Of a stretch of 64,000 bases of DNA, positions 1 to 64,000 are shown one piece after another. Position 1 is the stretch's first letter. Each line of letters begins with the position of its first letter. Origin of the DNA: an uncultured Flavobacteriales bacterium (lineage in GTDB: Bacteria; Bacteroidota; Bacteroidia; Flavobacteriales_D; Crocinitomicaceae); the NCBI GenBank assembly GCA_913056215.1, contig CAJXMN010000004.1, forward strand, positions 1-64,000, in the 5' to 3' direction. Made by a program: the position numbers and the translations under genes. The notes under the pieces are model-generated. The model did no database searches and was not told the DNA's origin. It worked only from the letters and a program-made list of their open reading frames with translations.

Positions 1-2043
1 GTTTCTGATTGTTATGAAATTTATTATGCAGGATGGGGAGGTCAGACGAATCAATCAGGTCAGGCAACATCAAGTACTTCATCTGGATTCCCAACAACAC
101 AAGATGCTTATCAGTCGAATACAAATGGGAATAACTTCTATGTGGCTGTACTCGATGAAAATGCACTGCAACTCAATTATGCCACCTTCATGGGTGGAGT
201 AAACAGTAGTGCTAATCACGTGGATGGAGGAACGAGCCGTTTTGATAAAAAAGGAAGGATTTACCATGCTGTTTGTGGCGGTTGTGGTGGAAACGCTAAT
301 GGGTTTACTACAACACCAGGCGTTTATGCTCCCAATAACGCAAGTTCTAATTGTAATTTGGCTGCCTGGAAATTTGATTTAAGTAATATAGAATCAGCTG
401 TTTCTGCTCCGGATCCTTTTGTTTGTATACCTGATTCTGTTGCTTTTAACAATAATTCTCAAAATGGGAATGCCTATTTCTGGGATTTTGGAGATGGCAA
501 TACGAGTACGGCTCAAGAACCGGTTCATTATTATACGACTCCCGGTAATTACCAGGTGACTTTTGTAGTGAGTGATACGAATGGTTGTTACGAACCAGAT
601 ACAAGTTACATTGATATAGTTATAGCTGAATTTCAGGGTGCTGTGAGTATTCCGCCAGATCCTATCTGCCCAGGAACCCCTTATCAGTTAGAAGCTTCTG
701 GAGGTGAGTTTTATGAATGGAGCCCTGCTGGCGTACTCGACGACCCTTCAATTGCTACTCCTACGGCTACCGTGGATTCAACAACGGTCTTTACGGTGAT
801 CGTTTCGGATAGTTGTGGAACAGACACTCTTACGGTTACGTTGGAAACGTATGGAGGAAATGCCGATGCCACGGATGATTTGATGATTTGTAAAGGAGAT
901 ACTGTTGCGCTATGGTCAACTGGAGGAGTAGATTATAGTTGGTTCGATCCGAATGATATTGTAAGCGTACCCGCTCCAGACACTGCTATAGTCGCTCCGG
1001 AAATAGATACAGAGTACGAAGTAGAAATATACACCGTGGAAGGATGTACCATCGTCGAGACGATTTTCATTGAAGTATTTCAGGATGTTCCTCAACCTGT
1101 ATTACCGGATACGGTGTCCGTTTGTAAAGGGGACGAAGTTCAGGTAGTGGCAGATGGCGCTCCGACTTATCAATGGTCGCCCAACACGGATATTAATACA
1201 ACTTCTGGGTCTACCGTGATCATTTCGACAACGGTTGATCGGTGGTATTATGTTGATTTTACCAATCCTTGTGGAACAGTTCCAGATAGTACATTCATTG
1301 ATGTGATTGAGGTGTTTCCAGAGGCGGGCAATGACACGATTGTTTGCCCTGAAGAACCTGTTAATTTGTGGGCCAGCGGAGGTGTAGAATATGAATGGAA
1401 ACCACCACAAAGTGTAGAGGACCCAACTTCGGATTCGACCATGGCACAACCCAAATATCCGCTGACTTATGAGGTCGTGGTGACTGATGAATATGGATGC
1501 TCTGCAACAGCGGACGTGAAAATTAAACATTATCCAAAACCATATGTACAAACCAGCGCCGATTATTACGGTTTTGCCGGTGATGAGGTGGAGTTGAATG
1601 CTTCGACAAATAATGAACACGGATCATTTACCTGGTCGCCAACAGAGTATTTATCATGTGTAAACTGTCAGTCTCCAATTGCTACACCCCCTGAATCAAT
1701 AACCTATCGAGTGCTCTACGTTGATCAAAACGGTTGCAGAGCAAGGGATGCCGTACGTATCAGTTTCGAAGGTATTATTTATGTACCCAACAGCTTTACA
1801 CCTGATGGAAACGAATACAATGAGTACTTTTCTGTAGAGGGTGGGAATATCGAAACATTCCACATGGAAATTTATAATCGATGGGGCGAGCGCGTCTTTG
1901 AAACGGATGATTTTAATGCCCAATGGGACGGAACCTATAATGGTCAGCCTTGTAAAGACGGCACCTATGTTTGGAAGATTAAATACGAGGATACCGAAGG
2001 CAATAAAGAGGCGATGGTGGGACATGTGAATCTATTGCGTTAA
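1..2043 (+). CDS. PKD-domain, gliding-motility-associated C-terminal (T9SS type B sorting) protein, 5' truncated by window edge
   Basis: Frame is open from base 1 (VSDCYEIYYAGWGGQ...), PKD-like 'FWDFGDGNTSTAQEPVHYYTTPGNYQVTFVV', C-term 'IYVPNSFTPDGNEYNEYFSVEGGNIETFHMEIYNRWGERVFET...GTYVWKIKYEDTEG' typical CHU_C domain. Confidence 0.9.
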   Translation, partial: VSDCYEIYYAGWGGQTNQSGQATSSTSSGFPTTQDAYQSNTNGNNFYVAVLDENALQLNYATFMGGVNSSANHVDGGTSRFDKKGRIYHAVCGGCGGNANGFTTTPGVYAPNNASSNCNLAAWKFDLSNIESAVSAPDPFVCIPDSVAFNNNSQNGNAYFWDFGDGNTSTAQEPVHYYTTPGNYQVTFVVSDTNGCYEPDTSYIDIVIAEFQGAVSIPPDPICPGTPYQLEASGGEFYEWSPAGVLDDPSIATPTATVDSTTVFTVIVSDSCGTDTLTVTLETYGGNADATDDLMICKGDTVALWSTGGVDYSWFDPNDIVSVPAPDTAIVAPEIDTEYEVEIYTVEGCTIVETIFIEVFQDVPQPVLPDTVSVCKGDEVQVVADGAPTYQWSPNTDINTTSGSTVIISTTVDRWYYVDFTNPCGTVPDSTFIDVIEVFPEAGNDTIVCPEEPVNLWASGGVEYEWKPPQSVEDPTSDSTMAQPKYPLTYEVVVTDEYGCSATADVKIKHYPKPYVQTSADYYGFAGDEVELNASTNNEHGSFTWSPTEYLSCVNCQSPIATPPESITYRVLYVDQNGCRARDAVRISFEGIIYVPNSFTPDGNEYNEYFSVEGGNIETFHMEIYNRWGERVFETDDFNAQWDGTYNGQPCKDGTYVWKIKYEDTEGNKEAMVGHVNLLR

Positions 2044-2070
2044 TCAACCTCTGAGTGCGTAGGCAATCAA

Positions 2071-5000
2071 TTAAAAGAAAGCTCTCACTTCAACACCGCC
2101 GGCGTGAATGGTTTCGTTCTCTTCTGATTTCCGACCGTTGTATTGAACACTGATTTGGAGGTTGTTCGATAAGCTGCGTTGATAGCGCAAGTTCCACGTG
2201 TAATTGACACCTGCTTGTAATGATTCCAGCATTTCGAATGCGAGCGCATTATTCCCTGTACCTGTATAATCAATGTTTACCGTTTTAAACTCGCCTTGTA
2301 AACTTCCCTTTTCAGCTTGATTAAATTTTAGTCGAGCCCCTAATTCTCTGACAATAGCGACTTCCCCACCGTATTTGTCATCATTGTTTTTTTCCTCATA
2401 GCGTGATAATAGTGCTATTCTAAATTTGGTGTTGGGCTGATAAATGAATTCTGGTGCGATTTTATTATAGTTGATCGCATAATTACGACCTGTTGTATAG
2501 TCAGCTTCTGATATTTTTTCGCCGGTTTCGATAGCTGATTTTACAGTGAATTTTTTCTTGATGTTCCAACGGAATCCCAATTTCTGAAAGGCCACCTGTC
2601 GTGCATCGAATCCATTCGCCAATAAAGTCTTAGAACCTGTTTCTGACACCGTATAATCGGCCCCGAAGATAGGGTTGGTTCGATTGAAAAACAATGTGTT
2701 GCGAATGGTAGAATTGTAGCTTATCAAGCTGGTGTCACTGATGTTGCGTTGTACAGGATTGTAAGTGTCCGCAGTCTGGTCTGACGTTTTTTGATTGACG
2801 CGAAAACGGGTTTGATTGGAAAATCGAGCCATGAGGCGCTTGAATCCTTTTTCGTTGGACCAAATGCGTTCTGGACGCCAAAAAATACTCTGGTTGTATT
2901 CATTGGAATAAGTCGTCACATATTCATCGCTGGGCGTAAATACGCGGATGTAATCTGCCTGGTCCGTATACTGTGCAACTTCAAACTCATTTAAATCCTT
3001 TATGCCATCACCGTTGTAATCATTCCATGTATAAACTCCTTGCCCCGAATTTACTTGTATGTACAAAAACTCTTTTTTGCGCTCCAGGCCTGAACCAACT
3101 TCATAAAAAGTATTGATCGTCAAGGCATTTTTAAGTAATTTTAGCTGGTGATCAACGCGTCCTAAAAATGTGTTTTCGGGTGTGGCGTCTATAATTTGTT
3201 CATTCTCAATTTCCAGTTGACGGTAACTTACCATAGTGCTGAGGTTGGAATTTTTCGTGGAAAGCCATTCGTAATCAGCCCCTACAGAGCGACCTCTTGC
3301 GGCACGTTGAAGCTGGGAGCTGTCACTTTTCCAATCGTAGCGTTCGCGATAAAACACCTTAAATGGATTGTTAGCTGAATCTGCACTAGCGATATACACT
3401 TGCCAGTCGTACCACTGATAGGAAGATTGGCGCAACAGCGAATCGGATGCTACAAAGCGATTCAATTCGTGATCGTCTTTAAACCCTATCTTTATCGGTC
3501 CCAACTTTTGACTGACGTCGGCGATATGCCGCAGATATGTATTTTCATTATCGCTGCGCGCCTTCAAAAAGCTTCCGTCCCAATCAGCTTGAAAACCATT
3601 CTGATTCCAGTCTCCGGTGAAACGGGCGCGATTACCTTGGTAGTCATTGCCCACGGTGAGGTTTTGTCCTTCGAGCTGTACTTGACCAAAATCGTCGTGC
3701 TTCAGTCCGCCTGTTATATTTCCGAGCGCTTGATATCCGCGATAGTCTCTTCCGCGTATATTCCAGTCGCGATCGAACTCAACTCCTCTATATCGCTCGA
3801 TGTATACAAAGTTTTCAGATCGGTATTCCAATCCTGCTTCAGTACCAATCTCCCATTTGTCTTGTTTACCGTTTCCTGGTCTGAATTTACCTGCCAAAGT
3901 CGTGAAGTTCCCAAAAGAACGATCGTCATCGCTATCCAGTGATGAGAAGGTATTGCGATCATTATTGGTCGACACCCATTCGCTCTGTAATTTCCATTGG
4001 TTATTCAATTGATAGGAGGCTCCAGCAGTGATCATGGATCGTTTTTTTGGCGTTACGATTAAGCGCGATGGTTCGAAACTTCCCTGAGGAACACCACCCA
4101 CCGGAGGTATCCACTTATAGACTCGGCCTGTTGCGGTGAACCGGTCAAATACGTAGTTACCATTTCCTTGTCCTACCTGGGTAAATGTGGCGCGGTAAAC
4201 GGCTGAATCAGGATCGACACTGTAGACGAGTATGGAATCATAACCAGCGGAATCGACCAATTTATAGGTGACCTGATTATCGACAAATCCGATACTGTCA
4301 ATTGATGAGGAGCGTGCGAGCTCGAGGCTGTCACCGATGGAGGTTAATAGTTGACGCTCTTGTTGACTGAGATCTTGCTGTATGGTTTGATTTTTGGCGT
4401 CCTGTTCGCTGTACATGTTAAGCCAAAAATTCAATTTTTCTCCCTCATACTCCGTCTTTGCCTGGAACAGCGAACGGGCATAGTTTTGATCAGTATACTG
4501 AAACTCGACAACAATTCGGACATCTTTGGTGATTTGATGGCGGGGGGTAAATGTAATTTCAGAAGTGTTGTAATTGATTACATAATCAAATTCCTGACCT
4601 CTTTTCATCAATTTACCATCCAGGTACACTTTTTCAGTTCCCGACAATACAATAATAAAAGGTTCGTTTTCATTTCCGCGAAGTCGGTAGGGCCCCTGAT
4701 TACCTTCAATTCCCTGAATGGTGTTACGGGCAAATTTACCTTTCGATAATGCTCCGGCTCCTTGTATTTTCCATTGATCACCCCTATCGTTTTTCCATTG
4801 ATACTGTCCGTATAAGCCCTGCGCTCGTTTGTTATAATTCATGAAATGACCTTTCGGCTTCTTTAACCAAAAGTCTCCTGCAATGATTTTATATTGGTCG
4901 CCGAAAAGTTGAATAAAGACTTGGTCGAATTCCTGCAGCTGATTGGTGTTACCGTCTGGTTGAATGGGTAAATTATCATCAGTAACTGTGGCCAGAATCT

Positions 5001-5514
5001 CCATATTGTCTGCGACTTTCCCTGATAGTTGCAGGTTTAGCGTAGAATTAACTGACAAGTCCTGACTGTTGCCAAAATTCACCCCCCTGGAGATACTACC
5101 TGATTTTCGAATCGACTCTCCGCCAAAAAAATCTGTTTGTGTTGACGGTTGCTCAAAATAATACTCTTTTTCATCTCCTTTATTATCGAAGATTAAACTG
5201 GTATCCATCAGTTGATATGGTGCGGTTAGATTAAAACTGAAATGCCGATAAACGAGATCAAGACTGTCTGAACACGGTTGAGACACAAAAAATTGTTGTG
5301 TGTTTTCATTAAAATAAAAATTGGTGGTATCTAGTTTTTTATCCTGGCAGTAGATACGTAGCGATGCAGGGTAGATAGTCATACTGTCCAGTACTACAGT
5401 GTCTTGAGGTTGGGCGATTCTGCGGATAACCAAATTGCTTTCCTGACCGTAAACAGAACGAAATAGCGTAGAAAAAACTACCAACAGCAGAAATGTGATA
5501 CGACGAAGGATCAT
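2071..5514 (-). CDS. large secreted/outer-membrane protein of unknown function (signal peptide, beta-rich, C-term ends in FF)
   Basis: 1147 aa ORF, N-terminal signal peptide MILRRITFLLLVVFSTLFRSVYGQ, alternating beta-strand-like C-terminal half. Confidence 0.75.
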   Translation of the reverse strand: MILRRITFLLLVVFSTLFRSVYGQESNLVIRRIAQPQDTVVLDSMTIYPASLRIYCQDKKLDTTNFYFNENTQQFFVSQPCSDSLDLVYRHFSFNLTAPYQLMDTSLIFDNKGDEKEYYFEQPSTQTDFFGGESIRKSGSISRGVNFGNSQDLSVNSTLNLQLSGKVADNMEILATVTDDNLPIQPDGNTNQLQEFDQVFIQLFGDQYKIIAGDFWLKKPKGHFMNYNKRAQGLYGQYQWKNDRGDQWKIQGAGALSKGKFARNTIQGIEGNQGPYRLRGNENEPFIIVLSGTEKVYLDGKLMKRGQEFDYVINYNTSEITFTPRHQITKDVRIVVEFQYTDQNYARSLFQAKTEYEGEKLNFWLNMYSEQDAKNQTIQQDLSQQERQLLTSIGDSLELARSSSIDSIGFVDNQVTYKLVDSAGYDSILVYSVDPDSAVYRATFTQVGQGNGNYVFDRFTATGRVYKWIPPVGGVPQGSFEPSRLIVTPKKRSMITAGASYQLNNQWKLQSEWVSTNNDRNTFSSLDSDDDRSFGNFTTLAGKFRPGNGKQDKWEIGTEAGLEYRSENFVYIERYRGVEFDRDWNIRGRDYRGYQALGNITGGLKHDDFGQVQLEGQNLTVGNDYQGNRARFTGDWNQNGFQADWDGSFLKARSDNENTYLRHIADVSQKLGPIKIGFKDDHELNRFVASDSLLRQSSYQWYDWQVYIASADSANNPFKVFYRERYDWKSDSSQLQRAARGRSVGADYEWLSTKNSNLSTMVSYRQLEIENEQIIDATPENTFLGRVDHQLKLLKNALTINTFYEVGSGLERKKEFLYIQVNSGQGVYTWNDYNGDGIKDLNEFEVAQYTDQADYIRVFTPSDEYVTTYSNEYNQSIFWRPERIWSNEKGFKRLMARFSNQTRFRVNQKTSDQTADTYNPVQRNISDTSLISYNSTIRNTLFFNRTNPIFGADYTVSETGSKTLLANGFDARQVAFQKLGFRWNIKKKFTVKSAIETGEKISEADYTTGRNYAINYNKIAPEFIYQPNTKFRIALLSRYEEKNNDDKYGGEVAIVRELGARLKFNQAEKGSLQGEFKTVNIDYTGTGNNALAFEMLESLQAGVNYTWNLRYQRSLSNNLQISVQYNGRKSEENETIHAGGVEVRAFF

Positions 5515-5658
5515 AACTCTTAAAGAACTAACGAAGTTAGTAATAGTTTGGTGTTTTGTAGCGGAAGAGATTTTCTATTAAATGCCTTTACGGTCGGCAG
5601 GACGCATTTTTTTAAGGAGTTGGAAAATGCTGATAAATGGTGAAAATAGAAGAATCGT

Positions 5659-6777
5659 TCATTTGCGTGAGGTTAGTCTTAAGTGTTGCTCAACCTTTTG
5701 GAAAACCTCGTGGTGACTGTATTTGCGAACATAGGATTTGAGTTGACTGGAATCCAAATCATACGCGTTGACGAATTGTTCAATGGCACGAGCAAGTGAT
5801 GCTTTGTTCATGGATTCAAAAAGGATACCGCGATCACCATTTCCGAGCAATTCGGGGGTCCCTCCTGCATTAGAACCAAGAACGGGTGTCCCTGCAGCCA
5901 TTGATTCAATGGTCACCATTCCAAAAGTTTCCGCTTTTGAAGCCATTACAAAACAGTTGATAGCAGCATAAAATGTTTCCACATCTTGTCGAAAAGGTAA
6001 AATATGAACCTTTGATTGAAAAGTGTCTTCCTGGATACGACTCATCAATTCATCGTAAAAATTGTCAACATCAGGAACTGTTGGTTCTCCTAAAAAGGCC
6101 AGTGCAACTTTGTTCTGCAATTGATCGGATAACAGCGTATAAGCATCCAGTAGCAATTGATGCCCTTTAAAAGGGTCGAATCGACCTACAAGCCCCAGGA
6201 TCACCTTCTCCTGCGGTAGTTTCAATTGTTTACGTGCTTCTGTCTGGTTTGGAGTAGCATCAAATTTTGATAAGTCCATGGCTGAAGGAATGACTTGGAT
6301 ACGTTCATGAGGAAACGTTGTCATTGCTTTCACTTGCTCAGCTAAAAAATCCAGCGGACAAGACCATAGATCGAGCCCTTTAAATCGCCAGGTATGAATA
6401 AAATCAGTCTTTTTAACACCCAACTGCATTTCCATGAAGTAAGCTAGAAAAAGTGTTCCACCGAGCAGCCTCTTCGTTGTAACGCCCAGGCTGATATCCT
6501 TGGGATCTCTCAAAATGAGATGAGTGATGGCCTTATTTTTAATGTGGCGTTTTAACTGGATGGCTCGTTTAAAATCATAATACTTCTTGTGCTGTCTGAC
6601 GTGAGCGACAGCAATTCCAGCATTTTCAGCCTCTTGCACGATTCTGGAGCCTTTTAACCCCAGGATCACAACGCGATGCCCCCTTTCCTTCATCCAGGCA
6701 GCATTCCTGAGTTGGTTCATTTCCAAACCTCCCCAACTATTGGATACACAGAAATAACCGATTACTTGTGACGCCAT
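5659..6777 (-). CDS. glycosyltransferase family 4 (GT-B) protein
   Basis: 'LGLVGRFDPFKGHQLLLDAY' and 'ASKAETFGMVTIESMAAGTPVLGSNAGGTPELL' motifs. Confidence 0.9.
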   Translation of the reverse strand: MASQVIGYFCVSNSWGGLEMNQLRNAAWMKERGHRVVILGLKGSRIVQEAENAGIAVAHVRQHKKYYDFKRAIQLKRHIKNKAITHLILRDPKDISLGVTTKRLLGGTLFLAYFMEMQLGVKKTDFIHTWRFKGLDLWSCPLDFLAEQVKAMTTFPHERIQVIPSAMDLSKFDATPNQTEARKQLKLPQEKVILGLVGRFDPFKGHQLLLDAYTLLSDQLQNKVALAFLGEPTVPDVDNFYDELMSRIQEDTFQSKVHILPFRQDVETFYAAINCFVMASKAETFGMVTIESMAAGTPVLGSNAGGTPELLGNGDRGILFESMNKASLARAIEQFVNAYDLDSSQLKSYVRKYSHHEVFQKVEQHLRLTSRK

Positions 6778-7053
6778 GATTCAAAAATAGAAAGAAAATC
6801 AAGCGCCCGTTAGACGATCTATAAAAAATCATTATGTTTACTTTACTATTGGGACAAATTGTACACTAAGCAAAATGAAGTAATAAATATGTTGTACATT
6901 TTGTAATGTTATAAACGAGTTATAACTCATTCATCCGAGACCACATCCTAATTAAAAGCACAAAACCCCAGTTTCATCATCACCACGAGAGTGAGAGAGG
7001 ATTTACTGAGGACTGCGTAACAAAGATACGAATATTCTTTGTATTTTTAAGAT

Positions 7054-7692
7054 ATGGAACTCCAAAAAATCATAAAAGACATTTCTAATGAGCGTTTTAA
7101 GCCGTATTTATTGAGGTGTAATGGAGACCAAAAAAAGGCTTTTATGCTTTATGAATACAATGTAAAGGTTTCACAATCTTTTTACGCGCCACTTTCAGCT
7201 TTAGAAGTGACCTTGAGAAATAAAATAGACGAGTCTTTTAAGGATCATTTTGGTGACGAATTTTGGCTTCGTAACATCTTGCCTCCAGTTATGGGCAAAC
7301 AAGTTACAGATCTTGAACAAAAGCTTGTACAGCGTAAAAAGCACATTTCGAACAGTAGCATACTCGCAGAATTAAACTTTGGCTTTTGGACAATTCTTTT
7401 TAATCGACGTTTTGCAAAAACATATTGGAAGCCATTACACAGAATATTTGAACACATACCTAAACATAAAAGAAAACGCTCAGAAATATCTGCGAAACTA
7501 AACCATATTCGAACCTTTAGAAATAGAATTTATCATTACGAACCAATTATTTGGGATTCAGAGGTACTCGATCAGAAACATGAAGATATTTTGGATGTAC
7601 TCTACTGGTTAAATCCTGAAACTGCGGAATGGGTTAGGTCGATTGATACTTATGAAGATATTAAACGTAGTGTGCGGATGAACGAGTTATAA
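7054..7692 (+). CDS. Abi-like (Abi_2/AbiD-F-type) protein with HEPN RxxxxH motif
   Basis: 212 aa; 'YNVKVSQSFYAPLSALEVTLRNKID' and 'RTFRNRIYHYEPI' (R-N-R-I-Y-H). Confidence 0.75.
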   Translation: MELQKIIKDISNERFKPYLLRCNGDQKKAFMLYEYNVKVSQSFYAPLSALEVTLRNKIDESFKDHFGDEFWLRNILPPVMGKQVTDLEQKLVQRKKHISNSSILAELNFGFWTILFNRRFAKTYWKPLHRIFEHIPKHKRKRSEISAKLNHIRTFRNRIYHYEPIIWDSEVLDQKHEDILDVLYWLNPETAEWVRSIDTYEDIKRSVRMNEL

Positions 7693-7816
7693 CACGGGCT
7701 ATACAATCACCGCCACCTTGCATCGCTGTGGATAATTTAAAGGTATATGAAACTTTTGTATCTTAGAGGAAAGTTTAAGGGTGAAGGCGGCGCTGCATAG
7801 CCCGAGACCGTTATGG
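7688..7816 (+). repeat. attC-like site (candidate) after the Abi-type gene
   Basis: TTATAAC (7688-7694) - CGGGCTAT (7695-7702) - CGCCACCTT ... AAGGCGGCG - ATAGCCCG (7797-7804) - AGACC - GTTATGG (7810-7816); nested inverted arms. Confidence 0.5.
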
Positions 7817-7914
7817 GCAAGCTTAAAAACCCACCGCACAAACAGCACATTTGGTTTTTGCCGACACACGAGCCAACGTAGAAAAACCAAAAGAGCTGTT
7901 TCTTGCCAACATAA
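7811..7914. repeat. long imperfect hairpin element, left boundary of DISARM-like operon
   Basis: TTATG/CATAA, GGCAAG(7816-7821)/CTTGCC(7902-7907), AACAGC(7841-7846)/GCTGTT(7895-7900), internal loop ACA/AGA, TTTGGTTTTT(7850-7859)/AAAAACCAAA(7882-7891). Confidence 0.7.
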
Positions 7915-7936
7915 AAAAATGATGTAATTTAGGAAA

Positions 7937-10306
7937 ATGGATGGAATAGAAAAATACTTAGAAGAATTAACTTCAAAATCTCAAAAATACCTCAATAAAG
8001 CATACAATCTTAATGCATTCCGTCCATCAAACTTTGAGTTGATAAATTTCTATTTATTAGATAAAGCTATCAATCAGCAGCGGAACTTATACATACAGGT
8101 AAACGACCCTAAACAGAGAAATGAAACTTACCGACCTTCATTTTTGACTATCGCTATTTCTTTATTCTTTAAAAATTATTGTGATAATGACAACGTAGAA
8201 TACAAAGTGGGTGATATTTTACAAAAAGGTAAAACAAGATATGAATATGTTAAAAAAAATAATAACGGTACGCATCGCTTGAAAACATCCAGCGCAGTTT
8301 ATCCTGAAGTTTCATCAAAAAATTTACGAAAATATGCCAAAGTAAATGCCAAATTATCGAATAGAAAGGTTAAAACAGGGTTTAAACACTATAAGAACTT
8401 CTTTAACCAAGTATTTGAAGGAATTGGCGAACAATTGCCTTATCAATTCAAGTATAAAGCAACTATAATCCTTGACAAAAAACCTTTTCTAAAGGAACTC
8501 AAAGACCAATCCTTTACTGACATTGATCTTACAAAGGCTATCCCATTTCAATGGGTTAACAAAAATGGAAAATTTGAAACCCCAAAGGTTCCTATTGACC
8601 CAATGATTTATATGGGACCCGATTATGACACCATCAAAGAAAATATTATTGACCAAGGAATCAATATTGAATCAGTAATTATAATCGGGAAAAACAAGTA
8701 CAAAGAAGATGATTTGCTAAAACTGAAGCAAGATCTAAGATATGAAGAAGTTCCCTTTTCAATTCTTATCGGCAACGAAGAAATTAATGACGATAATGAT
8801 TTATTTCTACAATGGAAATGGACACCGGAAGAAATATCTATACTAAATGATATTGAACAAGCTGTTATCTCAAGTATAGAAGTTCCAGAAAACAATTTTA
8901 TAGGCCAAATAGTAAAAGTTGAAACTTTCATAAAAGGACTAAAAAGTAAATACAGTTTTGAGCTTCCTTCCTTTGCGAAAATAAAGAAACTTTTATACGC
9001 CTTAGCCTTGCCCAATACAGAAGGTAGAATAGCAAACCAAATAGAATACATTCGCTATCGAATAAACAAAGACTTCACTGAAAGTATTAAGTCTGAATTA
9101 CTTAATCAAAATATTGACCCACAAGAGACTTTAGCTCGGTTTGCTAAAAAAGTTGATGAGATTTTTAAAGTTTTCAAAAACATAAAATTCGACGAAATAA
9201 ATGATATAGAGTTTGACTTTTTGGTTGTTCCTAACTTTTTTGAAGATATATGGAAAGATGAAAGTGATTTTAAGCTTCTAAGCTTTAAAGAATTTAAGAA
9301 AAGAATAGATGGGTTTACCACTGTAAAAAACTTCCTTTTTATCAGTCCATTTGGTTATCAAATCTACACTGAAGATTTGCTAAAACTTTGTAGGAACACA
9401 AATCACAATTATCAATTTTTATGTTACCCTGAAGAAGTACAAGTTGTAGAGACTTTACAGAATCGGCATAAACGAAAGGTCTTAGAAGAATTAAGCTCTA
9501 AGAACCGCAGGGAACTAAGTGAAGTTAAATTCTCTATTCCTAAAAATGAGCCTGAACCAGAAAATATTGCCGAACTCATCGGGAGAATAAGCAGCAATGA
9601 CCATTCAAATAATGGTCGCTATACTTATGAGTACTCAGAATCAGTTAACTACGAAATTGAGTGTGTGGATGGTGAACCAATTATTGTAGAAGGCAGTAAA
9701 TCCGTCTTATTGGAAAACACGCACAAAAAGAGAAGAATTAGAGTACGTAGTTTAAAAAGAGATGACAAAATAAGAGTGTATTCAAATCTAAGAAAAGAAA
9801 TCCTATTTGATACTGCAACTAAACAAGATGAAAGTGGTAGCTTTTCAAAAATTGAAAGCAATGCACAACTTTGGAAACAATGCCTTCAGGAATATTACAG
9901 TAACCAAAATGCACTATATTCTGAAGATGATTTGCTAAAAGATTTACAGAAAAATGGGGTTTCAATTACTAGTAGTTATACACTTCGTAATTGGCTAAGT
10001 TCTGAAAGTACCATTAAGTTTCCACAAAAAACAGATGATTTGTATGCTATAAATAAATGCATTGATAATCCAGTTTTTAAAAGTAAATTACCGGAAATAA
10101 TCAAAAGCAAAGAAGTTTACAACGGAATAATGATAGCTTTGGGGCGTGATTTGAGCGATGAAGTGATGGATTATATTTTAAAAGGTAAAAAAGGAGAAAT
10201 CTTATCTACTTTTTCAGATGATGAGATAAAGTCAATTGTTAAAAGTACCGCACCTTTAAAAACCATCAGTGAAATCAATATTACAGAACAAAATGAAACA
10301 GAATGA
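7937..10306 (+). CDS. DrmE-like protein of a class 2 DISARM-type system
   Basis: 789 aa ORF directly upstream of and overlapping the DrmA-like helicase; position and size as for DrmE; C-terminal 'DDKIRVYSNLRKEILFDTA...QLWKQCLQEYY' region. Family call partly by context. Confidence 0.6.
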   Translation: MDGIEKYLEELTSKSQKYLNKAYNLNAFRPSNFELINFYLLDKAINQQRNLYIQVNDPKQRNETYRPSFLTIAISLFFKNYCDNDNVEYKVGDILQKGKTRYEYVKKNNNGTHRLKTSSAVYPEVSSKNLRKYAKVNAKLSNRKVKTGFKHYKNFFNQVFEGIGEQLPYQFKYKATIILDKKPFLKELKDQSFTDIDLTKAIPFQWVNKNGKFETPKVPIDPMIYMGPDYDTIKENIIDQGINIESVIIIGKNKYKEDDLLKLKQDLRYEEVPFSILIGNEEINDDNDLFLQWKWTPEEISILNDIEQAVISSIEVPENNFIGQIVKVETFIKGLKSKYSFELPSFAKIKKLLYALALPNTEGRIANQIEYIRYRINKDFTESIKSELLNQNIDPQETLARFAKKVDEIFKVFKNIKFDEINDIEFDFLVVPNFFEDIWKDESDFKLLSFKEFKKRIDGFTTVKNFLFISPFGYQIYTEDLLKLCRNTNHNYQFLCYPEEVQVVETLQNRHKRKVLEELSSKNRRELSEVKFSIPKNEPEPENIAELIGRISSNDHSNNGRYTYEYSESVNYEIECVDGEPIIVEGSKSVLLENTHKKRRIRVRSLKRDDKIRVYSNLRKEILFDTATKQDESGSFSKIESNAQLWKQCLQEYYSNQNALYSEDDLLKDLQKNGVSITSSYTLRNWLSSESTIKFPQKTDDLYAINKCIDNPVFKSKLPEIIKSKEVYNGIMIALGRDLSDEVMDYILKGKKGEILSTFSDDEIKSIVKSTAPLKTISEINITEQNETE

Positions 10307-12503
10307 TATAGACTTTTTAGCAAGAGAAAAATTCCAAAATAGAATTCAAAAGGGAATGATTGGTCCGGGTTCTGATACTTGGGGTTTACCAGACAGAGAA
10401 GAAATTATTTCTAATGATACGCCGTTACAACGATATTTTTCGGGTGTTTTATTCCCTGAAAAAGAAAAAGTTACCACACAAGATGAAGAAGATACCGCAT
10501 CACTGCAGAGCAATTCTGAAATAGCCGATCCAGAACCTAATGAAAGTACTGAAGCAGAAAGCGAAGAAGAACAAGATAAACCTCAATCGAGTTCTGAAAG
10601 CGAAGCAGATAAGATTAGCAAGACAAATTTTTTCCCAACCAATATCGGTCTCTCAGTTTGTGTGCCTAAAGAAACGGCTGAATTTGATGTTATATTTTCA
10701 TTTGGCTTATATCATCAACCTAAAAATAAGGATATAAAAATAAAAATTAATGAACAGGGATATCGTTCCTTTTTTGAAGAAAAGCATATTCCCTACGGGT
10801 TTCCATTCAAAGATATTTTGAAATACGAAGATGGATTTATGTTTTTGGAACGCCCTTTAAAAGGGTTTGCAGGTGGAAAAGGGAAACAACGAAGTGGAGA
10901 GTATAAACAGTTTGATGAATTTAAACGAATAAGTAATCTAAAGGATTCTTCAGCACAATATTACATTGATAGGCTCGACAGATTGATTAGTCAAAGTAGA
11001 GTTTGGAAACGAGTTGACTATGAAATTCAAAAAACTATTCCTGTTCAATCCACAGAAAATCCAACTTCCTTAAATATAGAAAGTGAAACAAACAAAGGAA
11101 CGGATATAGGGTATAATATGAGGGTTATTGAACAAGGCAATAGGAAATTTATAAAAGTCCAATTGGTCAACCTTTCTGAAAAACAATCGCAAAAAAGGTT
11201 TTCCAATAAGAATGAGAACTTAAATCTCAAAAGTATCTTCCAAGCTGAAATTAAAGTGAATTCCGTACATTTTCTTCCTTTTGAAAACCATAGTCCAAGA
11301 AGTAAAGATTTTCAAGATGATGAAGCAAAAGAGTTAGATTTTATTTATCGTTCCATAAATAATTATTCAATCGGACACAATTGTTCTACGTATTGGGATG
11401 AAAGTCACACTGAAATAAAGACTACATTTCTTCCAGTTCAAGATGTTAAAGACACCGTAAATACATTTAGTAAAGAAGATAAAAAGCTAAATAGAGCATT
11501 AGATGTCAAAAACCTGTCTGTATGGGGGCTTAATCAAAATGACTTAATAGAACATCTCGATTATTTTATCGCCCAATATTCCGATTGGATTGAAAAACAG
11601 AAGGAGTTAAACAGTAAAGAAAATACAGAGAATCAAAAAATCGGAAAAGATATAATTGACCGACAAGAAGCAAACTTAAATCGATTAAATAAAAATATAA
11701 AATTATTACAAGATGAAGATGTTTTAAGAGCTTTCAGGATAGCCAACACCGCAATGTATATTCAACTCATTACTTCAAATGATGATGATTTTGCAATAAC
11801 GGAAAAGGAGCTCAAAGATGCATCAAAAGAGAACCTTGACAGTTTAAACTTTTTTGAAAATTATGATGCTGAAAAAAGAGTCCGAAACGGAAAAATTGAT
11901 TTTGTTCCTGCTTATCGGCCATTTCAATTGGCATTTCTACTTTTAAGCATAGATGGTATTGTAAACCCAGAAAGTCAATCAAGAAATAATATAGTTGATT
12001 TAATTTGGTTTCCCACAGGTGGCGGTAAAACAGAAGCATATTTGGCAGTTGCAGCACTAACGATTGCTTTCAGAAGGTTAAATAATGAAACCGGATTTGA
12101 AGGTACTTCCGTCATAATGCGTTATACTTTAAGACTGCTTACTGCACAACAATTTGAAAGGGCTTCTCGTTTGATAACAGCATTAGAATTTTTAAGAAAG
12201 CAAAAAGAATTTTCTAATGATTTGAAAGACGAACCAATCTCAATTGGTTTATGGGTGGGAATGGGTTCGACACCTAATGATATCAAAGGAGCTAAAAGTC
12301 AAATTCGTAAAATCGAAAATGAATGCAACAAAAAAAACGGAAACCCGGAAGAGCAGAATTCATTTCAGATAAGTAGCTGCCCTTGGTGTGGCACGAAATT
12401 AATTACACCTTACACAACTAAAAGTGGAAATGTTGTTTGGAAATCGGGATTCTCACATAGCAAGAAAGAAGGTTTTATAATGAAGTGTAATAACGAAGCT
12501 TGA
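10293..12503 (+). CDS. drmA: DrmA-like DISARM helicase, N-terminal part (Walker A), interrupted ORF
   Basis: 'IWFPTGGGKTEAYLAVAALTIAFRR', acidic linker then 'FFPTNIGLSVCV'; start ATG 10293 overlaps the upstream gene; ends in zinc-binding-like 'CPWCGT...KCNNEA*'. Confidence 0.85.
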   Translation: MKQNDIDFLAREKFQNRIQKGMIGPGSDTWGLPDREEIISNDTPLQRYFSGVLFPEKEKVTTQDEEDTASLQSNSEIADPEPNESTEAESEEEQDKPQSSSESEADKISKTNFFPTNIGLSVCVPKETAEFDVIFSFGLYHQPKNKDIKIKINEQGYRSFFEEKHIPYGFPFKDILKYEDGFMFLERPLKGFAGGKGKQRSGEYKQFDEFKRISNLKDSSAQYYIDRLDRLISQSRVWKRVDYEIQKTIPVQSTENPTSLNIESETNKGTDIGYNMRVIEQGNRKFIKVQLVNLSEKQSQKRFSNKNENLNLKSIFQAEIKVNSVHFLPFENHSPRSKDFQDDEAKELDFIYRSINNYSIGHNCSTYWDESHTEIKTTFLPVQDVKDTVNTFSKEDKKLNRALDVKNLSVWGLNQNDLIEHLDYFIAQYSDWIEKQKELNSKENTENQKIGKDIIDRQEANLNRLNKNIKLLQDEDVLRAFRIANTAMYIQLITSNDDDFAITEKELKDASKENLDSLNFFENYDAEKRVRNGKIDFVPAYRPFQLAFLLLSIDGIVNPESQSRNNIVDLIWFPTGGGKTEAYLAVAALTIAFRRLNNETGFEGTSVIMRYTLRLLTAQQFERASRLITALEFLRKQKEFSNDLKDEPISIGLWVGMGSTPNDIKGAKSQIRKIENECNKKNGNPEEQNSFQISSCPWCGTKLITPYTTKSGNVVWKSGFSHSKKEGFIMKCNNEA

Positions 12504-13969
12504 CTTGCTCAAATGGAATTTCTGTACAAGTTATTGATGAAGAACTATATCAAAAGCCGCCTACCCTACTATTTGGTACTGTCGACAAATTTGCGATGTT
12601 GGCTTGGCAAAACAAAGCGCACAACTTTTTTAATTCTTTAGATGACGAAAAGTTACCCCCTGATTTGATTATTCAAGATGAATTACACCTATTAAGTGGT
12701 CCACTTGGTTCTATAACAGGAATTTTTGAAAGTGTCATTGAAGATTTGGCAACTAAAAACGGAATACCCCCCAAAATAATTGCTTCAACTGCAACTACAA
12801 GAAATACAGAATTTCAGGTTAACAATCTTTATGGTAATAGAGATGTCAATGTATTTCCCCCTTCAGGAACAAATTATAATGACAGCTATTTTGCCGTAGA
12901 AAGTGATAAAAGCAAACGTAGATATATTGGGTTTATGCCAACAGGTAAAACTTCAATTGATACCCAGTTGCAAATGTTGGCGCATTTATTAGTAGCCCGC
13001 TTAGAAGTCTATGATGACCAAAAAACTAAAAATTCGATTGATAAATATTGGACGATTGTTTCTTATTACAACAGCTTAAAGGATGTAGGGAAAATATTTA
13101 ATAAAGTTGGTGATGAAGTCTCAACTTTCACGTCAACATTGCAACATAGATTAAATGAAATTTTTAGAGACGGTTCGAAAGAATATACCTTTAACCACTT
13201 TGGACTTCCAAATCGCACACAGGAACTAACCAGTCGAATTGATAGCACCAAAATAAAATCAGTTTTAGGGAAAATTGAGACGTCCTTCAACAATGAAAAT
13301 ATAACGCATAGTCAAAAAGGTTATACCTATCTAAATGATGTAGTAGATTTTGTTTTAGCTACAAATATGATTTCGGTTGGAATTGATATAAGCAGATTAA
13401 ATATTATGCTTATTAATGGTATGCCTAAAAACATTGCTGAATACATCCAGGCATCCAGTAGAATTGGAAGAAGTACAAAAGGATTAGCCATAACTCTTTT
13501 AAATCCCAATAGAGCAAGAGAAAAATCATATTTCGAACATTTTAATAATTTTCACCAAGCATTTTATAAAAATGTAGAACCATTGAGTATAACGCCATTT
13601 ACGGACAATACAATTGATAAAATGCTTTCAAGTTTAATGGTAACTTACATCAGAAATAAGATACCCGGAAAAACAGGAAATAAAGATGTCGTGCACTTCC
13701 AGAAAGAAGATATTGAAGGTCTAAAAACCTTGATAAAAAATCGTTTCGGAGAACATACGGCGGAGTTCAATTGGTTTGAACGGAAATTAGACAATTTAGC
13801 TTACGATTGGATTGCAAGGATTAGAGAATCAGGCATAAAAGAATATAAAGAATTATTAAAAAAGCCGGCAGAGAAAAATGAGAACCAAGATTGGGTCTTA
13901 ATGCAATCGATGAGAGAAATTGACAGCAATACCTACATTAATATTAAAGCGAACTTTAGAGATGAGTGA
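12500..13969 (+). CDS. drmA: DrmA-like DISARM helicase, C-terminal part (DExH box and helicase C)
   Basis: 'PTLLFGTVDKFAMLAW', 'LIIQDELHLLSGPLGSITGIFE', 'ASTATTRN', 'ATNMISVGIDISRLNIMLINGMPKNIAEYIQASSRIGRS'; begins with TTG sharing TTGA with the upstream stop. Confidence 0.85.
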   Translation: MTCSNGISVQVIDEELYQKPPTLLFGTVDKFAMLAWQNKAHNFFNSLDDEKLPPDLIIQDELHLLSGPLGSITGIFESVIEDLATKNGIPPKIIASTATTRNTEFQVNNLYGNRDVNVFPPSGTNYNDSYFAVESDKSKRRYIGFMPTGKTSIDTQLQMLAHLLVARLEVYDDQKTKNSIDKYWTIVSYYNSLKDVGKIFNKVGDEVSTFTSTLQHRLNEIFRDGSKEYTFNHFGLPNRTQELTSRIDSTKIKSVLGKIETSFNNENITHSQKGYTYLNDVVDFVLATNMISVGIDISRLNIMLINGMPKNIAEYIQASSRIGRSTKGLAITLLNPNRAREKSYFEHFNNFHQAFYKNVEPLSITPFTDNTIDKMLSSLMVTYIRNKIPGKTGNKDVVHFQKEDIEGLKTLIKNRFGEHTAEFNWFERKLDNLAYDWIARIRESGIKEYKELLKKPAEKNENQDWVLMQSMREIDSNTYINIKANFRDE

Positions 13970-15905
13970 TTATAAATATACCGAAACGCAAACAAGAAAA
14001 GTTATAAGCTCTTATGGCGGTGTTGAGTCAATCATCGAAACACCTAAAGGAGCATTGAAAATTGAGCCTTTTGACAAATGGCCATTTTTTAGGGCTATTC
14101 AAGATGGTAAAATTCAACCGGAAGAATTTGTTATTAACGACAATAGGTTATTAAAACGTCTTCAAACTCAAAAAGGATTTCCGAAACTCAAAGAATTTTT
14201 GAGAATTCCACCTAATCACGCACATCCCCAAAATAAATCAATTCCAGTTAACTCTTTAGAAACGATTAGCTCAACCTATTTCCCTGAATGGTTCTATTGT
14301 AATAATTGCGAACGATTTAAAAATATTCACGAATGGTGGCGAGAATGGAAAAGGATTATTCAAAAACACAGAGGACAAGCAAATAAAAGTGATTTTATTC
14401 CGCCTAAATGTCCGTATTGCTATGATAAAGTCAAGGAAAATCAAAAAAAAAGCGGCAAATGGAACCGTTTTTATTATGATTTAGAACAGGTTCGGTTCGT
14501 GATGACAGCACCAACAGGTGAAATAAGAGATTTCCCTTGGGAACGGTGGAACAAGGCTACAAAAGAGTTCTCAGAAAATCAAGATGACAGTACTGATAAA
14601 AAGAAAAGCGGAATTCATTTTGATTGGGAAAATTTATGTTGCGACAACCCTGATTTGAAATATTTTAAATCGCAAAAGTATTCTGATTTGGCGGGTATTC
14701 GCATCGAGTGTAAAAATTGTGGTGCTAAAAATACCTTGTCCGGTTTTTTTGGAACAAGGGTGAGGGTTCCAAAGAAAAATGACATTTATTTCAAACCCGT
14801 TTTAAGGACCAGTAATAGTTGCTATTATCCAATATTGGTAAGTAGTATTTATTTGCCAACAAAAAGAGAAATTGATATTGAAGACCAAAAAGCAATAAAA
14901 GATTGGAACGAAGAAGGAGAAGATCTTGATTTCATTTTCAAGGCACTTAAAAAAAAATACCCTATAGAAAAAATTAAAAACTTTATTAATGGAAATATAG
15001 AAGGAGAATTTGAGCCTGAAATTGAATACAGATTAAAAGAGTTTGACTTCATTACAGAGCCAAGCAGAGAGAAATATCCTAAAGCCGAATCAGATGACCA
15101 TAATTTGGTTTTTAAAAGGGAGAAATTAACTCAGTTATCCAAATATGGCATAAATAATTTAACAGCAATAAAACGCCTAAAAATAACAACCGTTCAGACG
15201 GCTTATTCAAGACAGGAACCCATTGATAGTGATCAATTTTTAAATGATGAAAAATCAGAGAATAATATCGAAGCAAAATACACTTCAAAATGGGCAAACC
15301 AAACAAAATATTTACCTGCTATTGAAAGTTTTGGCGAAGGTATTTTCCTTTCACTCGAAGAAGAAAAAATAAATAAATGGCTTAACGCTTCAAACAGAAA
15401 TGAAAAATTTAAGGACAGAATAAAACAATTATTTGAGAACTCAAAAAACAGTGACTTAACGAGTGTTCAGAAAAAATTTAAGGATGAAAATCATTTATCT
15501 CGCTTTGTGCTTATTCACACTTTATCACACATTTTGATTAAAGAATTGGAATTCTTGTGTGGTTATCCTGCAACCTCTTTAAACGAGCGGCTGTTTATTG
15601 ATGAAAATCAAATGGCGGGAGTATTAATTTATACCGTTGCAGGTGCAGAAGGAAGTTATGGCGGTTTAGTTTCTCAAGCTTCTGAAAAGAATTTCAACCG
15701 AATATTAGATTCAGCTTTATATAGGGCAGAAGATTGTGCTTCAGATCCAATTTGTTACAATACAGAAGATGGTCAAGGTGTTGGTGGATTAAATATGGCA
15801 GCTTGTTATTCTTGCTCATTATTGCCGGAAAACTCTTGCGAAGAATTTAATAGTTTTCTTGACCGTTCCTTGCTGATTGATGATGAATATGGTTTTTTTA
15901 AATAG
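13962..15905 (+). CDS. drmB: DrmB-like (DUF1998 domain) DISARM protein
   Basis: 'GGLNMAACYSCSLLPENSCEEFNSFLDRSLL', 'HTLSHILIKELEFLCGYPATSLNERLF', several CxxC pairs; ATG 13962 overlaps end of preceding ORF. Confidence 0.85.
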   Translation: MSDYKYTETQTRKVISSYGGVESIIETPKGALKIEPFDKWPFFRAIQDGKIQPEEFVINDNRLLKRLQTQKGFPKLKEFLRIPPNHAHPQNKSIPVNSLETISSTYFPEWFYCNNCERFKNIHEWWREWKRIIQKHRGQANKSDFIPPKCPYCYDKVKENQKKSGKWNRFYYDLEQVRFVMTAPTGEIRDFPWERWNKATKEFSENQDDSTDKKKSGIHFDWENLCCDNPDLKYFKSQKYSDLAGIRIECKNCGAKNTLSGFFGTRVRVPKKNDIYFKPVLRTSNSCYYPILVSSIYLPTKREIDIEDQKAIKDWNEEGEDLDFIFKALKKKYPIEKIKNFINGNIEGEFEPEIEYRLKEFDFITEPSREKYPKAESDDHNLVFKREKLTQLSKYGINNLTAIKRLKITTVQTAYSRQEPIDSDQFLNDEKSENNIEAKYTSKWANQTKYLPAIESFGEGIFLSLEEEKINKWLNASNRNEKFKDRIKQLFENSKNSDLTSVQKKFKDENHLSRFVLIHTLSHILIKELEFLCGYPATSLNERLFIDENQMAGVLIYTVAGAEGSYGGLVSQASEKNFNRILDSALYRAEDCASDPICYNTEDGQGVGGLNMAACYSCSLLPENSCEEFNSFLDRSLLIDDEYGFFK

Positions 15906-15929
15906 TAAAGAATATGCCAAAGCTAAAGC

Positions 15930-15988
15930 CATACACATTTGCAATTCGCTGCAGCCAGCCGCGCAAGCCAAAATTGCAAAAGAGTATG
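15930..15988. repeat. hairpin element related to 7811-7914, right boundary of DISARM-like operon
   Basis: CATAC(15930-15934)/GTATG(15984-15988), internal loop ACA/AGA, TTTGCAATT(15938-15946)/AATTGCAAA(15972-15980); shares CACATTTG and CAAAAGAG with left element. Confidence 0.65.
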
Positions 15989-16041
15989 TCTCTGACAACG
16001 CTGAAAACCAAGCAGAAGGAAGAAAGCCAGCAGAGAACATT

Positions 16042-16150
16042 GTATAAGCGTAATGCGGGTTGTGTGGCTAAAATTCAGTATTTTGGCATCTATTAAAGTT
16101 AGGTGTAAACGGAGAGTGAATCGCTCCGAAATCCCGCACTACGCTTATAC
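16042..16150. repeat. 18-bp inverted repeat (17/18) between drmB and valS
   Basis: gtataagcgtaatgcggg (16042-16059) vs cccgcactacgcttatac (16133-16150), with an inner CGGAG...CTCCG hairpin. Confidence 0.75.
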
Positions 16151-16157
16151 TTGACCC

Positions 16158-18788
16158 TTATTTCATAGCGTCTAGTTTTTCTTCAATCATTGAGATTTTC
16201 GATTGAGCGTCCGCTTGTTTTTTCTTTTCAGCTTCTACAACCTGTTCTGGAGCATTATTTACAAAGCGCTCATTGCCAAGTTTTTTCTGTACAGATTTTA
16301 AAAATCCTTTGGTATAATCGAGTTCTTCTTGCAATTTCTCGCGTTCCGCTTCAGTATCTACATTTTCACCAAACGGAATAAAATAGTCCGTGTTTTGAAC
16401 GATGAAAGAAAAGGCATCTCCCATCTTTTCATCAGTATATTCGAGAGCGGATAGATTACCCATCTTGCGCAAAACTTCATCCATGTTTGAAGGATGGTGC
16501 GCTGACTTTAAAATGTTGAGATCCATTTTGATTTTATTGGCAATGTTGTTTTGTTTCCGCACATTGCGAATATTTGTCACGACTTCTGAAACGACCTTGA
16601 AATCGTCGATAATCGCTTCGTCGATAGCCCCATCTCTAGGCCATTTTGCAACAATCAGGTCATCTCCTGATTCGCGTCTTTCAATGAGATGCCAGAGTTC
16701 TTCAGAGACAAAGGGTGTAAACGGATGAACGAGTTTCAAGAGTTGTTCGAAATAAAAGATAGATCTCGCTTTGGTTTTGCTGTCAATCGGTTGCTGATAA
16801 CCGGGCTTCACCATTTCCAAAAACCATGAGCAATAATCATCCCATACCAGTTTATAAGTCGCCATCAAAGCATCAGAGATTCTGAATTTTTCAAATTGTT
16901 CATTGATGTGCAGGAGTACCTGGTTGAATCGACTCTCGAACCAGTCGATTGCAATACGGGAAGATTCGGGTTGTTCTAAATCCTCTTTTACGTCCCATGA
17001 ATCGATCAAACGAAAAGCATTCCACATTTTATTGGAAAAATTCCTTCCTTGCTCACATTGATTGGAATCAAAGGGCAGGTCATTTCCGGCGGGAGAGGAT
17101 ACTAGCATACCAACGCGAACCCCGTCCGCTCCGTATTTTTTAATGAGTTCGAGTGGGTCGGGCGAATTACCGAGAGATTTCGACATTTTTCGACCCAATT
17201 TATCGCGTACAATACCTGTATAGTAAACATTGCGGAAAGGCAATTCATCCATGTATTCATAGCCTGCAATAACCATTCGGGCAACCCAGAAAAACATTAT
17301 TTCAGGCGCCGTAACCAAGTCGTTTGTCGGATAGTAATATTGAATTTCTTTATTTCCAGGCTGTGTCAAACCATTAAAGACAGAAATGGGCCATAACCAG
17401 CTGGAAAACCACGTATCCATAACATCTTCGTCTTGCTGTATGTCATTTTCCGAGAGCTGTTTTCCTGTTTTGTCTTCAATTAGGGATAAGGCCTCTTTAG
17501 CGGTTTTAGCTACCACAAAATCATCGTCATCCTCACCATAATACCAGGCTGGAATACGATGACCCCACCACAATTGTCGCGAAATACACCAATCTTTGAT
17601 ATTTTCCATCCAGTGGCGATACGTATTTTTCATATTGTCTGGATAGAATTTAATATCACCATTCATGACATGTTCGAGTGCCGGTTCAGATAATTGCTTC
17701 ATATCTACAAACCACTGCAGCGAGAGTCGTGGTTCAATAACGGCGTCTGTACGTTCTGAAAAACCTAATTTATTGATATGGTCTTCCACTTTAATAAGGT
17801 AACCTTTATCCTCCAGTTCGTTGGCTATAGCTTTTCTTGCTTCGAAGCGATCTCTGCCCTCGTAGTGGAGTCCTTTAGCATTGAGCGATCCGTCTGCATT
17901 TAGAATGTCAATACTTTCTAAATTGTGTCGCTGTCCGAGTTCATAGTCGTTGACATCATGAGCAGGGGTGATCTTTAAACATCCCGTACCGAATTCCATG
18001 TCGACGTATTCATCTTGAATAATTGGGATTTCGCGATCAGCAATAGGAACGACAGCATGTCCTCCCACGAGGTGAGCGTATCGTGCATCATTAGGGTTGA
18101 CGCAGATCGCACTGTCTCCTAATATCGTTTCAGGTCGCGTAGTGGCAATCGTTAACCATTCGTCTTCACTTCCTTCGATTTTATAGCGCACGTGAAAGAG
18201 CTTTGAATTGACCTCTTTGTGGATCACTTCTTCATCGGAAAGGGCAGTTTTAGCCGCAGGATCCCAGTTGATCATGCGAACGCCACGGTAGATTTTATCT
18301 TTTTTGAATAGATCGATAAATACATCTACAACGGATTCTGCATACTCGGGATCCATGGTGAAGCTGGTACGTTCCCAATCGCAAGAAGCACCGAGTTTCT
18401 TGAGTTGATCGAGAATGATGCCGCCGTGTTTTTCCTTCCATTCCCACGCGTGTTTCATGAAGTCATCGCGCGAAAGATCTGACTTTTTAATGCCTTCATC
18501 GCGTAGTTTGTTAACTACCTTCGCTTCTGTAGCAATCGAAGCATGGTCCGTTCCCGGAACCCAACACGCATTTTTACCTTGCATGCGGGCGCGGCGTACG
18601 AGCACATCTTGAATGGTATTGTTCAACATGTGTCCCATGTGAAGCACACCTGTGACGTTTGGAGGGGGAATGACAACCGTATATGGTTCTCTGTCATCCG
18701 GTTCACTATGAAAATAGTTTTGCTTTTGCCAGTGATCATACCACTTTTCCTCCGCCTTTCCAGGCTCGTATTTTTTTGGAATCTCCAT
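16158..18788 (-). CDS. valS: valine--tRNA ligase
   Basis: 'PPPNVTGVLHMGHMLNNTIQDVLVRRARMQG', 'KMSKSLGNSPDPLELI', C-terminal coiled coil. Confidence 0.97.
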   Translation of the reverse strand: MEIPKKYEPGKAEEKWYDHWQKQNYFHSEPDDREPYTVVIPPPNVTGVLHMGHMLNNTIQDVLVRRARMQGKNACWVPGTDHASIATEAKVVNKLRDEGIKKSDLSRDDFMKHAWEWKEKHGGIILDQLKKLGASCDWERTSFTMDPEYAESVVDVFIDLFKKDKIYRGVRMINWDPAAKTALSDEEVIHKEVNSKLFHVRYKIEGSEDEWLTIATTRPETILGDSAICVNPNDARYAHLVGGHAVVPIADREIPIIQDEYVDMEFGTGCLKITPAHDVNDYELGQRHNLESIDILNADGSLNAKGLHYEGRDRFEARKAIANELEDKGYLIKVEDHINKLGFSERTDAVIEPRLSLQWFVDMKQLSEPALEHVMNGDIKFYPDNMKNTYRHWMENIKDWCISRQLWWGHRIPAWYYGEDDDDFVVAKTAKEALSLIEDKTGKQLSENDIQQDEDVMDTWFSSWLWPISVFNGLTQPGNKEIQYYYPTNDLVTAPEIMFFWVARMVIAGYEYMDELPFRNVYYTGIVRDKLGRKMSKSLGNSPDPLELIKKYGADGVRVGMLVSSPAGNDLPFDSNQCEQGRNFSNKMWNAFRLIDSWDVKEDLEQPESSRIAIDWFESRFNQVLLHINEQFEKFRISDALMATYKLVWDDYCSWFLEMVKPGYQQPIDSKTKARSIFYFEQLLKLVHPFTPFVSEELWHLIERRESGDDLIVAKWPRDGAIDEAIIDDFKVVSEVVTNIRNVRKQNNIANKIKMDLNILKSAHHPSNMDEVLRKMGNLSALEYTDEKMGDAFSFIVQNTDYFIPFGENVDTEAEREKLQEELDYTKGFLKSVQKKLGNERFVNNAPEQVVEAEKKKQADAQSKISMIEEKLDAMK

Positions 18789-18895
18789 GCTTCTTATTCT
18801 TTGCAACAAAGATAATGATTGTTTAGAATGGAGTTTCTGGAAATGCCGAAAAGTTGCTTTCTAATTGAGCACTATTACATTTAATCTTTTTTGAC

Positions 18896-19011
18896 CACGG
18901 GTTGAAACCCGTGGCAAAAGAAACCCGTGGCAAAAGAAACTCGTGGCAAAAGAAACTCGTGGCAAAAGAAACTCGTGGCAAAAGAAACTCGTGGCAAAAG
19001 AAACTCGTGAT
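18896..19011. repeat. 20-bp palindrome plus 16-bp tandem repeat (about 6 units)
   Basis: ccacgggttgaaacccgtgg (18896-18915) followed by (cgtggcaaaagaaacY)n with starts at 18910, 18926, 18942, 18958, 18974, 18990 and partial 19006. Confidence 0.95.
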
Positions 19012-19121
19012 ACGAAAGAACCTAAAAATCTATTAAATCAATCAATATTGGGTTTCTTCATTTAAATAAATGGGTTCTATGTCATTTTAAGTAGCGTTAA
19101 TTACGTTCATAATTCCCGTCT

Positions 19122-20726
19122 TTATTCATCATCATCTCCGAAATCCTCGGCTGCTGATTTCCCTTCTGCCCGGTATAAAGCTATGAACTGCATCCCATTT
19201 TCAGTTGCTTCCCATACAGAGGCTTCTTCCAAAAAATCATCAGAGAAGTGCTCGCATTCTTCAAAGTCTACAGGGAAATTATCCAAATTGGCTGGCATCA
19301 CGATACGTTTGCCTACGGGAACGCGAATTAATAATGAAGCGAATTGGCCTCTGATTTTATCTTCTGTTGGAAACGTATAACTGGCAGGAATGAACAATTT
19401 ATCGCCACTGAACTTTGAGGTATATGCGATATGCTCGGCAAATGATCTCGCTTTTTTGATTGTGGCGCCATTACTTCTTTTTATAACGGATACTTTGATG
19501 TTTTGAATCGAACGATCGCGCTTAATCCTGATCAACGGAAAACCGACCGTTACTGAATACCTGTCAATTGCAACATAATCGTTGTGTCGAAAATCAATGG
19601 TCTGATCACTCCACAAAGGATCTTTCATTTTTACAAACAATGTATCACGCTTCATGACGTTTTGCTGCTCTACTTGATCTTCGTACGTATAGTCGTTCTT
19701 AAATTCCAGGCCTGTTTCAACACCGACAAATGCCAGGGTAGAGATCGCTACGATCCAAATAACTAGTCCTGTGATGAAGCTCGTTTTAACCTTTCCTTTT
19801 AAATGGAATAATAATCTGATTCCTAATATAGTGAGAAATATTAAAGGAAGAAGAATGGCCAGGAAAAGCGCCCAGAAACCTATTGTTTCTGATCCTTCAG
19901 GAAAAACTAGAGTTGTTAAAGAATAAAGATTACTGGCCATATCCCCATCGACGATCATGAAAGTACCAAGACTACCAAAATGAACCAGAAGGATAACTAC
20001 CAATAATATGATGCCAAGGATCATCATTCCAAATCCGATCAAGCGACCGAGTATGTTTAGTACTTTGGCAAATGCAGAACTTCCTTTTTTCGCGGCATTT
20101 CGAACAGATTTCGATGCATTGGATACTCCGCTTTTCGCTTCGTCTTTAAAGTTGTGGACATAGTTTTTGATGTTATCTACATTTACGGGTTGACCACGCA
20201 TTTGTAATTTTTGTGCTGTTGTTTCTGCCGAGGGTATTACGATCCAAAGTATAATATAGAGCAAGACACCAGAACCACCAAGGACGAACATCAGTACGAA
20301 GATTACGCGAATGATCACGGGATCGATTCCTAGGTAATGCGCTAAACCGGCTGCAACTCCGCCAATAACAGCTTCATCTTCGTCCCTGTAAAACCTTTTT
20401 TCAGCTGTATAAACGTGTTGTGATTCCTGGTTTTCTTGGGTGGAGTCATCACTGGTTTCGTCATCGATCTTGTACTGACTGGGGTTGCCCATAATATTGA
20501 TGATCTCTTCCACATCTTCTGCTGTAATGACTTCTTTGTGTTTATCGATGCGATCGTGAAAGAGTTCGGCGATGCGCGCTTCGATATCTTGAATGATTTC
20601 TGTAACGCCTTCTTGGTCAGAAAGAATGGATTCGATTTCTTCCAGGTATAGTTGCAGCGATTGATATGCTTGTTCTTCAATGTTAAATACAAGCCCTGAA
20701 ATGTTTATTGAGATCGTCTTTTTCAT
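19122..20726 (-). CDS. PspC domain-containing membrane protein
   Basis: 'FYRDEDEAVIGGVAAGLAHYLGIDPVIIRVIFVLMFVLGGSGVLLYIILWIVIPSA'. Confidence 0.9.
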   Translation of the reverse strand: MKKTISINISGLVFNIEEQAYQSLQLYLEEIESILSDQEGVTEIIQDIEARIAELFHDRIDKHKEVITAEDVEEIINIMGNPSQYKIDDETSDDSTQENQESQHVYTAEKRFYRDEDEAVIGGVAAGLAHYLGIDPVIIRVIFVLMFVLGGSGVLLYIILWIVIPSAETTAQKLQMRGQPVNVDNIKNYVHNFKDEAKSGVSNASKSVRNAAKKGSSAFAKVLNILGRLIGFGMMILGIILLVVILLVHFGSLGTFMIVDGDMASNLYSLTTLVFPEGSETIGFWALFLAILLPLIFLTILGIRLLFHLKGKVKTSFITGLVIWIVAISTLAFVGVETGLEFKNDYTYEDQVEQQNVMKRDTLFVKMKDPLWSDQTIDFRHNDYVAIDRYSVTVGFPLIRIKRDRSIQNIKVSVIKRSNGATIKKARSFAEHIAYTSKFSGDKLFIPASYTFPTEDKIRGQFASLLIRVPVGKRIVMPANLDNFPVDFEECEHFSDDFLEEASVWEATENGMQFIALYRAEGKSAAEDFGDDDE

Positions 20727-21058
20727 GATTTCGCGTTTTTGGTGATTTGCACAACGGCCGAGTGTAAAACCGTCCATGTTGCTTCTAATTCTTTTCTAAA
20801 TAGCTCTCCTTCTTGGGTGAGTGTGTAATACTTTCGGGGAGGTCCTGAGGAAGATTCAACCCAGCGGTATTCGAGATATTTTGCATTCTTTAACCGCGTC
20901 AGTAATGGGTATAGTGTTCCTTCGACAACGATCAGTTCAGCATTTTTGAGTGCTGCAATGATCTCGGAAGGGTAGTGCTCCTGTTGGGCGAGTATAGACA
21001 AGATGCAATACTCCAGGATGCCTTTTCGCATTTGCGCTTTTGTATTTTCGATTTTCAT
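20723..21058 (-). CDS. PadR family transcriptional regulator
   Basis: 111 aa; 'MRKGILEYCILSILAQQEHYPSEIIAAL...VVEGTLYPLLTRLKNAKYLEYRWVESSSGPPRKYYTLTQEG'. Confidence 0.93.
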   Translation of the reverse strand: MKIENTKAQMRKGILEYCILSILAQQEHYPSEIIAALKNAELIVVEGTLYPLLTRLKNAKYLEYRWVESSSGPPRKYYTLTQEGELFRKELEATWTVLHSAVVQITKNAKS

Positions 21059-21284
21059 GTTAGTACATTATGAAGGGCAAATATATGTAAATTATAGTAC
21101 TATGCAATACATGCTACTATTTTAGTTTGTTTACAATAAGGATGAAACAGTAAATGGACGCCCATATACCTCTGATGATCCGCTGTAATAAAAGCGTTAT
21201 TATGGGTAAAGTACTTTGGAAAGTCTTGATGTTTCTTTTTTTTAAACCATCAGAAAGTGCTACTTTCGTGAAAAAATTAAATGT

Positions 21285-21854
21285 ATGAATAAGAAAGTTT
21301 ATATAGTAGGTATTATCGCGGCTTCACTCTTTATGAGCTGTGGTGAAAATAAAGAAAAGGAAGGTGGTCAGAAGGAGGATCATAAGGAACAACACGAGGA
21401 TCATAAAGAAGGTGATAGTCACGACCATGCTGATAAGGAAAACGATGAAGAAGCATCGGATAAGGTCGCTTTTGGACCTAAAGAAGTGGACACTGCTGCA
21501 GCAATCTCTACAGCTGAGTTGATAGAGCAGTTTGAGGGAAAAACTGAAATGGAAGCGACTTTTAAAGGAGAAATCAATGAAGTTTGCTCAAAAATGGGTT
21601 GTTGGGTAAATATTAAAAATGATGCTGGAGAACCTTTTATGGTTCGATTTAAGGATCATTTTACCATACCTACTGAAACGAAAACAGGTTCTATGGCTTA
21701 TCTTACGGGTACAGCGATCCAGGACACTGTGTCGGTTGATGACCAACGTCACTATCTAGAGGATGGAGAAGCGCCTCAAGAGGAAATTGATGCGATTACG
21801 GAACCGAAGTACACGATGACGTTTATTGCTGAAGGAATTCGTTTGGACAAATAG
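21285..21854 (+). CDS. DUF4920-type lipoprotein with His/Asp/Glu-rich N-terminal segment
   Basis: Lipobox-like 'LFMSCGE'; 'HKEQHEDHKEGDSHDHADKEND'; 'VCSKMGCWVNIKNDAGEPFMVRFKDHFT'. Confidence 0.75.
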   Translation: MNKKVYIVGIIAASLFMSCGENKEKEGGQKEDHKEQHEDHKEGDSHDHADKENDEEASDKVAFGPKEVDTAAAISTAELIEQFEGKTEMEATFKGEINEVCSKMGCWVNIKNDAGEPFMVRFKDHFTIPTETKTGSMAYLTGTAIQDTVSVDDQRHYLEDGEAPQEEIDAITEPKYTMTFIAEGIRLDK

Positions 21855-21873
21855 GTTAAAATATAGCATCTAT

Positions 21874-21909
21874 AAAAAAAGGGCGAATATCACATTCGCC
21901 CTTTTTTTA
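21874..21909. terminator. bidirectional rho-independent terminator
   Basis: AAAAAAAGGGCGAATatcacATTCGCCCTTTTTTT between convergent genes. Confidence 0.92.
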
Positions 21910-21928
21910 TTATTGATAAGCAGATCGC

Positions 21929-23725
21929 TTAATAGTCATATTTGCCACTATCGATCACGCGTTGCGCAATCTTCTGGCGTGCTTCTTTCACGTTGAATCC
22001 ATCAATTTTCGTGAATCTTTTGAGCCCCATCAGCATCATTCGAGCTTCATCGCCTCCAGCAAAAGAATTGATGGCATCTTTACCTGCCTTATTCATTTTG
22101 TCTGCAGTATCGTAAAAATAAGTTTTGGCAATTGCGATTTCGTTCTCGCACGCCTCTTCACCTTTTTGAGCGATCAATTTCTCGACGCGCAATAATACAG
22201 ATTCTGCCTGATAAGTCCAGATCGAGAGGTCAGCAATATTCATCAGTACTTCTTGTTCTTTCGCTAATGTTTCCATTAGTTTCTGTACTGCAGATCCAGC
22301 AACCATTAAAATCGTCTTTTTGAATCCTGTCAGTGCCTTATGTTCTGAAGCAAATATACCTTCGTTGTCGTCGTCCATATCTGGAATACTCATCAATTCA
22401 TCTGAAATTTTCTGAGCAGGTCCCATTAAGTCCAATTCACCTTTCATTCCGCGTTTCAATACCATGTCAACTGTTAACATGCGGTTGATCTCATTGGTAC
22501 CCTCGAAAATGCGGTTAATACGTGCATCTCTATAAGCACGTTCTACAGGAGACTCAGCAGAATATCCCATTCCTCCATAAATCTGAACCGCTTCATCTAC
22601 CACATAATCTAAGGCTTCCGAACCTGCGACTTTTAACATGGCACATTCTGGAGCGAACTCTTCAATACCTTTTAATGTCGCCTCTGCCTTCGACATGCCG
22701 TCATCAATGAGCGATTGAATAGCATCATCAATGTTTTGTCCTGCGCGGTAGGTAGCAGATTCTAAAACATAAGATTGAATTACTTGTTCAGCGATCTTGT
22801 GACGGATAGCACCGTATTTTGAGATCGGACGACCAAATTGTTCTCTTTCATTCGCATATTTCACGGAGTGTGTAACAGCATCTTTTGCACCTCCCAGAAC
22901 ACCTGCTGCTAATTTAATACGACCGATATTCAAAATGTTTAAGGCGATTTTAAAGCCGTTCCCGCGCTCTGAAAGCATGTTCTCTGCGGGTACTTTGACG
23001 TCGTTAAAGAATACCTGGCGCGTAGAAGAACCTTTAATACCCATTTTCTGTTCTTCGGGGTTCAAAGAAATACCTTCACTATCCGCTTCAACCATAAATG
23101 CTGTGAGGTTCTTATCATCTCCGATCTTAGCAAATACCGTATATAAATCCGCGAATCCACCATTCGTAATCCACATTTTCTGACCATTGAGAATATAATG
23201 CTTCTCGTCATCCGTGAGCTCAGCTTTTGTCTTACCTGAGTTCGCATCGGAACCACTTGACGGCTCCGTCAAACAGTAAGACGCTTTCATTTCTCCTGAA
23301 GCTAACTTTGGAATCCATTTTTTCTTCTGCTCCTCTGTTCCGTAATACAAGAGTGGAAGTGTTCCAATTCCCGTATGCGCTCCATAGGCAACAGAAAATG
23401 AATAACCTTTTCCTAATTTCTCAGTGGCCAATAGTGAGGTCTTAAAATCTACTCCCATTCCTCCTAAATCTTCAGGAACAGACATTCCGAGCATACCTAG
23501 CTCTCCTGCCTTATCGAGAATTGAAGGCATAAGTCCTTCCTCCATAGAATCAATTCGATCCAAGTGAGGGACCACTTCTTTTTCGATAAAATCATCACAC
23601 ATTGAAGCAATCATTTTTTGCTCCTCGTTCCATTCCTCGGGAATGAAAATGTTTTCGGGCTTGGTATCGCGGATGATGTATTCACCACCTTTGATTGCCC
23701 GTTCTTTTGTACTCGTTTTAGACAT
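21929..23725 (-). CDS. acyl-CoA dehydrogenase family protein
   Basis: 'YCLTEPSSGSDANSGKTKAEL', 'QIYGGMGYSAESPVERAYRDARINRIFEGTNEINR'. Confidence 0.95.
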   Translation of the reverse strand: MSKTSTKERAIKGGEYIIRDTKPENIFIPEEWNEEQKMIASMCDDFIEKEVVPHLDRIDSMEEGLMPSILDKAGELGMLGMSVPEDLGGMGVDFKTSLLATEKLGKGYSFSVAYGAHTGIGTLPLLYYGTEEQKKKWIPKLASGEMKASYCLTEPSSGSDANSGKTKAELTDDEKHYILNGQKMWITNGGFADLYTVFAKIGDDKNLTAFMVEADSEGISLNPEEQKMGIKGSSTRQVFFNDVKVPAENMLSERGNGFKIALNILNIGRIKLAAGVLGGAKDAVTHSVKYANEREQFGRPISKYGAIRHKIAEQVIQSYVLESATYRAGQNIDDAIQSLIDDGMSKAEATLKGIEEFAPECAMLKVAGSEALDYVVDEAVQIYGGMGYSAESPVERAYRDARINRIFEGTNEINRMLTVDMVLKRGMKGELDLMGPAQKISDELMSIPDMDDDNEGIFASEHKALTGFKKTILMVAGSAVQKLMETLAKEQEVLMNIADLSIWTYQAESVLLRVEKLIAQKGEEACENEIAIAKTYFYDTADKMNKAGKDAINSFAGGDEARMMLMGLKRFTKIDGFNVKEARQKIAQRVIDSGKYDY

Positions 23726-24042
23726 GATTTATATGTTTTTTTTATTCGTTTCCAGTTAGATGAGTAAATATACTTTAATTCTTTTTACTATGCAAGCATA
23801 TTATTTAAGTTTTTGAAAAAAAATTGATATCGTCAATCGTGAAGGTTTTCGTTGATATAGTCTTGAGGGTAGGATCGTAGGTTGATTATTTGTAGCGCTA
23901 CCTGCTACACCATTTTTTAGAAAAGAGCGATGATCAACAGTCTGTTTAGATTTGTAATAGGACGAGAATTAGTTCATTACTTATACCTCCCCCAAAGAAG
24001 TCGTTTCAAATCATTGCGCTCATCGATATCGAATCATTATCT

Positions 24043-25002
24043 TTGAAAAAAAGTAAAAGCGTGAAAGTTTTTCAAGGATTCGATGAATTGACTAAAATTC
24101 CACACCCAGTGCTGACTATTGGCACTTTTGATGGAGTTCATTTGGGGCATCAAAAAATCATTCGCCAATTGAATGAAGTAGCCGAAGCAGTCGGTGGGGA
24201 GTCGGTGCTTTTTACCTTTTATCCGCATCCGCGCATGGTGCTTTTCCCGGATTCACATAACCTCAAGCTCATTCAAACGCAGGTAGAAAAAATTGACAAG
24301 TTGAACAGAATGGGCTTACAAAATGTCGTTGTGCATCCGTTCACGAAGGAATTTTCTCGATTATCAGCTACGGCATTTGTGCGCGATTACCTGGTGAATA
24401 AGTTGAAGGTGAAAACGGTTGTTATTGGTTATGATCATCAATTCGGAAAGAATCGTGAAGGGACATTGGAATTACTGCAAGAACTCAGCCCAGTGTATGA
24501 ATTTGATGTGATAGAAATTGGTCCTGAGGATATTGATGAGGTCAATGTGAGTTCAACGAAAATCCGCAATGCTTTAAAGGAGGGCGATATCGAACGCGCC
24601 AACAATTACCTGGGAGAACCTTTTGAATTGAGTGGTCGCGTAATTCATGGTCGCAAAGTTGGTAAAACAATTGGTTTTCCAACGGCTAACATAGCTATAG
24701 AGAATGAAACGAAAATCATCCCCAAACAGGGAGTGTATGCGGTTACAGTCACGAGTAATGAAAAAAAATATACGGGGATACTCAATATCGGTACACGACC
24801 GACCGTTGATGATAGCACTGAGCCCTCAATAGAGGTGCATATTTTAGATTTTGACCAAGAGATATACGACGAGCAACTCACGCTGCAATTAAAATGGCGC
24901 GTTCGTGATGAACATAAATTTGAGAATAAAGATGCACTTCAACAGCAAATATCGAAAGACGAGCAGTTGGTTCGTGATTGGATGGATGATATTAATGGTT
25001 AG
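24043..25002 (+). CDS. ribF: bifunctional riboflavin kinase/FAD synthetase
   Basis: 'LTIGTFDGVHLGHQKII', 'SSTKIRNALKEGDIERANNYLGEPFELSGRVIHGRKVGKTIGFPTANI'. Confidence 0.95.
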   Translation: MKKSKSVKVFQGFDELTKIPHPVLTIGTFDGVHLGHQKIIRQLNEVAEAVGGESVLFTFYPHPRMVLFPDSHNLKLIQTQVEKIDKLNRMGLQNVVVHPFTKEFSRLSATAFVRDYLVNKLKVKTVVIGYDHQFGKNREGTLELLQELSPVYEFDVIEIGPEDIDEVNVSSTKIRNALKEGDIERANNYLGEPFELSGRVIHGRKVGKTIGFPTANIAIENETKIIPKQGVYAVTVTSNEKKYTGILNIGTRPTVDDSTEPSIEVHILDFDQEIYDEQLTLQLKWRVRDEHKFENKDALQQQISKDEQLVRDWMDDING

Positions 25003-25543
25003 TTCGGCTTGGTGTCAATCACCTGCTGACTCTCTGAATTATTATTCCTGGAAGGTGAGTCAAACCGCCGATCCAGACACTATTTTTGCCATTGATTTTA
25101 CCCGTGAGCGCTTGAAATCGTTACCTGATGAACTTCAACAGTACAAGAATCTACGGGGGCTCAAACTCAACAAGAATAAGCTCGAAGAATTACCGGATTA
25201 TTTCAAAAAATTTGATCAACTCACTCACCTTTATCTCAGTAAAAACGAGTTGAATCATTTTCCACATCAGTTATTTTACCTCGATCAACTGGAAGTGCTG
25301 GATATTAGTCGCAATGAGGTGAGTAGCATTCCCGCCGGAATTAAGGCTTTGCGAAACCTCAGGTATTTAGATATTTGGGACAATCGGTTGACAAGGATTG
25401 ATCCTGATTTTGCAGAATTGCAGCAATTAGCGTTTATTGATTTTAGAGGAACCACCTTTTCACCTTCTTTTGTTGAGAAATGGGTAAAAGCATTTCCTGA
25501 AGCCACGGTTGAATTTGATAAACCGTGCAAATGCCTCGAGTAA
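24932..25543 (+). CDS. secreted leucine-rich repeat protein (start uncertain, overlaps ribF 3' end)
   Basis: LRR units 'LRGLKLNKNKLEELPDYFKKFDQLTHLYLSKNELNHFP'; signal-like 'WFVIGWMILMVSSAWCQ' encoded out of frame within ribF. Confidence 0.75.
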   Translation: MHFNSKYRKTSSWFVIGWMILMVSSAWCQSPADSLNYYSWKVSQTADPDTIFAIDFTRERLKSLPDELQQYKNLRGLKLNKNKLEELPDYFKKFDQLTHLYLSKNELNHFPHQLFYLDQLEVLDISRNEVSSIPAGIKALRNLRYLDIWDNRLTRIDPDFAELQQLAFIDFRGTTFSPSFVEKWVKAFPEATVEFDKPCKCLE

Positions 25544-25854
25544 TACGATTGATCATTGCGATGATTGTACAACCATGAAAGCAACATTACTATTAGTTGT
25601 TTTACCCTTTTATTATGTGTGGTATAGCTTATTATTCCTATCGTGGATACCTGTATCTGCTGACAGCATATTCAAAGCTCACATCATTGAAGCTCCTGTT
25701 ATAATTCGTCAATGAAATACTATAGTAAAAAGCAAGAAGTCCTCTAGCTACTTATTCTGAAATACAAGATGAAATTGGTTTTATAAGCTTCGGATCTTCA
25801 AAGGTATAAGTCATCCAGGTGTTTCAGTTGATCAATAATTTGTATCTTTCACTT

Positions 25855-26538
25855 ATGAGATACATGTTACTGTTTCTGATACTCCTTGTTTTTGGATGCT
25901 CTATTGAAAAACGCATACACCGTCCGGGGTTTCATTTTAAAAAACACGTTATAAATGATCATTCAAAAAAGGAAAATAGCACTACCAAGCTAGAGATCAG
26001 AAAAGGCTCCTGTTTAACAGGAAATGGTAATCACAAACCAATGACTTCTCATGAACAGCTAAAAGCTACGGATCAATCACAGAAAAAAGCCTTTTTAGAA
26101 AATGGAACCAAGGAAAAAGCTAAACCCTCTACTTCTTCTGTGATTACCGAGGAAAAGCGTTTAAATTCAAATCAGAAAAATGTTGTTGTCATTCCGAGGC
26201 CAACTGGCAACAAAATAGAATTCAACGCCACATGGAATGAACCGGATGAAGCATCTAGCGGTTTATCAACAATTGCTAACGCTCTTGCAGTTATTAGTTT
26301 TGTATTTGCGCTAATTATGGTTTTATCCATCGCATTAGCCTTTTTTATGTCGATTTCATTGATATTGCCATTGATTCCAGCTCTTCTTGCTTTTTTTGCA
26401 AGTGTATTATCATTGCTTGCAGATCTCATAACTAAAAGTGAAAAATACAAACGCCCTCTTGCGTTAATCGGTCTCTTTTCCGCTATTATCTTCTTTGTCT
26501 TTTTTATTTTAGTACTCGCTGGTGTCATCTTGGTATAG
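25855..26538 (+). CDS. hypothetical lipoprotein/membrane protein
   Basis: '[20 protein letters not shown]', two or more TM segments at the C-terminus. Confidence 0.6.
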
Positions 26539-26611
26539 CTCTGCAATTCTATTGAACGAGAAAGCTTCTTTTCGACAATATTGTTTAGATTTGTTAGTAA
26601 AAAATAATTCA

Positions 26612-27802
26612 ATGTACGGAAAAATAAAAGATCATTTACAGCAAGAATTGAAATCCATTCGTGAGGATGGTGTATTTAAGCAGGAACGTGTCATCACTAC
26701 ACCTCAAGGAGCGGAAGTGCACGTTAAAACAGGCGAAGATGTGGTGATTATGTGTGCCAACAATTACCTCGGTTTATCTTCGCATCCCGATGTGATCAAG
26801 GCATCAAAAGATGCATTGGACACACATGGTTTTGGAATGTCATCTGTTCGTTTCATCTGTGGTACACAAGATATTCATAAAGAGCTGGAGCGCAAAATTT
26901 CGGAGTTCTACAGTAAAGAAGATACGATTTTATACGCGGCGGCTTTTGATGCAAATGGTGGATTGTTTGAGCCTTTATTTACGAAGGAAGACGCAATTAT
27001 TTCGGACGAATTAAATCACGCCTCTATTATCGATGGTATTCGACTTTGTAAAGCACAGCGCTATCGTTACAAACATAGCGATATGAGCGATTTAGAAGAT
27101 CAACTTAAAAAAGCACAAGATCAGCGACACCGCATCATCGTTACAGACGGGGTATTCTCCATGGACGGTGATATTGCTAAAATGGATGAGATTTGTGATC
27201 TGGCAGATAAATACGATGCACTTGTCATGACCGACGAATGCCATTCGGCTGGATTTATTGGGAAAACAGGACGTGGAGTGCCTGAATACCACAATGTAAT
27301 GGATCGCGTGGATATCATTACCGGAACTTTAGGTAAGGCGCTCGGTGGTGCTATGGGCGGTTACACTACGGCTAAGAAAGAGGTTATCGAAATGTTGCGT
27401 CAGCGCTCGCGGCCTTATCTATTTTCAAATTCATTGGCTCCTTCTATCGTCGGCGCGGCGATTAAGGTATTTGATATTCTGAGTACGACCACAGAATTGC
27501 GCGATCAGTTGGAAGAGAATACGCGTTATTTCAAAAAAGCTATTGTAGATGCAGGATTTGAAATCGTTGAAGGTGACTCCCCGATTATTCCTATAATGCT
27601 CCATGACGCTGCATTATCACAAGAGTTTGCAGACAAATTACTTGATGAAGGGGTTTATGCAATTGGATTCTTTTATCCCGTTGTTCCGAAAGGAAAGGCT
27701 CGAATTCGAACGCAGCTCTCAGCGGCACATACAAAAGCACATTTGGATCAAGCGATCAATGCATTTATCAAGGTGGGTAAAGAGTTGAAGGTCATTGATT
27801 AA
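26612..27802 (+). CDS. kbl: glycine C-acetyltransferase (2-amino-3-ketobutyrate CoA ligase)
   Basis: '[21 protein letters not shown]', '[19 protein letters not shown]', '[19 protein letters not shown]'. Confidence 0.93.
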
Positions 27803-27816
27803 TGTATGACTTACTT

Positions 27817-27849
27817 ACAGGGGAATGAATGACGTTTCCCTGTTTTTTT
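27817..27849 (+). terminator. rho-independent terminator
   Basis: ACAGGGGAA...TTTCCCTGTTTTTTT. Confidence 0.85.
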
Positions 27850-27860
27850 AATCCAGTGTT

Positions 27861-29210
27861 ATGAACAGAAGAACGATAAAAACGGTAATTATTATCGGTG
27901 TACTTTCGATTGCAAGTATTTTACTCGTTCAGTTTTTTTGGATCAAGCGTACTATTCGTGCCCAGCAAGATGCAGTGATCCTTCAAGAGCGACAGGATAG
28001 TTTAAATCTGAGGCAGTTTGAGGAGCAAGTCCGTGTGGCACTGCGCAATACTGTGGAGGAAATCAGTACTCATCACGCCGATAGCTCCGATTTGTACGGT
28101 GCTGTAAAGCAAAAGAGTACCAATTATTTTCTGGTAGATATCAATGAAAACCTTCATCCTTATTACCTGGAACAACTACTGAAGCGAACCTTTTACGACC
28201 ATAATATTACCCAAAACTTTCAGTACGGAATATACGACTGTTACAACGACAGCATCGTTTATGGTAACCTTATTAAATTCACCAGAGATTCGCTATATGC
28301 TCCGATTTCAGATTCTGCAGCTGGAATTACTTCCCCTAAATTGGCCTGGAAAAAAGATGGACATTACTTTACCGTATTTTTTCCTAATCTCAATGCGCAA
28401 CCTTCTGAAGAACTGATTGCAGAAAGTTCGCCCTGGATTTATGTCGGGATTATCGTAATTGTTTTATTAATTTTCTTTGCTTTTTCGGTCACCGTTATTT
28501 TACGTCAAAAGCGCATTTCAGAGGTCAAGACGGATTTTATTAATAATATGACGCACGAGCTGAAAACCCCCATTTCTACAATTAGTTTATCCAGTGAGCG
28601 TTTGTTAAAGAATGATTTTTCTAATGATCCCGAACGACTGCAGCGCTACGCTCATATCATCTATAAAGAAAATAAACGGCTTGAAAATCAGGTAGAACGC
28701 GTGTTGAATATTGCACGCCTGGATAAAGATGAGCTGTCTTTAGAAAAAGAAATTGTTCAATTGCATGAACTCATTGAAGAAGCAGCAGACAGTTTTCGAT
28801 TTAATCAAATGGAAAAAGGTGGTGCAATAACACTCAATTTACAAGCTGAAAATGATCGTGCTGCCGTCGATGTAGTACACATTACGAACATCTTATTTAA
28901 TCTCATTGATAACGGCGTTAAATACTCTGAGCAGGACCTAAAGATTGAAATTGCTACCAACAACAATAAAAATGGAATTCAAATAGCGGTGAGCGATCAC
29001 GGGGTGGGCATTGCGAAAGAGAATCAAAAGCACATTTTCGAAAAGTTTTATCGTGTTCCTACTGGTAATTTACACGATGTGAAGGGTTTTGGCTTGGGAT
29101 TGTACTACGTTAAGGTCGTTATTGAACAACACAATGGCACGATTCATGTGAATAGTAAACCAGGCGATGGAAGTACATTTGTTATTTGGCTTCCACAAAA
29201 AAAGAATTGA
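27861..29210 (+). CDS. sensor histidine kinase
   Basis: 'FINNMTHELKTPISTISLSSERL', 'LIDNGVKYS', 'GVGIAKENQKHIFEKFYRVPTGNLHDVKGFGLGLYYVK'. Confidence 0.95.
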   Translation: MNRRTIKTVIIIGVLSIASILLVQFFWIKRTIRAQQDAVILQERQDSLNLRQFEEQVRVALRNTVEEISTHHADSSDLYGAVKQKSTNYFLVDINENLHPYYLEQLLKRTFYDHNITQNFQYGIYDCYNDSIVYGNLIKFTRDSLYAPISDSAAGITSPKLAWKKDGHYFTVFFPNLNAQPSEELIAESSPWIYVGIIVIVLLIFFAFSVTVILRQKRISEVKTDFINNMTHELKTPISTISLSSERLLKNDFSNDPERLQRYAHIIYKENKRLENQVERVLNIARLDKDELSLEKEIVQLHELIEEAADSFRFNQMEKGGAITLNLQAENDRAAVDVVHITNILFNLIDNGVKYSEQDLKIEIATNNNKNGIQIAVSDHGVGIAKENQKHIFEKFYRVPTGNLHDVKGFGLGLYYVKVVIEQHNGTIHVNSKPGDGSTFVIWLPQKKN

Positions 29211-29211
29211 T

Positions 29212-29901
29212 ATGAAACCAAAAATACTACTCGTTGAAGACGATACCAGTTTGGGGTTTGTAGTAGCGGATCAACTACAGAGTGAAGGGTACGCTGTGAC
29301 TTTATGTTCTAATGGTGCAGAAGGTTTTAAGCGCTTCAATGAAGAAAATTACCATTTGTGCATTTTTGATGTGATGATGCCTAAGAAGGATGGTATTACA
29401 CTGGCAAAAGATGTTCGATCACTGAATACAGCTATACCAATCTTGTTTCTGACGGCTAAATCGTTGACAGAAGACAAGGTAGCTGGATTTGATGCAGGAG
29501 CGGATGATTATTTGACCAAACCATTTAGTTCTGAAGAATTAAGTGTGCGCGTTAAGGCTTTGTTGAAAAGGGTAGATATACACGATGATGAGAAAGATCA
29601 GCAGGCTGTGGCGATCGGTGATTACACGTATGATCTTCGCAATTATCTATTAACAGGGCCTGATTTCGAAAAGAAATTGACCAAAAAAGAGGCTCAGATA
29701 TTAAAAATGTTGAGCGAGTATAAAAACCGTGTACTTCCCAGAGAGGTTGTGCTCAACGGCGTTTGGGGACAAGATGATTATTTCGTGGGACGCAGCCTGG
29801 ATGTTTTTATAACTAAGCTGAGAAAGTACCTGTCACATGATGAGCAGGTCGAAATTGAAAATATTCACGGCATCGGATTTAAATTGATTGTACCGGAATA
29901 A
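29212..29901 (+). CDS. OmpR-type response regulator
   Basis: 'KILLVEDDTSLGFVV', 'IFDVMMPKKDGITLAK', winged-helix C-term 'GRSLDVFITKLRKYLSHDEQVEIENIHGIGFKLIVPE'. Confidence 0.95.
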   Translation: MKPKILLVEDDTSLGFVVADQLQSEGYAVTLCSNGAEGFKRFNEENYHLCIFDVMMPKKDGITLAKDVRSLNTAIPILFLTAKSLTEDKVAGFDAGADDYLTKPFSSEELSVRVKALLKRVDIHDDEKDQQAVAIGDYTYDLRNYLLTGPDFEKKLTKKEAQILKMLSEYKNRVLPREVVLNGVWGQDDYFVGRSLDVFITKLRKYLSHDEQVEIENIHGIGFKLIVPE

Positions 29902-29921
29902 GTACTGTCACGAACTCCGCT

Positions 29922-30614
29922 TTAAGGTCTTTCTAGCGATGTGATCTCTGTGTATCCCGTTAACTTGCCTCTTTTATTGTAGGATTCAGAGCGAATGACA
30001 CCAAACCCAGGTAGAAACCATTCTTTTCCTGTAGATTCAATAGTTAAAATTTTGTTTTTAACGGTTGTTTTTTGTTCCAGCACCACACAATCAAAATTTC
30101 CCACTTCGGTTTCAATATTCTCTTCGTCTACAATCTTGCGTTCTTCAACGATCGTTTCGATGTTCATGAGCGTCATACCACCTGACCCTGCTTTAACTGT
30201 CACGCGTGCATCAGGTAGCGTCGTGCCTACCTGCGCCTTTGTGGGGTACTGGATTTCTGAAGCATCTACTTCGACGTCCATATCTTCGAGACCCTCATAC
30301 GTTTCTGGCGAAGTGAATTGTTCCATACTCATGTTTAACACGCCATCTTTACAGCGTATTTCAGTTGTTGATGCTGTAAGTGAATTACCTTTTTTATCGA
30401 AAACTTCGAGTGCAATCTTCCAGAAATACCCGTCCTCTTGTTGACCTGCTTCTAAAATTTCGAAGTGATTCTTTCCTTGAGCTTTTCCGCGTTTGTTGTA
30501 ATCGGTGACCTCCCATTTTAATCCAGGTTGGAGCATTGTAGCTTGTTTACAAGGCTGTGAGAACACTAATGTATTTAAATAGAGCAACGATAATGTGAAA
30601 AATAGATACTTCAT
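29922..30614 (-). CDS. secreted hypothetical protein
   Basis: Signal peptide MKYLFFTLSLLYLNTLVFSQ; 230 aa. Confidence 0.65.
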   Translation of the reverse strand: MKYLFFTLSLLYLNTLVFSQPCKQATMLQPGLKWEVTDYNKRGKAQGKNHFEILEAGQQEDGYFWKIALEVFDKKGNSLTASTTEIRCKDGVLNMSMEQFTSPETYEGLEDMDVEVDASEIQYPTKAQVGTTLPDARVTVKAGSGGMTLMNIETIVEERKIVDEENIETEVGNFDCVVLEQKTTVKNKILTIESTGKEWFLPGFGVIRSESYNKRGKLTGYTEITSLERP

Positions 30615-30922
30615 GTTTGTTATTTAAATAACACCAACCTGTTAGTCAGTGATGTATGAGCAAGTAAAAATAGTTAAAACGGTCAATGTTTCAAAAAATA
30701 CAGCATAAACAAAGTTGTCAAGGTATATTTTTCGTGATTTCCACGATATCTGTATGGAACTTTGAGGATAATTATTATATCTTTGCGGGTCGTTAGGCTC
30801 TTTTTCGTCGCTTTTCGAATATGTCTTTGAAAGAGGTCACTTGAAGGGGGATGATTTGAGTTGTTTTATGGCGCTTTGGATACCTTGAAAATGATTGATA
30901 AAAGGTGTCTATTTCGTCACAC

Positions 30923-30949
30923 AAAATGGCTCCGTGGCGCAACTGAATA
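30923..30949 (+). repeat. duplicated 5' fragment of tRNA-Arg
   Basis: aaaatggctccgtggcgcaactgaata identical to 30978-31004. Confidence 0.95.
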
Positions 30950-30982
30950 CTTTTGGTATTTAGTCGCTCCACTTCGCAAAAT

Positions 30983-31056
30983 GGCTCCGTGGCGCAACTG
31001 AATAGCGCATCAGATTTCGGCTCTGAGGGTTGCAGGTTTGAATCCTGCCGGGGTCA
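30983..31056 (+). tRNA. tRNA-Arg(TCG)
   Basis: Cloverleaf: GGCTCCG/CGGGGTC acceptor, GCGC/GCGC D stem, TCAGA-TTTCGGC-TCTGA anticodon arm, GCAGG-TTTGAAT-CCTGC T arm. Confidence 0.95.
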
Positions 31057-31124
31057 CAAAGAATGGAAAAGCTCAACGCTCAGCGTTGGGCTTTTTTTAT
31101 ACGCTTTATTTCGCAGTCTGAAAA
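31043..31124. repeat. direct repeat copy 1 (tRNA-Arg 3' end plus terminator)
   Basis: 48 nt identical with 35598-35645, then near-identical to 35679. Confidence 0.95.
31068..31098 (+). terminator. tRNA-Arg terminator
   Basis: AAGCTCAACGCTCAGCGTTGGGCTTTTTTT. Confidence 0.85.
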
Positions 31125-31223
31125 CGGGTCAAGTGCAAAAGTTGGGGACTAAGCATAAAGCTTAGTTAATCTCAACAAAAAGTATTAATCCTTAAATCTC
31201 TCCCCAACTTCTGAGACTGATCT

Positions 31224-31240
31224 CTAATTAATGCGACAGA
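31224..31240. repeat. 17-bp inverted repeat, left arm
   Basis: attaatgcgacagaacc = reverse complement of 35346-35362. Confidence 0.9.
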
Positions 31241-31438
31241 ACCATATGTGCGAACAATATCGGGTTGGGGCTTAATTGAATTCTAGAGTATATCTAAAGT
31301 GCTGATTTCGAATGATACAAATTTGACTGATAGTTCTGCTGTCTTTTTAGAGATGTTGATTAGATAATTAATTATATTTACAACAATAGTCTCAAGGAGG
31401 TTAACCTAATAATCGTAAAATAAATTTAAAGCGAAATA

Positions 31439-34400
31439 TTGAAGAGCAAAATTAATTATATAATTGCGAGCTTAATACTTGCTTCATGTAGTGGAAAAAA
31501 AGATATTGAAACAAATCCACCTCCGTTAAATCACCAATATCAAACTGTTGAGGCCAACCCTGAAAATGGATACATTGTCAATAGCGTTACTGGGGACACT
31601 ATTAATCCAATTGTTCTTGAAAGTGGTGATACAGTTCGAACAGGTGTTCCAATAGATACTAAAGGGAAAATAATTGATATGGATAGTTGTACGCAAGCCA
31701 AAACTATTCCTGTGAAACATCCTGATAGTAGTTTTAATGCCAATCCCAATGTAAAATACGTTCCGGATAATCTAAAGGTTAGATTTGTAAACCATGACTC
31801 ACTCAACAAATTTTCAGTCCAGAAAATTAACGATTTACCTTCCGATAATTCGCAAAGTGTTCTTTCGCACTATATTCTCAACTCAACCGGTGATACTGTT
31901 CTAACAGGCTTACCTCAACCTGTGAAAGGAAAAGTAGTAAAAGTTAAACAACCTCGAGCTACATCAGCGCTTCCTCCAGAGTTTAAAGACGCTGCGATTG
32001 CTAATATCCAGTATTTAGATGTGGATCATGGTATGTCATCCTCATATGTTATTTCAAGTGCTCAGGATAGAGACGGAAATCTTTGGTTTGGCACGAACGG
32101 AGGTGGAGTAGGTAAATATGATGGAAATGTTTTTATGCATTTCACCATAGATAATGGATTGATTAATAGTATTGTAAGGACTATTTTGGAAGATACGAGA
32201 GGAAACCTTTGGTTTGGAACTGACGGAGGGATAAGCATGTATGACGGTCGAAGTTTTACGAATTTCACCGAGAAACAAGGCCTAAGTAGCAATAAAATTA
32301 AATCAATTATAGAAGATAAGAATGGAAACATTTGGTTCGCTTCGCTTGGTGGGGGAGTGAGTAAATTTGACGGGGAGTGTTTGATCCATTTCACTAAGAA
32401 AGAAGGATTAAGCAGTAATGACATAAGGACGCTTAAGGAAGATAGGGATGGTAACTTATGGTTAGGAACAGCTCGCCAGGGAATAATTAAATATGATGGA
32501 AAATCCTTTACACACTTTACGGAGAAGGACGGTTTGAGTAATAATAAAGTGTGGTCTATTCTCGAGGATTCAAGAGGAGACCTTTGGTTCGGCACTTATG
32601 GTGGTGGAGTCAATAAATATGACGGAAAATCCTTTACACACATAACTGAAAAAGAAGGATTAAGTAGTAATACCATATGGTCGATTCATGAGGATTCGAG
32701 TGGAAATCTATGGTTCGGAACTCGTAATGGAGGAGTTAATAAGTATGATGGAAAATCCCTTACGCACTATACGGAGAGGGAAGGTCTAAGCAATAACTCA
32801 GTCTGGTCTATTTTAGAAGATAACTCGGGTAATCTTTGGTTCAGTACGAATGGTGGTGGGGTATCTAAATATGATAGTAGATCATTTAAGCATTATACGG
32901 TAGAGGAAGGATTAAGCAATAGTTTAGTAATGTCTGCTGGAGAGGATAAGATGGGAAACTTATGGTTTGGTACAATTGGAGGTGGAGTGAGTAAATATAA
33001 TGGAAAATCTTTTTCACATTACACAAAAAATGAAGGTTTACCAAATAACGTAATCATGTCTATCATAGAAGATAAGGATGAAAATATTTGGCTCGCAACA
33101 TATGGCGGAGGAGTATGTAAGTATGATGGAGAATCTTTAACTCACTTTACAGAGAAACAAGGTCTAAGCGACAATGCTGTCCTTTGTATTTTGGAGGACA
33201 AAGAAGGAAATATATGGTTTGGTACTAAAAGCCATGGAGTAAGTAAATATGATGGTAAATCATTCACGCATTACACTGTGGAAGAAGGTTTAAGTAGCAA
33301 TTTTGTATGGTCGATTCTCGAGGATAAGACTGGAAATATTTGGTTCAGCACTATGGGCGGCGGAGTAACTAAGTATGACGGTAAGTCATTTGTGCATTAC
33401 ACTGAAAAAGAAGGGTTAAGTAATAATTTTGTTTATTCAATAATAGAAGATAAGAAGGGAAAACTTTGGTTTGGCACCAATGAGGGGATTACAAGATATG
33501 ATGGCAAATCCTTTGTTTACTTTACAGAAAAGAATGGCTTAAGTGATAATGTTGTTTTTTCATTAATAGATGATAATGAAAATAACATCTGGGCAGGCAC
33601 TGAAAATGGCCTTACGCTTTTTGATTTTGATGAATACGGGAGAGCTAGCACTCAAAACGAAGAAGAATTGAAGAAAGATTTAACTGATGACCATTTTTCG
33701 CTGTATAGATTCAAAAAACCAGATGGTCTTAAAGGTTTGGATTTTCAGGTGAATAGTGCCTTTCTTGATAGTGAAAGTCGGATGTGGTGGGGCAGTGGTA
33801 AAAGCTTGACATCCCTCGCTATGAAAAAATTTGAGGTCGCGCAAACTTCACCAGCAGTTTTTCTTAGACAGTTGGACATTGACGAACAATTTATCGATTA
33901 TCGTAACTTGCCAGATAGTCTTGCAAATAGTATTAAAATGAAGGATGCGCAGGTATTCAATAATTATCCACTCAATTTAGAACTTCCTTATTATAAAAAT
34001 CATCTCACATTCCATTTCTCAGCCATAGATTGGTTTGCTCCGTATAAAATTCAATACAGTTACATCATGGAAGGTTTAAATACAACCTGGAGTAATCCTA
34101 CTAAAGAGCCTAAAGCTGATTACCGGAATCTTTCTTACGGTACATACACTTTTAAAGTAAGAGCCATTGGCGAAAGTGGAGATTGGAGTGAACCTTTTGA
34201 ATATACATTTACCATTACCCCTCCATGGTGGCATACCTGGTGGGCACGTGGTCTCTATGTTCTCTTCGCTATTACTTTCATTTTTATACTGTTTAGATGG
34301 AGAACAGCAAAACTTAAAAAACGTCAAATTGAATTGGAGTTTGAAGTCGATAGCGCAACACATGAGATAAGAATGCAAAAAGAAGTGGTAGAAAAACAAA

Positions 34401-35203
34401 AAAAAGAAGTTGAAAATCAAAAAGGGATAATAGAAGAAACTCATAAAGAGATTACTGATTCGATTAGTTACGCGAGACGAATCCAGAATGCGATTTTACC
34501 ACCTTATAAATTAATAAAACAGTATCTGCCTGAAAGCTTTATACTGTATAAGCCTAAAGATGTTGTAGCTGGTGATTTTTATTGGATGGAAAAAATGGAG
34601 GGGCGAATATTGATTGCCGCGGCAGACTGCACAGGACATGGAGTTCCTGGCGCTATGGTTAGTGTAGTTTGTAATAATGGGTTGAATAGAAGTGTCAGAG
34701 AATATGGGTTAACCGATCCGGGAGGAATATTGAACATGACAAGAGATATTATTGTTCAAGAATTTGAAAAAAGTGAAAATGATGTGAATGATGGCATGGA
34801 TATAGCCCTTTGCAAGCTTGATTTCAAGTCTCCCTCTCAGACTGTTCTTCATTACGCAGGAGCACATAATCCACTCTGGATTATACGAAATAACGAAATA
34901 TTGGAAACCAAGGCCAATAAACAACCTATAGGAAAGTTTCACAAACCTCAACCTTTCACTACACACACTTTTGAATTGCAAAAAGGAGATACTATCTATC
35001 TATTCTCGGATGGTTATGTGGATCAGTTCGGAGGAGAGAAAGGAAAGAAATTCAAAGCAACTAAATTTCGTAAGTTATTGCTCTCCGTCCAAAACAAACC
35101 GATGGAGGAACAACGGGTAATAATTGACGAGACTTTTGAAGCCTGGAAAGGGAATTTGGAACAGGTGGATGATGTATGCGTTATTGGGGTGAGAATTGAA
35201 TGA
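31439..35203 (+). CDS. lipoprotein-like two-component-regulator-propeller protein with Y_Y_Y and SpoIIE/PP2C phosphatase domains
   Basis: About 14 repeats 'GLSNNxVWSILEDxxGNLWFGTxGGGVSKYDGKSFTHFTEKE'; 'YRNLSYGTYTFKVRA'; TM; 'GDFYWMEKMEGRILIAAADCTGHGVPGAMVSVV'; TTG start. Confidence 0.92.
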   Translation: MKSKINYIIASLILASCSGKKDIETNPPPLNHQYQTVEANPENGYIVNSVTGDTINPIVLESGDTVRTGVPIDTKGKIIDMDSCTQAKTIPVKHPDSSFNANPNVKYVPDNLKVRFVNHDSLNKFSVQKINDLPSDNSQSVLSHYILNSTGDTVLTGLPQPVKGKVVKVKQPRATSALPPEFKDAAIANIQYLDVDHGMSSSYVISSAQDRDGNLWFGTNGGGVGKYDGNVFMHFTIDNGLINSIVRTILEDTRGNLWFGTDGGISMYDGRSFTNFTEKQGLSSNKIKSIIEDKNGNIWFASLGGGVSKFDGECLIHFTKKEGLSSNDIRTLKEDRDGNLWLGTARQGIIKYDGKSFTHFTEKDGLSNNKVWSILEDSRGDLWFGTYGGGVNKYDGKSFTHITEKEGLSSNTIWSIHEDSSGNLWFGTRNGGVNKYDGKSLTHYTEREGLSNNSVWSILEDNSGNLWFSTNGGGVSKYDSRSFKHYTVEEGLSNSLVMSAGEDKMGNLWFGTIGGGVSKYNGKSFSHYTKNEGLPNNVIMSIIEDKDENIWLATYGGGVCKYDGESLTHFTEKQGLSDNAVLCILEDKEGNIWFGTKSHGVSKYDGKSFTHYTVEEGLSSNFVWSILEDKTGNIWFSTMGGGVTKYDGKSFVHYTEKEGLSNNFVYSIIEDKKGKLWFGTNEGITRYDGKSFVYFTEKNGLSDNVVFSLIDDNENNIWAGTENGLTLFDFDEYGRASTQNEEELKKDLTDDHFSLYRFKKPDGLKGLDFQVNSAFLDSESRMWWGSGKSLTSLAMKKFEVAQTSPAVFLRQLDIDEQFIDYRNLPDSLANSIKMKDAQVFNNYPLNLELPYYKNHLTFHFSAIDWFAPYKIQYSYIMEGLNTTWSNPTKEPKADYRNLSYGTYTFKVRAIGESGDWSEPFEYTFTITPPWWHTWWARGLYVLFAITFIFILFRWRTAKLKKRQIELEFEVDSATHEIRMQKEVVEKQKKEVENQKGIIEETHKEITDSISYARRIQNAILPPYKLIKQYLPESFILYKPKDVVAGDFYWMEKMEGRILIAAADCTGHGVPGAMVSVVCNNGLNRSVREYGLTDPGGILNMTRDIIVQEFEKSENDVNDGMDIALCKLDFKSPSQTVLHYAGAHNPLWIIRNNEILETKANKQPIGKFHKPQPFTTHTFELQKGDTIYLFSDGYVDQFGGEKGKKFKATKFRKLLLSVQNKPMEEQRVIIDETFEAWKGNLEQVDDVCVIGVRIE

Positions 35204-35345
35204 TCGTTCTATAACACAGCCTAAAAAGAACCCTACGGGTCACTCTTGCTTACCTTTATCCAAATTGTTAATTTGAACTATCAAGAAGATAATTATAGGA
35301 ACTTTACTCGGATTTATTTTATGTGCAGGATCTTGGTTCATTACG

Positions 35346-35362
35346 GTTCTGTCGCATTAATC
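35346..35362. repeat. 17-bp inverted repeat, right arm
   Basis: ggttctgtcgcattaat. Confidence 0.9.
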
Positions 35363-35550
35363 TCATCACGATTGAAAAATACCAGTTTTTAAGTGAAATC
35401 TAGCCATCAATGATAGGAATATCTTGAATGAAGATGATTCTTCAATATAACCTCTATCCCTGCTAAGGTTCGCTGAGTAGATTCGAACTTTGAATTCTAC
35501 GCAATAGCGTTTCTTATAAAGAGCATCAAAATTAATGAAGTTCCTCAAAG
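35346..35550 (-). pseudogene. possible decayed IS transposase C-terminal remnant
   Basis: Minus-strand 'ALYKKRYCVE...' and, in another frame, '..ISLKNWYFSIV', ending next to IS-like terminus GCGACAGAACC. Confidence 0.3.
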
Positions 35551-35597
35551 TTCTCCAATAAGTTTAGCTACGTTGCTACCTTCGGTGGTGAACTATT

Positions 35598-35679
35598 TCC
35601 TGCCGGGGTCACAAAGAATGGAAAAGCTCAACGCTCAGCGTTGGGTTTTTTTATCCGTTCTATTTCGTAGTCTGAAAAC
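35598..35679. repeat. direct repeat copy 2 (partial tRNA-Arg 3' end plus terminator)
   Basis: tcctgccggggtcacaaagaatggaaaagctcaacgctcagcgttggg identical to 31043-31090. Confidence 0.95.
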
Positions 35680-35846
35680 TTGTTTTCAAGCGGAGAAAAA
35701 AAGATAGAATTTCATTTGTTGATTTCAGTTTTTTGGCGTATATAAAAAAGTTGTGGTGCATTTGAACCGAATTACATTTTTAGAAATACTTAAATTCTAT
35801 GCTAACATCAATAGTAAATAAATAATGAATGATATTTAATTGAACT

Positions 35847-36206
35847 ATGAGTATATCTCTTGATAATCCTTTATTTATAATTCCATTCTCGACTGGACTA
35901 GTATTTTTGCTTGTCGGATTGATAATGTTAAAATTTCCACCAAAAAAAATAAATGGGCTGTATGGATATAGAACTACGAGTTCAATGAAAAATCAAAAAA
36001 GGTGGGATTTTTCTCAAAAATTCTCAGCGATTGAATTGATTAAACTTGGATCAGTTTTAGCTTTAACTTCTATTATTGGTTTAATATACAATCCAGATGG
36101 TAATCTGGGAATGTTATTAGGGTTAGGATTAATGATATTCATGGTCGTGCTTTTAATTATACGAGTTGAAAAAGCAATTAAGAATAAATTTAAAAAAGAA
36201 GAATGA
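35847..36206 (+). CDS. SdpI-family membrane protein
   Basis: 'FPPKKINGLYGYRTTSSMKNQKRWDFSQKFSA'. Confidence 0.85.
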   Translation: MSISLDNPLFIIPFSTGLVFLLVGLIMLKFPPKKINGLYGYRTTSSMKNQKRWDFSQKFSAIELIKLGSVLALTSIIGLIYNPDGNLGMLLGLGLMIFMVVLLIIRVEKAIKNKFKKEE

Positions 36207-36211
36207 CGACG

Positions 36212-36289
36212 CCACAACGTCACCTAAGCTTCAGCTCTTTAAGTGCATTCGTGGTAGCGCCTCGAAAGCTTAGCTGAGGACCGTTATGG
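36212..36289 (+). repeat. attC-like site (candidate) after SdpI-family gene
   Basis: CCACAAC (36212-36218) ... CCTAAGC / GCTGAGG ... ACC GTTATGG (36283-36289), nested complementarity. Confidence 0.45.
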
Positions 36290-36342
36290 ATAGTGGCGAT
36301 TTGATACCTAGAAACCGTTGCTACAATTGCGAGCAAAAGCAT

Positions 36343-36591
36343 ATGAAGTATCTAATTTTAACAGCTACAATAATTATTTCATTACTCTCCTTTTGGTTAG
36401 GTTGCCTTTATTTTGGACGAGTATTTCTAGATTACAACTCAGAAGGTAGATATTACTCAGTCGAAGAGGGTACAGTATATTTAGAACAGACTTGTGAAGT
36501 ATTTGGAGTTCTAACAATAGTGGGAATAGTTATCAGTTCTCTTTTGGTGATATGCTCTTATAGGTACTTTAAAAAGCGTGAAAACAAATAA
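36343..36591 (+). CDS. small membrane protein
   Basis: Two hydrophobic segments; 'MKYLILTATIIISLLSFWLGCLYFG'. Confidence 0.5.
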   Translation: MKYLILTATIIISLLSFWLGCLYFGRVFLDYNSEGRYYSVEEGTVYLEQTCEVFGVLTIVGIVISSLLVICSYRYFKKRENK

Positions 36592-36984
36592 TTTTTGTGT
36601 TGAAGAAGTTCATTGTTCGCATAATATGATGTGAGAGCGTTGTTTCGATTCTGAAATATCGATTATCAATAGTTTATAGTGTTATTAGGGGTTTAACTAA
36701 TCGCACAGAGAAGCTAGTAAAACCACCATTTTTCGTTATAAAGTCACGAGGTCTACAATGGAATTCGATTTTCTTAATTCGCTTAGTGAGTAGCTTAAAA
36801 CGCTTTTCAATACCAACTCAAGAGGTTCTTTCATCCCTTACTGAAGAGCTTTAAATAAATACGCAGAAGAAATTTATAGCTACGAGGATACTGAAATCGT
36901 TTGGGCTGCTAACAGCATCTTTTTTGTCTATAAAAGGACGTTTTAGTTGTCGTTTTTTTACTATATTTTAGTCTAATTTTATAA

Positions 36985-39162
<2,178 letters not shown>

Positions 39163-39180
39163 CTACGCATAAGTTCAAAG

Positions 39181-39217
39181 AAAGCGAGTTGTTAGTTATA
39201 GCAACTCGCTTTTATTT
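39181..39217 (+). terminator. katG terminator
   Basis: AAAGCGAGTTG...CAACTCGCTTTTATTTT. Confidence 0.88.
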
Positions 39218-39452
39218 TAAATTTAATTTATGTATCATCTTCGTATTCAACTACCTAAAATAAAAACACATCTAGCTTTTGGCAAGTTGTAACTTTTCTG
39301 CATGTCGGGTTCAGGATTATTGTTCATTCTATCTATTGCTTTTCCTAGTGCCCTTCCTGCGTTCTCGACTTTCTCGACTGTCACCACGGTTGACACACAT
39401 GATCGCCTAAGCCCAATCATCATACAGGTCAAGCTAAACAGAATGAGTAACG

Positions 39453-41555
39453 TTACCTTAAAACGGATACAGATCCTGTAATAATATTCGATTTGGTATT
39501 ATCTAATTTGTACTTGATTTTCCAGTTGTAAGTTCCATCTGGAACCATTTTTCCATTATGCGTACCATCCCATGCATCTAAGGAGTTATTTGTAGTCCAT
39601 ATTAACTGCCCCCATCTATTGTAAATTGAGATGGACTCAACGGTATTGTTAATATCTGACACTCTAAATACATCATTGTCACCGCTCCCATCAGGTGTAA
39701 AAGCATTAGGGACGTAAATAAATGCGGAACTTTCTACATTTACCAATTCATAGCGTTTATAATGACAACCATTCTTATCAATAACATTCAGTTCAGCTCG
39801 AACACTCGTTGCGCTAGCTGGGAGGTATTCTACTTTATCAACATTTTCGTAGGTTGAGCCATTTATTGTCCATGTATTTTGATAATCGGTCTGTGATGTT
39901 TCTAAATCAAAACTGATTTGATCATCATATTCTGGATGGATGGGGCTAGATGAAATGTTAAAATCGAAATTAGGAAATATTTCTACCGATGCAATGTTTG
40001 GTAACGTATAATTACAACTGGCATTACTTGTTGCTGTTAAGTTAACGGTATAGTTTCCGGGAGTGGAATACGTATGTTCTAAATTCATAGATGTACTCGT
40101 GTTTCCATCTCCCAATTCCCATTGTACTGATGAAAACTGATCAGGGTTGTCGGGAGTTATTTTTAACAATAGTTCACCACAACCACTAGTATCCAGGAGG
40201 TTTTGGTTAAATGCTATTTCGTCGACTATAACGTCTATTGTATCTGTTTGAACTGTACAAGCACCAACCTGTCTTTCAAGCCAGTAAGTTCCAGGCTCGT
40301 TGGTGGTTAGTACGGAGTCAGTGCTTCCGTCTGACCAAAGGTAGTTTTCGGATGTGTTCGATTGAATGTCCCCATCAATTTGAACATGATCACCAGCGCA
40401 AATAGTAGTGTCGTTTCCTAAGTCTAATGGCGGCTGACTTAATTGTGTGGGGTTATAGTACCATGGTAGACCATAGACTGTATTTACAGCTCCTAAGTTT
40501 ACTGCATTTTCCACATAACCACATCCTGTACCAGTCACACTAGGATTATTGATGACTCCAAGGAAATTCGACCCCGAAGGAAAAACATTGTAGTTAACAT
40601 AAATTTTATCGTCTGGTGCAATTTGTAGAGCCCCTGCTTCTCCACTTGGCGTAAGATCACCAATTTCTGTTCGTGTTGTTGAAATGTTTCCTGCGGTTAA
40701 GTCGTATTGATGTATTTTTCCGTTTCCAAGACTTCCAACGTATAGCACATTTCCGTCACGAGAGAATTCTGCTCCATTACCCCGGGTTGACGCATCTGAA
40801 TGGATCATATTAATATTTGATGCAGTTCCATTACTGTTATTGAAATCAAAAAGGAGTATGGTGCCAGAAAACAATGGTTTGGTCATCACAAATTGATTGC
40901 TTTGTGGTCTAGGTTTTAATGTGCCTTTTGCATGGTCTGAGTTATTAAAAACAACACCAATGTTGCTTGTTACAGGAGTGGTGTTAATTCCACTGTTCGT
41001 TAATTTAAAAGCGTTGAGTACTGGGTTTGTTTGATCACCATGTGTTAATATCCAGGTATCTTCGCAGTTACTGTGAGGAGAGGCACTTATCCATTCGCCA
41101 GAGTTACCTTTTAATAAAATGTTTTTGTTCGAGGTTATAACATCCCCAAGTCCTCCATTTAGTGATAGGTCTACTTCAGAATAGAAGGTGCCTATTGTGG
41201 TATTTGGGATATTGGAATGAGAACTGTTATAAATGATGTAGTACCTGTCTGTTGTATTTGGTTTTGCTAGAGCGATACACTGAGAGCTTGTACTACCATT
41301 CAAACCTGTTCCATTAGGCATAAGGTTATGATTTGAATCCCAAACTTTAACACCATTTGTATAGAAGAGTAAATTCCCATTTGCATCTGTCATTGTGTAG
41401 CACGATTCAGTTGTTTCTATCGCGCTTCCAATCGGAACAGGACTTCCTGAGGTGAAATCAAGCCCGGTATTATCTCCAAAATGCCAAAGGTCATGTTGTT
41501 GGGCGTTGATTCCAAAGGTTAAAATTAAAAAGAAAAGTAATGTTTTTGAGTTCAT
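39453..41555 (-). CDS. PKD-domain, T9SS type B sorting-domain protein
   Basis: 'VQWELGDGNTSTSMNLEHTYSTPGNYTVNLTATSN'; C-term 'FIYVPNAFTPDGSGDNDVFRVSDINNTVESISIYNRWGQLIW'. Confidence 0.92.
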   Translation of the reverse strand: MNSKTLLFFLILTFGINAQQHDLWHFGDNTGLDFTSGSPVPIGSAIETTESCYTMTDANGNLLFYTNGVKVWDSNHNLMPNGTGLNGSTSSQCIALAKPNTTDRYYIIYNSSHSNIPNTTIGTFYSEVDLSLNGGLGDVITSNKNILLKGNSGEWISASPHSNCEDTWILTHGDQTNPVLNAFKLTNSGINTTPVTSNIGVVFNNSDHAKGTLKPRPQSNQFVMTKPLFSGTILLFDFNNSNGTASNINMIHSDASTRGNGAEFSRDGNVLYVGSLGNGKIHQYDLTAGNISTTRTEIGDLTPSGEAGALQIAPDDKIYVNYNVFPSGSNFLGVINNPSVTGTGCGYVENAVNLGAVNTVYGLPWYYNPTQLSQPPLDLGNDTTICAGDHVQIDGDIQSNTSENYLWSDGSTDSVLTTNEPGTYWLERQVGACTVQTDTIDVIVDEIAFNQNLLDTSGCGELLLKITPDNPDQFSSVQWELGDGNTSTSMNLEHTYSTPGNYTVNLTATSNASCNYTLPNIASVEIFPNFDFNISSSPIHPEYDDQISFDLETSQTDYQNTWTINGSTYENVDKVEYLPASATSVRAELNVIDKNGCHYKRYELVNVESSAFIYVPNAFTPDGSGDNDVFRVSDINNTVESISIYNRWGQLIWTTNNSLDAWDGTHNGKMVPDGTYNWKIKYKLDNTKSNIITGSVSVLR

Positions 41556-41742
41556 AAAAGGGTAATTATCTTTTTCAATAAAGACTGACTTAATGAGTTT
41601 GAGGTTGTCCGGAAATCAGCTTATTGATTGAAATGTTGCTTTTAATTGATGATGTGTTTGAAATGGGTGTAGAGCTGTATAAAAATGATTTAGAAGTCAG
41701 GAGACATAAGGCTAAATTCAACTCAATCTTTCCACAGTTGTA

Positions 41743-42381
41743 TTATTCCGATTTCACTAATTCCGCTAACCTCTTTTCAATTGCATACCCCTTAATCCCC
41801 ACCTTATCTTCAAAATATTCTTTGAGTTTGATTTCGCTCAAATTATAGGTTTCTTTGAGTCCGTTCATAATGGTGAGTAAATACTGTTCACTGGGCGGAT
41901 TGATCGCTTCTGTCAGTTTTCGTTCATTCGTAAAAGTGAAAATAGGGTGCCCTTTTTGATCGCCCAAATAAAGTAGATTTCCATACCATGAATTCTCTTT
42001 AACAACAAGAGAACCCTTTTCTTTAGCTTGCTGAAGATCAATGCGCAATTCTCCTTTGAAATTGTTTTCTTGTTTGACAACTTCAATAAACTGGTCAACT
42101 GTTATTAAGTACATTCTCCCATACGTCTGAATGTTATCGTTGAATTTGGTATTTATAAATCCGACACCTCCAGCATCCCAACCTTTCGCATGCTTGGCAA
42201 AATACAATTGGTGATTGATAGATACTTCCTCTTTCGCTATAGGTAAAGTTTTGTCTGTACAACCTGGATTCGTTTTTTTAGCCCCTTTCGGTTGACCACC
42301 TAAAATGTAACAGTGAAATCGATCTTCCAAAATATTAGAACCATAACTGGCGTACCAAACATGTTTTATTTTTTCGGACAT
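41743..42381 (-). CDS. gamma-glutamylcyclotransferase-like fold protein
   Basis: N-term 'HVWYASYGSNILEDRFHCYI'. Confidence 0.6.
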   Translation of the reverse strand: MSEKIKHVWYASYGSNILEDRFHCYILGGQPKGAKKTNPGCTDKTLPIAKEEVSINHQLYFAKHAKGWDAGGVGFINTKFNDNIQTYGRMYLITVDQFIEVVKQENNFKGELRIDLQQAKEKGSLVVKENSWYGNLLYLGDQKGHPIFTFTNERKLTEAINPPSEQYLLTIMNGLKETYNLSEIKLKEYFEDKVGIKGYAIEKRLAELVKSE

Positions 42382-42509
42382 TTAGTTTGTTTTAACGATT
42401 TACAGCTATGCTATGTCTGCTGTATTTTAAAATTAAACATTAATTTGAAAGGTGGAGATGGTACAGCGAAAAATGAGCAGTCAACTCAGAACTTTTCCAG
42501 AAATCTTTG

Positions 42510-42791
42510 TCAAAAGAAACTACCAATGGTAATCACTGAACAAATAGCGAGTGCTAGCAAACTTATTAAGTTTAAGACATTCAGTTTATGTTGAACTAAA
42601 TAAATCACTCCAAATACTAAAAAGAATAGTTGTGCCAGTAGAAAGGGAATCGTCAGTAGCTCTCTAAAAACACCAATTAATACCAAATCAATCTTAAAAT
42701 AATAAACCAGCCACAACAACAGGAAGTAGGATACAATTGCAAAATTTACAATCGTGAGTCTGTTATGAGTAATGAATTTGTTAATATTCAT
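42510..42791 (-). CDS. small membrane protein
   Basis: 93 aa with three hydrophobic stretches. Confidence 0.5.
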   Translation of the reverse strand: MNINKFITHNRLTIVNFAIVSYFLLLWLVYYFKIDLVLIGVFRELLTIPFLLAQLFFLVFGVIYLVQHKLNVLNLISLLALAICSVITIGSFF

Positions 42792-43161
42792 TCAAATATA
42801 AGATTTATTCCCACTAAAAAGCGAGCTCGAAACCTTCTATAGGTGCGGATTTCAATCTGAGCTATAGAAGCCTCAGAGCTAACCCTTTAATTTTTTCGCT
42901 TAAAAAACAATTACAATATAGATTTATCCTTAAACCAATCTTTCCAACCTAAAAAAGAAGTTTTCGATTCGCCATTCGGATCATTTATCCACAAATCACA
43001 AATATTGCAGCGCGCCTGGCTTGTCTTGTTTTCTCTCTTGTCTATTAAGTATCCAGCGCTTTCAAATCGAGAGGTGTTTGCTCTCGTTACTTTCTGTTCA
43101 TTCAACTTCGTCGACTGACACCGTCAACACCTCATTATTTTTCAACAATTAATTTTTAATC

Positions 43162-43293
43162 CCACTTTTTACCACAAGCGATTTTAGACTTAAGATCCAC
43201 ATTATTACTACTTTTTTGAAGTTTTTATGTAACTTTGATCGAAAAAGTTACGTAATAAGTTTTCAACACTGTTTTAAAAGTGGTAAAAAGTGG
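43162..43293. promoter_or_regulatory. candidate MraZ operator region upstream of mraZ
   Basis: ccactttttaccac (43162-43175) inverted relative to gtggtaaaaagtgg (43280-43293); AAAGTGG-TAA-AAAGTGG-TAA with 10-bp period. Confidence 0.65.
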
Positions 43294-43328
43294 TAAATTT
43301 CCATTATTTTTACACATTATAACTGTAC

Positions 43329-43790
43329 ATGGCAGGATTAGTAGGAGAATATGAGGTAAAACTGGACGCTAAAGGGCGTTTCTTGTTCCCTTCTCACTTG
43401 AGAAGGCAATTATCTCCTGCTGCCCAGGAAAGTTTCATGTTGAATAAAGGTTTTGAAGATTGCTTGACGCTCTACCCCATGAATGAATGGGAAAAGCTGA
43501 GCGAATCGTTGAGTAAGATCAACCTCTTCAAACCGAAGAATCGAATGTTCTACCGTTTGTTTCATCAGGGAGCAAAAGATGTGTCGCTAGACAAAACGGG
43601 TAGAGTCTTGATTCCTTCTTCACACATGGAACGGGTCGGTCTGAAAAAAGAGGTGATGCTCATCGCTTACAACGACCGAATTGAGATCTGGGACAAATCC
43701 AAGTACTTCGAAATGATCGAAGGCTCCATGACAGACTTTGCTGATTTGGCAGAGGAAGTAATGGGTAATATTGGAAATGAAGACGAATAA
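43329..43790 (+). CDS. mraZ: MraZ transcriptional regulator
   Basis: 'MAGLVGEYEVKLDAKGRFLFPSHLRRQL', 'DKTGRVLIPSSH'; first gene of dcw cluster. Confidence 0.95.
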   Translation: MAGLVGEYEVKLDAKGRFLFPSHLRRQLSPAAQESFMLNKGFEDCLTLYPMNEWEKLSESLSKINLFKPKNRMFYRLFHQGAKDVSLDKTGRVLIPSSHMERVGLKKEVMLIAYNDRIEIWDKSKYFEMIEGSMTDFADLAEEVMGNIGNEDE

Positions 43791-44703
43791 CGAAGAGAAA
43801 TACCACGTTCCCGTAATGTTGCGAGAATGCCTGGACGGGTTGGATATCCAGTCTGATGGCGTTTATGTGGATGTTACTTTTGGCGGAGGTGGTCATTCGC
43901 GCGCTATTTTTGAACAGCTTTCTGAAAAAGGACAATTGATAGCATTTGATCAGGATCCGGATGCTGCTCAAAATGCATGGGAGGCACCGAACTTTCACTT
44001 TATCGCATCAAATTTCTCTTTCCTTAAGAATCATTTGCGCATGTTGGGAATCAAACAGGTCGATGGAGTTCTGGCTGACCTCGGCGTCTCGTCGCACCAA
44101 TTCAATGAGCCTGAACGTGGTTTCAGTATTCGTTCCAACGAAAAGCTGGATATGCGCATGAATCAGCAAAGTGAGTTGTCTGCCTTGACGGTGGTTAACA
44201 AATGGGGTGAAGATGAGTTGATTTCAATTTTTCAAAAATACGGAGAAGTGCGATCGCCGCGAAGAATAGCGCAGCGCATTAGTACTGAACGCGAACGGGA
44301 GATGATTAAGACGACAGGAGATCTCGTGGCGTTACTCGAGCCTCTGGCACCTAAATTCAAGGAGAATAAGTTTTATGCGCAGGTCTTTCAGGCAATCCGC
44401 ATTGCGGTGAACGATGAAATGGAAGTGCTGGAGAAAATGTTGGAACAAACCGCAGAAGTGCTTAAACCAGGAGGTCGTTTGGTGGTGGAGTCGTACCATT
44501 CACTCGAAGATCGTCTGGTGAAGAATTATATGAAGCGCGGTAGTTTCGATGGGAAGATCACTAAAGACTTTTATGGGAATGTGTTAAAGCCTTTTGATGA
44601 GGTGGTGCGCAAACCGATTACGCCAACAGATGAAGAGGTAGCAGTTAATAAACGCGCGCGAAGTGCAAAATTGAGAATAGCAGCAAGAGGTGAAGGAGAA
44701 TAA
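43771..44703 (+). CDS. rsmH: 16S rRNA (cytosine(1402)-N(4))-methyltransferase
   Basis: 'YHVPVMLRECLDGLDIQSDGVYVDVTFGGGGHSRAI', 'ADLGVSSHQF'. Confidence 0.97.
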   Translation: MEMKTNNEEKYHVPVMLRECLDGLDIQSDGVYVDVTFGGGGHSRAIFEQLSEKGQLIAFDQDPDAAQNAWEAPNFHFIASNFSFLKNHLRMLGIKQVDGVLADLGVSSHQFNEPERGFSIRSNEKLDMRMNQQSELSALTVVNKWGEDELISIFQKYGEVRSPRRIAQRISTEREREMIKTTGDLVALLEPLAPKFKENKFYAQVFQAIRIAVNDEMEVLEKMLEQTAEVLKPGGRLVVESYHSLEDRLVKNYMKRGSFDGKITKDFYGNVLKPFDEVVRKPITPTDEEVAVNKRARSAKLRIAARGEGE

Positions 44704-45094
44704 TTACATATCAGAGGAGCGCAAAAAGAAGAACAAAAAGAAGCGCAAGCTTTTTAAAGGCGGTAAATCCGGTCCTTCGAAATCGGCTGTTCAAATTATG
44801 AACGGTGATTTCTTGACCCGTGGATTTTTCGTCAATAATTTGAGCTACATCTTTTTCGTCGTCTTCTTACTGATTTTGCTGGTAACCAAAGGGTATTATG
44901 TCAACTACCTGGCGAATGATATTGCCAGAACCGAGAAAGAAGTGGGGGATATGATGGCTGATTATGTGGAGAAGAAAGCGGCCTTGGAAGAGATGACGCG
45001 ACGTACAGAATTGATTGAGCAATTGCGTCCGATGGGGCTGAAAGAAACGATTAACCCAACTAAAGTGATTCGTGTAAAAGAAAAGGAAGAATGA
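44690..45094 (+). CDS. ftsL: FtsL-like cell division protein
   Basis: Single TM and coiled coil, between rsmH and ftsI. Confidence 0.8.
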   Translation: MKENNYISEERKKKNKKKRKLFKGGKSGPSKSAVQIMNGDFLTRGFFVNNLSYIFFVVFLLILLVTKGYYVNYLANDIARTEKEVGDMMADYVEKKAALEEMTRRTELIEQLRPMGLKETINPTKVIRVKEKEE

Positions 45095-47187
45095 AGACAC
45101 CTCGTACAGTCATATTGCGCGTGTATTTGATCTACTTTTTAGTAGTCGCGATCATGGGTGTAGTGGTGGTTAAAACATTTTCTATCATCATGGATGGACG
45201 CGACCATATTTTTACATCGAGTTCCGATAAGTTACAACAACGGTCGGCAACAGTGGAGCCAAGAAGAGGTGAAATACTCGATGCGCACTTGAATCCATTG
45301 GTTACTTCCGTAGCTTTTTACGACATCTACATGGATCCTGTCACGGTAGAAGATGAATTGTGGAACGAGGGGATTAGTGGATTAAGTAAAGGACTGTCTC
45401 GTATATTTCCCAAAAAGTCTGCTCGGGAATATGAGGAGTACTTGCGGAACGCTCGCGTAAACAAAAGAAGATATGTGTTGATCCAAAAACGGGTGACCAA
45501 TGAAACGCGGAAGAAATTACACGAGCTTCCAATCTTTGAGGAAGGGAGGTTTGAAGGAGGATTGATTGATAATCATGCAACAATAGTGCGTAAACGGCCC
45601 AATGATGAGTTGTTGGCGCGTACGTTGGGTTATGTTAAGCCTCGCCGGAAAGACACGTTGTATGTTGGATTAGAAGGAGCCTACAACCAATATTTGGCGG
45701 GAAGAAATGGTGTCGTTATCCAGCAGAAAATTGCAAACTCCTGGAAACCAACGGGGGCTGTCGTGCGCGAAGCAGAAAACGGATATGATATTGTGACGAC
45801 GATTGATAAAGATATTCAGGAAGTTGCACACACGGAATTAGAGAATCAACTCAATCGAAAGGGGGGGCGCTATGGCTGTGCCATTGTAATGGATGTGAAA
45901 ACGGGGTTTGTAAAGGCGATGGTTAACCTGCAGAAAACGGGAGAAAACGATTACGGAGAGATCTATAACCATGCGATTGGAACACGAGAAGTGCCTGGTT
46001 CTACCATGAAGTTAGCTTCACTGATGGCTGCGCTGGAAGATGAGAAAATTAAAATCACGGATACCGTCAATGCCGTAGGTAAATACGAATTTTATGATCG
46101 AGAGCTCCATGATTCTAGAAAATGGGGGTATGGAAAAATCACCATTCAGGAGGCTTTTGAACTGTCTTCTAATGTTATTTCTAAAGTGATTTTTGATAAT
46201 TACCGGAGCGAGCCGCAACGGTTTCTTGACCGATTGCATCAGTTTGGATTAACAGAGCCCCTCGATGTCAGTATTCAAGGCGAAGTGCCGCCTGTTTATT
46301 CGGAGCCTGGTGAGTCGCAGTGGTGGGGTGGTTCACTGGCGTGGATGTCTATAGGATATGAATTTCAACTCACACCGCTTCAGTTGCTCGCGTTTTATAA
46401 TGCTGTTGCTAACGACGGTAAATATATGAAGCCGCAATTTGTTTCTAAAGTACTCGATAATCGCAAAACAGTAAAGACTTATGAGCCTGAGGTACTTCGC
46501 GAACAAATTAGCAGTAAGAAGAATATCAAAATTATGAAATCGTGCCTGGAAGGTGTGATGATTAATGGTACAGGTAAACGTTTAAAATCCACTTTCTTTG
46601 AAACAGCTGGAAAAACGGGGACTGCTCAAATTGCGAATCGTAACAAAGGCTATGGCAAAGAAGGAGAGAAGAAATACATTGCCTCATTTGCGGGCTATTT
46701 TCCGGCAGATGATCCCATCTATTCCTGTATCGTTGTTATTGCGGCACCCACCGATGATATCTATGGAGCCTCGGTTTCAGGTACTGTTTTCTCCGCAATT
46801 GCCAACAAGGTTTATGCGTCTAGTTACGATTACCATCAGGCTGTGAATGAAAAGCAGCCCATTGTTTCAATACCTCGTGTGAAAAATGGGCAGCGTTACG
46901 AGGTGAACAAAACACTCAATCGATTTGGAGTGAATAAATCCTTTAAAGGACAAGGAGAATGGGTAAAAACGCAATCGACGGACAAAAACGTTGAGATCCG
47001 TGACTTCAACGTGCGCAAGGCGCATGTCCCTAATGTGGAAGGTATGGGGCTTAAGGATGCAACATACCTTCTCGAACAGGTGGGCTTAAACGTTCGCACG
47101 AAGGGATTTGGAAAGGTAATGTACCAATCTATTGAGCCCGGTCGGAAAGCAGTGACGGGCGGAGTGATAACATTAGAATTAAGATGA
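45091..47187 (+). CDS. ftsI: penicillin-binding protein (FtsI/PBP3) with PASTA domain
   Basis: 'TREVPGSTMKLASLMAAL', 'AGKTGTAQ', C-term 'VPNVEGMGLKDATYLLEQVGLNVR'. Confidence 0.95.
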   Translation: MKTPRTVILRVYLIYFLVVAIMGVVVVKTFSIIMDGRDHIFTSSSDKLQQRSATVEPRRGEILDAHLNPLVTSVAFYDIYMDPVTVEDELWNEGISGLSKGLSRIFPKKSAREYEEYLRNARVNKRRYVLIQKRVTNETRKKLHELPIFEEGRFEGGLIDNHATIVRKRPNDELLARTLGYVKPRRKDTLYVGLEGAYNQYLAGRNGVVIQQKIANSWKPTGAVVREAENGYDIVTTIDKDIQEVAHTELENQLNRKGGRYGCAIVMDVKTGFVKAMVNLQKTGENDYGEIYNHAIGTREVPGSTMKLASLMAALEDEKIKITDTVNAVGKYEFYDRELHDSRKWGYGKITIQEAFELSSNVISKVIFDNYRSEPQRFLDRLHQFGLTEPLDVSIQGEVPPVYSEPGESQWWGGSLAWMSIGYEFQLTPLQLLAFYNAVANDGKYMKPQFVSKVLDNRKTVKTYEPEVLREQISSKKNIKIMKSCLEGVMINGTGKRLKSTFFETAGKTGTAQIANRNKGYGKEGEKKYIASFAGYFPADDPIYSCIVVIAAPTDDIYGASVSGTVFSAIANKVYASSYDYHQAVNEKQPIVSIPRVKNGQRYEVNKTLNRFGVNKSFKGQGEWVKTQSTDKNVEIRDFNVRKAHVPNVEGMGLKDATYLLEQVGLNVRTKGFGKVMYQSIEPGRKAVTGGVITLELR

Positions 47188-48653
47188 TGGCAAAAAAAAT
47201 AAGAGACATACTGTATGGAGCATCGATTCGTGAAGTTGTTGGAACAACGGATTGTGCAGTGCAATCATTGATCTTTGATTCGCGCGATGTGGTGAAAGAT
47301 GTGGCGTTTATTGCTATACGCGGTGCAGCTGCCGATGGTCACGACTTTATTGATAATGCGATTGAGAAGGGTGCGAGTGTTGTCGTAGCTGAGGAAAAAC
47401 CCACGACCATTCAGGATCATGTCAATTACATCATTGTCAATGATACGCATGAAGCTTTAGCTGTTATGGCTCACAATTTTTATGATCGTCCGAGCAAGGA
47501 TCTAAAATTAGTGGGAATTACAGGAACGAACGGGAAAACGACCACGACGACCTTGCTCTACCATCTGTTTATGGATATGGGAAGGGCAGTAGGTTTGATC
47601 TCGACGGTCGAAAACAAAATCAATGAAGAGACCATTCCTACAGAACGGACCACGCCGGATCCTGTGAGTATTAATAAGCTGTTGCGCGAGATGGTCGAAG
47701 CAGGTTGCGAATACTGTTTCATGGAAGTAAGTTCCCACGCCATTCATCAAAAACGCGTAGGTCATCTGCATTTTTACGGGGGCGGATTTACAAATATCAG
47801 CAGAGAGCACCTTGATTATCACAAAACCTTTAAAGAGTATTTGAATGTAAAAAAGGCATTCTTTGATGGGTTGGGTGAATCGACCTTTGCTGTTACCAAC
47901 GTGGATGATAAAAATGGAAACGTCATGCTGCAAAATACCGCGGCGAGAAAAGTGACTTATGGCTTGAAGAATGTCGCAGATTATAAAGCGAAGGTGTTAG
48001 AGAATAATTTCACTGGTCTTGTACTGTCACTTGAAGGGACGGAGCTGTATACACGATTGATCGGTGATTTTAATGCTTATAATATCCTGCTCGTGTATGC
48101 AGTAGCAGAACAACTTGAAGATAATCGCATCGAGATTTTGCGCGTACTCTCGAGTCTGCAACCTGTTGAAGGACGTTTTGAATATTTTAAAAGTAAAACG
48201 GGCGTGATAGGTATTGTCGACTACGCTCATACTCCTGACGCCCTGGAAAATGTACTCAAAACAATTCATAACATCCGCACAGGAAATGAAACGGTTTTCA
48301 CCTTGATTGGATGTGGAGGTGACCGCGATCGTACCAAGCGACCAGTGATGGCGAAAATAGCATGTGAATGGAGTGATAAAGCAGTGCTAACTTCTGATAA
48401 CCCACGAACGGAAGACCCTGAAGCTATCATTGATGAAATGATGACCGGAGTAGGTGGAGAGCACTACCAAAAGACATTGAACATTGCTAATCGAAAGCAG
48501 GCGATAAAAACAGCGTGTACAATGGCAGAGCCGGATGACATTATTCTTATTGCTGGAAAAGGACATGAGACTTATCAGGAAGTGAATGGTGAAAAAAACG
48601 ATTTTGACGATCTCGAAATATTAAAAGAAATTTTACAAAAACTCAATAAGTAA
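47184..48653 (+). CDS. murE: UDP-MurNAc-tripeptide synthetase
   Basis: '[21 protein letters not shown]', '[11 protein letters not shown]'. Confidence 0.96.
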
Positions 48654-49897
48654 TGCTTTATTATTTGTTCCACTATCTCCATGAAATCGATATTCCCGGG
48701 ACCGGGGTATTCGAGTATATTTCTTTTCGTGCCGGTATGGCACTCATCTTCTCCCTGATTATTTCCATTCTTTTCGGGAAGCGCTTGATCCGTCTTTTGC
48801 AACGCATGCAGATGGGAGAAAATGTACGCGACCTCGGATTGGAAGGTCAAAAAGAAAAAGAGGGTACCCCGACAATGGGTGGTCTGATTATTTTGGGAGC
48901 TATTCTGATTCCAACGTTGTTATTTGCCAAGCTGCACAACGTATACGTGATCACCATGATTGTAGCTACAGTTTGGTTAGGTGCAATTGGGTTTGTTGAC
49001 GATTATCTGAAGGTACTCAAAAAGAATAAGGAGGGATTGGCAGGAAAGTTTAAAGTAGTTGGTCAAATAGGAGTTGGAGTGATTGTAGGGTCCATCTTGT
49101 TCTTTCATCCTGACGTGAAAGTGCACAAAGAAGTGGATGCGGCCTACTCATTAAAGAAAGGGGAGGAGTTTGTTACAGCAGCGCATCAGGATGATGAGAA
49201 TAGTGATACCAAGTGGATCGAAACGCGCGATATGACCACGACTATTCCATTCGTTAAAAACAATGAAATTAACTATAACTGGTTTCTTGGAGACGCAGCG
49301 AAATCATGGGGTTGGATACTTTTTATTCCCATCGTCATATTTATTGTTATTGCTGTGTCCAATGGAGCGAACATGACTGATGGTCTGGATGGATTGGCCA
49401 CGGGGAGTTCTGCTATCATCGGGATCGCACTGGCTGTTCTGGCGTATGTCAGTGCACATGTTGAATTTGCCGATTATCTCGATGTTATGTATATCCCTTA
49501 TGCCGAGGAACTCGTAATATTTATCGCAGCTTTCGTCGGCGCATGTGTCGGATTTCTATGGTACAATTCATATCCGGCTAAAGTTTTTATGGGAGACACA
49601 GGAAGTCTGGCTATTGGAGGGATCATCGCGGTTTTTGCAATAGCAATTCGCAAAGAGTTATTAATCCCGGTGTTGTGCGGTATTTTTCTCATTGAAAACC
49701 TATCTGTCATACTACAGGTGGGATATTATAAATTGTCGAAAAGCCGAACAGGGGTTGGAAAACGCATTTTCCTTATGGCTCCTTTACATCACCATTATCA
49801 GAAAAAAGGGATTCATGAAGCAAAAATTGTAGCGCGTTTTTGGATTGTAGGAATTTTGCTGGCAGTGATAACGATCGTAACGCTGAAATTGAGATAA
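48653..49897 (+). CDS. mraY: phospho-MurNAc-pentapeptide transferase
   Basis: '[13 protein letters not shown]', '[14 protein letters not shown]', '[12 protein letters not shown]', '[11 protein letters not shown]'. Confidence 0.97.
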
Positions 49898-51241
49898 TTG
49901 ACCACAAGAAATAAATATATCGCAATTTTGGGCGCTGGCGAAAGCGGTGTTGGAGCGGCTTTATTAGCAAGTCGTCAAGGGCATGTCGTTTTCGTGAGCG
50001 ATGCTGGATCTATTCGTCAGAAATGGAAGGATGAATTGAATGATCATCAGATTGAATGGGAAGAAAATGGTCATTCATTGGAGCGTATCACACAATCAAA
50101 TGAAGTGATTAAGAGTCCAGGCATTCCAAATGCATCTCCATTCATACAAAAGTTAATTGCTGAAGGGATCACACCCATCAGTGATGTCGAATTTGCAGCG
50201 CGATATACTGATGCAAAATTAATTTGTATCACTGGGAGTAATGGTAAAACAACGACGGCGCATCTGATTCACCATGTGTTGAAGAAGGGAGGATTAGATG
50301 TGGAAATCGCCGGAAATGTCGGGGTAAGCTTTGCTAAAAAAGTAATGGAGTGTCAGCCCGATTATTTTGTTCTTGAATTGAGTAGTTTTCAATTGGAGGA
50401 CATGTATGCGTTCAAAGCCGATGTGGCTATTCTATTAAATATTACACCGGATCACCTCGATCGGTACGAGCAATCTATGGAGCTCTACGGACGTGCTAAA
50501 ATGCGTATAACGCAGAATCAAACGGAACGGGATGTGTTCATTTACAATGGCGATGATCCTCAGATAAAAAGACAAATGGAAAAGGTGAAAACGAATGCTA
50601 AGGTATACGCTTTTTCTATTCAACAACCGAATAATGTGGCAGCCTATCTCGATGAAAAACAGGAAACAATAACAATTAAAAATAAATTAATTATGTCAAT
50701 ACATGATTTAGCCCTTAAAGGGAAGCATAATATCCAAAATGCACTAGCAGCGGGTATTACAGGTAAAATCGTTGAGCTCCGAAAGGAGAGTATTCGCGAG
50801 AGTTTATCGGATTTTACCAATGTAGAACATCGATTGGAATTCGTAGCTAAAGTAAACGGGATTGAGTTTATCAACGACTCCAAAGCGACGAATATTAATG
50901 CGACGTGGTTTGCATTGGAAAGTATGAATGCTCCGACAGTGTGGATTGTTGGGGGAGTTGACAAAGGCAATGATTATGATGAGCTCATGCCGCTCGTTAG
51001 GGAAAAGGTGAAATCCATTGTTTGCCTTGGTAAGGACAATCAAAAAATCATGGATGCTTTTGAAGGTGTCGTCGAGCAGATTGTCGAAACGCAATCCCCA
51101 ATGGATGCCGTAGGTTATGCTTATCAGTTAGCGAAAAAGGATGAAACAGTTTTATTATCTCCTGCATGCGCTAGCTTTGACCTTTTCGAAAATTATGAAG
51201 ATCGCGGATTACAATTTAAACAAGCAGTGCGAGCGCTTTAA
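49898..51241 (+). CDS. murD: UDP-MurNAc-L-alanine--D-glutamate ligase
   Basis: 'LICITGSNGKTTTAHLIHHVL', 'VWIVGGVDKGNDYDEL', 'LLSPACASFDLFENYEDRG'. Confidence 0.96.
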   Translation: MTTRNKYIAILGAGESGVGAALLASRQGHVVFVSDAGSIRQKWKDELNDHQIEWEENGHSLERITQSNEVIKSPGIPNASPFIQKLIAEGITPISDVEFAARYTDAKLICITGSNGKTTTAHLIHHVLKKGGLDVEIAGNVGVSFAKKVMECQPDYFVLELSSFQLEDMYAFKADVAILLNITPDHLDRYEQSMELYGRAKMRITQNQTERDVFIYNGDDPQIKRQMEKVKTNAKVYAFSIQQPNNVAAYLDEKQETITIKNKLIMSIHDLALKGKHNIQNALAAGITGKIVELRKESIRESLSDFTNVEHRLEFVAKVNGIEFINDSKATNINATWFALESMNAPTVWIVGGVDKGNDYDELMPLVREKVKSIVCLGKDNQKIMDAFEGVVEQIVETQSPMDAVGYAYQLAKKDETVLLSPACASFDLFENYEDRGLQFKQAVRAL

Positions 51242-51251
51242 ATTTGAAGTG

Positions 51252-51701
51252 ATGGAGAAAGGAAAATCGATTGATGAGCTAATACGTTCAGCCCGTTCAG
51301 AAACGAAAACGGCTTTTAAAGAGCGATTTCGGCAGAAATGGTTTGGAGATATTCCCGCTTTTCGTTGGTCCGAATTGCACTTGACCAGAGATTTGAAAGC
51401 AACAATCTACACCGAGAATCCGACAGTATGGTTGTTGAGGTTGGAGGAAGATGAATGTCTCGATGATAAACAGTGGGATTTAAAAGATGTGCGCTCTGTC
51501 ATCGCTTATGATTATCTTGAAAATGGTCACGAATCTACAGAAGATGATACGCTCTTTCAAACCTGGTTGAGAGAGGATATCAACTCTGGGATAGAGCTCT
51601 TGCAGATCACAAATGAAGAATCTATAATGGTGTACACGGGTGGCACAGGACCATACGCGAAAAATTGGCTAGCGATGTTTGAAAAACAATTGAAGCAATA
51701 A
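51252..51701 (+). CDS. hypothetical protein inserted between murD and ftsW (ORF open from 51141; start uncertain)
   Basis: Frame 51141-51701; internal ATG 51252 lies just after the murD stop; no family recognised. Confidence 0.6.
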   Translation: MEKGKSIDELIRSARSETKTAFKERFRQKWFGDIPAFRWSELHLTRDLKATIYTENPTVWLLRLEEDECLDDKQWDLKDVRSVIAYDYLENGHESTEDDTLFQTWLREDINSGIELLQITNEESIMVYTGGTGPYAKNWLAMFEKQLKQ

Positions 51702-51706
51702 ATTTA

Positions 51707-52885
51707 GTGCAACGGTACCTGAAATATCTCAAAGGTGATCCAGTGATTTGGATGATTGCGCTGTTATTTTTCGCGATTTCGGTGGTGAGTGTGTATAGTT
51801 TTGTACCCATTCTTGTAAAAACCGAAGGAGGTTCGCCGTTCAAATATTTATTCAAACATTTTATCTATATCGTTATTGGTTTTTTCGCAATGTATTGGAT
51901 TCATCGAAAAGATCCGAAGTACATTGCTAAACTCTCGAAGTTTATTTTTTACCTCGCGATACTCTTACTTGTTTTTACTTTTTTCTTTGGTGTTCGGGTG
52001 AATGATGCCTCACGCTGGGTGCGAGTGCCAATTATAGGTTTAACATTCCAGTCTTCTGATTTTGCTAAATTGGCCCTTATTATCTTTGTTTCGAAACGGC
52101 TCGTGAGTCGAGAACCTTATTTTGATTCTTGGAAAAAAGGTTTTTGGCCTGTCGTCTTACCTGTGATTATTATATGTGGTCTTATTGCTAAGGATAATTT
52201 TTCTACCGCTGCGATTATTTTTATGATATCGTTATTGTTATTGTTTGTTGGACGAGTACCGTTTGGTAAGATCCTTACCTTCGTAGGAAGTGGCTTGGCA
52301 TTGCTGGGATTGACGATCCTGCTTCACCTGGCCGTTCCAGCGATGAATTTATTGCCCCGTTTTGATACTTGGGTGAACCGATTTTTTAAAGCATACGGAG
52401 ATGACGTAGGAACAGTGGAGAATATGCAGGCGATTAATGCGAAGCTCGCTATTCATAATGGTGGCTATACAGGTGTCGGTGTAGGAGATGGAGATTTAAA
52501 GCATTATACGCCTGAAGCATATGCAGACTTTTTTTATTCATCTTTTGTCGAAGAATTTGGATTGTTGAGTGCTGTCATTCTTATCTTTCTATACCTGATT
52601 TTGTTTTATCGCATTTTACGTATTGGCTTGAACGCTGAAAAATTATTTGAGACCTACTTGGCGATAGGTATTGGATTTATGTTGTTGTCTCAGGCTATCG
52701 TGAATATGCTCGTTTGTACTGGATTAATGCCCGTGACGGGGCAGAATATGCCGTTTCTGGCGATGGGTGGTTCTGCAATGGTTATGAGTTGTATCGCACT
52801 GGGAATTGTTTTGTCGATCGCCAATAAGCATCAGTCTGGAGAGACCGATAGTAAAAATGCCATAAATAAGACATCCGATGAGTGA
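51707..52885 (+). CDS. ftsW: FtsW SEDS glycosyltransferase
   Basis: 'VNDASRWVRVPIIGLTFQSSDFAKLALI', 'YADFFYSSFVEEFG', 'TGLMPVTGQNMPFLAMGGSAM'. Confidence 0.95.
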   Translation: MQRYLKYLKGDPVIWMIALLFFAISVVSVYSFVPILVKTEGGSPFKYLFKHFIYIVIGFFAMYWIHRKDPKYIAKLSKFIFYLAILLLVFTFFFGVRVNDASRWVRVPIIGLTFQSSDFAKLALIIFVSKRLVSREPYFDSWKKGFWPVVLPVIIICGLIAKDNFSTAAIIFMISLLLLFVGRVPFGKILTFVGSGLALLGLTILLHLAVPAMNLLPRFDTWVNRFFKAYGDDVGTVENMQAINAKLAIHNGGYTGVGVGDGDLKHYTPEAYADFFYSSFVEEFGLLSAVILIFLYLILFYRILRIGLNAEKLFETYLAIGIGFMLLSQAIVNMLVCTGLMPVTGQNMPFLAMGGSAMVMSCIALGIVLSIANKHQSGETDSKNAINKTSDE

Positions 52886-53981
52886 TATTAAACGCGTGAT
52901 CATATCCGGTGGAGGAACGGGAGGACATATTTTTCCTGCCATAGCGATTGCCAACCGTATTCAAAAGGAATTTCCCGATGCGCAGATCCGATTTATTGGA
53001 GCGACAGGTAAAATGGAGATGAAAAAAGTGCCTGAGGCAGGTTATGAAATCGATGGTTTGTGGATCAGTGGTTTTCAACGCCGTCTCACCATAAAAAACT
53101 TGGCGCTGCCCTTTAAAATATTAGCTTCCCTCTGGAAAGCGCGAAACATCATCCGTAAATTTAAACCGCAAGTAGTCGTTGGTGTAGGTGGATATGCGAG
53201 TGGACCTACGCTCAAAGTAGCGAATCTTATGAAGGTGCCGACCGTGATCCAGGAACAAAATTCATTTCCGGGAAAAACGAATCGAATACTGCCCAATCAA
53301 GCAGCTAAAATTTGTGTGGCTTACGAACAAATGGATCGCTTTTTTCCAAAAGATAAAATTGTAATGACTGGCAATCCCGTACGTGAGAAAGTAGTTCAAG
53401 TAAAGGGAATAAGAAAACAGGGGCGTCAGCATTTTGGATTGTCTGAAGAAAAACCTACAGTGCTGGTAGTCGGTGGTAGTTTGGGAGCAAAAACGTTAAA
53501 TGATAGTCTTAAAGCTGGTGTTGGTCAGTTACAGAAGAACGATATACAGGTGATTTGGCAATGTGGTCAATACCAATCTGAGGCATTACACGACTGGTCG
53601 AAAGATCAAAATATGAATGGTGTGGCCCTTGAAGTGTTTATTAAAGAAATGGAGCTTGCTTATGCTGCAGCAGACGTGATTGTTTCTCGTGCTGGCGCTA
53701 TTGCTTTGTCAGAATTAGCTATCATTGGAAAACCAATTATTTTAGTTCCTTCACCGAATGTTGCTGAAGATCATCAAACTAAAAATGCTATGGCATTGGT
53801 GGAAAAAGATGCCGCCCTGCTCGTAAAAGATAACGTTGCGCGAGAAGAATTGATTCTTGAAATAATTTCGCTTATGGGCGATGAAGAGCGACGTAATAAC
53901 TATTCGAAGCAATTAAAGTCCAATGCGATCGACGATGCAGATCGACGGATCGTTAAAACCATAAAAGAAGTGCTTAAGTGA
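52878..53981 (+). CDS. murG: UDP-GlcNAc--MurNAc-(pentapeptide) PP-undecaprenol GlcNAc transferase
   Basis: 'SGGGTGGHIFPAIAIANRI', 'VIQEQNSFPGKTNR', 'VVGGSLGAKTLND'. Confidence 0.97.
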   Translation: MSDIKRVIISGGGTGGHIFPAIAIANRIQKEFPDAQIRFIGATGKMEMKKVPEAGYEIDGLWISGFQRRLTIKNLALPFKILASLWKARNIIRKFKPQVVVGVGGYASGPTLKVANLMKVPTVIQEQNSFPGKTNRILPNQAAKICVAYEQMDRFFPKDKIVMTGNPVREKVVQVKGIRKQGRQHFGLSEEKPTVLVVGGSLGAKTLNDSLKAGVGQLQKNDIQVIWQCGQYQSEALHDWSKDQNMNGVALEVFIKEMELAYAAADVIVSRAGAIALSELAIIGKPIILVPSPNVAEDHQTKNAMALVEKDAALLVKDNVAREELILEIISLMGDEERRNNYSKQLKSNAIDDADRRIVKTIKEVLK

Positions 53982-55333
53982 ATTTGAATACGTTCAAACA
54001 TATCTATTTTATTGGGATTGGAGGTATTGGTATGTCTGCATTGGCACGCTACTTTAATCAGATGGGTATACGCGTTTCTGGCTATGATCGCAATCGTTCA
54101 GTCCTTTGTCAACAACTGATAGCAGAAGGTATTGCGATTCACTTTGAAGATAGTGGGGAAAGCCTCAGTCATCGAGATTTGCCCGTTGATGAGACGCTCG
54201 TTGTGTATACACCTGCTATACCAGAAGATCATGGGGAGTACCAGTTTTTCGTTCATCACGGGTATGCTGTTTTAAAGCGCTCAGCACTCTTGGGTGAGCT
54301 CACAAAAGACCTCAAGGCATTGACGGTAGCAGGTACGCATGGAAAAACGACAACCTCTGCACTTCTAGCGCATGTTTTAAAGCGATCTGAGTTAAAAGCT
54401 AGTGCTTTTCTCGGCGGAATTTCGACGAATTATTCTACGAATATGATTCATGAGCCTCAGAGTGAATATGTTGTCGTTGAGGCTGATGAATTTGACCGCA
54501 GCTTTTTGTACCTCCACCCTTTTGCGAGTATTGTGACGTCCACGGATGCCGATCACATGGATATTTATAAAAATACGGATGAACTGAAGGCCGCTTTTCA
54601 AGAATTTACAGATCGATTACATCCTGATGGTTGGTTAATACGACATATTGATGTGGATGTTGCGTCCAATGTCGCTGCGCGAACCTACGGTCGAAATTCC
54701 CTCGCGGATTATTGCCTTTATGACTTGAGAACAGAGGATGGTTATTTTACAATGGATTTGCGATTGCCAGACACGACATGGGAAAATATTCGATTAGGAC
54801 TGCCAGGAATACACAATGCTGAAAATGCTACTGCTGTCGTCGCTTTACTACATGAAATGGGAGTGAGTGAGCAAGTTATCCGACATGGGCTTAGTTCTTT
54901 TCAGGGGGTGAAAAGGCGTTTTGAATATCATGTACGATCAAAACAGCATATTTATGTTGACGATTATGCCCACCACCCTACGGCAATTAATCAACTAGTA
55001 GATTCGATGCGTTTATTATATCCTGAGAAAAAGATCACTGCTATATTTCAACCGCATCTCTATTCACGAACGCGTGATTTTATGCAGGATTTTCAAGGTG
55101 CGCTCAGTCGAATGGATAGACTCGTATTGCTGCCCATATATCCAGCGCGCGAAACACCAATTCCGGGAGTAACGTCAGCCGCTTTGGCGGAGGGAATTAC
55201 AACGGGCGTTGAGTTACTCAATAGTGGCTCAGCTATTGTTGGTGCGCTGAATGAGGATGATGAAGTCGTACTATCTATTGGTGCAGGTGATATTGATCAG
55301 TGGGTTGAACCAATAAAACATGCGTTGCAATGA
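53978..55333 (+). CDS. murC: UDP-MurNAc--L-alanine ligase
   Basis: 'HIYFIGIGGIGMSALARYF', 'AGTHGKTTTSALLAHVL', 'VDDYAHHPTAI'. Confidence 0.97.
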   Translation: MNLNTFKHIYFIGIGGIGMSALARYFNQMGIRVSGYDRNRSVLCQQLIAEGIAIHFEDSGESLSHRDLPVDETLVVYTPAIPEDHGEYQFFVHHGYAVLKRSALLGELTKDLKALTVAGTHGKTTTSALLAHVLKRSELKASAFLGGISTNYSTNMIHEPQSEYVVVEADEFDRSFLYLHPFASIVTSTDADHMDIYKNTDELKAAFQEFTDRLHPDGWLIRHIDVDVASNVAARTYGRNSLADYCLYDLRTEDGYFTMDLRLPDTTWENIRLGLPGIHNAENATAVVALLHEMGVSEQVIRHGLSSFQGVKRRFEYHVRSKQHIYVDDYAHHPTAINQLVDSMRLLYPEKKITAIFQPHLYSRTRDFMQDFQGALSRMDRLVLLPIYPARETPIPGVTSAALAEGITTGVELLNSGSAIVGALNEDDEVVLSIGAGDIDQWVEPIKHALQ

Positions 55334-56124
55334 GAAAATGGATACAAATAGTAGCGCTTGTGGTCATCTTTGGTGGAACGATCGTATTGTTGGTTGTGGC
55401 GCATCAACAAGAAGAGGAAACAGCAATGAACAATCCCGATATCCAAATCGAAGTTCAGGATGGTATCGCTTTGTTGACTGAGAGTGAGGTAGCAGAGGAG
55501 TTGAGAATGAATCGTTTTTACGCTGATGAAATGCAGAAAAGCGAGCTAAAGATACCTGCAATTGAGGCTTTTTTGAAAGCGATGAATGAGGTAAAAACGG
55601 CTCATGTTTACGCCGATATTGGTTCAGATTGGTACGTAGAAGTTCAAACGAGAAGGCCTATTGCTCGTGTCATGTTAAACAATAATGATGATTTTTATCT
55701 GGATAATGATTATGCAATCATGGATTTGTCGCATTATGCACGTCCTAAAACCCTCGCTTTTACGGGGCTTGAAGGCGTTTTTGATGAAGGTGTTCACTAC
55801 AGCGAAATAATTAACAACGACTCATTGAAAACTAAATACAAACTGGATGAAATATACCGAATTTCGAGTTATGTTTGTAATGATGCATTTTATAATGCAC
55901 AAATAGTGCAGGTTCATTACACAGCCGATGATGGTTTTATAATGATCCCACGCGTTGGTCAGCAAAACATTGTATTTGGTGAAGCGCAATCCGAAGAGAT
56001 GGTGCGTCAAAAATTTCAAAAGCTGTCGACGTTTTACGATGAAGTAATCCCTTACGAGGGGTGGGGGAAATATAAATCGATTAATTTAAAGTTTGAGAAC
56101 CAGATTGTTGCAAAGAAAAAATAG
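55330..56124 (+). CDS. ftsQ: FtsQ-like cell division protein
   Basis: Position between murC and ftsA; N-terminal TM, POTRA-like region. Confidence 0.85.
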   Translation: MRKWIQIVALVVIFGGTIVLLVVAHQQEEETAMNNPDIQIEVQDGIALLTESEVAEELRMNRFYADEMQKSELKIPAIEAFLKAMNEVKTAHVYADIGSDWYVEVQTRRPIARVMLNNNDDFYLDNDYAIMDLSHYARPKTLAFTGLEGVFDEGVHYSEIINNDSLKTKYKLDEIYRISSYVCNDAFYNAQIVQVHYTADDGFIMIPRVGQQNIVFGEAQSEEMVRQKFQKLSTFYDEVIPYEGWGKYKSINLKFENQIVAKKK

Positions 56125-56129
56125 GTAAA

Positions 56130-57401
56130 ATGTCAGAGATTGTTGTAGGACTTGATATTGGAACGACGAAAATAGCGTGTTTTGTTGGACGGAAAAACGA
56201 GCATGGTAAAATCGAGGTGCTTTCGATGGGGAAGACTGAATCCCTGGGGGTAACGCGTGGAGTTGTTTCGAATATAGAAAAGACCGTTCACTCAATCAAA
56301 ACAGCTGTTGCCGAAGCGCAGGATCGCGTGGAAGGAGATTTAACGATTGGCGTAGTAAACGTAGGAATTGCAGGTCAGCACATCAAAAGTTTGCAACATC
56401 GTGGGATGTACACGCGAAATACAACCCAGGATGAAATTTCACAAGCGGATATCGACGCTTTAATTGATGATATGTACAAGTTGGTGATGGAGCCGGGAGA
56501 AGAGATTATCCACGTGCTTCCTCAAGAATACATTGTTGATGGTGAGCAGGGTATAAAAGATCCAATTGGAATGTCAGGCGTTCGCATGGAGGCCAATTTT
56601 CACATTATCACGGGTCGCATTAATGCAGCGAAAAATATTCAAAAATGCGTAAACAAGGCAAATCTGGAGGTTTCTGAAACAATCCTGGAGCCTTTAGCAA
56701 GTTCGTCTGCTGTGCTTTCTGAAGAAGAAAAAGAAGCTGGAATTGTGCTCGTTGATATTGGTGGCGGAACAACCGATTTAGCGATTTTCCACGAAGGTAT
56801 TATTCGCCATACGGCGGTTATTCCATTTGGTGGTAACGTGATTACTGAAGATATCAAAGAAGGGTGTACGATACTAAAACGTCAGGCCGAACAACTTAAG
56901 GTGAAGTTCGGAAGCGCGCTGGCGAGTGAAAGTCAGAGTAACGAAATTGTATGTATCCCTGGATTGCGGGGTAGAGAACCAAAGGAGATTTCGATCCGCA
57001 ATTTGTCGAGCATTATTCAGGCGCGCATGGAGGAGATCGTCGAACATATTTACTATGAAATTAAAAATTCGGGCTACGAAAAACGATTGATTGGTGGTAT
57101 CGTCGTGACGGGTGGTGGTGCCGAAATGAACAACATTACACAATTGTTTGAATATATTACTGGAATGGATACCCGCGTTGGATATCCCAATGAACATTTA
57201 GGACAGTCGGCTACGGAAGAAGCGTTGACAAGTCCGATGTATTCAACAGGTGTTGGATTGGTGCTAAAAGGTTTTGAGTCAAACGAACGAAATCGTCGCT
57301 CTTTAGCTGCTGTTAAGTCGCACTCGAAACGAACCAAAGGGTCTTTCTTTGACAAGCTTTTAGAAAAAGGTAAAAGCTGGTTTGAAGAAGACGTAGATTA
57401 A
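56130..57401 (+). CDS. ftsA: FtsA
   Basis: 'IVVGLDIGTTKIACFVG', 'IVLVDIGGGTTDLAIF', 'GGIVVTGGGAEM'. Confidence 0.97.
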   Translation: MSEIVVGLDIGTTKIACFVGRKNEHGKIEVLSMGKTESLGVTRGVVSNIEKTVHSIKTAVAEAQDRVEGDLTIGVVNVGIAGQHIKSLQHRGMYTRNTTQDEISQADIDALIDDMYKLVMEPGEEIIHVLPQEYIVDGEQGIKDPIGMSGVRMEANFHIITGRINAAKNIQKCVNKANLEVSETILEPLASSSAVLSEEEKEAGIVLVDIGGGTTDLAIFHEGIIRHTAVIPFGGNVITEDIKEGCTILKRQAEQLKVKFGSALASESQSNEIVCIPGLRGREPKEISIRNLSSIIQARMEEIVEHIYYEIKNSGYEKRLIGGIVVTGGGAEMNNITQLFEYITGMDTRVGYPNEHLGQSATEEALTSPMYSTGVGLVLKGFESNERNRRSLAAVKSHSKRTKGSFFDKLLEKGKSWFEEDVD

Positions 57402-57424
57402 TAATGAATAACTGATAAATAATT

Positions 57425-58999
57425 ATGAATATGGAATTTGATATGCCTAAAGACCAATCCTCTATCATCAAAGTAATTGGTGTCGGAGGTGGTGGAAGTA
57501 ACGCAGTTAATCACATGCATGATCAAGGGATCAAAGGTGTGGACTTCATTGTGTGTAATACCGATCGACAAGCGCTGGATATTTCACCAGTTCCCTTTAA
57601 AATACAGCTGGGTCCATCTCTAACTGAAGGAAGAGGTGCAGGTTCTATCCCTGAAATAGGAATGAATGCAGCCATCGAAAATATTGATGACATTAAAGAA
57701 ATTCTGGAGAAAAATGCCAAAATGGTATTTGTGACAGCTGGAATGGGCGGTGGTACTGGAACGGGTGCTGCACCTGTGATAGCTAAAGCAGCACGTGATC
57801 TTGGAATACTTACTGTGGGTATTGTTACTGTGCCATTTAATTTTGAAGGACGTAAGCGTCGCCAACAGGCTGAAGAAGGACTCGAAAATATGCGCGATAA
57901 TGTCGATACGTTGTTGGTGATCAATAACGAGCGCTTGAGAGAGATTTCAGGCAACCTTACACTGGGTAATGCCTTTGCTCAAGCTGATGATGTTTTGGCA
58001 ACTGCGGCGAAGGGAATTGCAGAAGTGATTTCTGTGACGGGTGCAATCAATGTCGACTTCAATGACGTAAACACCGTAATGAAAGATAGTGGAGTAGCCA
58101 TCATGGGATCTGCTGGTGCAGAAGGTGATAATCGCGCTATTGAAGCTGTTCAGGAAGCATTGACTTCTCCATTGTTAAATGACAATGACATTGCAGGTGC
58201 TAAATATGTCTTGCTAAACATTACCTATGGTGATAAAGAAGTGCTCATGGATGAAATTTCTGATATTACAGATTTCATTCAAGATGAAGCGGGATCAACG
58301 GCAGATGTTATTTGGGGACACGGCTATGACGAAACATTAGGCGATGCTTTAAGTGTAACAATTATAGCAACAGGCTTCAAACAGTCACCTATAACCGGTT
58401 TTGAAAAGGCACCAGAAAAGAATGTACAGGTGTTGGAAGATGATCAGAAGAAAGAGGTCAAGGAGCCGCTCGAAAAGGCGACTCAGGCTAATAAATACGA
58501 AGAAGAAAAAGTGGATGAGCCTTACGTGAAAAACGAATCTGGCGAAGAAGATAATAGTGATGATCGCGAGAACACGATGAACTGGGAAGTTCGAACTGTA
58601 CAGGGCGAGAAACAAAATGAAGAAAGCAACGATCAGCGTGAATCGGCTCAAAAAGATCAGGATGTAAAGCGTTATTTCCTCGACGAAGACAATGAACAGG
58701 AACAACAAGGTGCTGTTGAAAATAAAAGTAACGCTACAGAGTTAACTCCTGAAGAACAACAACGACGAGCTCAGGCACGGATGGAACGCATTCAGGAATA
58801 TGCTTCGCACTTGAAGAGTGCAGAAGGGTTGTCTGAACTCGAAAAGGAGCCAGCTTTCAAACGCCGAAAGATTAACCTGGAAGATGAGCCACATTCATCA
58901 GAGGATAATATTTCACGGTACGAAGTGTCGGATGATACAGACGATAATAAAACTTCTTTGCGTGGAACAAATTCGTTCCTTCACGACAATGTGGATTAA
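57425..58999 (+). CDS. ftsZ: FtsZ
   Basis: 'IKVIGVGGGGSNAVNHM', 'VFVTAGMGGGTGTGAAPVIA'. Confidence 0.98.
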   Translation: MNMEFDMPKDQSSIIKVIGVGGGGSNAVNHMHDQGIKGVDFIVCNTDRQALDISPVPFKIQLGPSLTEGRGAGSIPEIGMNAAIENIDDIKEILEKNAKMVFVTAGMGGGTGTGAAPVIAKAARDLGILTVGIVTVPFNFEGRKRRQQAEEGLENMRDNVDTLLVINNERLREISGNLTLGNAFAQADDVLATAAKGIAEVISVTGAINVDFNDVNTVMKDSGVAIMGSAGAEGDNRAIEAVQEALTSPLLNDNDIAGAKYVLLNITYGDKEVLMDEISDITDFIQDEAGSTADVIWGHGYDETLGDALSVTIIATGFKQSPITGFEKAPEKNVQVLEDDQKKEVKEPLEKATQANKYEEEKVDEPYVKNESGEEDNSDDRENTMNWEVRTVQGEKQNEESNDQRESAQKDQDVKRYFLDEDNEQEQQGAVENKSNATELTPEEQQRRAQARMERIQEYASHLKSAEGLSELEKEPAFKRRKINLEDEPHSSEDNISRYEVSDDTDDNKTSLRGTNSFLHDNVD

Positions 59000-59112
59000 G
59001 GTTTAAGGCTTTACTCCTGAAGTTAGGGGTGGCTGTATCGTAGTTAATTTATATTTGGGTATGACTGCTTTAGTAGGTAGCTGTACCTCAGTAAAGAGAA
59101 ATAATAAAGCAC

Positions 59113-59559
59113 ATGAGTTTAACAGACCAGATTAATACTGATATCAAAGAGGCAATGAAAGCTCGCGACAAAGAAAAGTTGGGAGTGTTGCGCGATATTA
59201 AATCAAAATTGCTGAATGAAGCAACTTCAGGCAATGGAGAAATTGATGAAGCTAAAGAGAATAAAATCATATTGAAGCTTCACAAACAGCGCATGGATAC
59301 CTATAACGTTTATAAGGACGAGGGTCGCGAAGATTTAGCAAAGCAGGAGCACTTTGAAGCTGATATTTTAGAAAATTATATGCCTAAAATGCTCGATGAG
59401 TCTGAAGTTAAGGCTGAAGTCGAAAAAGCGATCGCTGAACTTGGAGCAGAAGGTCCTCAGGATATGGGTAAAGTGATGGGGAAATTGACCAAGGATTTGT
59501 CTGGTAAGGCGGATGGGAAACTGATCGCTAATTTTGTTAAAGAATCACTCAATAAATAA
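59113..59559 (+). CDS. GatB/YqeY domain-containing protein
   Basis: 'MSLTDQINTDIKEAMKARDKEKLGVLRDIKSKLLNEA', 'DMGKVMGKLTKDLSGKADGKLIANFVKESL'. Confidence 0.95.
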   Translation: MSLTDQINTDIKEAMKARDKEKLGVLRDIKSKLLNEATSGNGEIDEAKENKIILKLHKQRMDTYNVYKDEGREDLAKQEHFEADILENYMPKMLDESEVKAEVEKAIAELGAEGPQDMGKVMGKLTKDLSGKADGKLIANFVKESLNK

Positions 59560-59581
59560 ACGCCAGTTATTGGAATATTGA

Positions 59582-59613
59582 ATGACCTCTGCAATAACTG
59601 TAGAGGTCTTTTT
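59582..59613 (+). terminator. rho-independent terminator after the GatB/YqeY gene
   Basis: GACCTCTgcaataactgtAGAGGTCTTTTT. Confidence 0.85.
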
Positions 59614-59634
59614 ATATGAAGTCCAATCAAAATC

Positions 59635-60552
59635 GTGATGAGAATAAGAGTCCTTTTTTTGATCTTTTTTATAGTTGTTAATTCGACCAGCGGTTATGGT
59701 CAATTACTCAATAATCAATCCGGTGAAGCATTTACAGATCGACCCTATTTTAATGAAACGATCGTAGCAAAAAATGCGATTAAATCTATTCGTGGAAATT
59801 TTACCCATTACAAGCTTGGGGATGCTTTTCGAGAAACAGAACTCTATCGTTCTTATCACTTTGACGGTTCGGGCAGGCTTATCAAGCAATTCGAATCGCG
59901 GAGAATACATGGTGGGATTGATACTTTAGTCAGTATTTATGAGTACGATGATGCTGGAAATCTTACCGCTTTGAGACAACGGGATGAATTCGGCTTCTAC
60001 GCTTACATCTATGCCTATGATAGTGCTGGAAATGTGGTGCGTGAAGAGTATCGCCGTAATTTAACCAAAGAAGCTTCGAAGGGAACAAAATTCGAGATAG
60101 GTAAAGAATTTATTGTAACTTTTGAAACGGCGAGCTACCAATATTTTGATCAACAGCGCAAGAAAACCGTTTATAATAGTTATGATATTCCTTATAAAGA
60201 TGTGATTACGTATTTTAATGAAGATGGACAGGTTACAGAAGAAGTGGAGCGCTTGAGACGAACGTCGGGTATAAAGAAAACCAGCTATTGCTACAATGGC
60301 AAAGGATTGTTAGATTCATTAAAAATCACTTCGAATCGTGCTGGAGTACAAGAGCGTATTTATGTTTACGAATACGATGAGTTTGCGAATTTAACGAATA
60401 TCAATTATTACAAAAACGGTGAACATACGACACAACACAGTATTGTTTATGATGACAAAACATATTTGATCAATAATATTTTGGTTCAAAATGTTGCTAC
60501 TGATTTTATTCGGATTTTGCGTCTCGAGGAGTATGTTTTCTACGAGGAGTAG
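59635..60552 (+). CDS. secreted RHS/YD-like hypothetical protein
   Basis: Signal peptide; 'YEYDDAGNLTALRQRDEFGFYAYIYAYDSAGNVVREEY'. Confidence 0.6.
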   Translation: MMRIRVLFLIFFIVVNSTSGYGQLLNNQSGEAFTDRPYFNETIVAKNAIKSIRGNFTHYKLGDAFRETELYRSYHFDGSGRLIKQFESRRIHGGIDTLVSIYEYDDAGNLTALRQRDEFGFYAYIYAYDSAGNVVREEYRRNLTKEASKGTKFEIGKEFIVTFETASYQYFDQQRKKTVYNSYDIPYKDVITYFNEDGQVTEEVERLRRTSGIKKTSYCYNGKGLLDSLKITSNRAGVQERIYVYEYDEFANLTNINYYKNGEHTTQHSIVYDDKTYLINNILVQNVATDFIRILRLEEYVFYEE

Positions 60553-60931
60553 GATTGTAAAATACTCCTTTTTTAATCAGGTTTTGATAATCAACAATTG
60601 TATTGAAAAAATATGTAATGATCATGGCGGGTACAATGATGATAAACAGAATGACAAAAGCTACAAATCCCCCCATGATTAAACTCACTATGCAGCCGGT
60701 AATAATTAAAGCTACTCCGTAAGTTCTAATTTGAGTTACATTAGTTTTTAGTCGTCTACGAAGATGAAATAAAAAGCTAATCAAGATATATCCAACAAGT
60801 CCAAAGTAAATAACGAAAAAGAAAAAGGAAGAACCTAAAAAAGGGATGGATAGAAAGGATAGTAGGCATATAATAGTCTGCATGTACAACTCTGACTTAA
60901 GTAAAAGCGCAAGCGTCCGAATTGTTAGCAT
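60506..60931 (-). CDS. small multi-pass membrane protein
   Basis: Hydrophobic 141-aa ORF; overlaps previous gene tail-to-tail. Confidence 0.5.
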   Translation of the reverse strand: MLTIRTLALLLKSELYMQTIICLLSFLSIPFLGSSFFFFVIYFGLVGYILISFLFHLRRRLKTNVTQIRTYGVALIITGCIVSLIMGGFVAFVILFIIIVPAMIITYFFNTIVDYQNLIKKGVFYNPTPRRKHTPRDAKSE

Positions 60932-61002
60932 TATTAGTTTCGTTTTGGAGTAATGCGAAAAAAAACATTAATAGTTGTTTTAGCTGAGTAACATTCATCC
61001 TA

Positions 61003-61034
61003 ATCCCCAACTTTTGCACTTGACCCGAAAACAC
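61003..61034 (-). repeat. dispersed repeat copy, inverted relative to 31124-31150
   Basis: tccccaacttttgcacttgacccg is the reverse complement of cgggtcaagtgcaaaagttgggga. Confidence 0.9.
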
Positions 61035-61080
61035 CCTCTTATTTCAACAATGCGTTACAAATGTGTTACAATGGGAAATA

Positions 61081-61109
61081 AAAAAAGGGCTACATTTCTG
61101 TAACCCTTT
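61081..61109 (-). terminator. tRNA-Asn terminator
   Basis: Minus strand AAAGGGTTACAgaaaTGTAGCCCTTTTTT. Confidence 0.8.
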
Positions 61110-61120
61110 GATTTTAAAAG

Positions 61121-61194
61121 CTCCCCCTCTTGGACTCGAACCAAGGACCCTCTGATTAACAGTCAGATGCTCTAACCAACTGAGCTAAGGAGGA
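61121..61194 (-). tRNA. tRNA-Asn(GTT)
   Basis: TCCTCCT/AGGGGGA acceptor, TCTGA-CTGTTAA-TCAGA anticodon arm. Confidence 0.95.
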
Positions 61195-61398
61195 ATGATT
61201 TGACCAATGTCACATTGTCTATTTATCAGTCGCTCTGATTTGAATGATAAATGACAAAACCGCACTCATTTGTCGTTACAAAATCGCTGTGCGGGTGCAA
61301 ATATAGTCAAATATTTTTTTTGGAAGCAAACCTGAACGCGAAAAAAACACATTTTCCAGCATATTTTTTTTAGTGTTCACGTTCTCAAACTGTTATTT

Positions 61399-62241
61399 TT
61401 AACGATCTGCCGCTTTAACAGTTAAAACAGGTAGTGGACTCGACTTCATAATATCTCCAGTGATTGATCCGTTAAAAAGTCGCGCTAAACCACGACGTCC
61501 ATGAGTCACAGTCGTGATGATGTCCGCACCATTGCTCTGAGCAAACTCATTAATACCAGTTTGAACACTATCTGCACTGTGGATATGGCAATCGTAATTC
61601 TTTAAACCATTGTTCTTAGCAAAATCTTCCATGATGGACAACATCGGAGCCGAGTAGTAAAAATCATCACGTGTAATCACGCGAACGAGATCCACTTTGG
61701 CATCAAAGAACTTGACGAGTTCGGCGATCCGATTGAAAGAGGTGTCGACTCCGTCATCAAAGTCACTAGCAAATACGATCTTTTTGAAAGAGGGATCTTT
61801 AACTTCTTCGCGTGTCGTAAGTACAGGCGTTTTTGATAAACGCACAATTTTATCAGTGTTACTACCAACAAAGAAGTCATTGACAAATCCAGAGGTTCCA
61901 TGTGTACCCATCACAATCAAATCAATTTCATGCTTTTCAGCTTGAGCAACTACTGATTCGTAAACACCATCAAATTGAATGGCTTCCGCAACACTGAGTC
62001 CTTTCAAGAAATCCTGATCCATCAATTCCTTAAAGTCTTTTTTCACTTTCTTTAAAATAAAAAGTCCTTCAGCGACGTCTTGCTGACTTTGTCCAGGTAT
62101 AATCCCAGACTCATATGTGGGCATATCGACCACATGCAAAAAATAGATTCGTGCTTCAAATTTCCGTGCAATATCAGCAGCCAATTTAGCGGCATGCATT
62201 GCGTATTCTGAAAAATCAGTAGGTACAAGTATCTTTTTCAT
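61399..62241 (-). CDS. universal stress protein (tandem UspA domains)
   Basis: 'KKILVPTDFSEYAMHAAKLAADIA', 'LIVMGTHGTSGFVNDFFVGSNTDKIVRLSKTPVL'. Confidence 0.94.
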   Translation of the reverse strand: MKKILVPTDFSEYAMHAAKLAADIARKFEARIYFLHVVDMPTYESGIIPGQSQQDVAEGLFILKKVKKDFKELMDQDFLKGLSVAEAIQFDGVYESVVAQAEKHEIDLIVMGTHGTSGFVNDFFVGSNTDKIVRLSKTPVLTTREEVKDPSFKKIVFASDFDDGVDTSFNRIAELVKFFDAKVDLVRVITRDDFYYSAPMLSIMEDFAKNNGLKNYDCHIHSADSVQTGINEFAQSNGADIITTVTHGRRGLARLFNGSITGDIMKSSPLPVLTVKAADR

Positions 62242-62487
62242 ATTATTTTTTTCGTCAAAATAACAAAAAGATTCAATTATATAAAATGATTTCGCTCATG
62301 TTTGTGAAGTTTCGAAAAAGTATTTCGAAGACGGAACGTAAGCTGAAATAGCGACAATAGGAGTAGTCAAAATGTGAACAGAAGACTTCATGTCTCTCAA
62401 TTCAAATTGACGTAAATGAGTATTTTGAAATGAAATCCAATGACGTAGTGAATGGGAGTCAACTTCGAGGAATTGATCTCAAGGATA

Positions 62488-62763
62488 TTACTTTGAAGAA
62501 ACCTCTTCTGTTGACAAGTCATTAACTGCTTCAACGTGTGTCACCTCAGGAGCTACTTTTTTTACGGCTTCCTCTAATCCAGCTTTCATCGTCATGGCAC
62601 TCATTGAGCAATCTTTGCACGCACCGAGCAAACGAACACGAACAATTCCTTCTTCCGTGATTTCAACTAACTCCATATCTCCGCCATCCTGTTCCAGGAA
62701 AGGACGAAGCTGGTGAATGGCTTGATTCACTTTCTTCGTTATGTTTTGGACATCTAATGCCAT
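62488..62763 (-). CDS. NifU-like C-terminal domain protein
   Basis: 'IHQLRPFLEQDGGDMELVEITEEGIVRVRLLGACKDCSMSAMTMKAGLEE'. Confidence 0.94.
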   Translation of the reverse strand: MALDVQNITKKVNQAIHQLRPFLEQDGGDMELVEITEEGIVRVRLLGACKDCSMSAMTMKAGLEEAVKKVAPEVTHVEAVNDLSTEEVSSK

Positions 62764-62770
62764 AGTTAAT

Positions 62771-63826
62771 TTACTTATTTGTTTCATCTACAAACTTACG
62801 AACTAAATCATCAAAAGCCTCAGAAATTGGTGTGTTTTCCTGGAAAACAGCAGGCCTTCCTATATCTCCTGACTCTCGAACGCTCTGTACCAGGGGTACT
62901 GGTCCTAAAAAGGTTTTTTTCATTCCTTTAGCCAGATTTTTAACACCATCTCGTCCGAAAATGTAATATTTGTTTTCGGGTAGTTCTGCTGGAGTAAACC
63001 AGGACATGTTTTCAATCAATCCAACAATTGGGACTTTGATGTTATCCATTCCGAACATGGTTACACCTTTACGTGCGTCGGCCAGAGCGACTTCCTGAGG
63101 TGTTGAAACGATAACAGCCCCATCGAGTGGTACAGTCTGTACCAATGATAAATGAATATCTCCTGTTCCTGGTGGAAGATCTACAATTAAATAATCAAGT
63201 TCGCCCCAATGTGTATCTGTAAACATTTGAGTGAGTGCTTTCGAAGCCATCGGGCCACGCCAGACGACAGCATCATCAGGGTCAGTGAAAAAACCAATCG
63301 ACATAATTTGTATACCGTATGAAACGACTGGTACCATTTTTTTATCGCCTTCGACATCTATAGCAGAAGGACGCTCTCCCACGACATCAAACATAGTAGG
63401 CATTGAAGGGCCGTAAATATCAGCATCAACAATTCCCACTTTATAACCTTTTTTTGCTAAACCACCTGCAAGATTCGCTACTATGGTAGATTTACCTACA
63501 CCGCCTTTTCCAGATGCCACAGCTACGATGTTTTTGACTTCTGGCAGAATTTTTCGATGCGCTGATTTTGCCTCAGCAGGTAACCCTTTGACATTGACTG
63601 ATATTTCAATGTCATCACCCAACATTCGCTTGAGTGTGAATTGAATGGCTTCTTGCATACGTTTGCGAGCGTGCATTGCTGGGTTGACCACGTTTACGGT
63701 CAGGCTTATTGTATTACCCTCTAATTTTAAATCATCGATGAGATTCTGTGAAACGATGTCTTTTTTTAAATCGGGTTCTATGACGTTGGACAGTGCTTCT
63801 AACACTTTATCTCTTGCTAATTCCAT
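62771..63826 (-). CDS. Mrp/NBP35 (ApbC) family iron-sulfur carrier ATPase
   Basis: 'NIVAVASGKGGVGKSTIVANLAGGLAKKGYKVGIVDADIYGPSMP', 'DLPPGTGDIHLSLVQ'. Confidence 0.95.
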   Translation of the reverse strand: MELARDKVLEALSNVIEPDLKKDIVSQNLIDDLKLEGNTISLTVNVVNPAMHARKRMQEAIQFTLKRMLGDDIEISVNVKGLPAEAKSAHRKILPEVKNIVAVASGKGGVGKSTIVANLAGGLAKKGYKVGIVDADIYGPSMPTMFDVVGERPSAIDVEGDKKMVPVVSYGIQIMSIGFFTDPDDAVVWRGPMASKALTQMFTDTHWGELDYLIVDLPPGTGDIHLSLVQTVPLDGAVIVSTPQEVALADARKGVTMFGMDNIKVPIVGLIENMSWFTPAELPENKYYIFGRDGVKNLAKGMKKTFLGPVPLVQSVRESGDIGRPAVFQENTPISEAFDDLVRKFVDETNK

Positions 63827-64000
63827 GCGTTTTAATTCTAATCAATTATCGTTTTCAAATGTACATTAATTCACACGTTTTACAACTGCTGCGTTGATCA
63901 AAACATGAATTCTTGTGCTTTTGTTTTTGAATTCCTGTATTTCATTCGTTTGAAGTTCACCGAAAATTATAATTTAGAGGAGGCTATACACGAAAATTAT

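What the first reader, a model, noticed from the sequence alone, without database searches (positions are those of the whole stretch)
7811..15988. Two structurally matching hairpins bracket the DISARM-like operon, with compensatory stem changes
Left hairpin: AACAGC-ACA-TTTGGTTTTT ... AAAAACCAAA-AGA-GCTGTT (7841-7900). Right hairpin: CATAC-ACA-TTTGCAATT ... AATTGCAAA-AGA-GTATG (15930-15988). Both have the identical symmetric 3x3 internal loop ACA/AGA and share CACATTTG and CAAAAGAG. The outer and inner stems differ in sequence but still pair, so the structure is conserved rather than the sequence. The left copy lies just upstream of the first gene and the right copy just after the last stop. 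This suggests folded-strand recombination sites, boundary elements or structured RNAs that move with the cassette.
Basis: partly seen in the sequence, partly recalled or inferred. Interest (0 to 1): 0.8.

Follow-up and report, generated by a model that had tools for sequence, protein, structure and literature searches.

The report
Paired hairpins ending integron defence cassettes
The two hairpins mark the ends of a large mobile gene cassette, here carrying an anti-phage (DISARM-like) operon, that belongs to a phylum-wide, apparently undescribed kind of integron in Bacteroidota whose recombinase lacks the protein domain thought to be essential for integrons.

Summary
Observation confirmed, with one correction: the "3x3 loop" is two invariant A·A mismatches around a C–G pair. 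Related hairpins occur in 45 of 119 relatives (pattern) and 64 of 396 genomes sampled across the phylum (covariance model). Stems covary strongly (14 of 19 pairs) without G·U excess, favouring a DNA-level fold over RNA. They are not DISARM-specific: they are end structures of large multi-gene cassettes of an integron-type system. Cassette-start and cassette-end cores match in 44/73 consecutive pairs in relatives (shuffled mean 3.4); in the window they match for the upstream cassette but not for the DISARM cassette. Hairpins keep strand and place relative to the site. Of 30 units sampled, 24 encode restriction-modification, Zorya, DISARM-like or other defence genes. An XerA/IntI-like tyrosine recombinase lacking IntI's I2 insertion heads the arrays, which point away from it in 20/20 loci. 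What the hairpins do is inferred: most likely folded-DNA accessory sites for moving oversized cassettes.

The parts
6919..7809 (+). Upstream integron-type cassette A; starts at core G|TTATAACTC (6919-6928)
   Evidence: start core is the exact reverse complement of its own 1L GAGTTATAAC at 7684-7693
7054..7692 (+). ORF of cassette A, similar to PD-T4-5 defence protein in its N-terminal part
   Evidence: PADLOC PDLC04038 E 4e-16, residues 4-72
7685..7818 (+). attC-like folded site of cassette A, from 1L (ATAAC) to 1R (GTTATGGGC)
   Evidence: CM R2 59.6 bits, E 6e-11 in the window (R2's training set A6 includes this sequence); arms CGGGCTAT/ATAGCCCG
7810..16157 (+). Cassette B carrying the DISARM-like operon, from start core to the end of its attC-like site
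   Evidence: bounded by the two attC-like sites; start core GTTATGGGC does not match own 1L GCAGAGAAC, so the ends may be hybrid
7840..7901 (+). Left hairpin (L-hp): outer stem AACAGC/GCTGTT, two A·A mismatches, inner stem TTTGGTTTTT/AAAAACCAAA; CACATTTG begins 36 nt after the start core
7937..10306 (+). drmE-like gene
   Evidence: Pfam DrmE_C E 5e-12
10269..12503 (+). drmA, N-terminal part (ORF interrupted)
   Evidence: PADLOC DrmA E 1e-77
12500..13969 (+). drmA, C-terminal part (Helicase_C)
   Evidence: PADLOC DrmA E 1.5e-114; Pfam Helicase_C
13920..15905 (+). drmB
   Evidence: NCBIfam DrmB_fam 323 bits, above cut-off 240; Pfam MZB
15927..15991 (+). Right hairpin (R-hp): outer stem CATAC/GTATG, two A·A mismatches, inner stem TTTGCAATT/AATTGCAAA; about 50 nt before the 1L core
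16030..16165 (+). attC-like folded site of cassette B; stem GTATAAGCGTA..GCGGG / CCCGC..TACGCTTATAC; the expected GTT reads CTT at 16157, next to the valS stop codon
   Evidence: CM R2 88.4 bits, E 5e-17 (also in R2's training set)
35750..36291 (+). Third, solitary cassette C (119-aa ORF 35847-36206) with a short attC-like site 36210-36291
   Evidence: R2 E 0.0025 (not in the training set); start core GTTGTGG matches own 1L CCACAAC

Best explanation
What it is (shown by sequence): the two hairpins are the left and right terminal structures of a large integron-type gene cassette. The cassette starts at the core G|TTATGGGC at 7810 and ends in its own attC-like folded site at 16030-16165. It belongs to a Bacteroidota-wide system in which a recombinase gene heads an array of cassettes, most of them small and without hairpins, some 3-12 kb long and holding one packed operon (usually anti-phage defence) between L-hp and R-hp. 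How it works (inferred): an XerA/IntI-like tyrosine recombinase without IntI's I2 insertion recombines the folded attC-like site, so cassettes are cut out as circles and put back at a core site. In the circle, and at every junction of two hairpin cassettes, R-hp, attC and L-hp lie side by side as one composite of three hairpins. L-hp and R-hp probably act as single-stranded or cruciform DNA, with the strand marked by the A·A (T·T on the other strand) mismatches, as accessory sites that help bring together or present the ends of oversized cassettes.
For: Cassette nature: 44 of 73 consecutive attC-like pairs match at 4/4 variable core bases (shuffled mean 3.4, maximum 9 in 2000 shuffles). Hairpin units: in 10 of 11 units read by hand and in 7 pairs of an independent set (8-9 nt) the core before L-hp matches the 1L after R-hp. 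Position: 40 of 57 hairpins lie within 300 nt of an attC-like hit of CM R2, 40/40 on its strand, L after it and R before it; 14 of 29 loci from genomes not used to build R2 likewise. Array and enzyme: the recombinase co-occurs with hairpins (42 of 64 vs 76 of 332 genomes, odds ratio 6.4, p 8e-11) and hairpins point away from it in 20/20 loci; neighbouring hairpins within 20 kb are 46 same strand, 0 opposite. Recombinase: aligned to IntI4 (2a3v) in two pieces, 23 residues where IntI4 has 65; 0 of 119 genomes pass the IntI cut-off; fold like XerA and IntI4. Size: core-matched cassettes with hairpins 3.0-11.8 kb (n=6), without 0.6-5.6 kb (n=38). DNA-level fold: no wobble excess, A·A mismatches 66/66, fixed strand relative to attC even where genes are mixed in orientation. 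Orthologous Z1 cassettes aligned end to end have different left-hairpin stems that each still pair.
Against: No excision or integration was observed; all is inferred from sequence. The window's own DISARM cassette fails the core match (GTTATGGGC vs GCAGAGAAC) and its right junction reads C|TT instead of G|TT. The only recombinase gene of this clade found in this genome is on another contig (G000:C133). Most cassettes work without hairpins, so hairpins cannot be essential for recombination in general. 17 of 57 hairpins had no attC-like CM hit within 300 nt (contig ends, first cassettes of arrays, divergent sites). The role of the hairpins themselves has no direct support beyond position, polarity and conservation. 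Co-occurrence is not corrected for phylogeny.
Confidence: 0.5

Rival explanations
1. RNA elements: the hairpins act in transcripts, as 3'-end or insulator structures that separate or stabilise long operons in an array, and are carried along with the cassette.
For: In all but two of about 38 units the genes form one packed operon in hairpin orientation; R-hp follows the last stop closely and L-hp precedes the first gene. Hairpins occur mainly on multi-gene cassettes.
Against: No G·U excess (7 G·T vs 12 A·C in 726 variable stem cells); no U-tract typical of intrinsic terminators; no Rfam match; one system has mixed gene orientation but unchanged hairpin polarity (L041, L248).
Confidence: 0.25
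2. Ends of a second mobile element, similar to IS200/IS605 left and right ends, whose hairpins are bound by a HUH transposase acting in trans; cargo units entered attC cassettes this way.
For: Two like-oriented mismatched hairpins at both ends of a cargo are the layout of IS200/IS605 ends (general knowledge); in L037 an R-hp is followed directly by an L-hp without attC between.
Against: No transposase gene among the searched proteins of the units; hairpins lie at fixed distances from cassette cores and were seen next to such cores rather than at independent insertion sites.
Confidence: 0.08
3. Relics without present function: palindromes kept in step by template-switch mutation.
For: Such a DNA process can produce paired changes without selection (general knowledge).
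Against: It would also erase the two A·A mismatches, which are kept in 66/66 copies across the phylum, along with TTTG/CAAA and the C-G pairs.
Confidence: 0.1

Closest known systems
Chromosomal integrons and their gene cassettes (attC, IntI), e.g. Vibrio superintegrons
   Same: Folded imperfect palindrome of about 120-138 nt with RYYYAAC-like and GTTRRRY-like cores, cassette-start core matching own 1L, tandem co-oriented arrays pointing away from a tyrosine recombinase gene, solitary clusters elsewhere.
   Different: Recombinase lacks the I2/patch insertion that PMC9668308 and PMC8138268 treat as defining or essential; cassettes up to about 12 kb with whole operons; paired terminal hairpins. 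IntegronFinder 2.0 reported only one complete integron in Bacteroidetes, in Salinibacter ruber (PMC9024848).
Integron cassettes as defence reservoirs (Vibrio)
   Same: Cassette arrays that hold anti-phage genes (e.g. PMC12409362, abstract and title only read).
   Different: Here multi-gene systems (Type I/III RM, Zorya, DISARM-like) ride in single hairpin-bracketed cassettes.
IS200/IS605 end hairpins and REP elements
   Same: Same-strand mismatched hairpins at both ends of a unit (general knowledge).
   Different: No HUH transposase seen; fixed position next to integron cores; no independent insertion seen.
DISARM defence system
   Same: drmE, drmA and drmB homologues in the bracketed operon.
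   Different: No drmC and no methyltransferase inside the bracket; drmA split in two frames; hairpins are not part of DISARM.

Membership tests
Integron gene cassette / array | Folded attC site with RYYYAAC and GTTRRRY ends | tested here: met
   7685-7818 and 16030-16165 in the window; sites in many relatives with core-to-core length 119-123; the right core of the second window site reads CTT
Integron gene cassette / array | Cassette-start core complementary to the cassette's own 1L | tested here: inconclusive
   Met in 44/73 consecutive pairs, in cassettes A and C of the window and in most hairpin units elsewhere; not met for the DISARM cassette itself
Integron gene cassette / array | Co-oriented tandem array headed by a tyrosine recombinase gene | tested here: met
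   20/20 recombinase loci with hairpins nearby, 46:0 strand agreement; named isolates such as Algibacter onchidii and Zunongwangia mangrovi. In the window's genome the recombinase is on a separate contig
Integron gene cassette / array | Integrase with IntI-specific I2/patch insertion | tested here: not met
   IntI4 aligned in two pieces with the insertion missing; TIGR02249 below cut-off in all 119 genomes
Integron gene cassette / array | attI site next to the recombinase | tested here: inconclusive
   First L-hp 73-190 nt from the recombinase gene in G131, G216, G411; sites not defined
Integron gene cassette / array | Bottom-strand single-stranded recombination | not testable with these tools
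   needs an assay
DISARM | drmA and drmB with drmC and a methyltransferase (or drmE/drmD variants) | tested here: inconclusive
   drmE, drmA (split), drmB found; no drmC or methyltransferase among the four ORFs
IS200/IS605-type element | Y1 HUH transposase and independent insertion at its own target | tested here: not met
   No such domain in the window unit; fixed position at integron cores
Known structured RNA (Rfam) | Match to a curated family | tested here: not met

The most novel reading that the evidence does not exclude
L-hp and R-hp are themselves a second pair of folded DNA sites that define where cargo enters a circular R-hp–attC–L-hp module: an operon-capture device that builds large defence cassettes and works with an integron recombinase that handles folded DNA without the I2 helix, perhaps through its extra N-terminal domain.
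Probability: 0.15. Interest if true: 0.95.

Novelty: new variant of a known kind. Interest (0 to 1): 0.78.

Why it matters
Integrons are thought to be almost absent from Bacteroidota and to depend on the I2 helix for recombining folded single-stranded attC sites. If these arrays work as their sequences suggest, a common, overlooked integron type moves whole defence operons through the phylum using a recombinase without I2. That makes the question of how integron recombination arose from Xer recombination directly testable in natural enzymes. The paired hairpins would be a new cassette component and also a practical marker for finding complete, mobile defence systems.

Tried and rejected
MAFFT alignment of the two window copies alone misaligns the arms, so copies from relatives were collected first. 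Empty-site comparison at valS failed: the nine same-genus genomes share valS but not the left neighbours. First literature query returned nothing. A HUH-transposon origin and an RNA role were considered and ranked lower for the reasons given. Not every hit of the loose pattern is a true hairpin; those without paired arms were dropped.

Full report
1. The observation. Both hairpins are in the sequence and are the only two copies in the 3.2 Mb genome. The internal element is two A·A mismatches around a C-G pair, not a 3x3 loop. Each hairpin is flanked by a second, longer fold: 7685-7818 on the left and 16030-16165 on the right.

2. The family. A pattern search of 119 relatives found hairpins in 45 genomes, with about two dozen hits for the reversed control. 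Alignment of distinct copies shows the conserved core CACATTTG/CAAAAGAG, a loop with GCCRACRC motifs and strongly covarying stems. In 45 distinct copies, 14 of 19 pairs change on both sides, 92.6% of cells are paired (66.2% shuffled) and the covariation score is 0.612 against 0.140 shuffled and at most 0.206 when slid. Both A·A mismatches are present in 66 of 66 copies. G·T (7) is no commoner than A·C (12) among 726 variable stem cells, unlike what selection on an RNA would be expected to leave. Covariance model R1 finds the hairpin in 64 of 396 genomes sampled across the phylum, in 48 of 172 genera.

3. The surroundings. Upstream of left hairpins and downstream of right hairpins there are folded sites with AAC and GTT ends. 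The variable bases after GTT at a cassette's start repeat, as reverse complement, before AAC at its end: L036 GTTACCTGC/GCAGGTAAC, L038 GTTGTGCGG/CCGCACAAC, L039 GTTATGCCC/GGGCATAAC. This is the signature of integron cassettes. For 73 consecutive pairs of such sites, 44 match at all four variable bases; shuffled pairings give a mean of 3.4 and never more than 9. Hairpins hold fixed places: L-hp 36-38 nt after the core in one class and about 70-220 nt in others, R-hp about 35-170 nt before its own attC-like site. With covariance model R2 for the attC-like site, 40 of 57 hairpins are within 300 nt of a hit, all on the same strand, and the order is always R-hp, attC, L-hp. In 29 further loci brought in by R1 from the phylum sample, 14 show the same; L209 and L213 show the full composite of R-hp, attC and L-hp.

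4. The window. Cassette A (6919-7809) is perfect: start core GTTATAACTC, own 1L GAGTTATAAC; it carries a PD-T4-5-like gene. Cassette B holds drmE, split drmA and drmB between L-hp and R-hp. Its start core (GTTATGGGC) and own 1L (GCAGAGAAC) do not match, and its last junction reads C|TTA at the valS stop codon, so it is probably a hybrid or altered cassette. A third small cassette lies at 35750-36291. Relatives of the same genus do not share the left flank, so an empty site could not be shown.

5. The enzyme. Searching for the IntI model gave only sub-threshold hits, many just upstream of hairpin arrays. The G008 protein (L069:5059-6096) aligns with IntI4 in two pieces and lacks about 40 residues at the I2 insertion, while aligning without a break to XerA-type recombinases. 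Its predicted fold agrees, although the model's pTM is modest (0.52). Related recombinases head attC-like arrays in named isolates, including Flavobacterium psychrophilum DSM 3660, Algibacter onchidii, Seonamhaeicola aphaedonensis and Zunongwangia mangrovi. In the phylum sample, recombinase and hairpins co-occur (42 of 64 hairpin genomes against 76 of 332 others, p 8e-11, not corrected for phylogeny), and in 20 of 20 loci the hairpins point away from the recombinase; 46 of 46 neighbouring hairpins share a strand. The window's genome has one such recombinase, on contig C133, next to a MazEF-like pair (by eye from the ORF translations) and an attC-like site.

6. The cargo. Of twenty hairpin units from relatives and the window, 19 are packed operons in hairpin orientation; a second set gives the same with one exception of the same system. 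By PADLOC or Pfam, 16 of the first 20 and 8 of 10 further units encode defence genes: Type I, II, IIG and III restriction-modification, Zorya, Z1/MzaC, DpdF-like helicases, DISARM-like. PADLOC counts methyltransferases as defence, so this share is an upper reading, and small cassettes without hairpins were not scored as a control. Core-matched cassettes with hairpins are 3.0-11.8 kb, those without 0.6-5.6 kb.

7. Mechanism. Shown: the hairpins belong to cassettes, keep strand and place relative to the attC-like site, and are conserved as structures. Inferred: cassettes move by the I2-less recombinase acting on the folded attC-like site; the hairpins act as folded DNA and help with large cassettes. 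RNA function remains the main rival. Overall confidence is about 0.9 that the hairpins are cassette ends of an integron-type system, about 0.5 for the full mechanism as stated.

8. Known or new. In the open-access papers searched, integrons in Bacteroidetes are limited to integrases without arrays and one complete integron in Salinibacter ruber (PMC9024848), the I2/patch insertion is called defining or essential (PMC9668308, PMC8138268), acquisition of the I2 helix is described as the step to single-strand recombination (PMC7790495 abstract), and an early survey kept only sequences with the patch (PMC2426708). No description of these arrays or hairpins was found, but subscription papers and preprints were not searched.

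Noticed in passing
window 35750-36291: A third, solitary attC-like cassette with a 119-aa membrane-protein-like ORF and a short (about 80 nt) attC-like site.
   Followed up: partly
window 12380-12620: drmA is split between two overlapping frames (10269-12503 and 12500-13969): a frameshift, natural split or assembly error.
   Followed up: no
L072 (G000:C133) 4551-6479: The genome's own I2-less recombinase is followed by a MazEF-like gene pair and an attC-like site: the likely head of its integron.
   Followed up: partly
L069:5059-5250 and homologues: The recombinases carry an extra N-terminal beta-beta-alpha-beta-beta-alpha domain, apparently repeated in some (L071, L073); one homologue shows a very weak match to HARP.
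   Followed up: partly
L207 and L210, just upstream of the left hairpin: Two genomes share a palindrome followed by ATTACAGATG|TT at the insertion point, a possible attI or secondary site.
   Followed up: no
L037 (G001:C10) 8397-8585: An R-hp is followed directly by an L-hp with no attC between: two fused hairpin cassettes.
   Followed up: partly
L042, L046, L047: The same Z1-type system sits in hairpin cassettes of three genera (65-78% nucleotide identity over the aligned stretches) with different left-hairpin stems.
   Followed up: partly
L041 and L248: One restriction system with genes on both strands is the only hairpin unit of mixed orientation; it recurs in two genomes.
   Followed up: no
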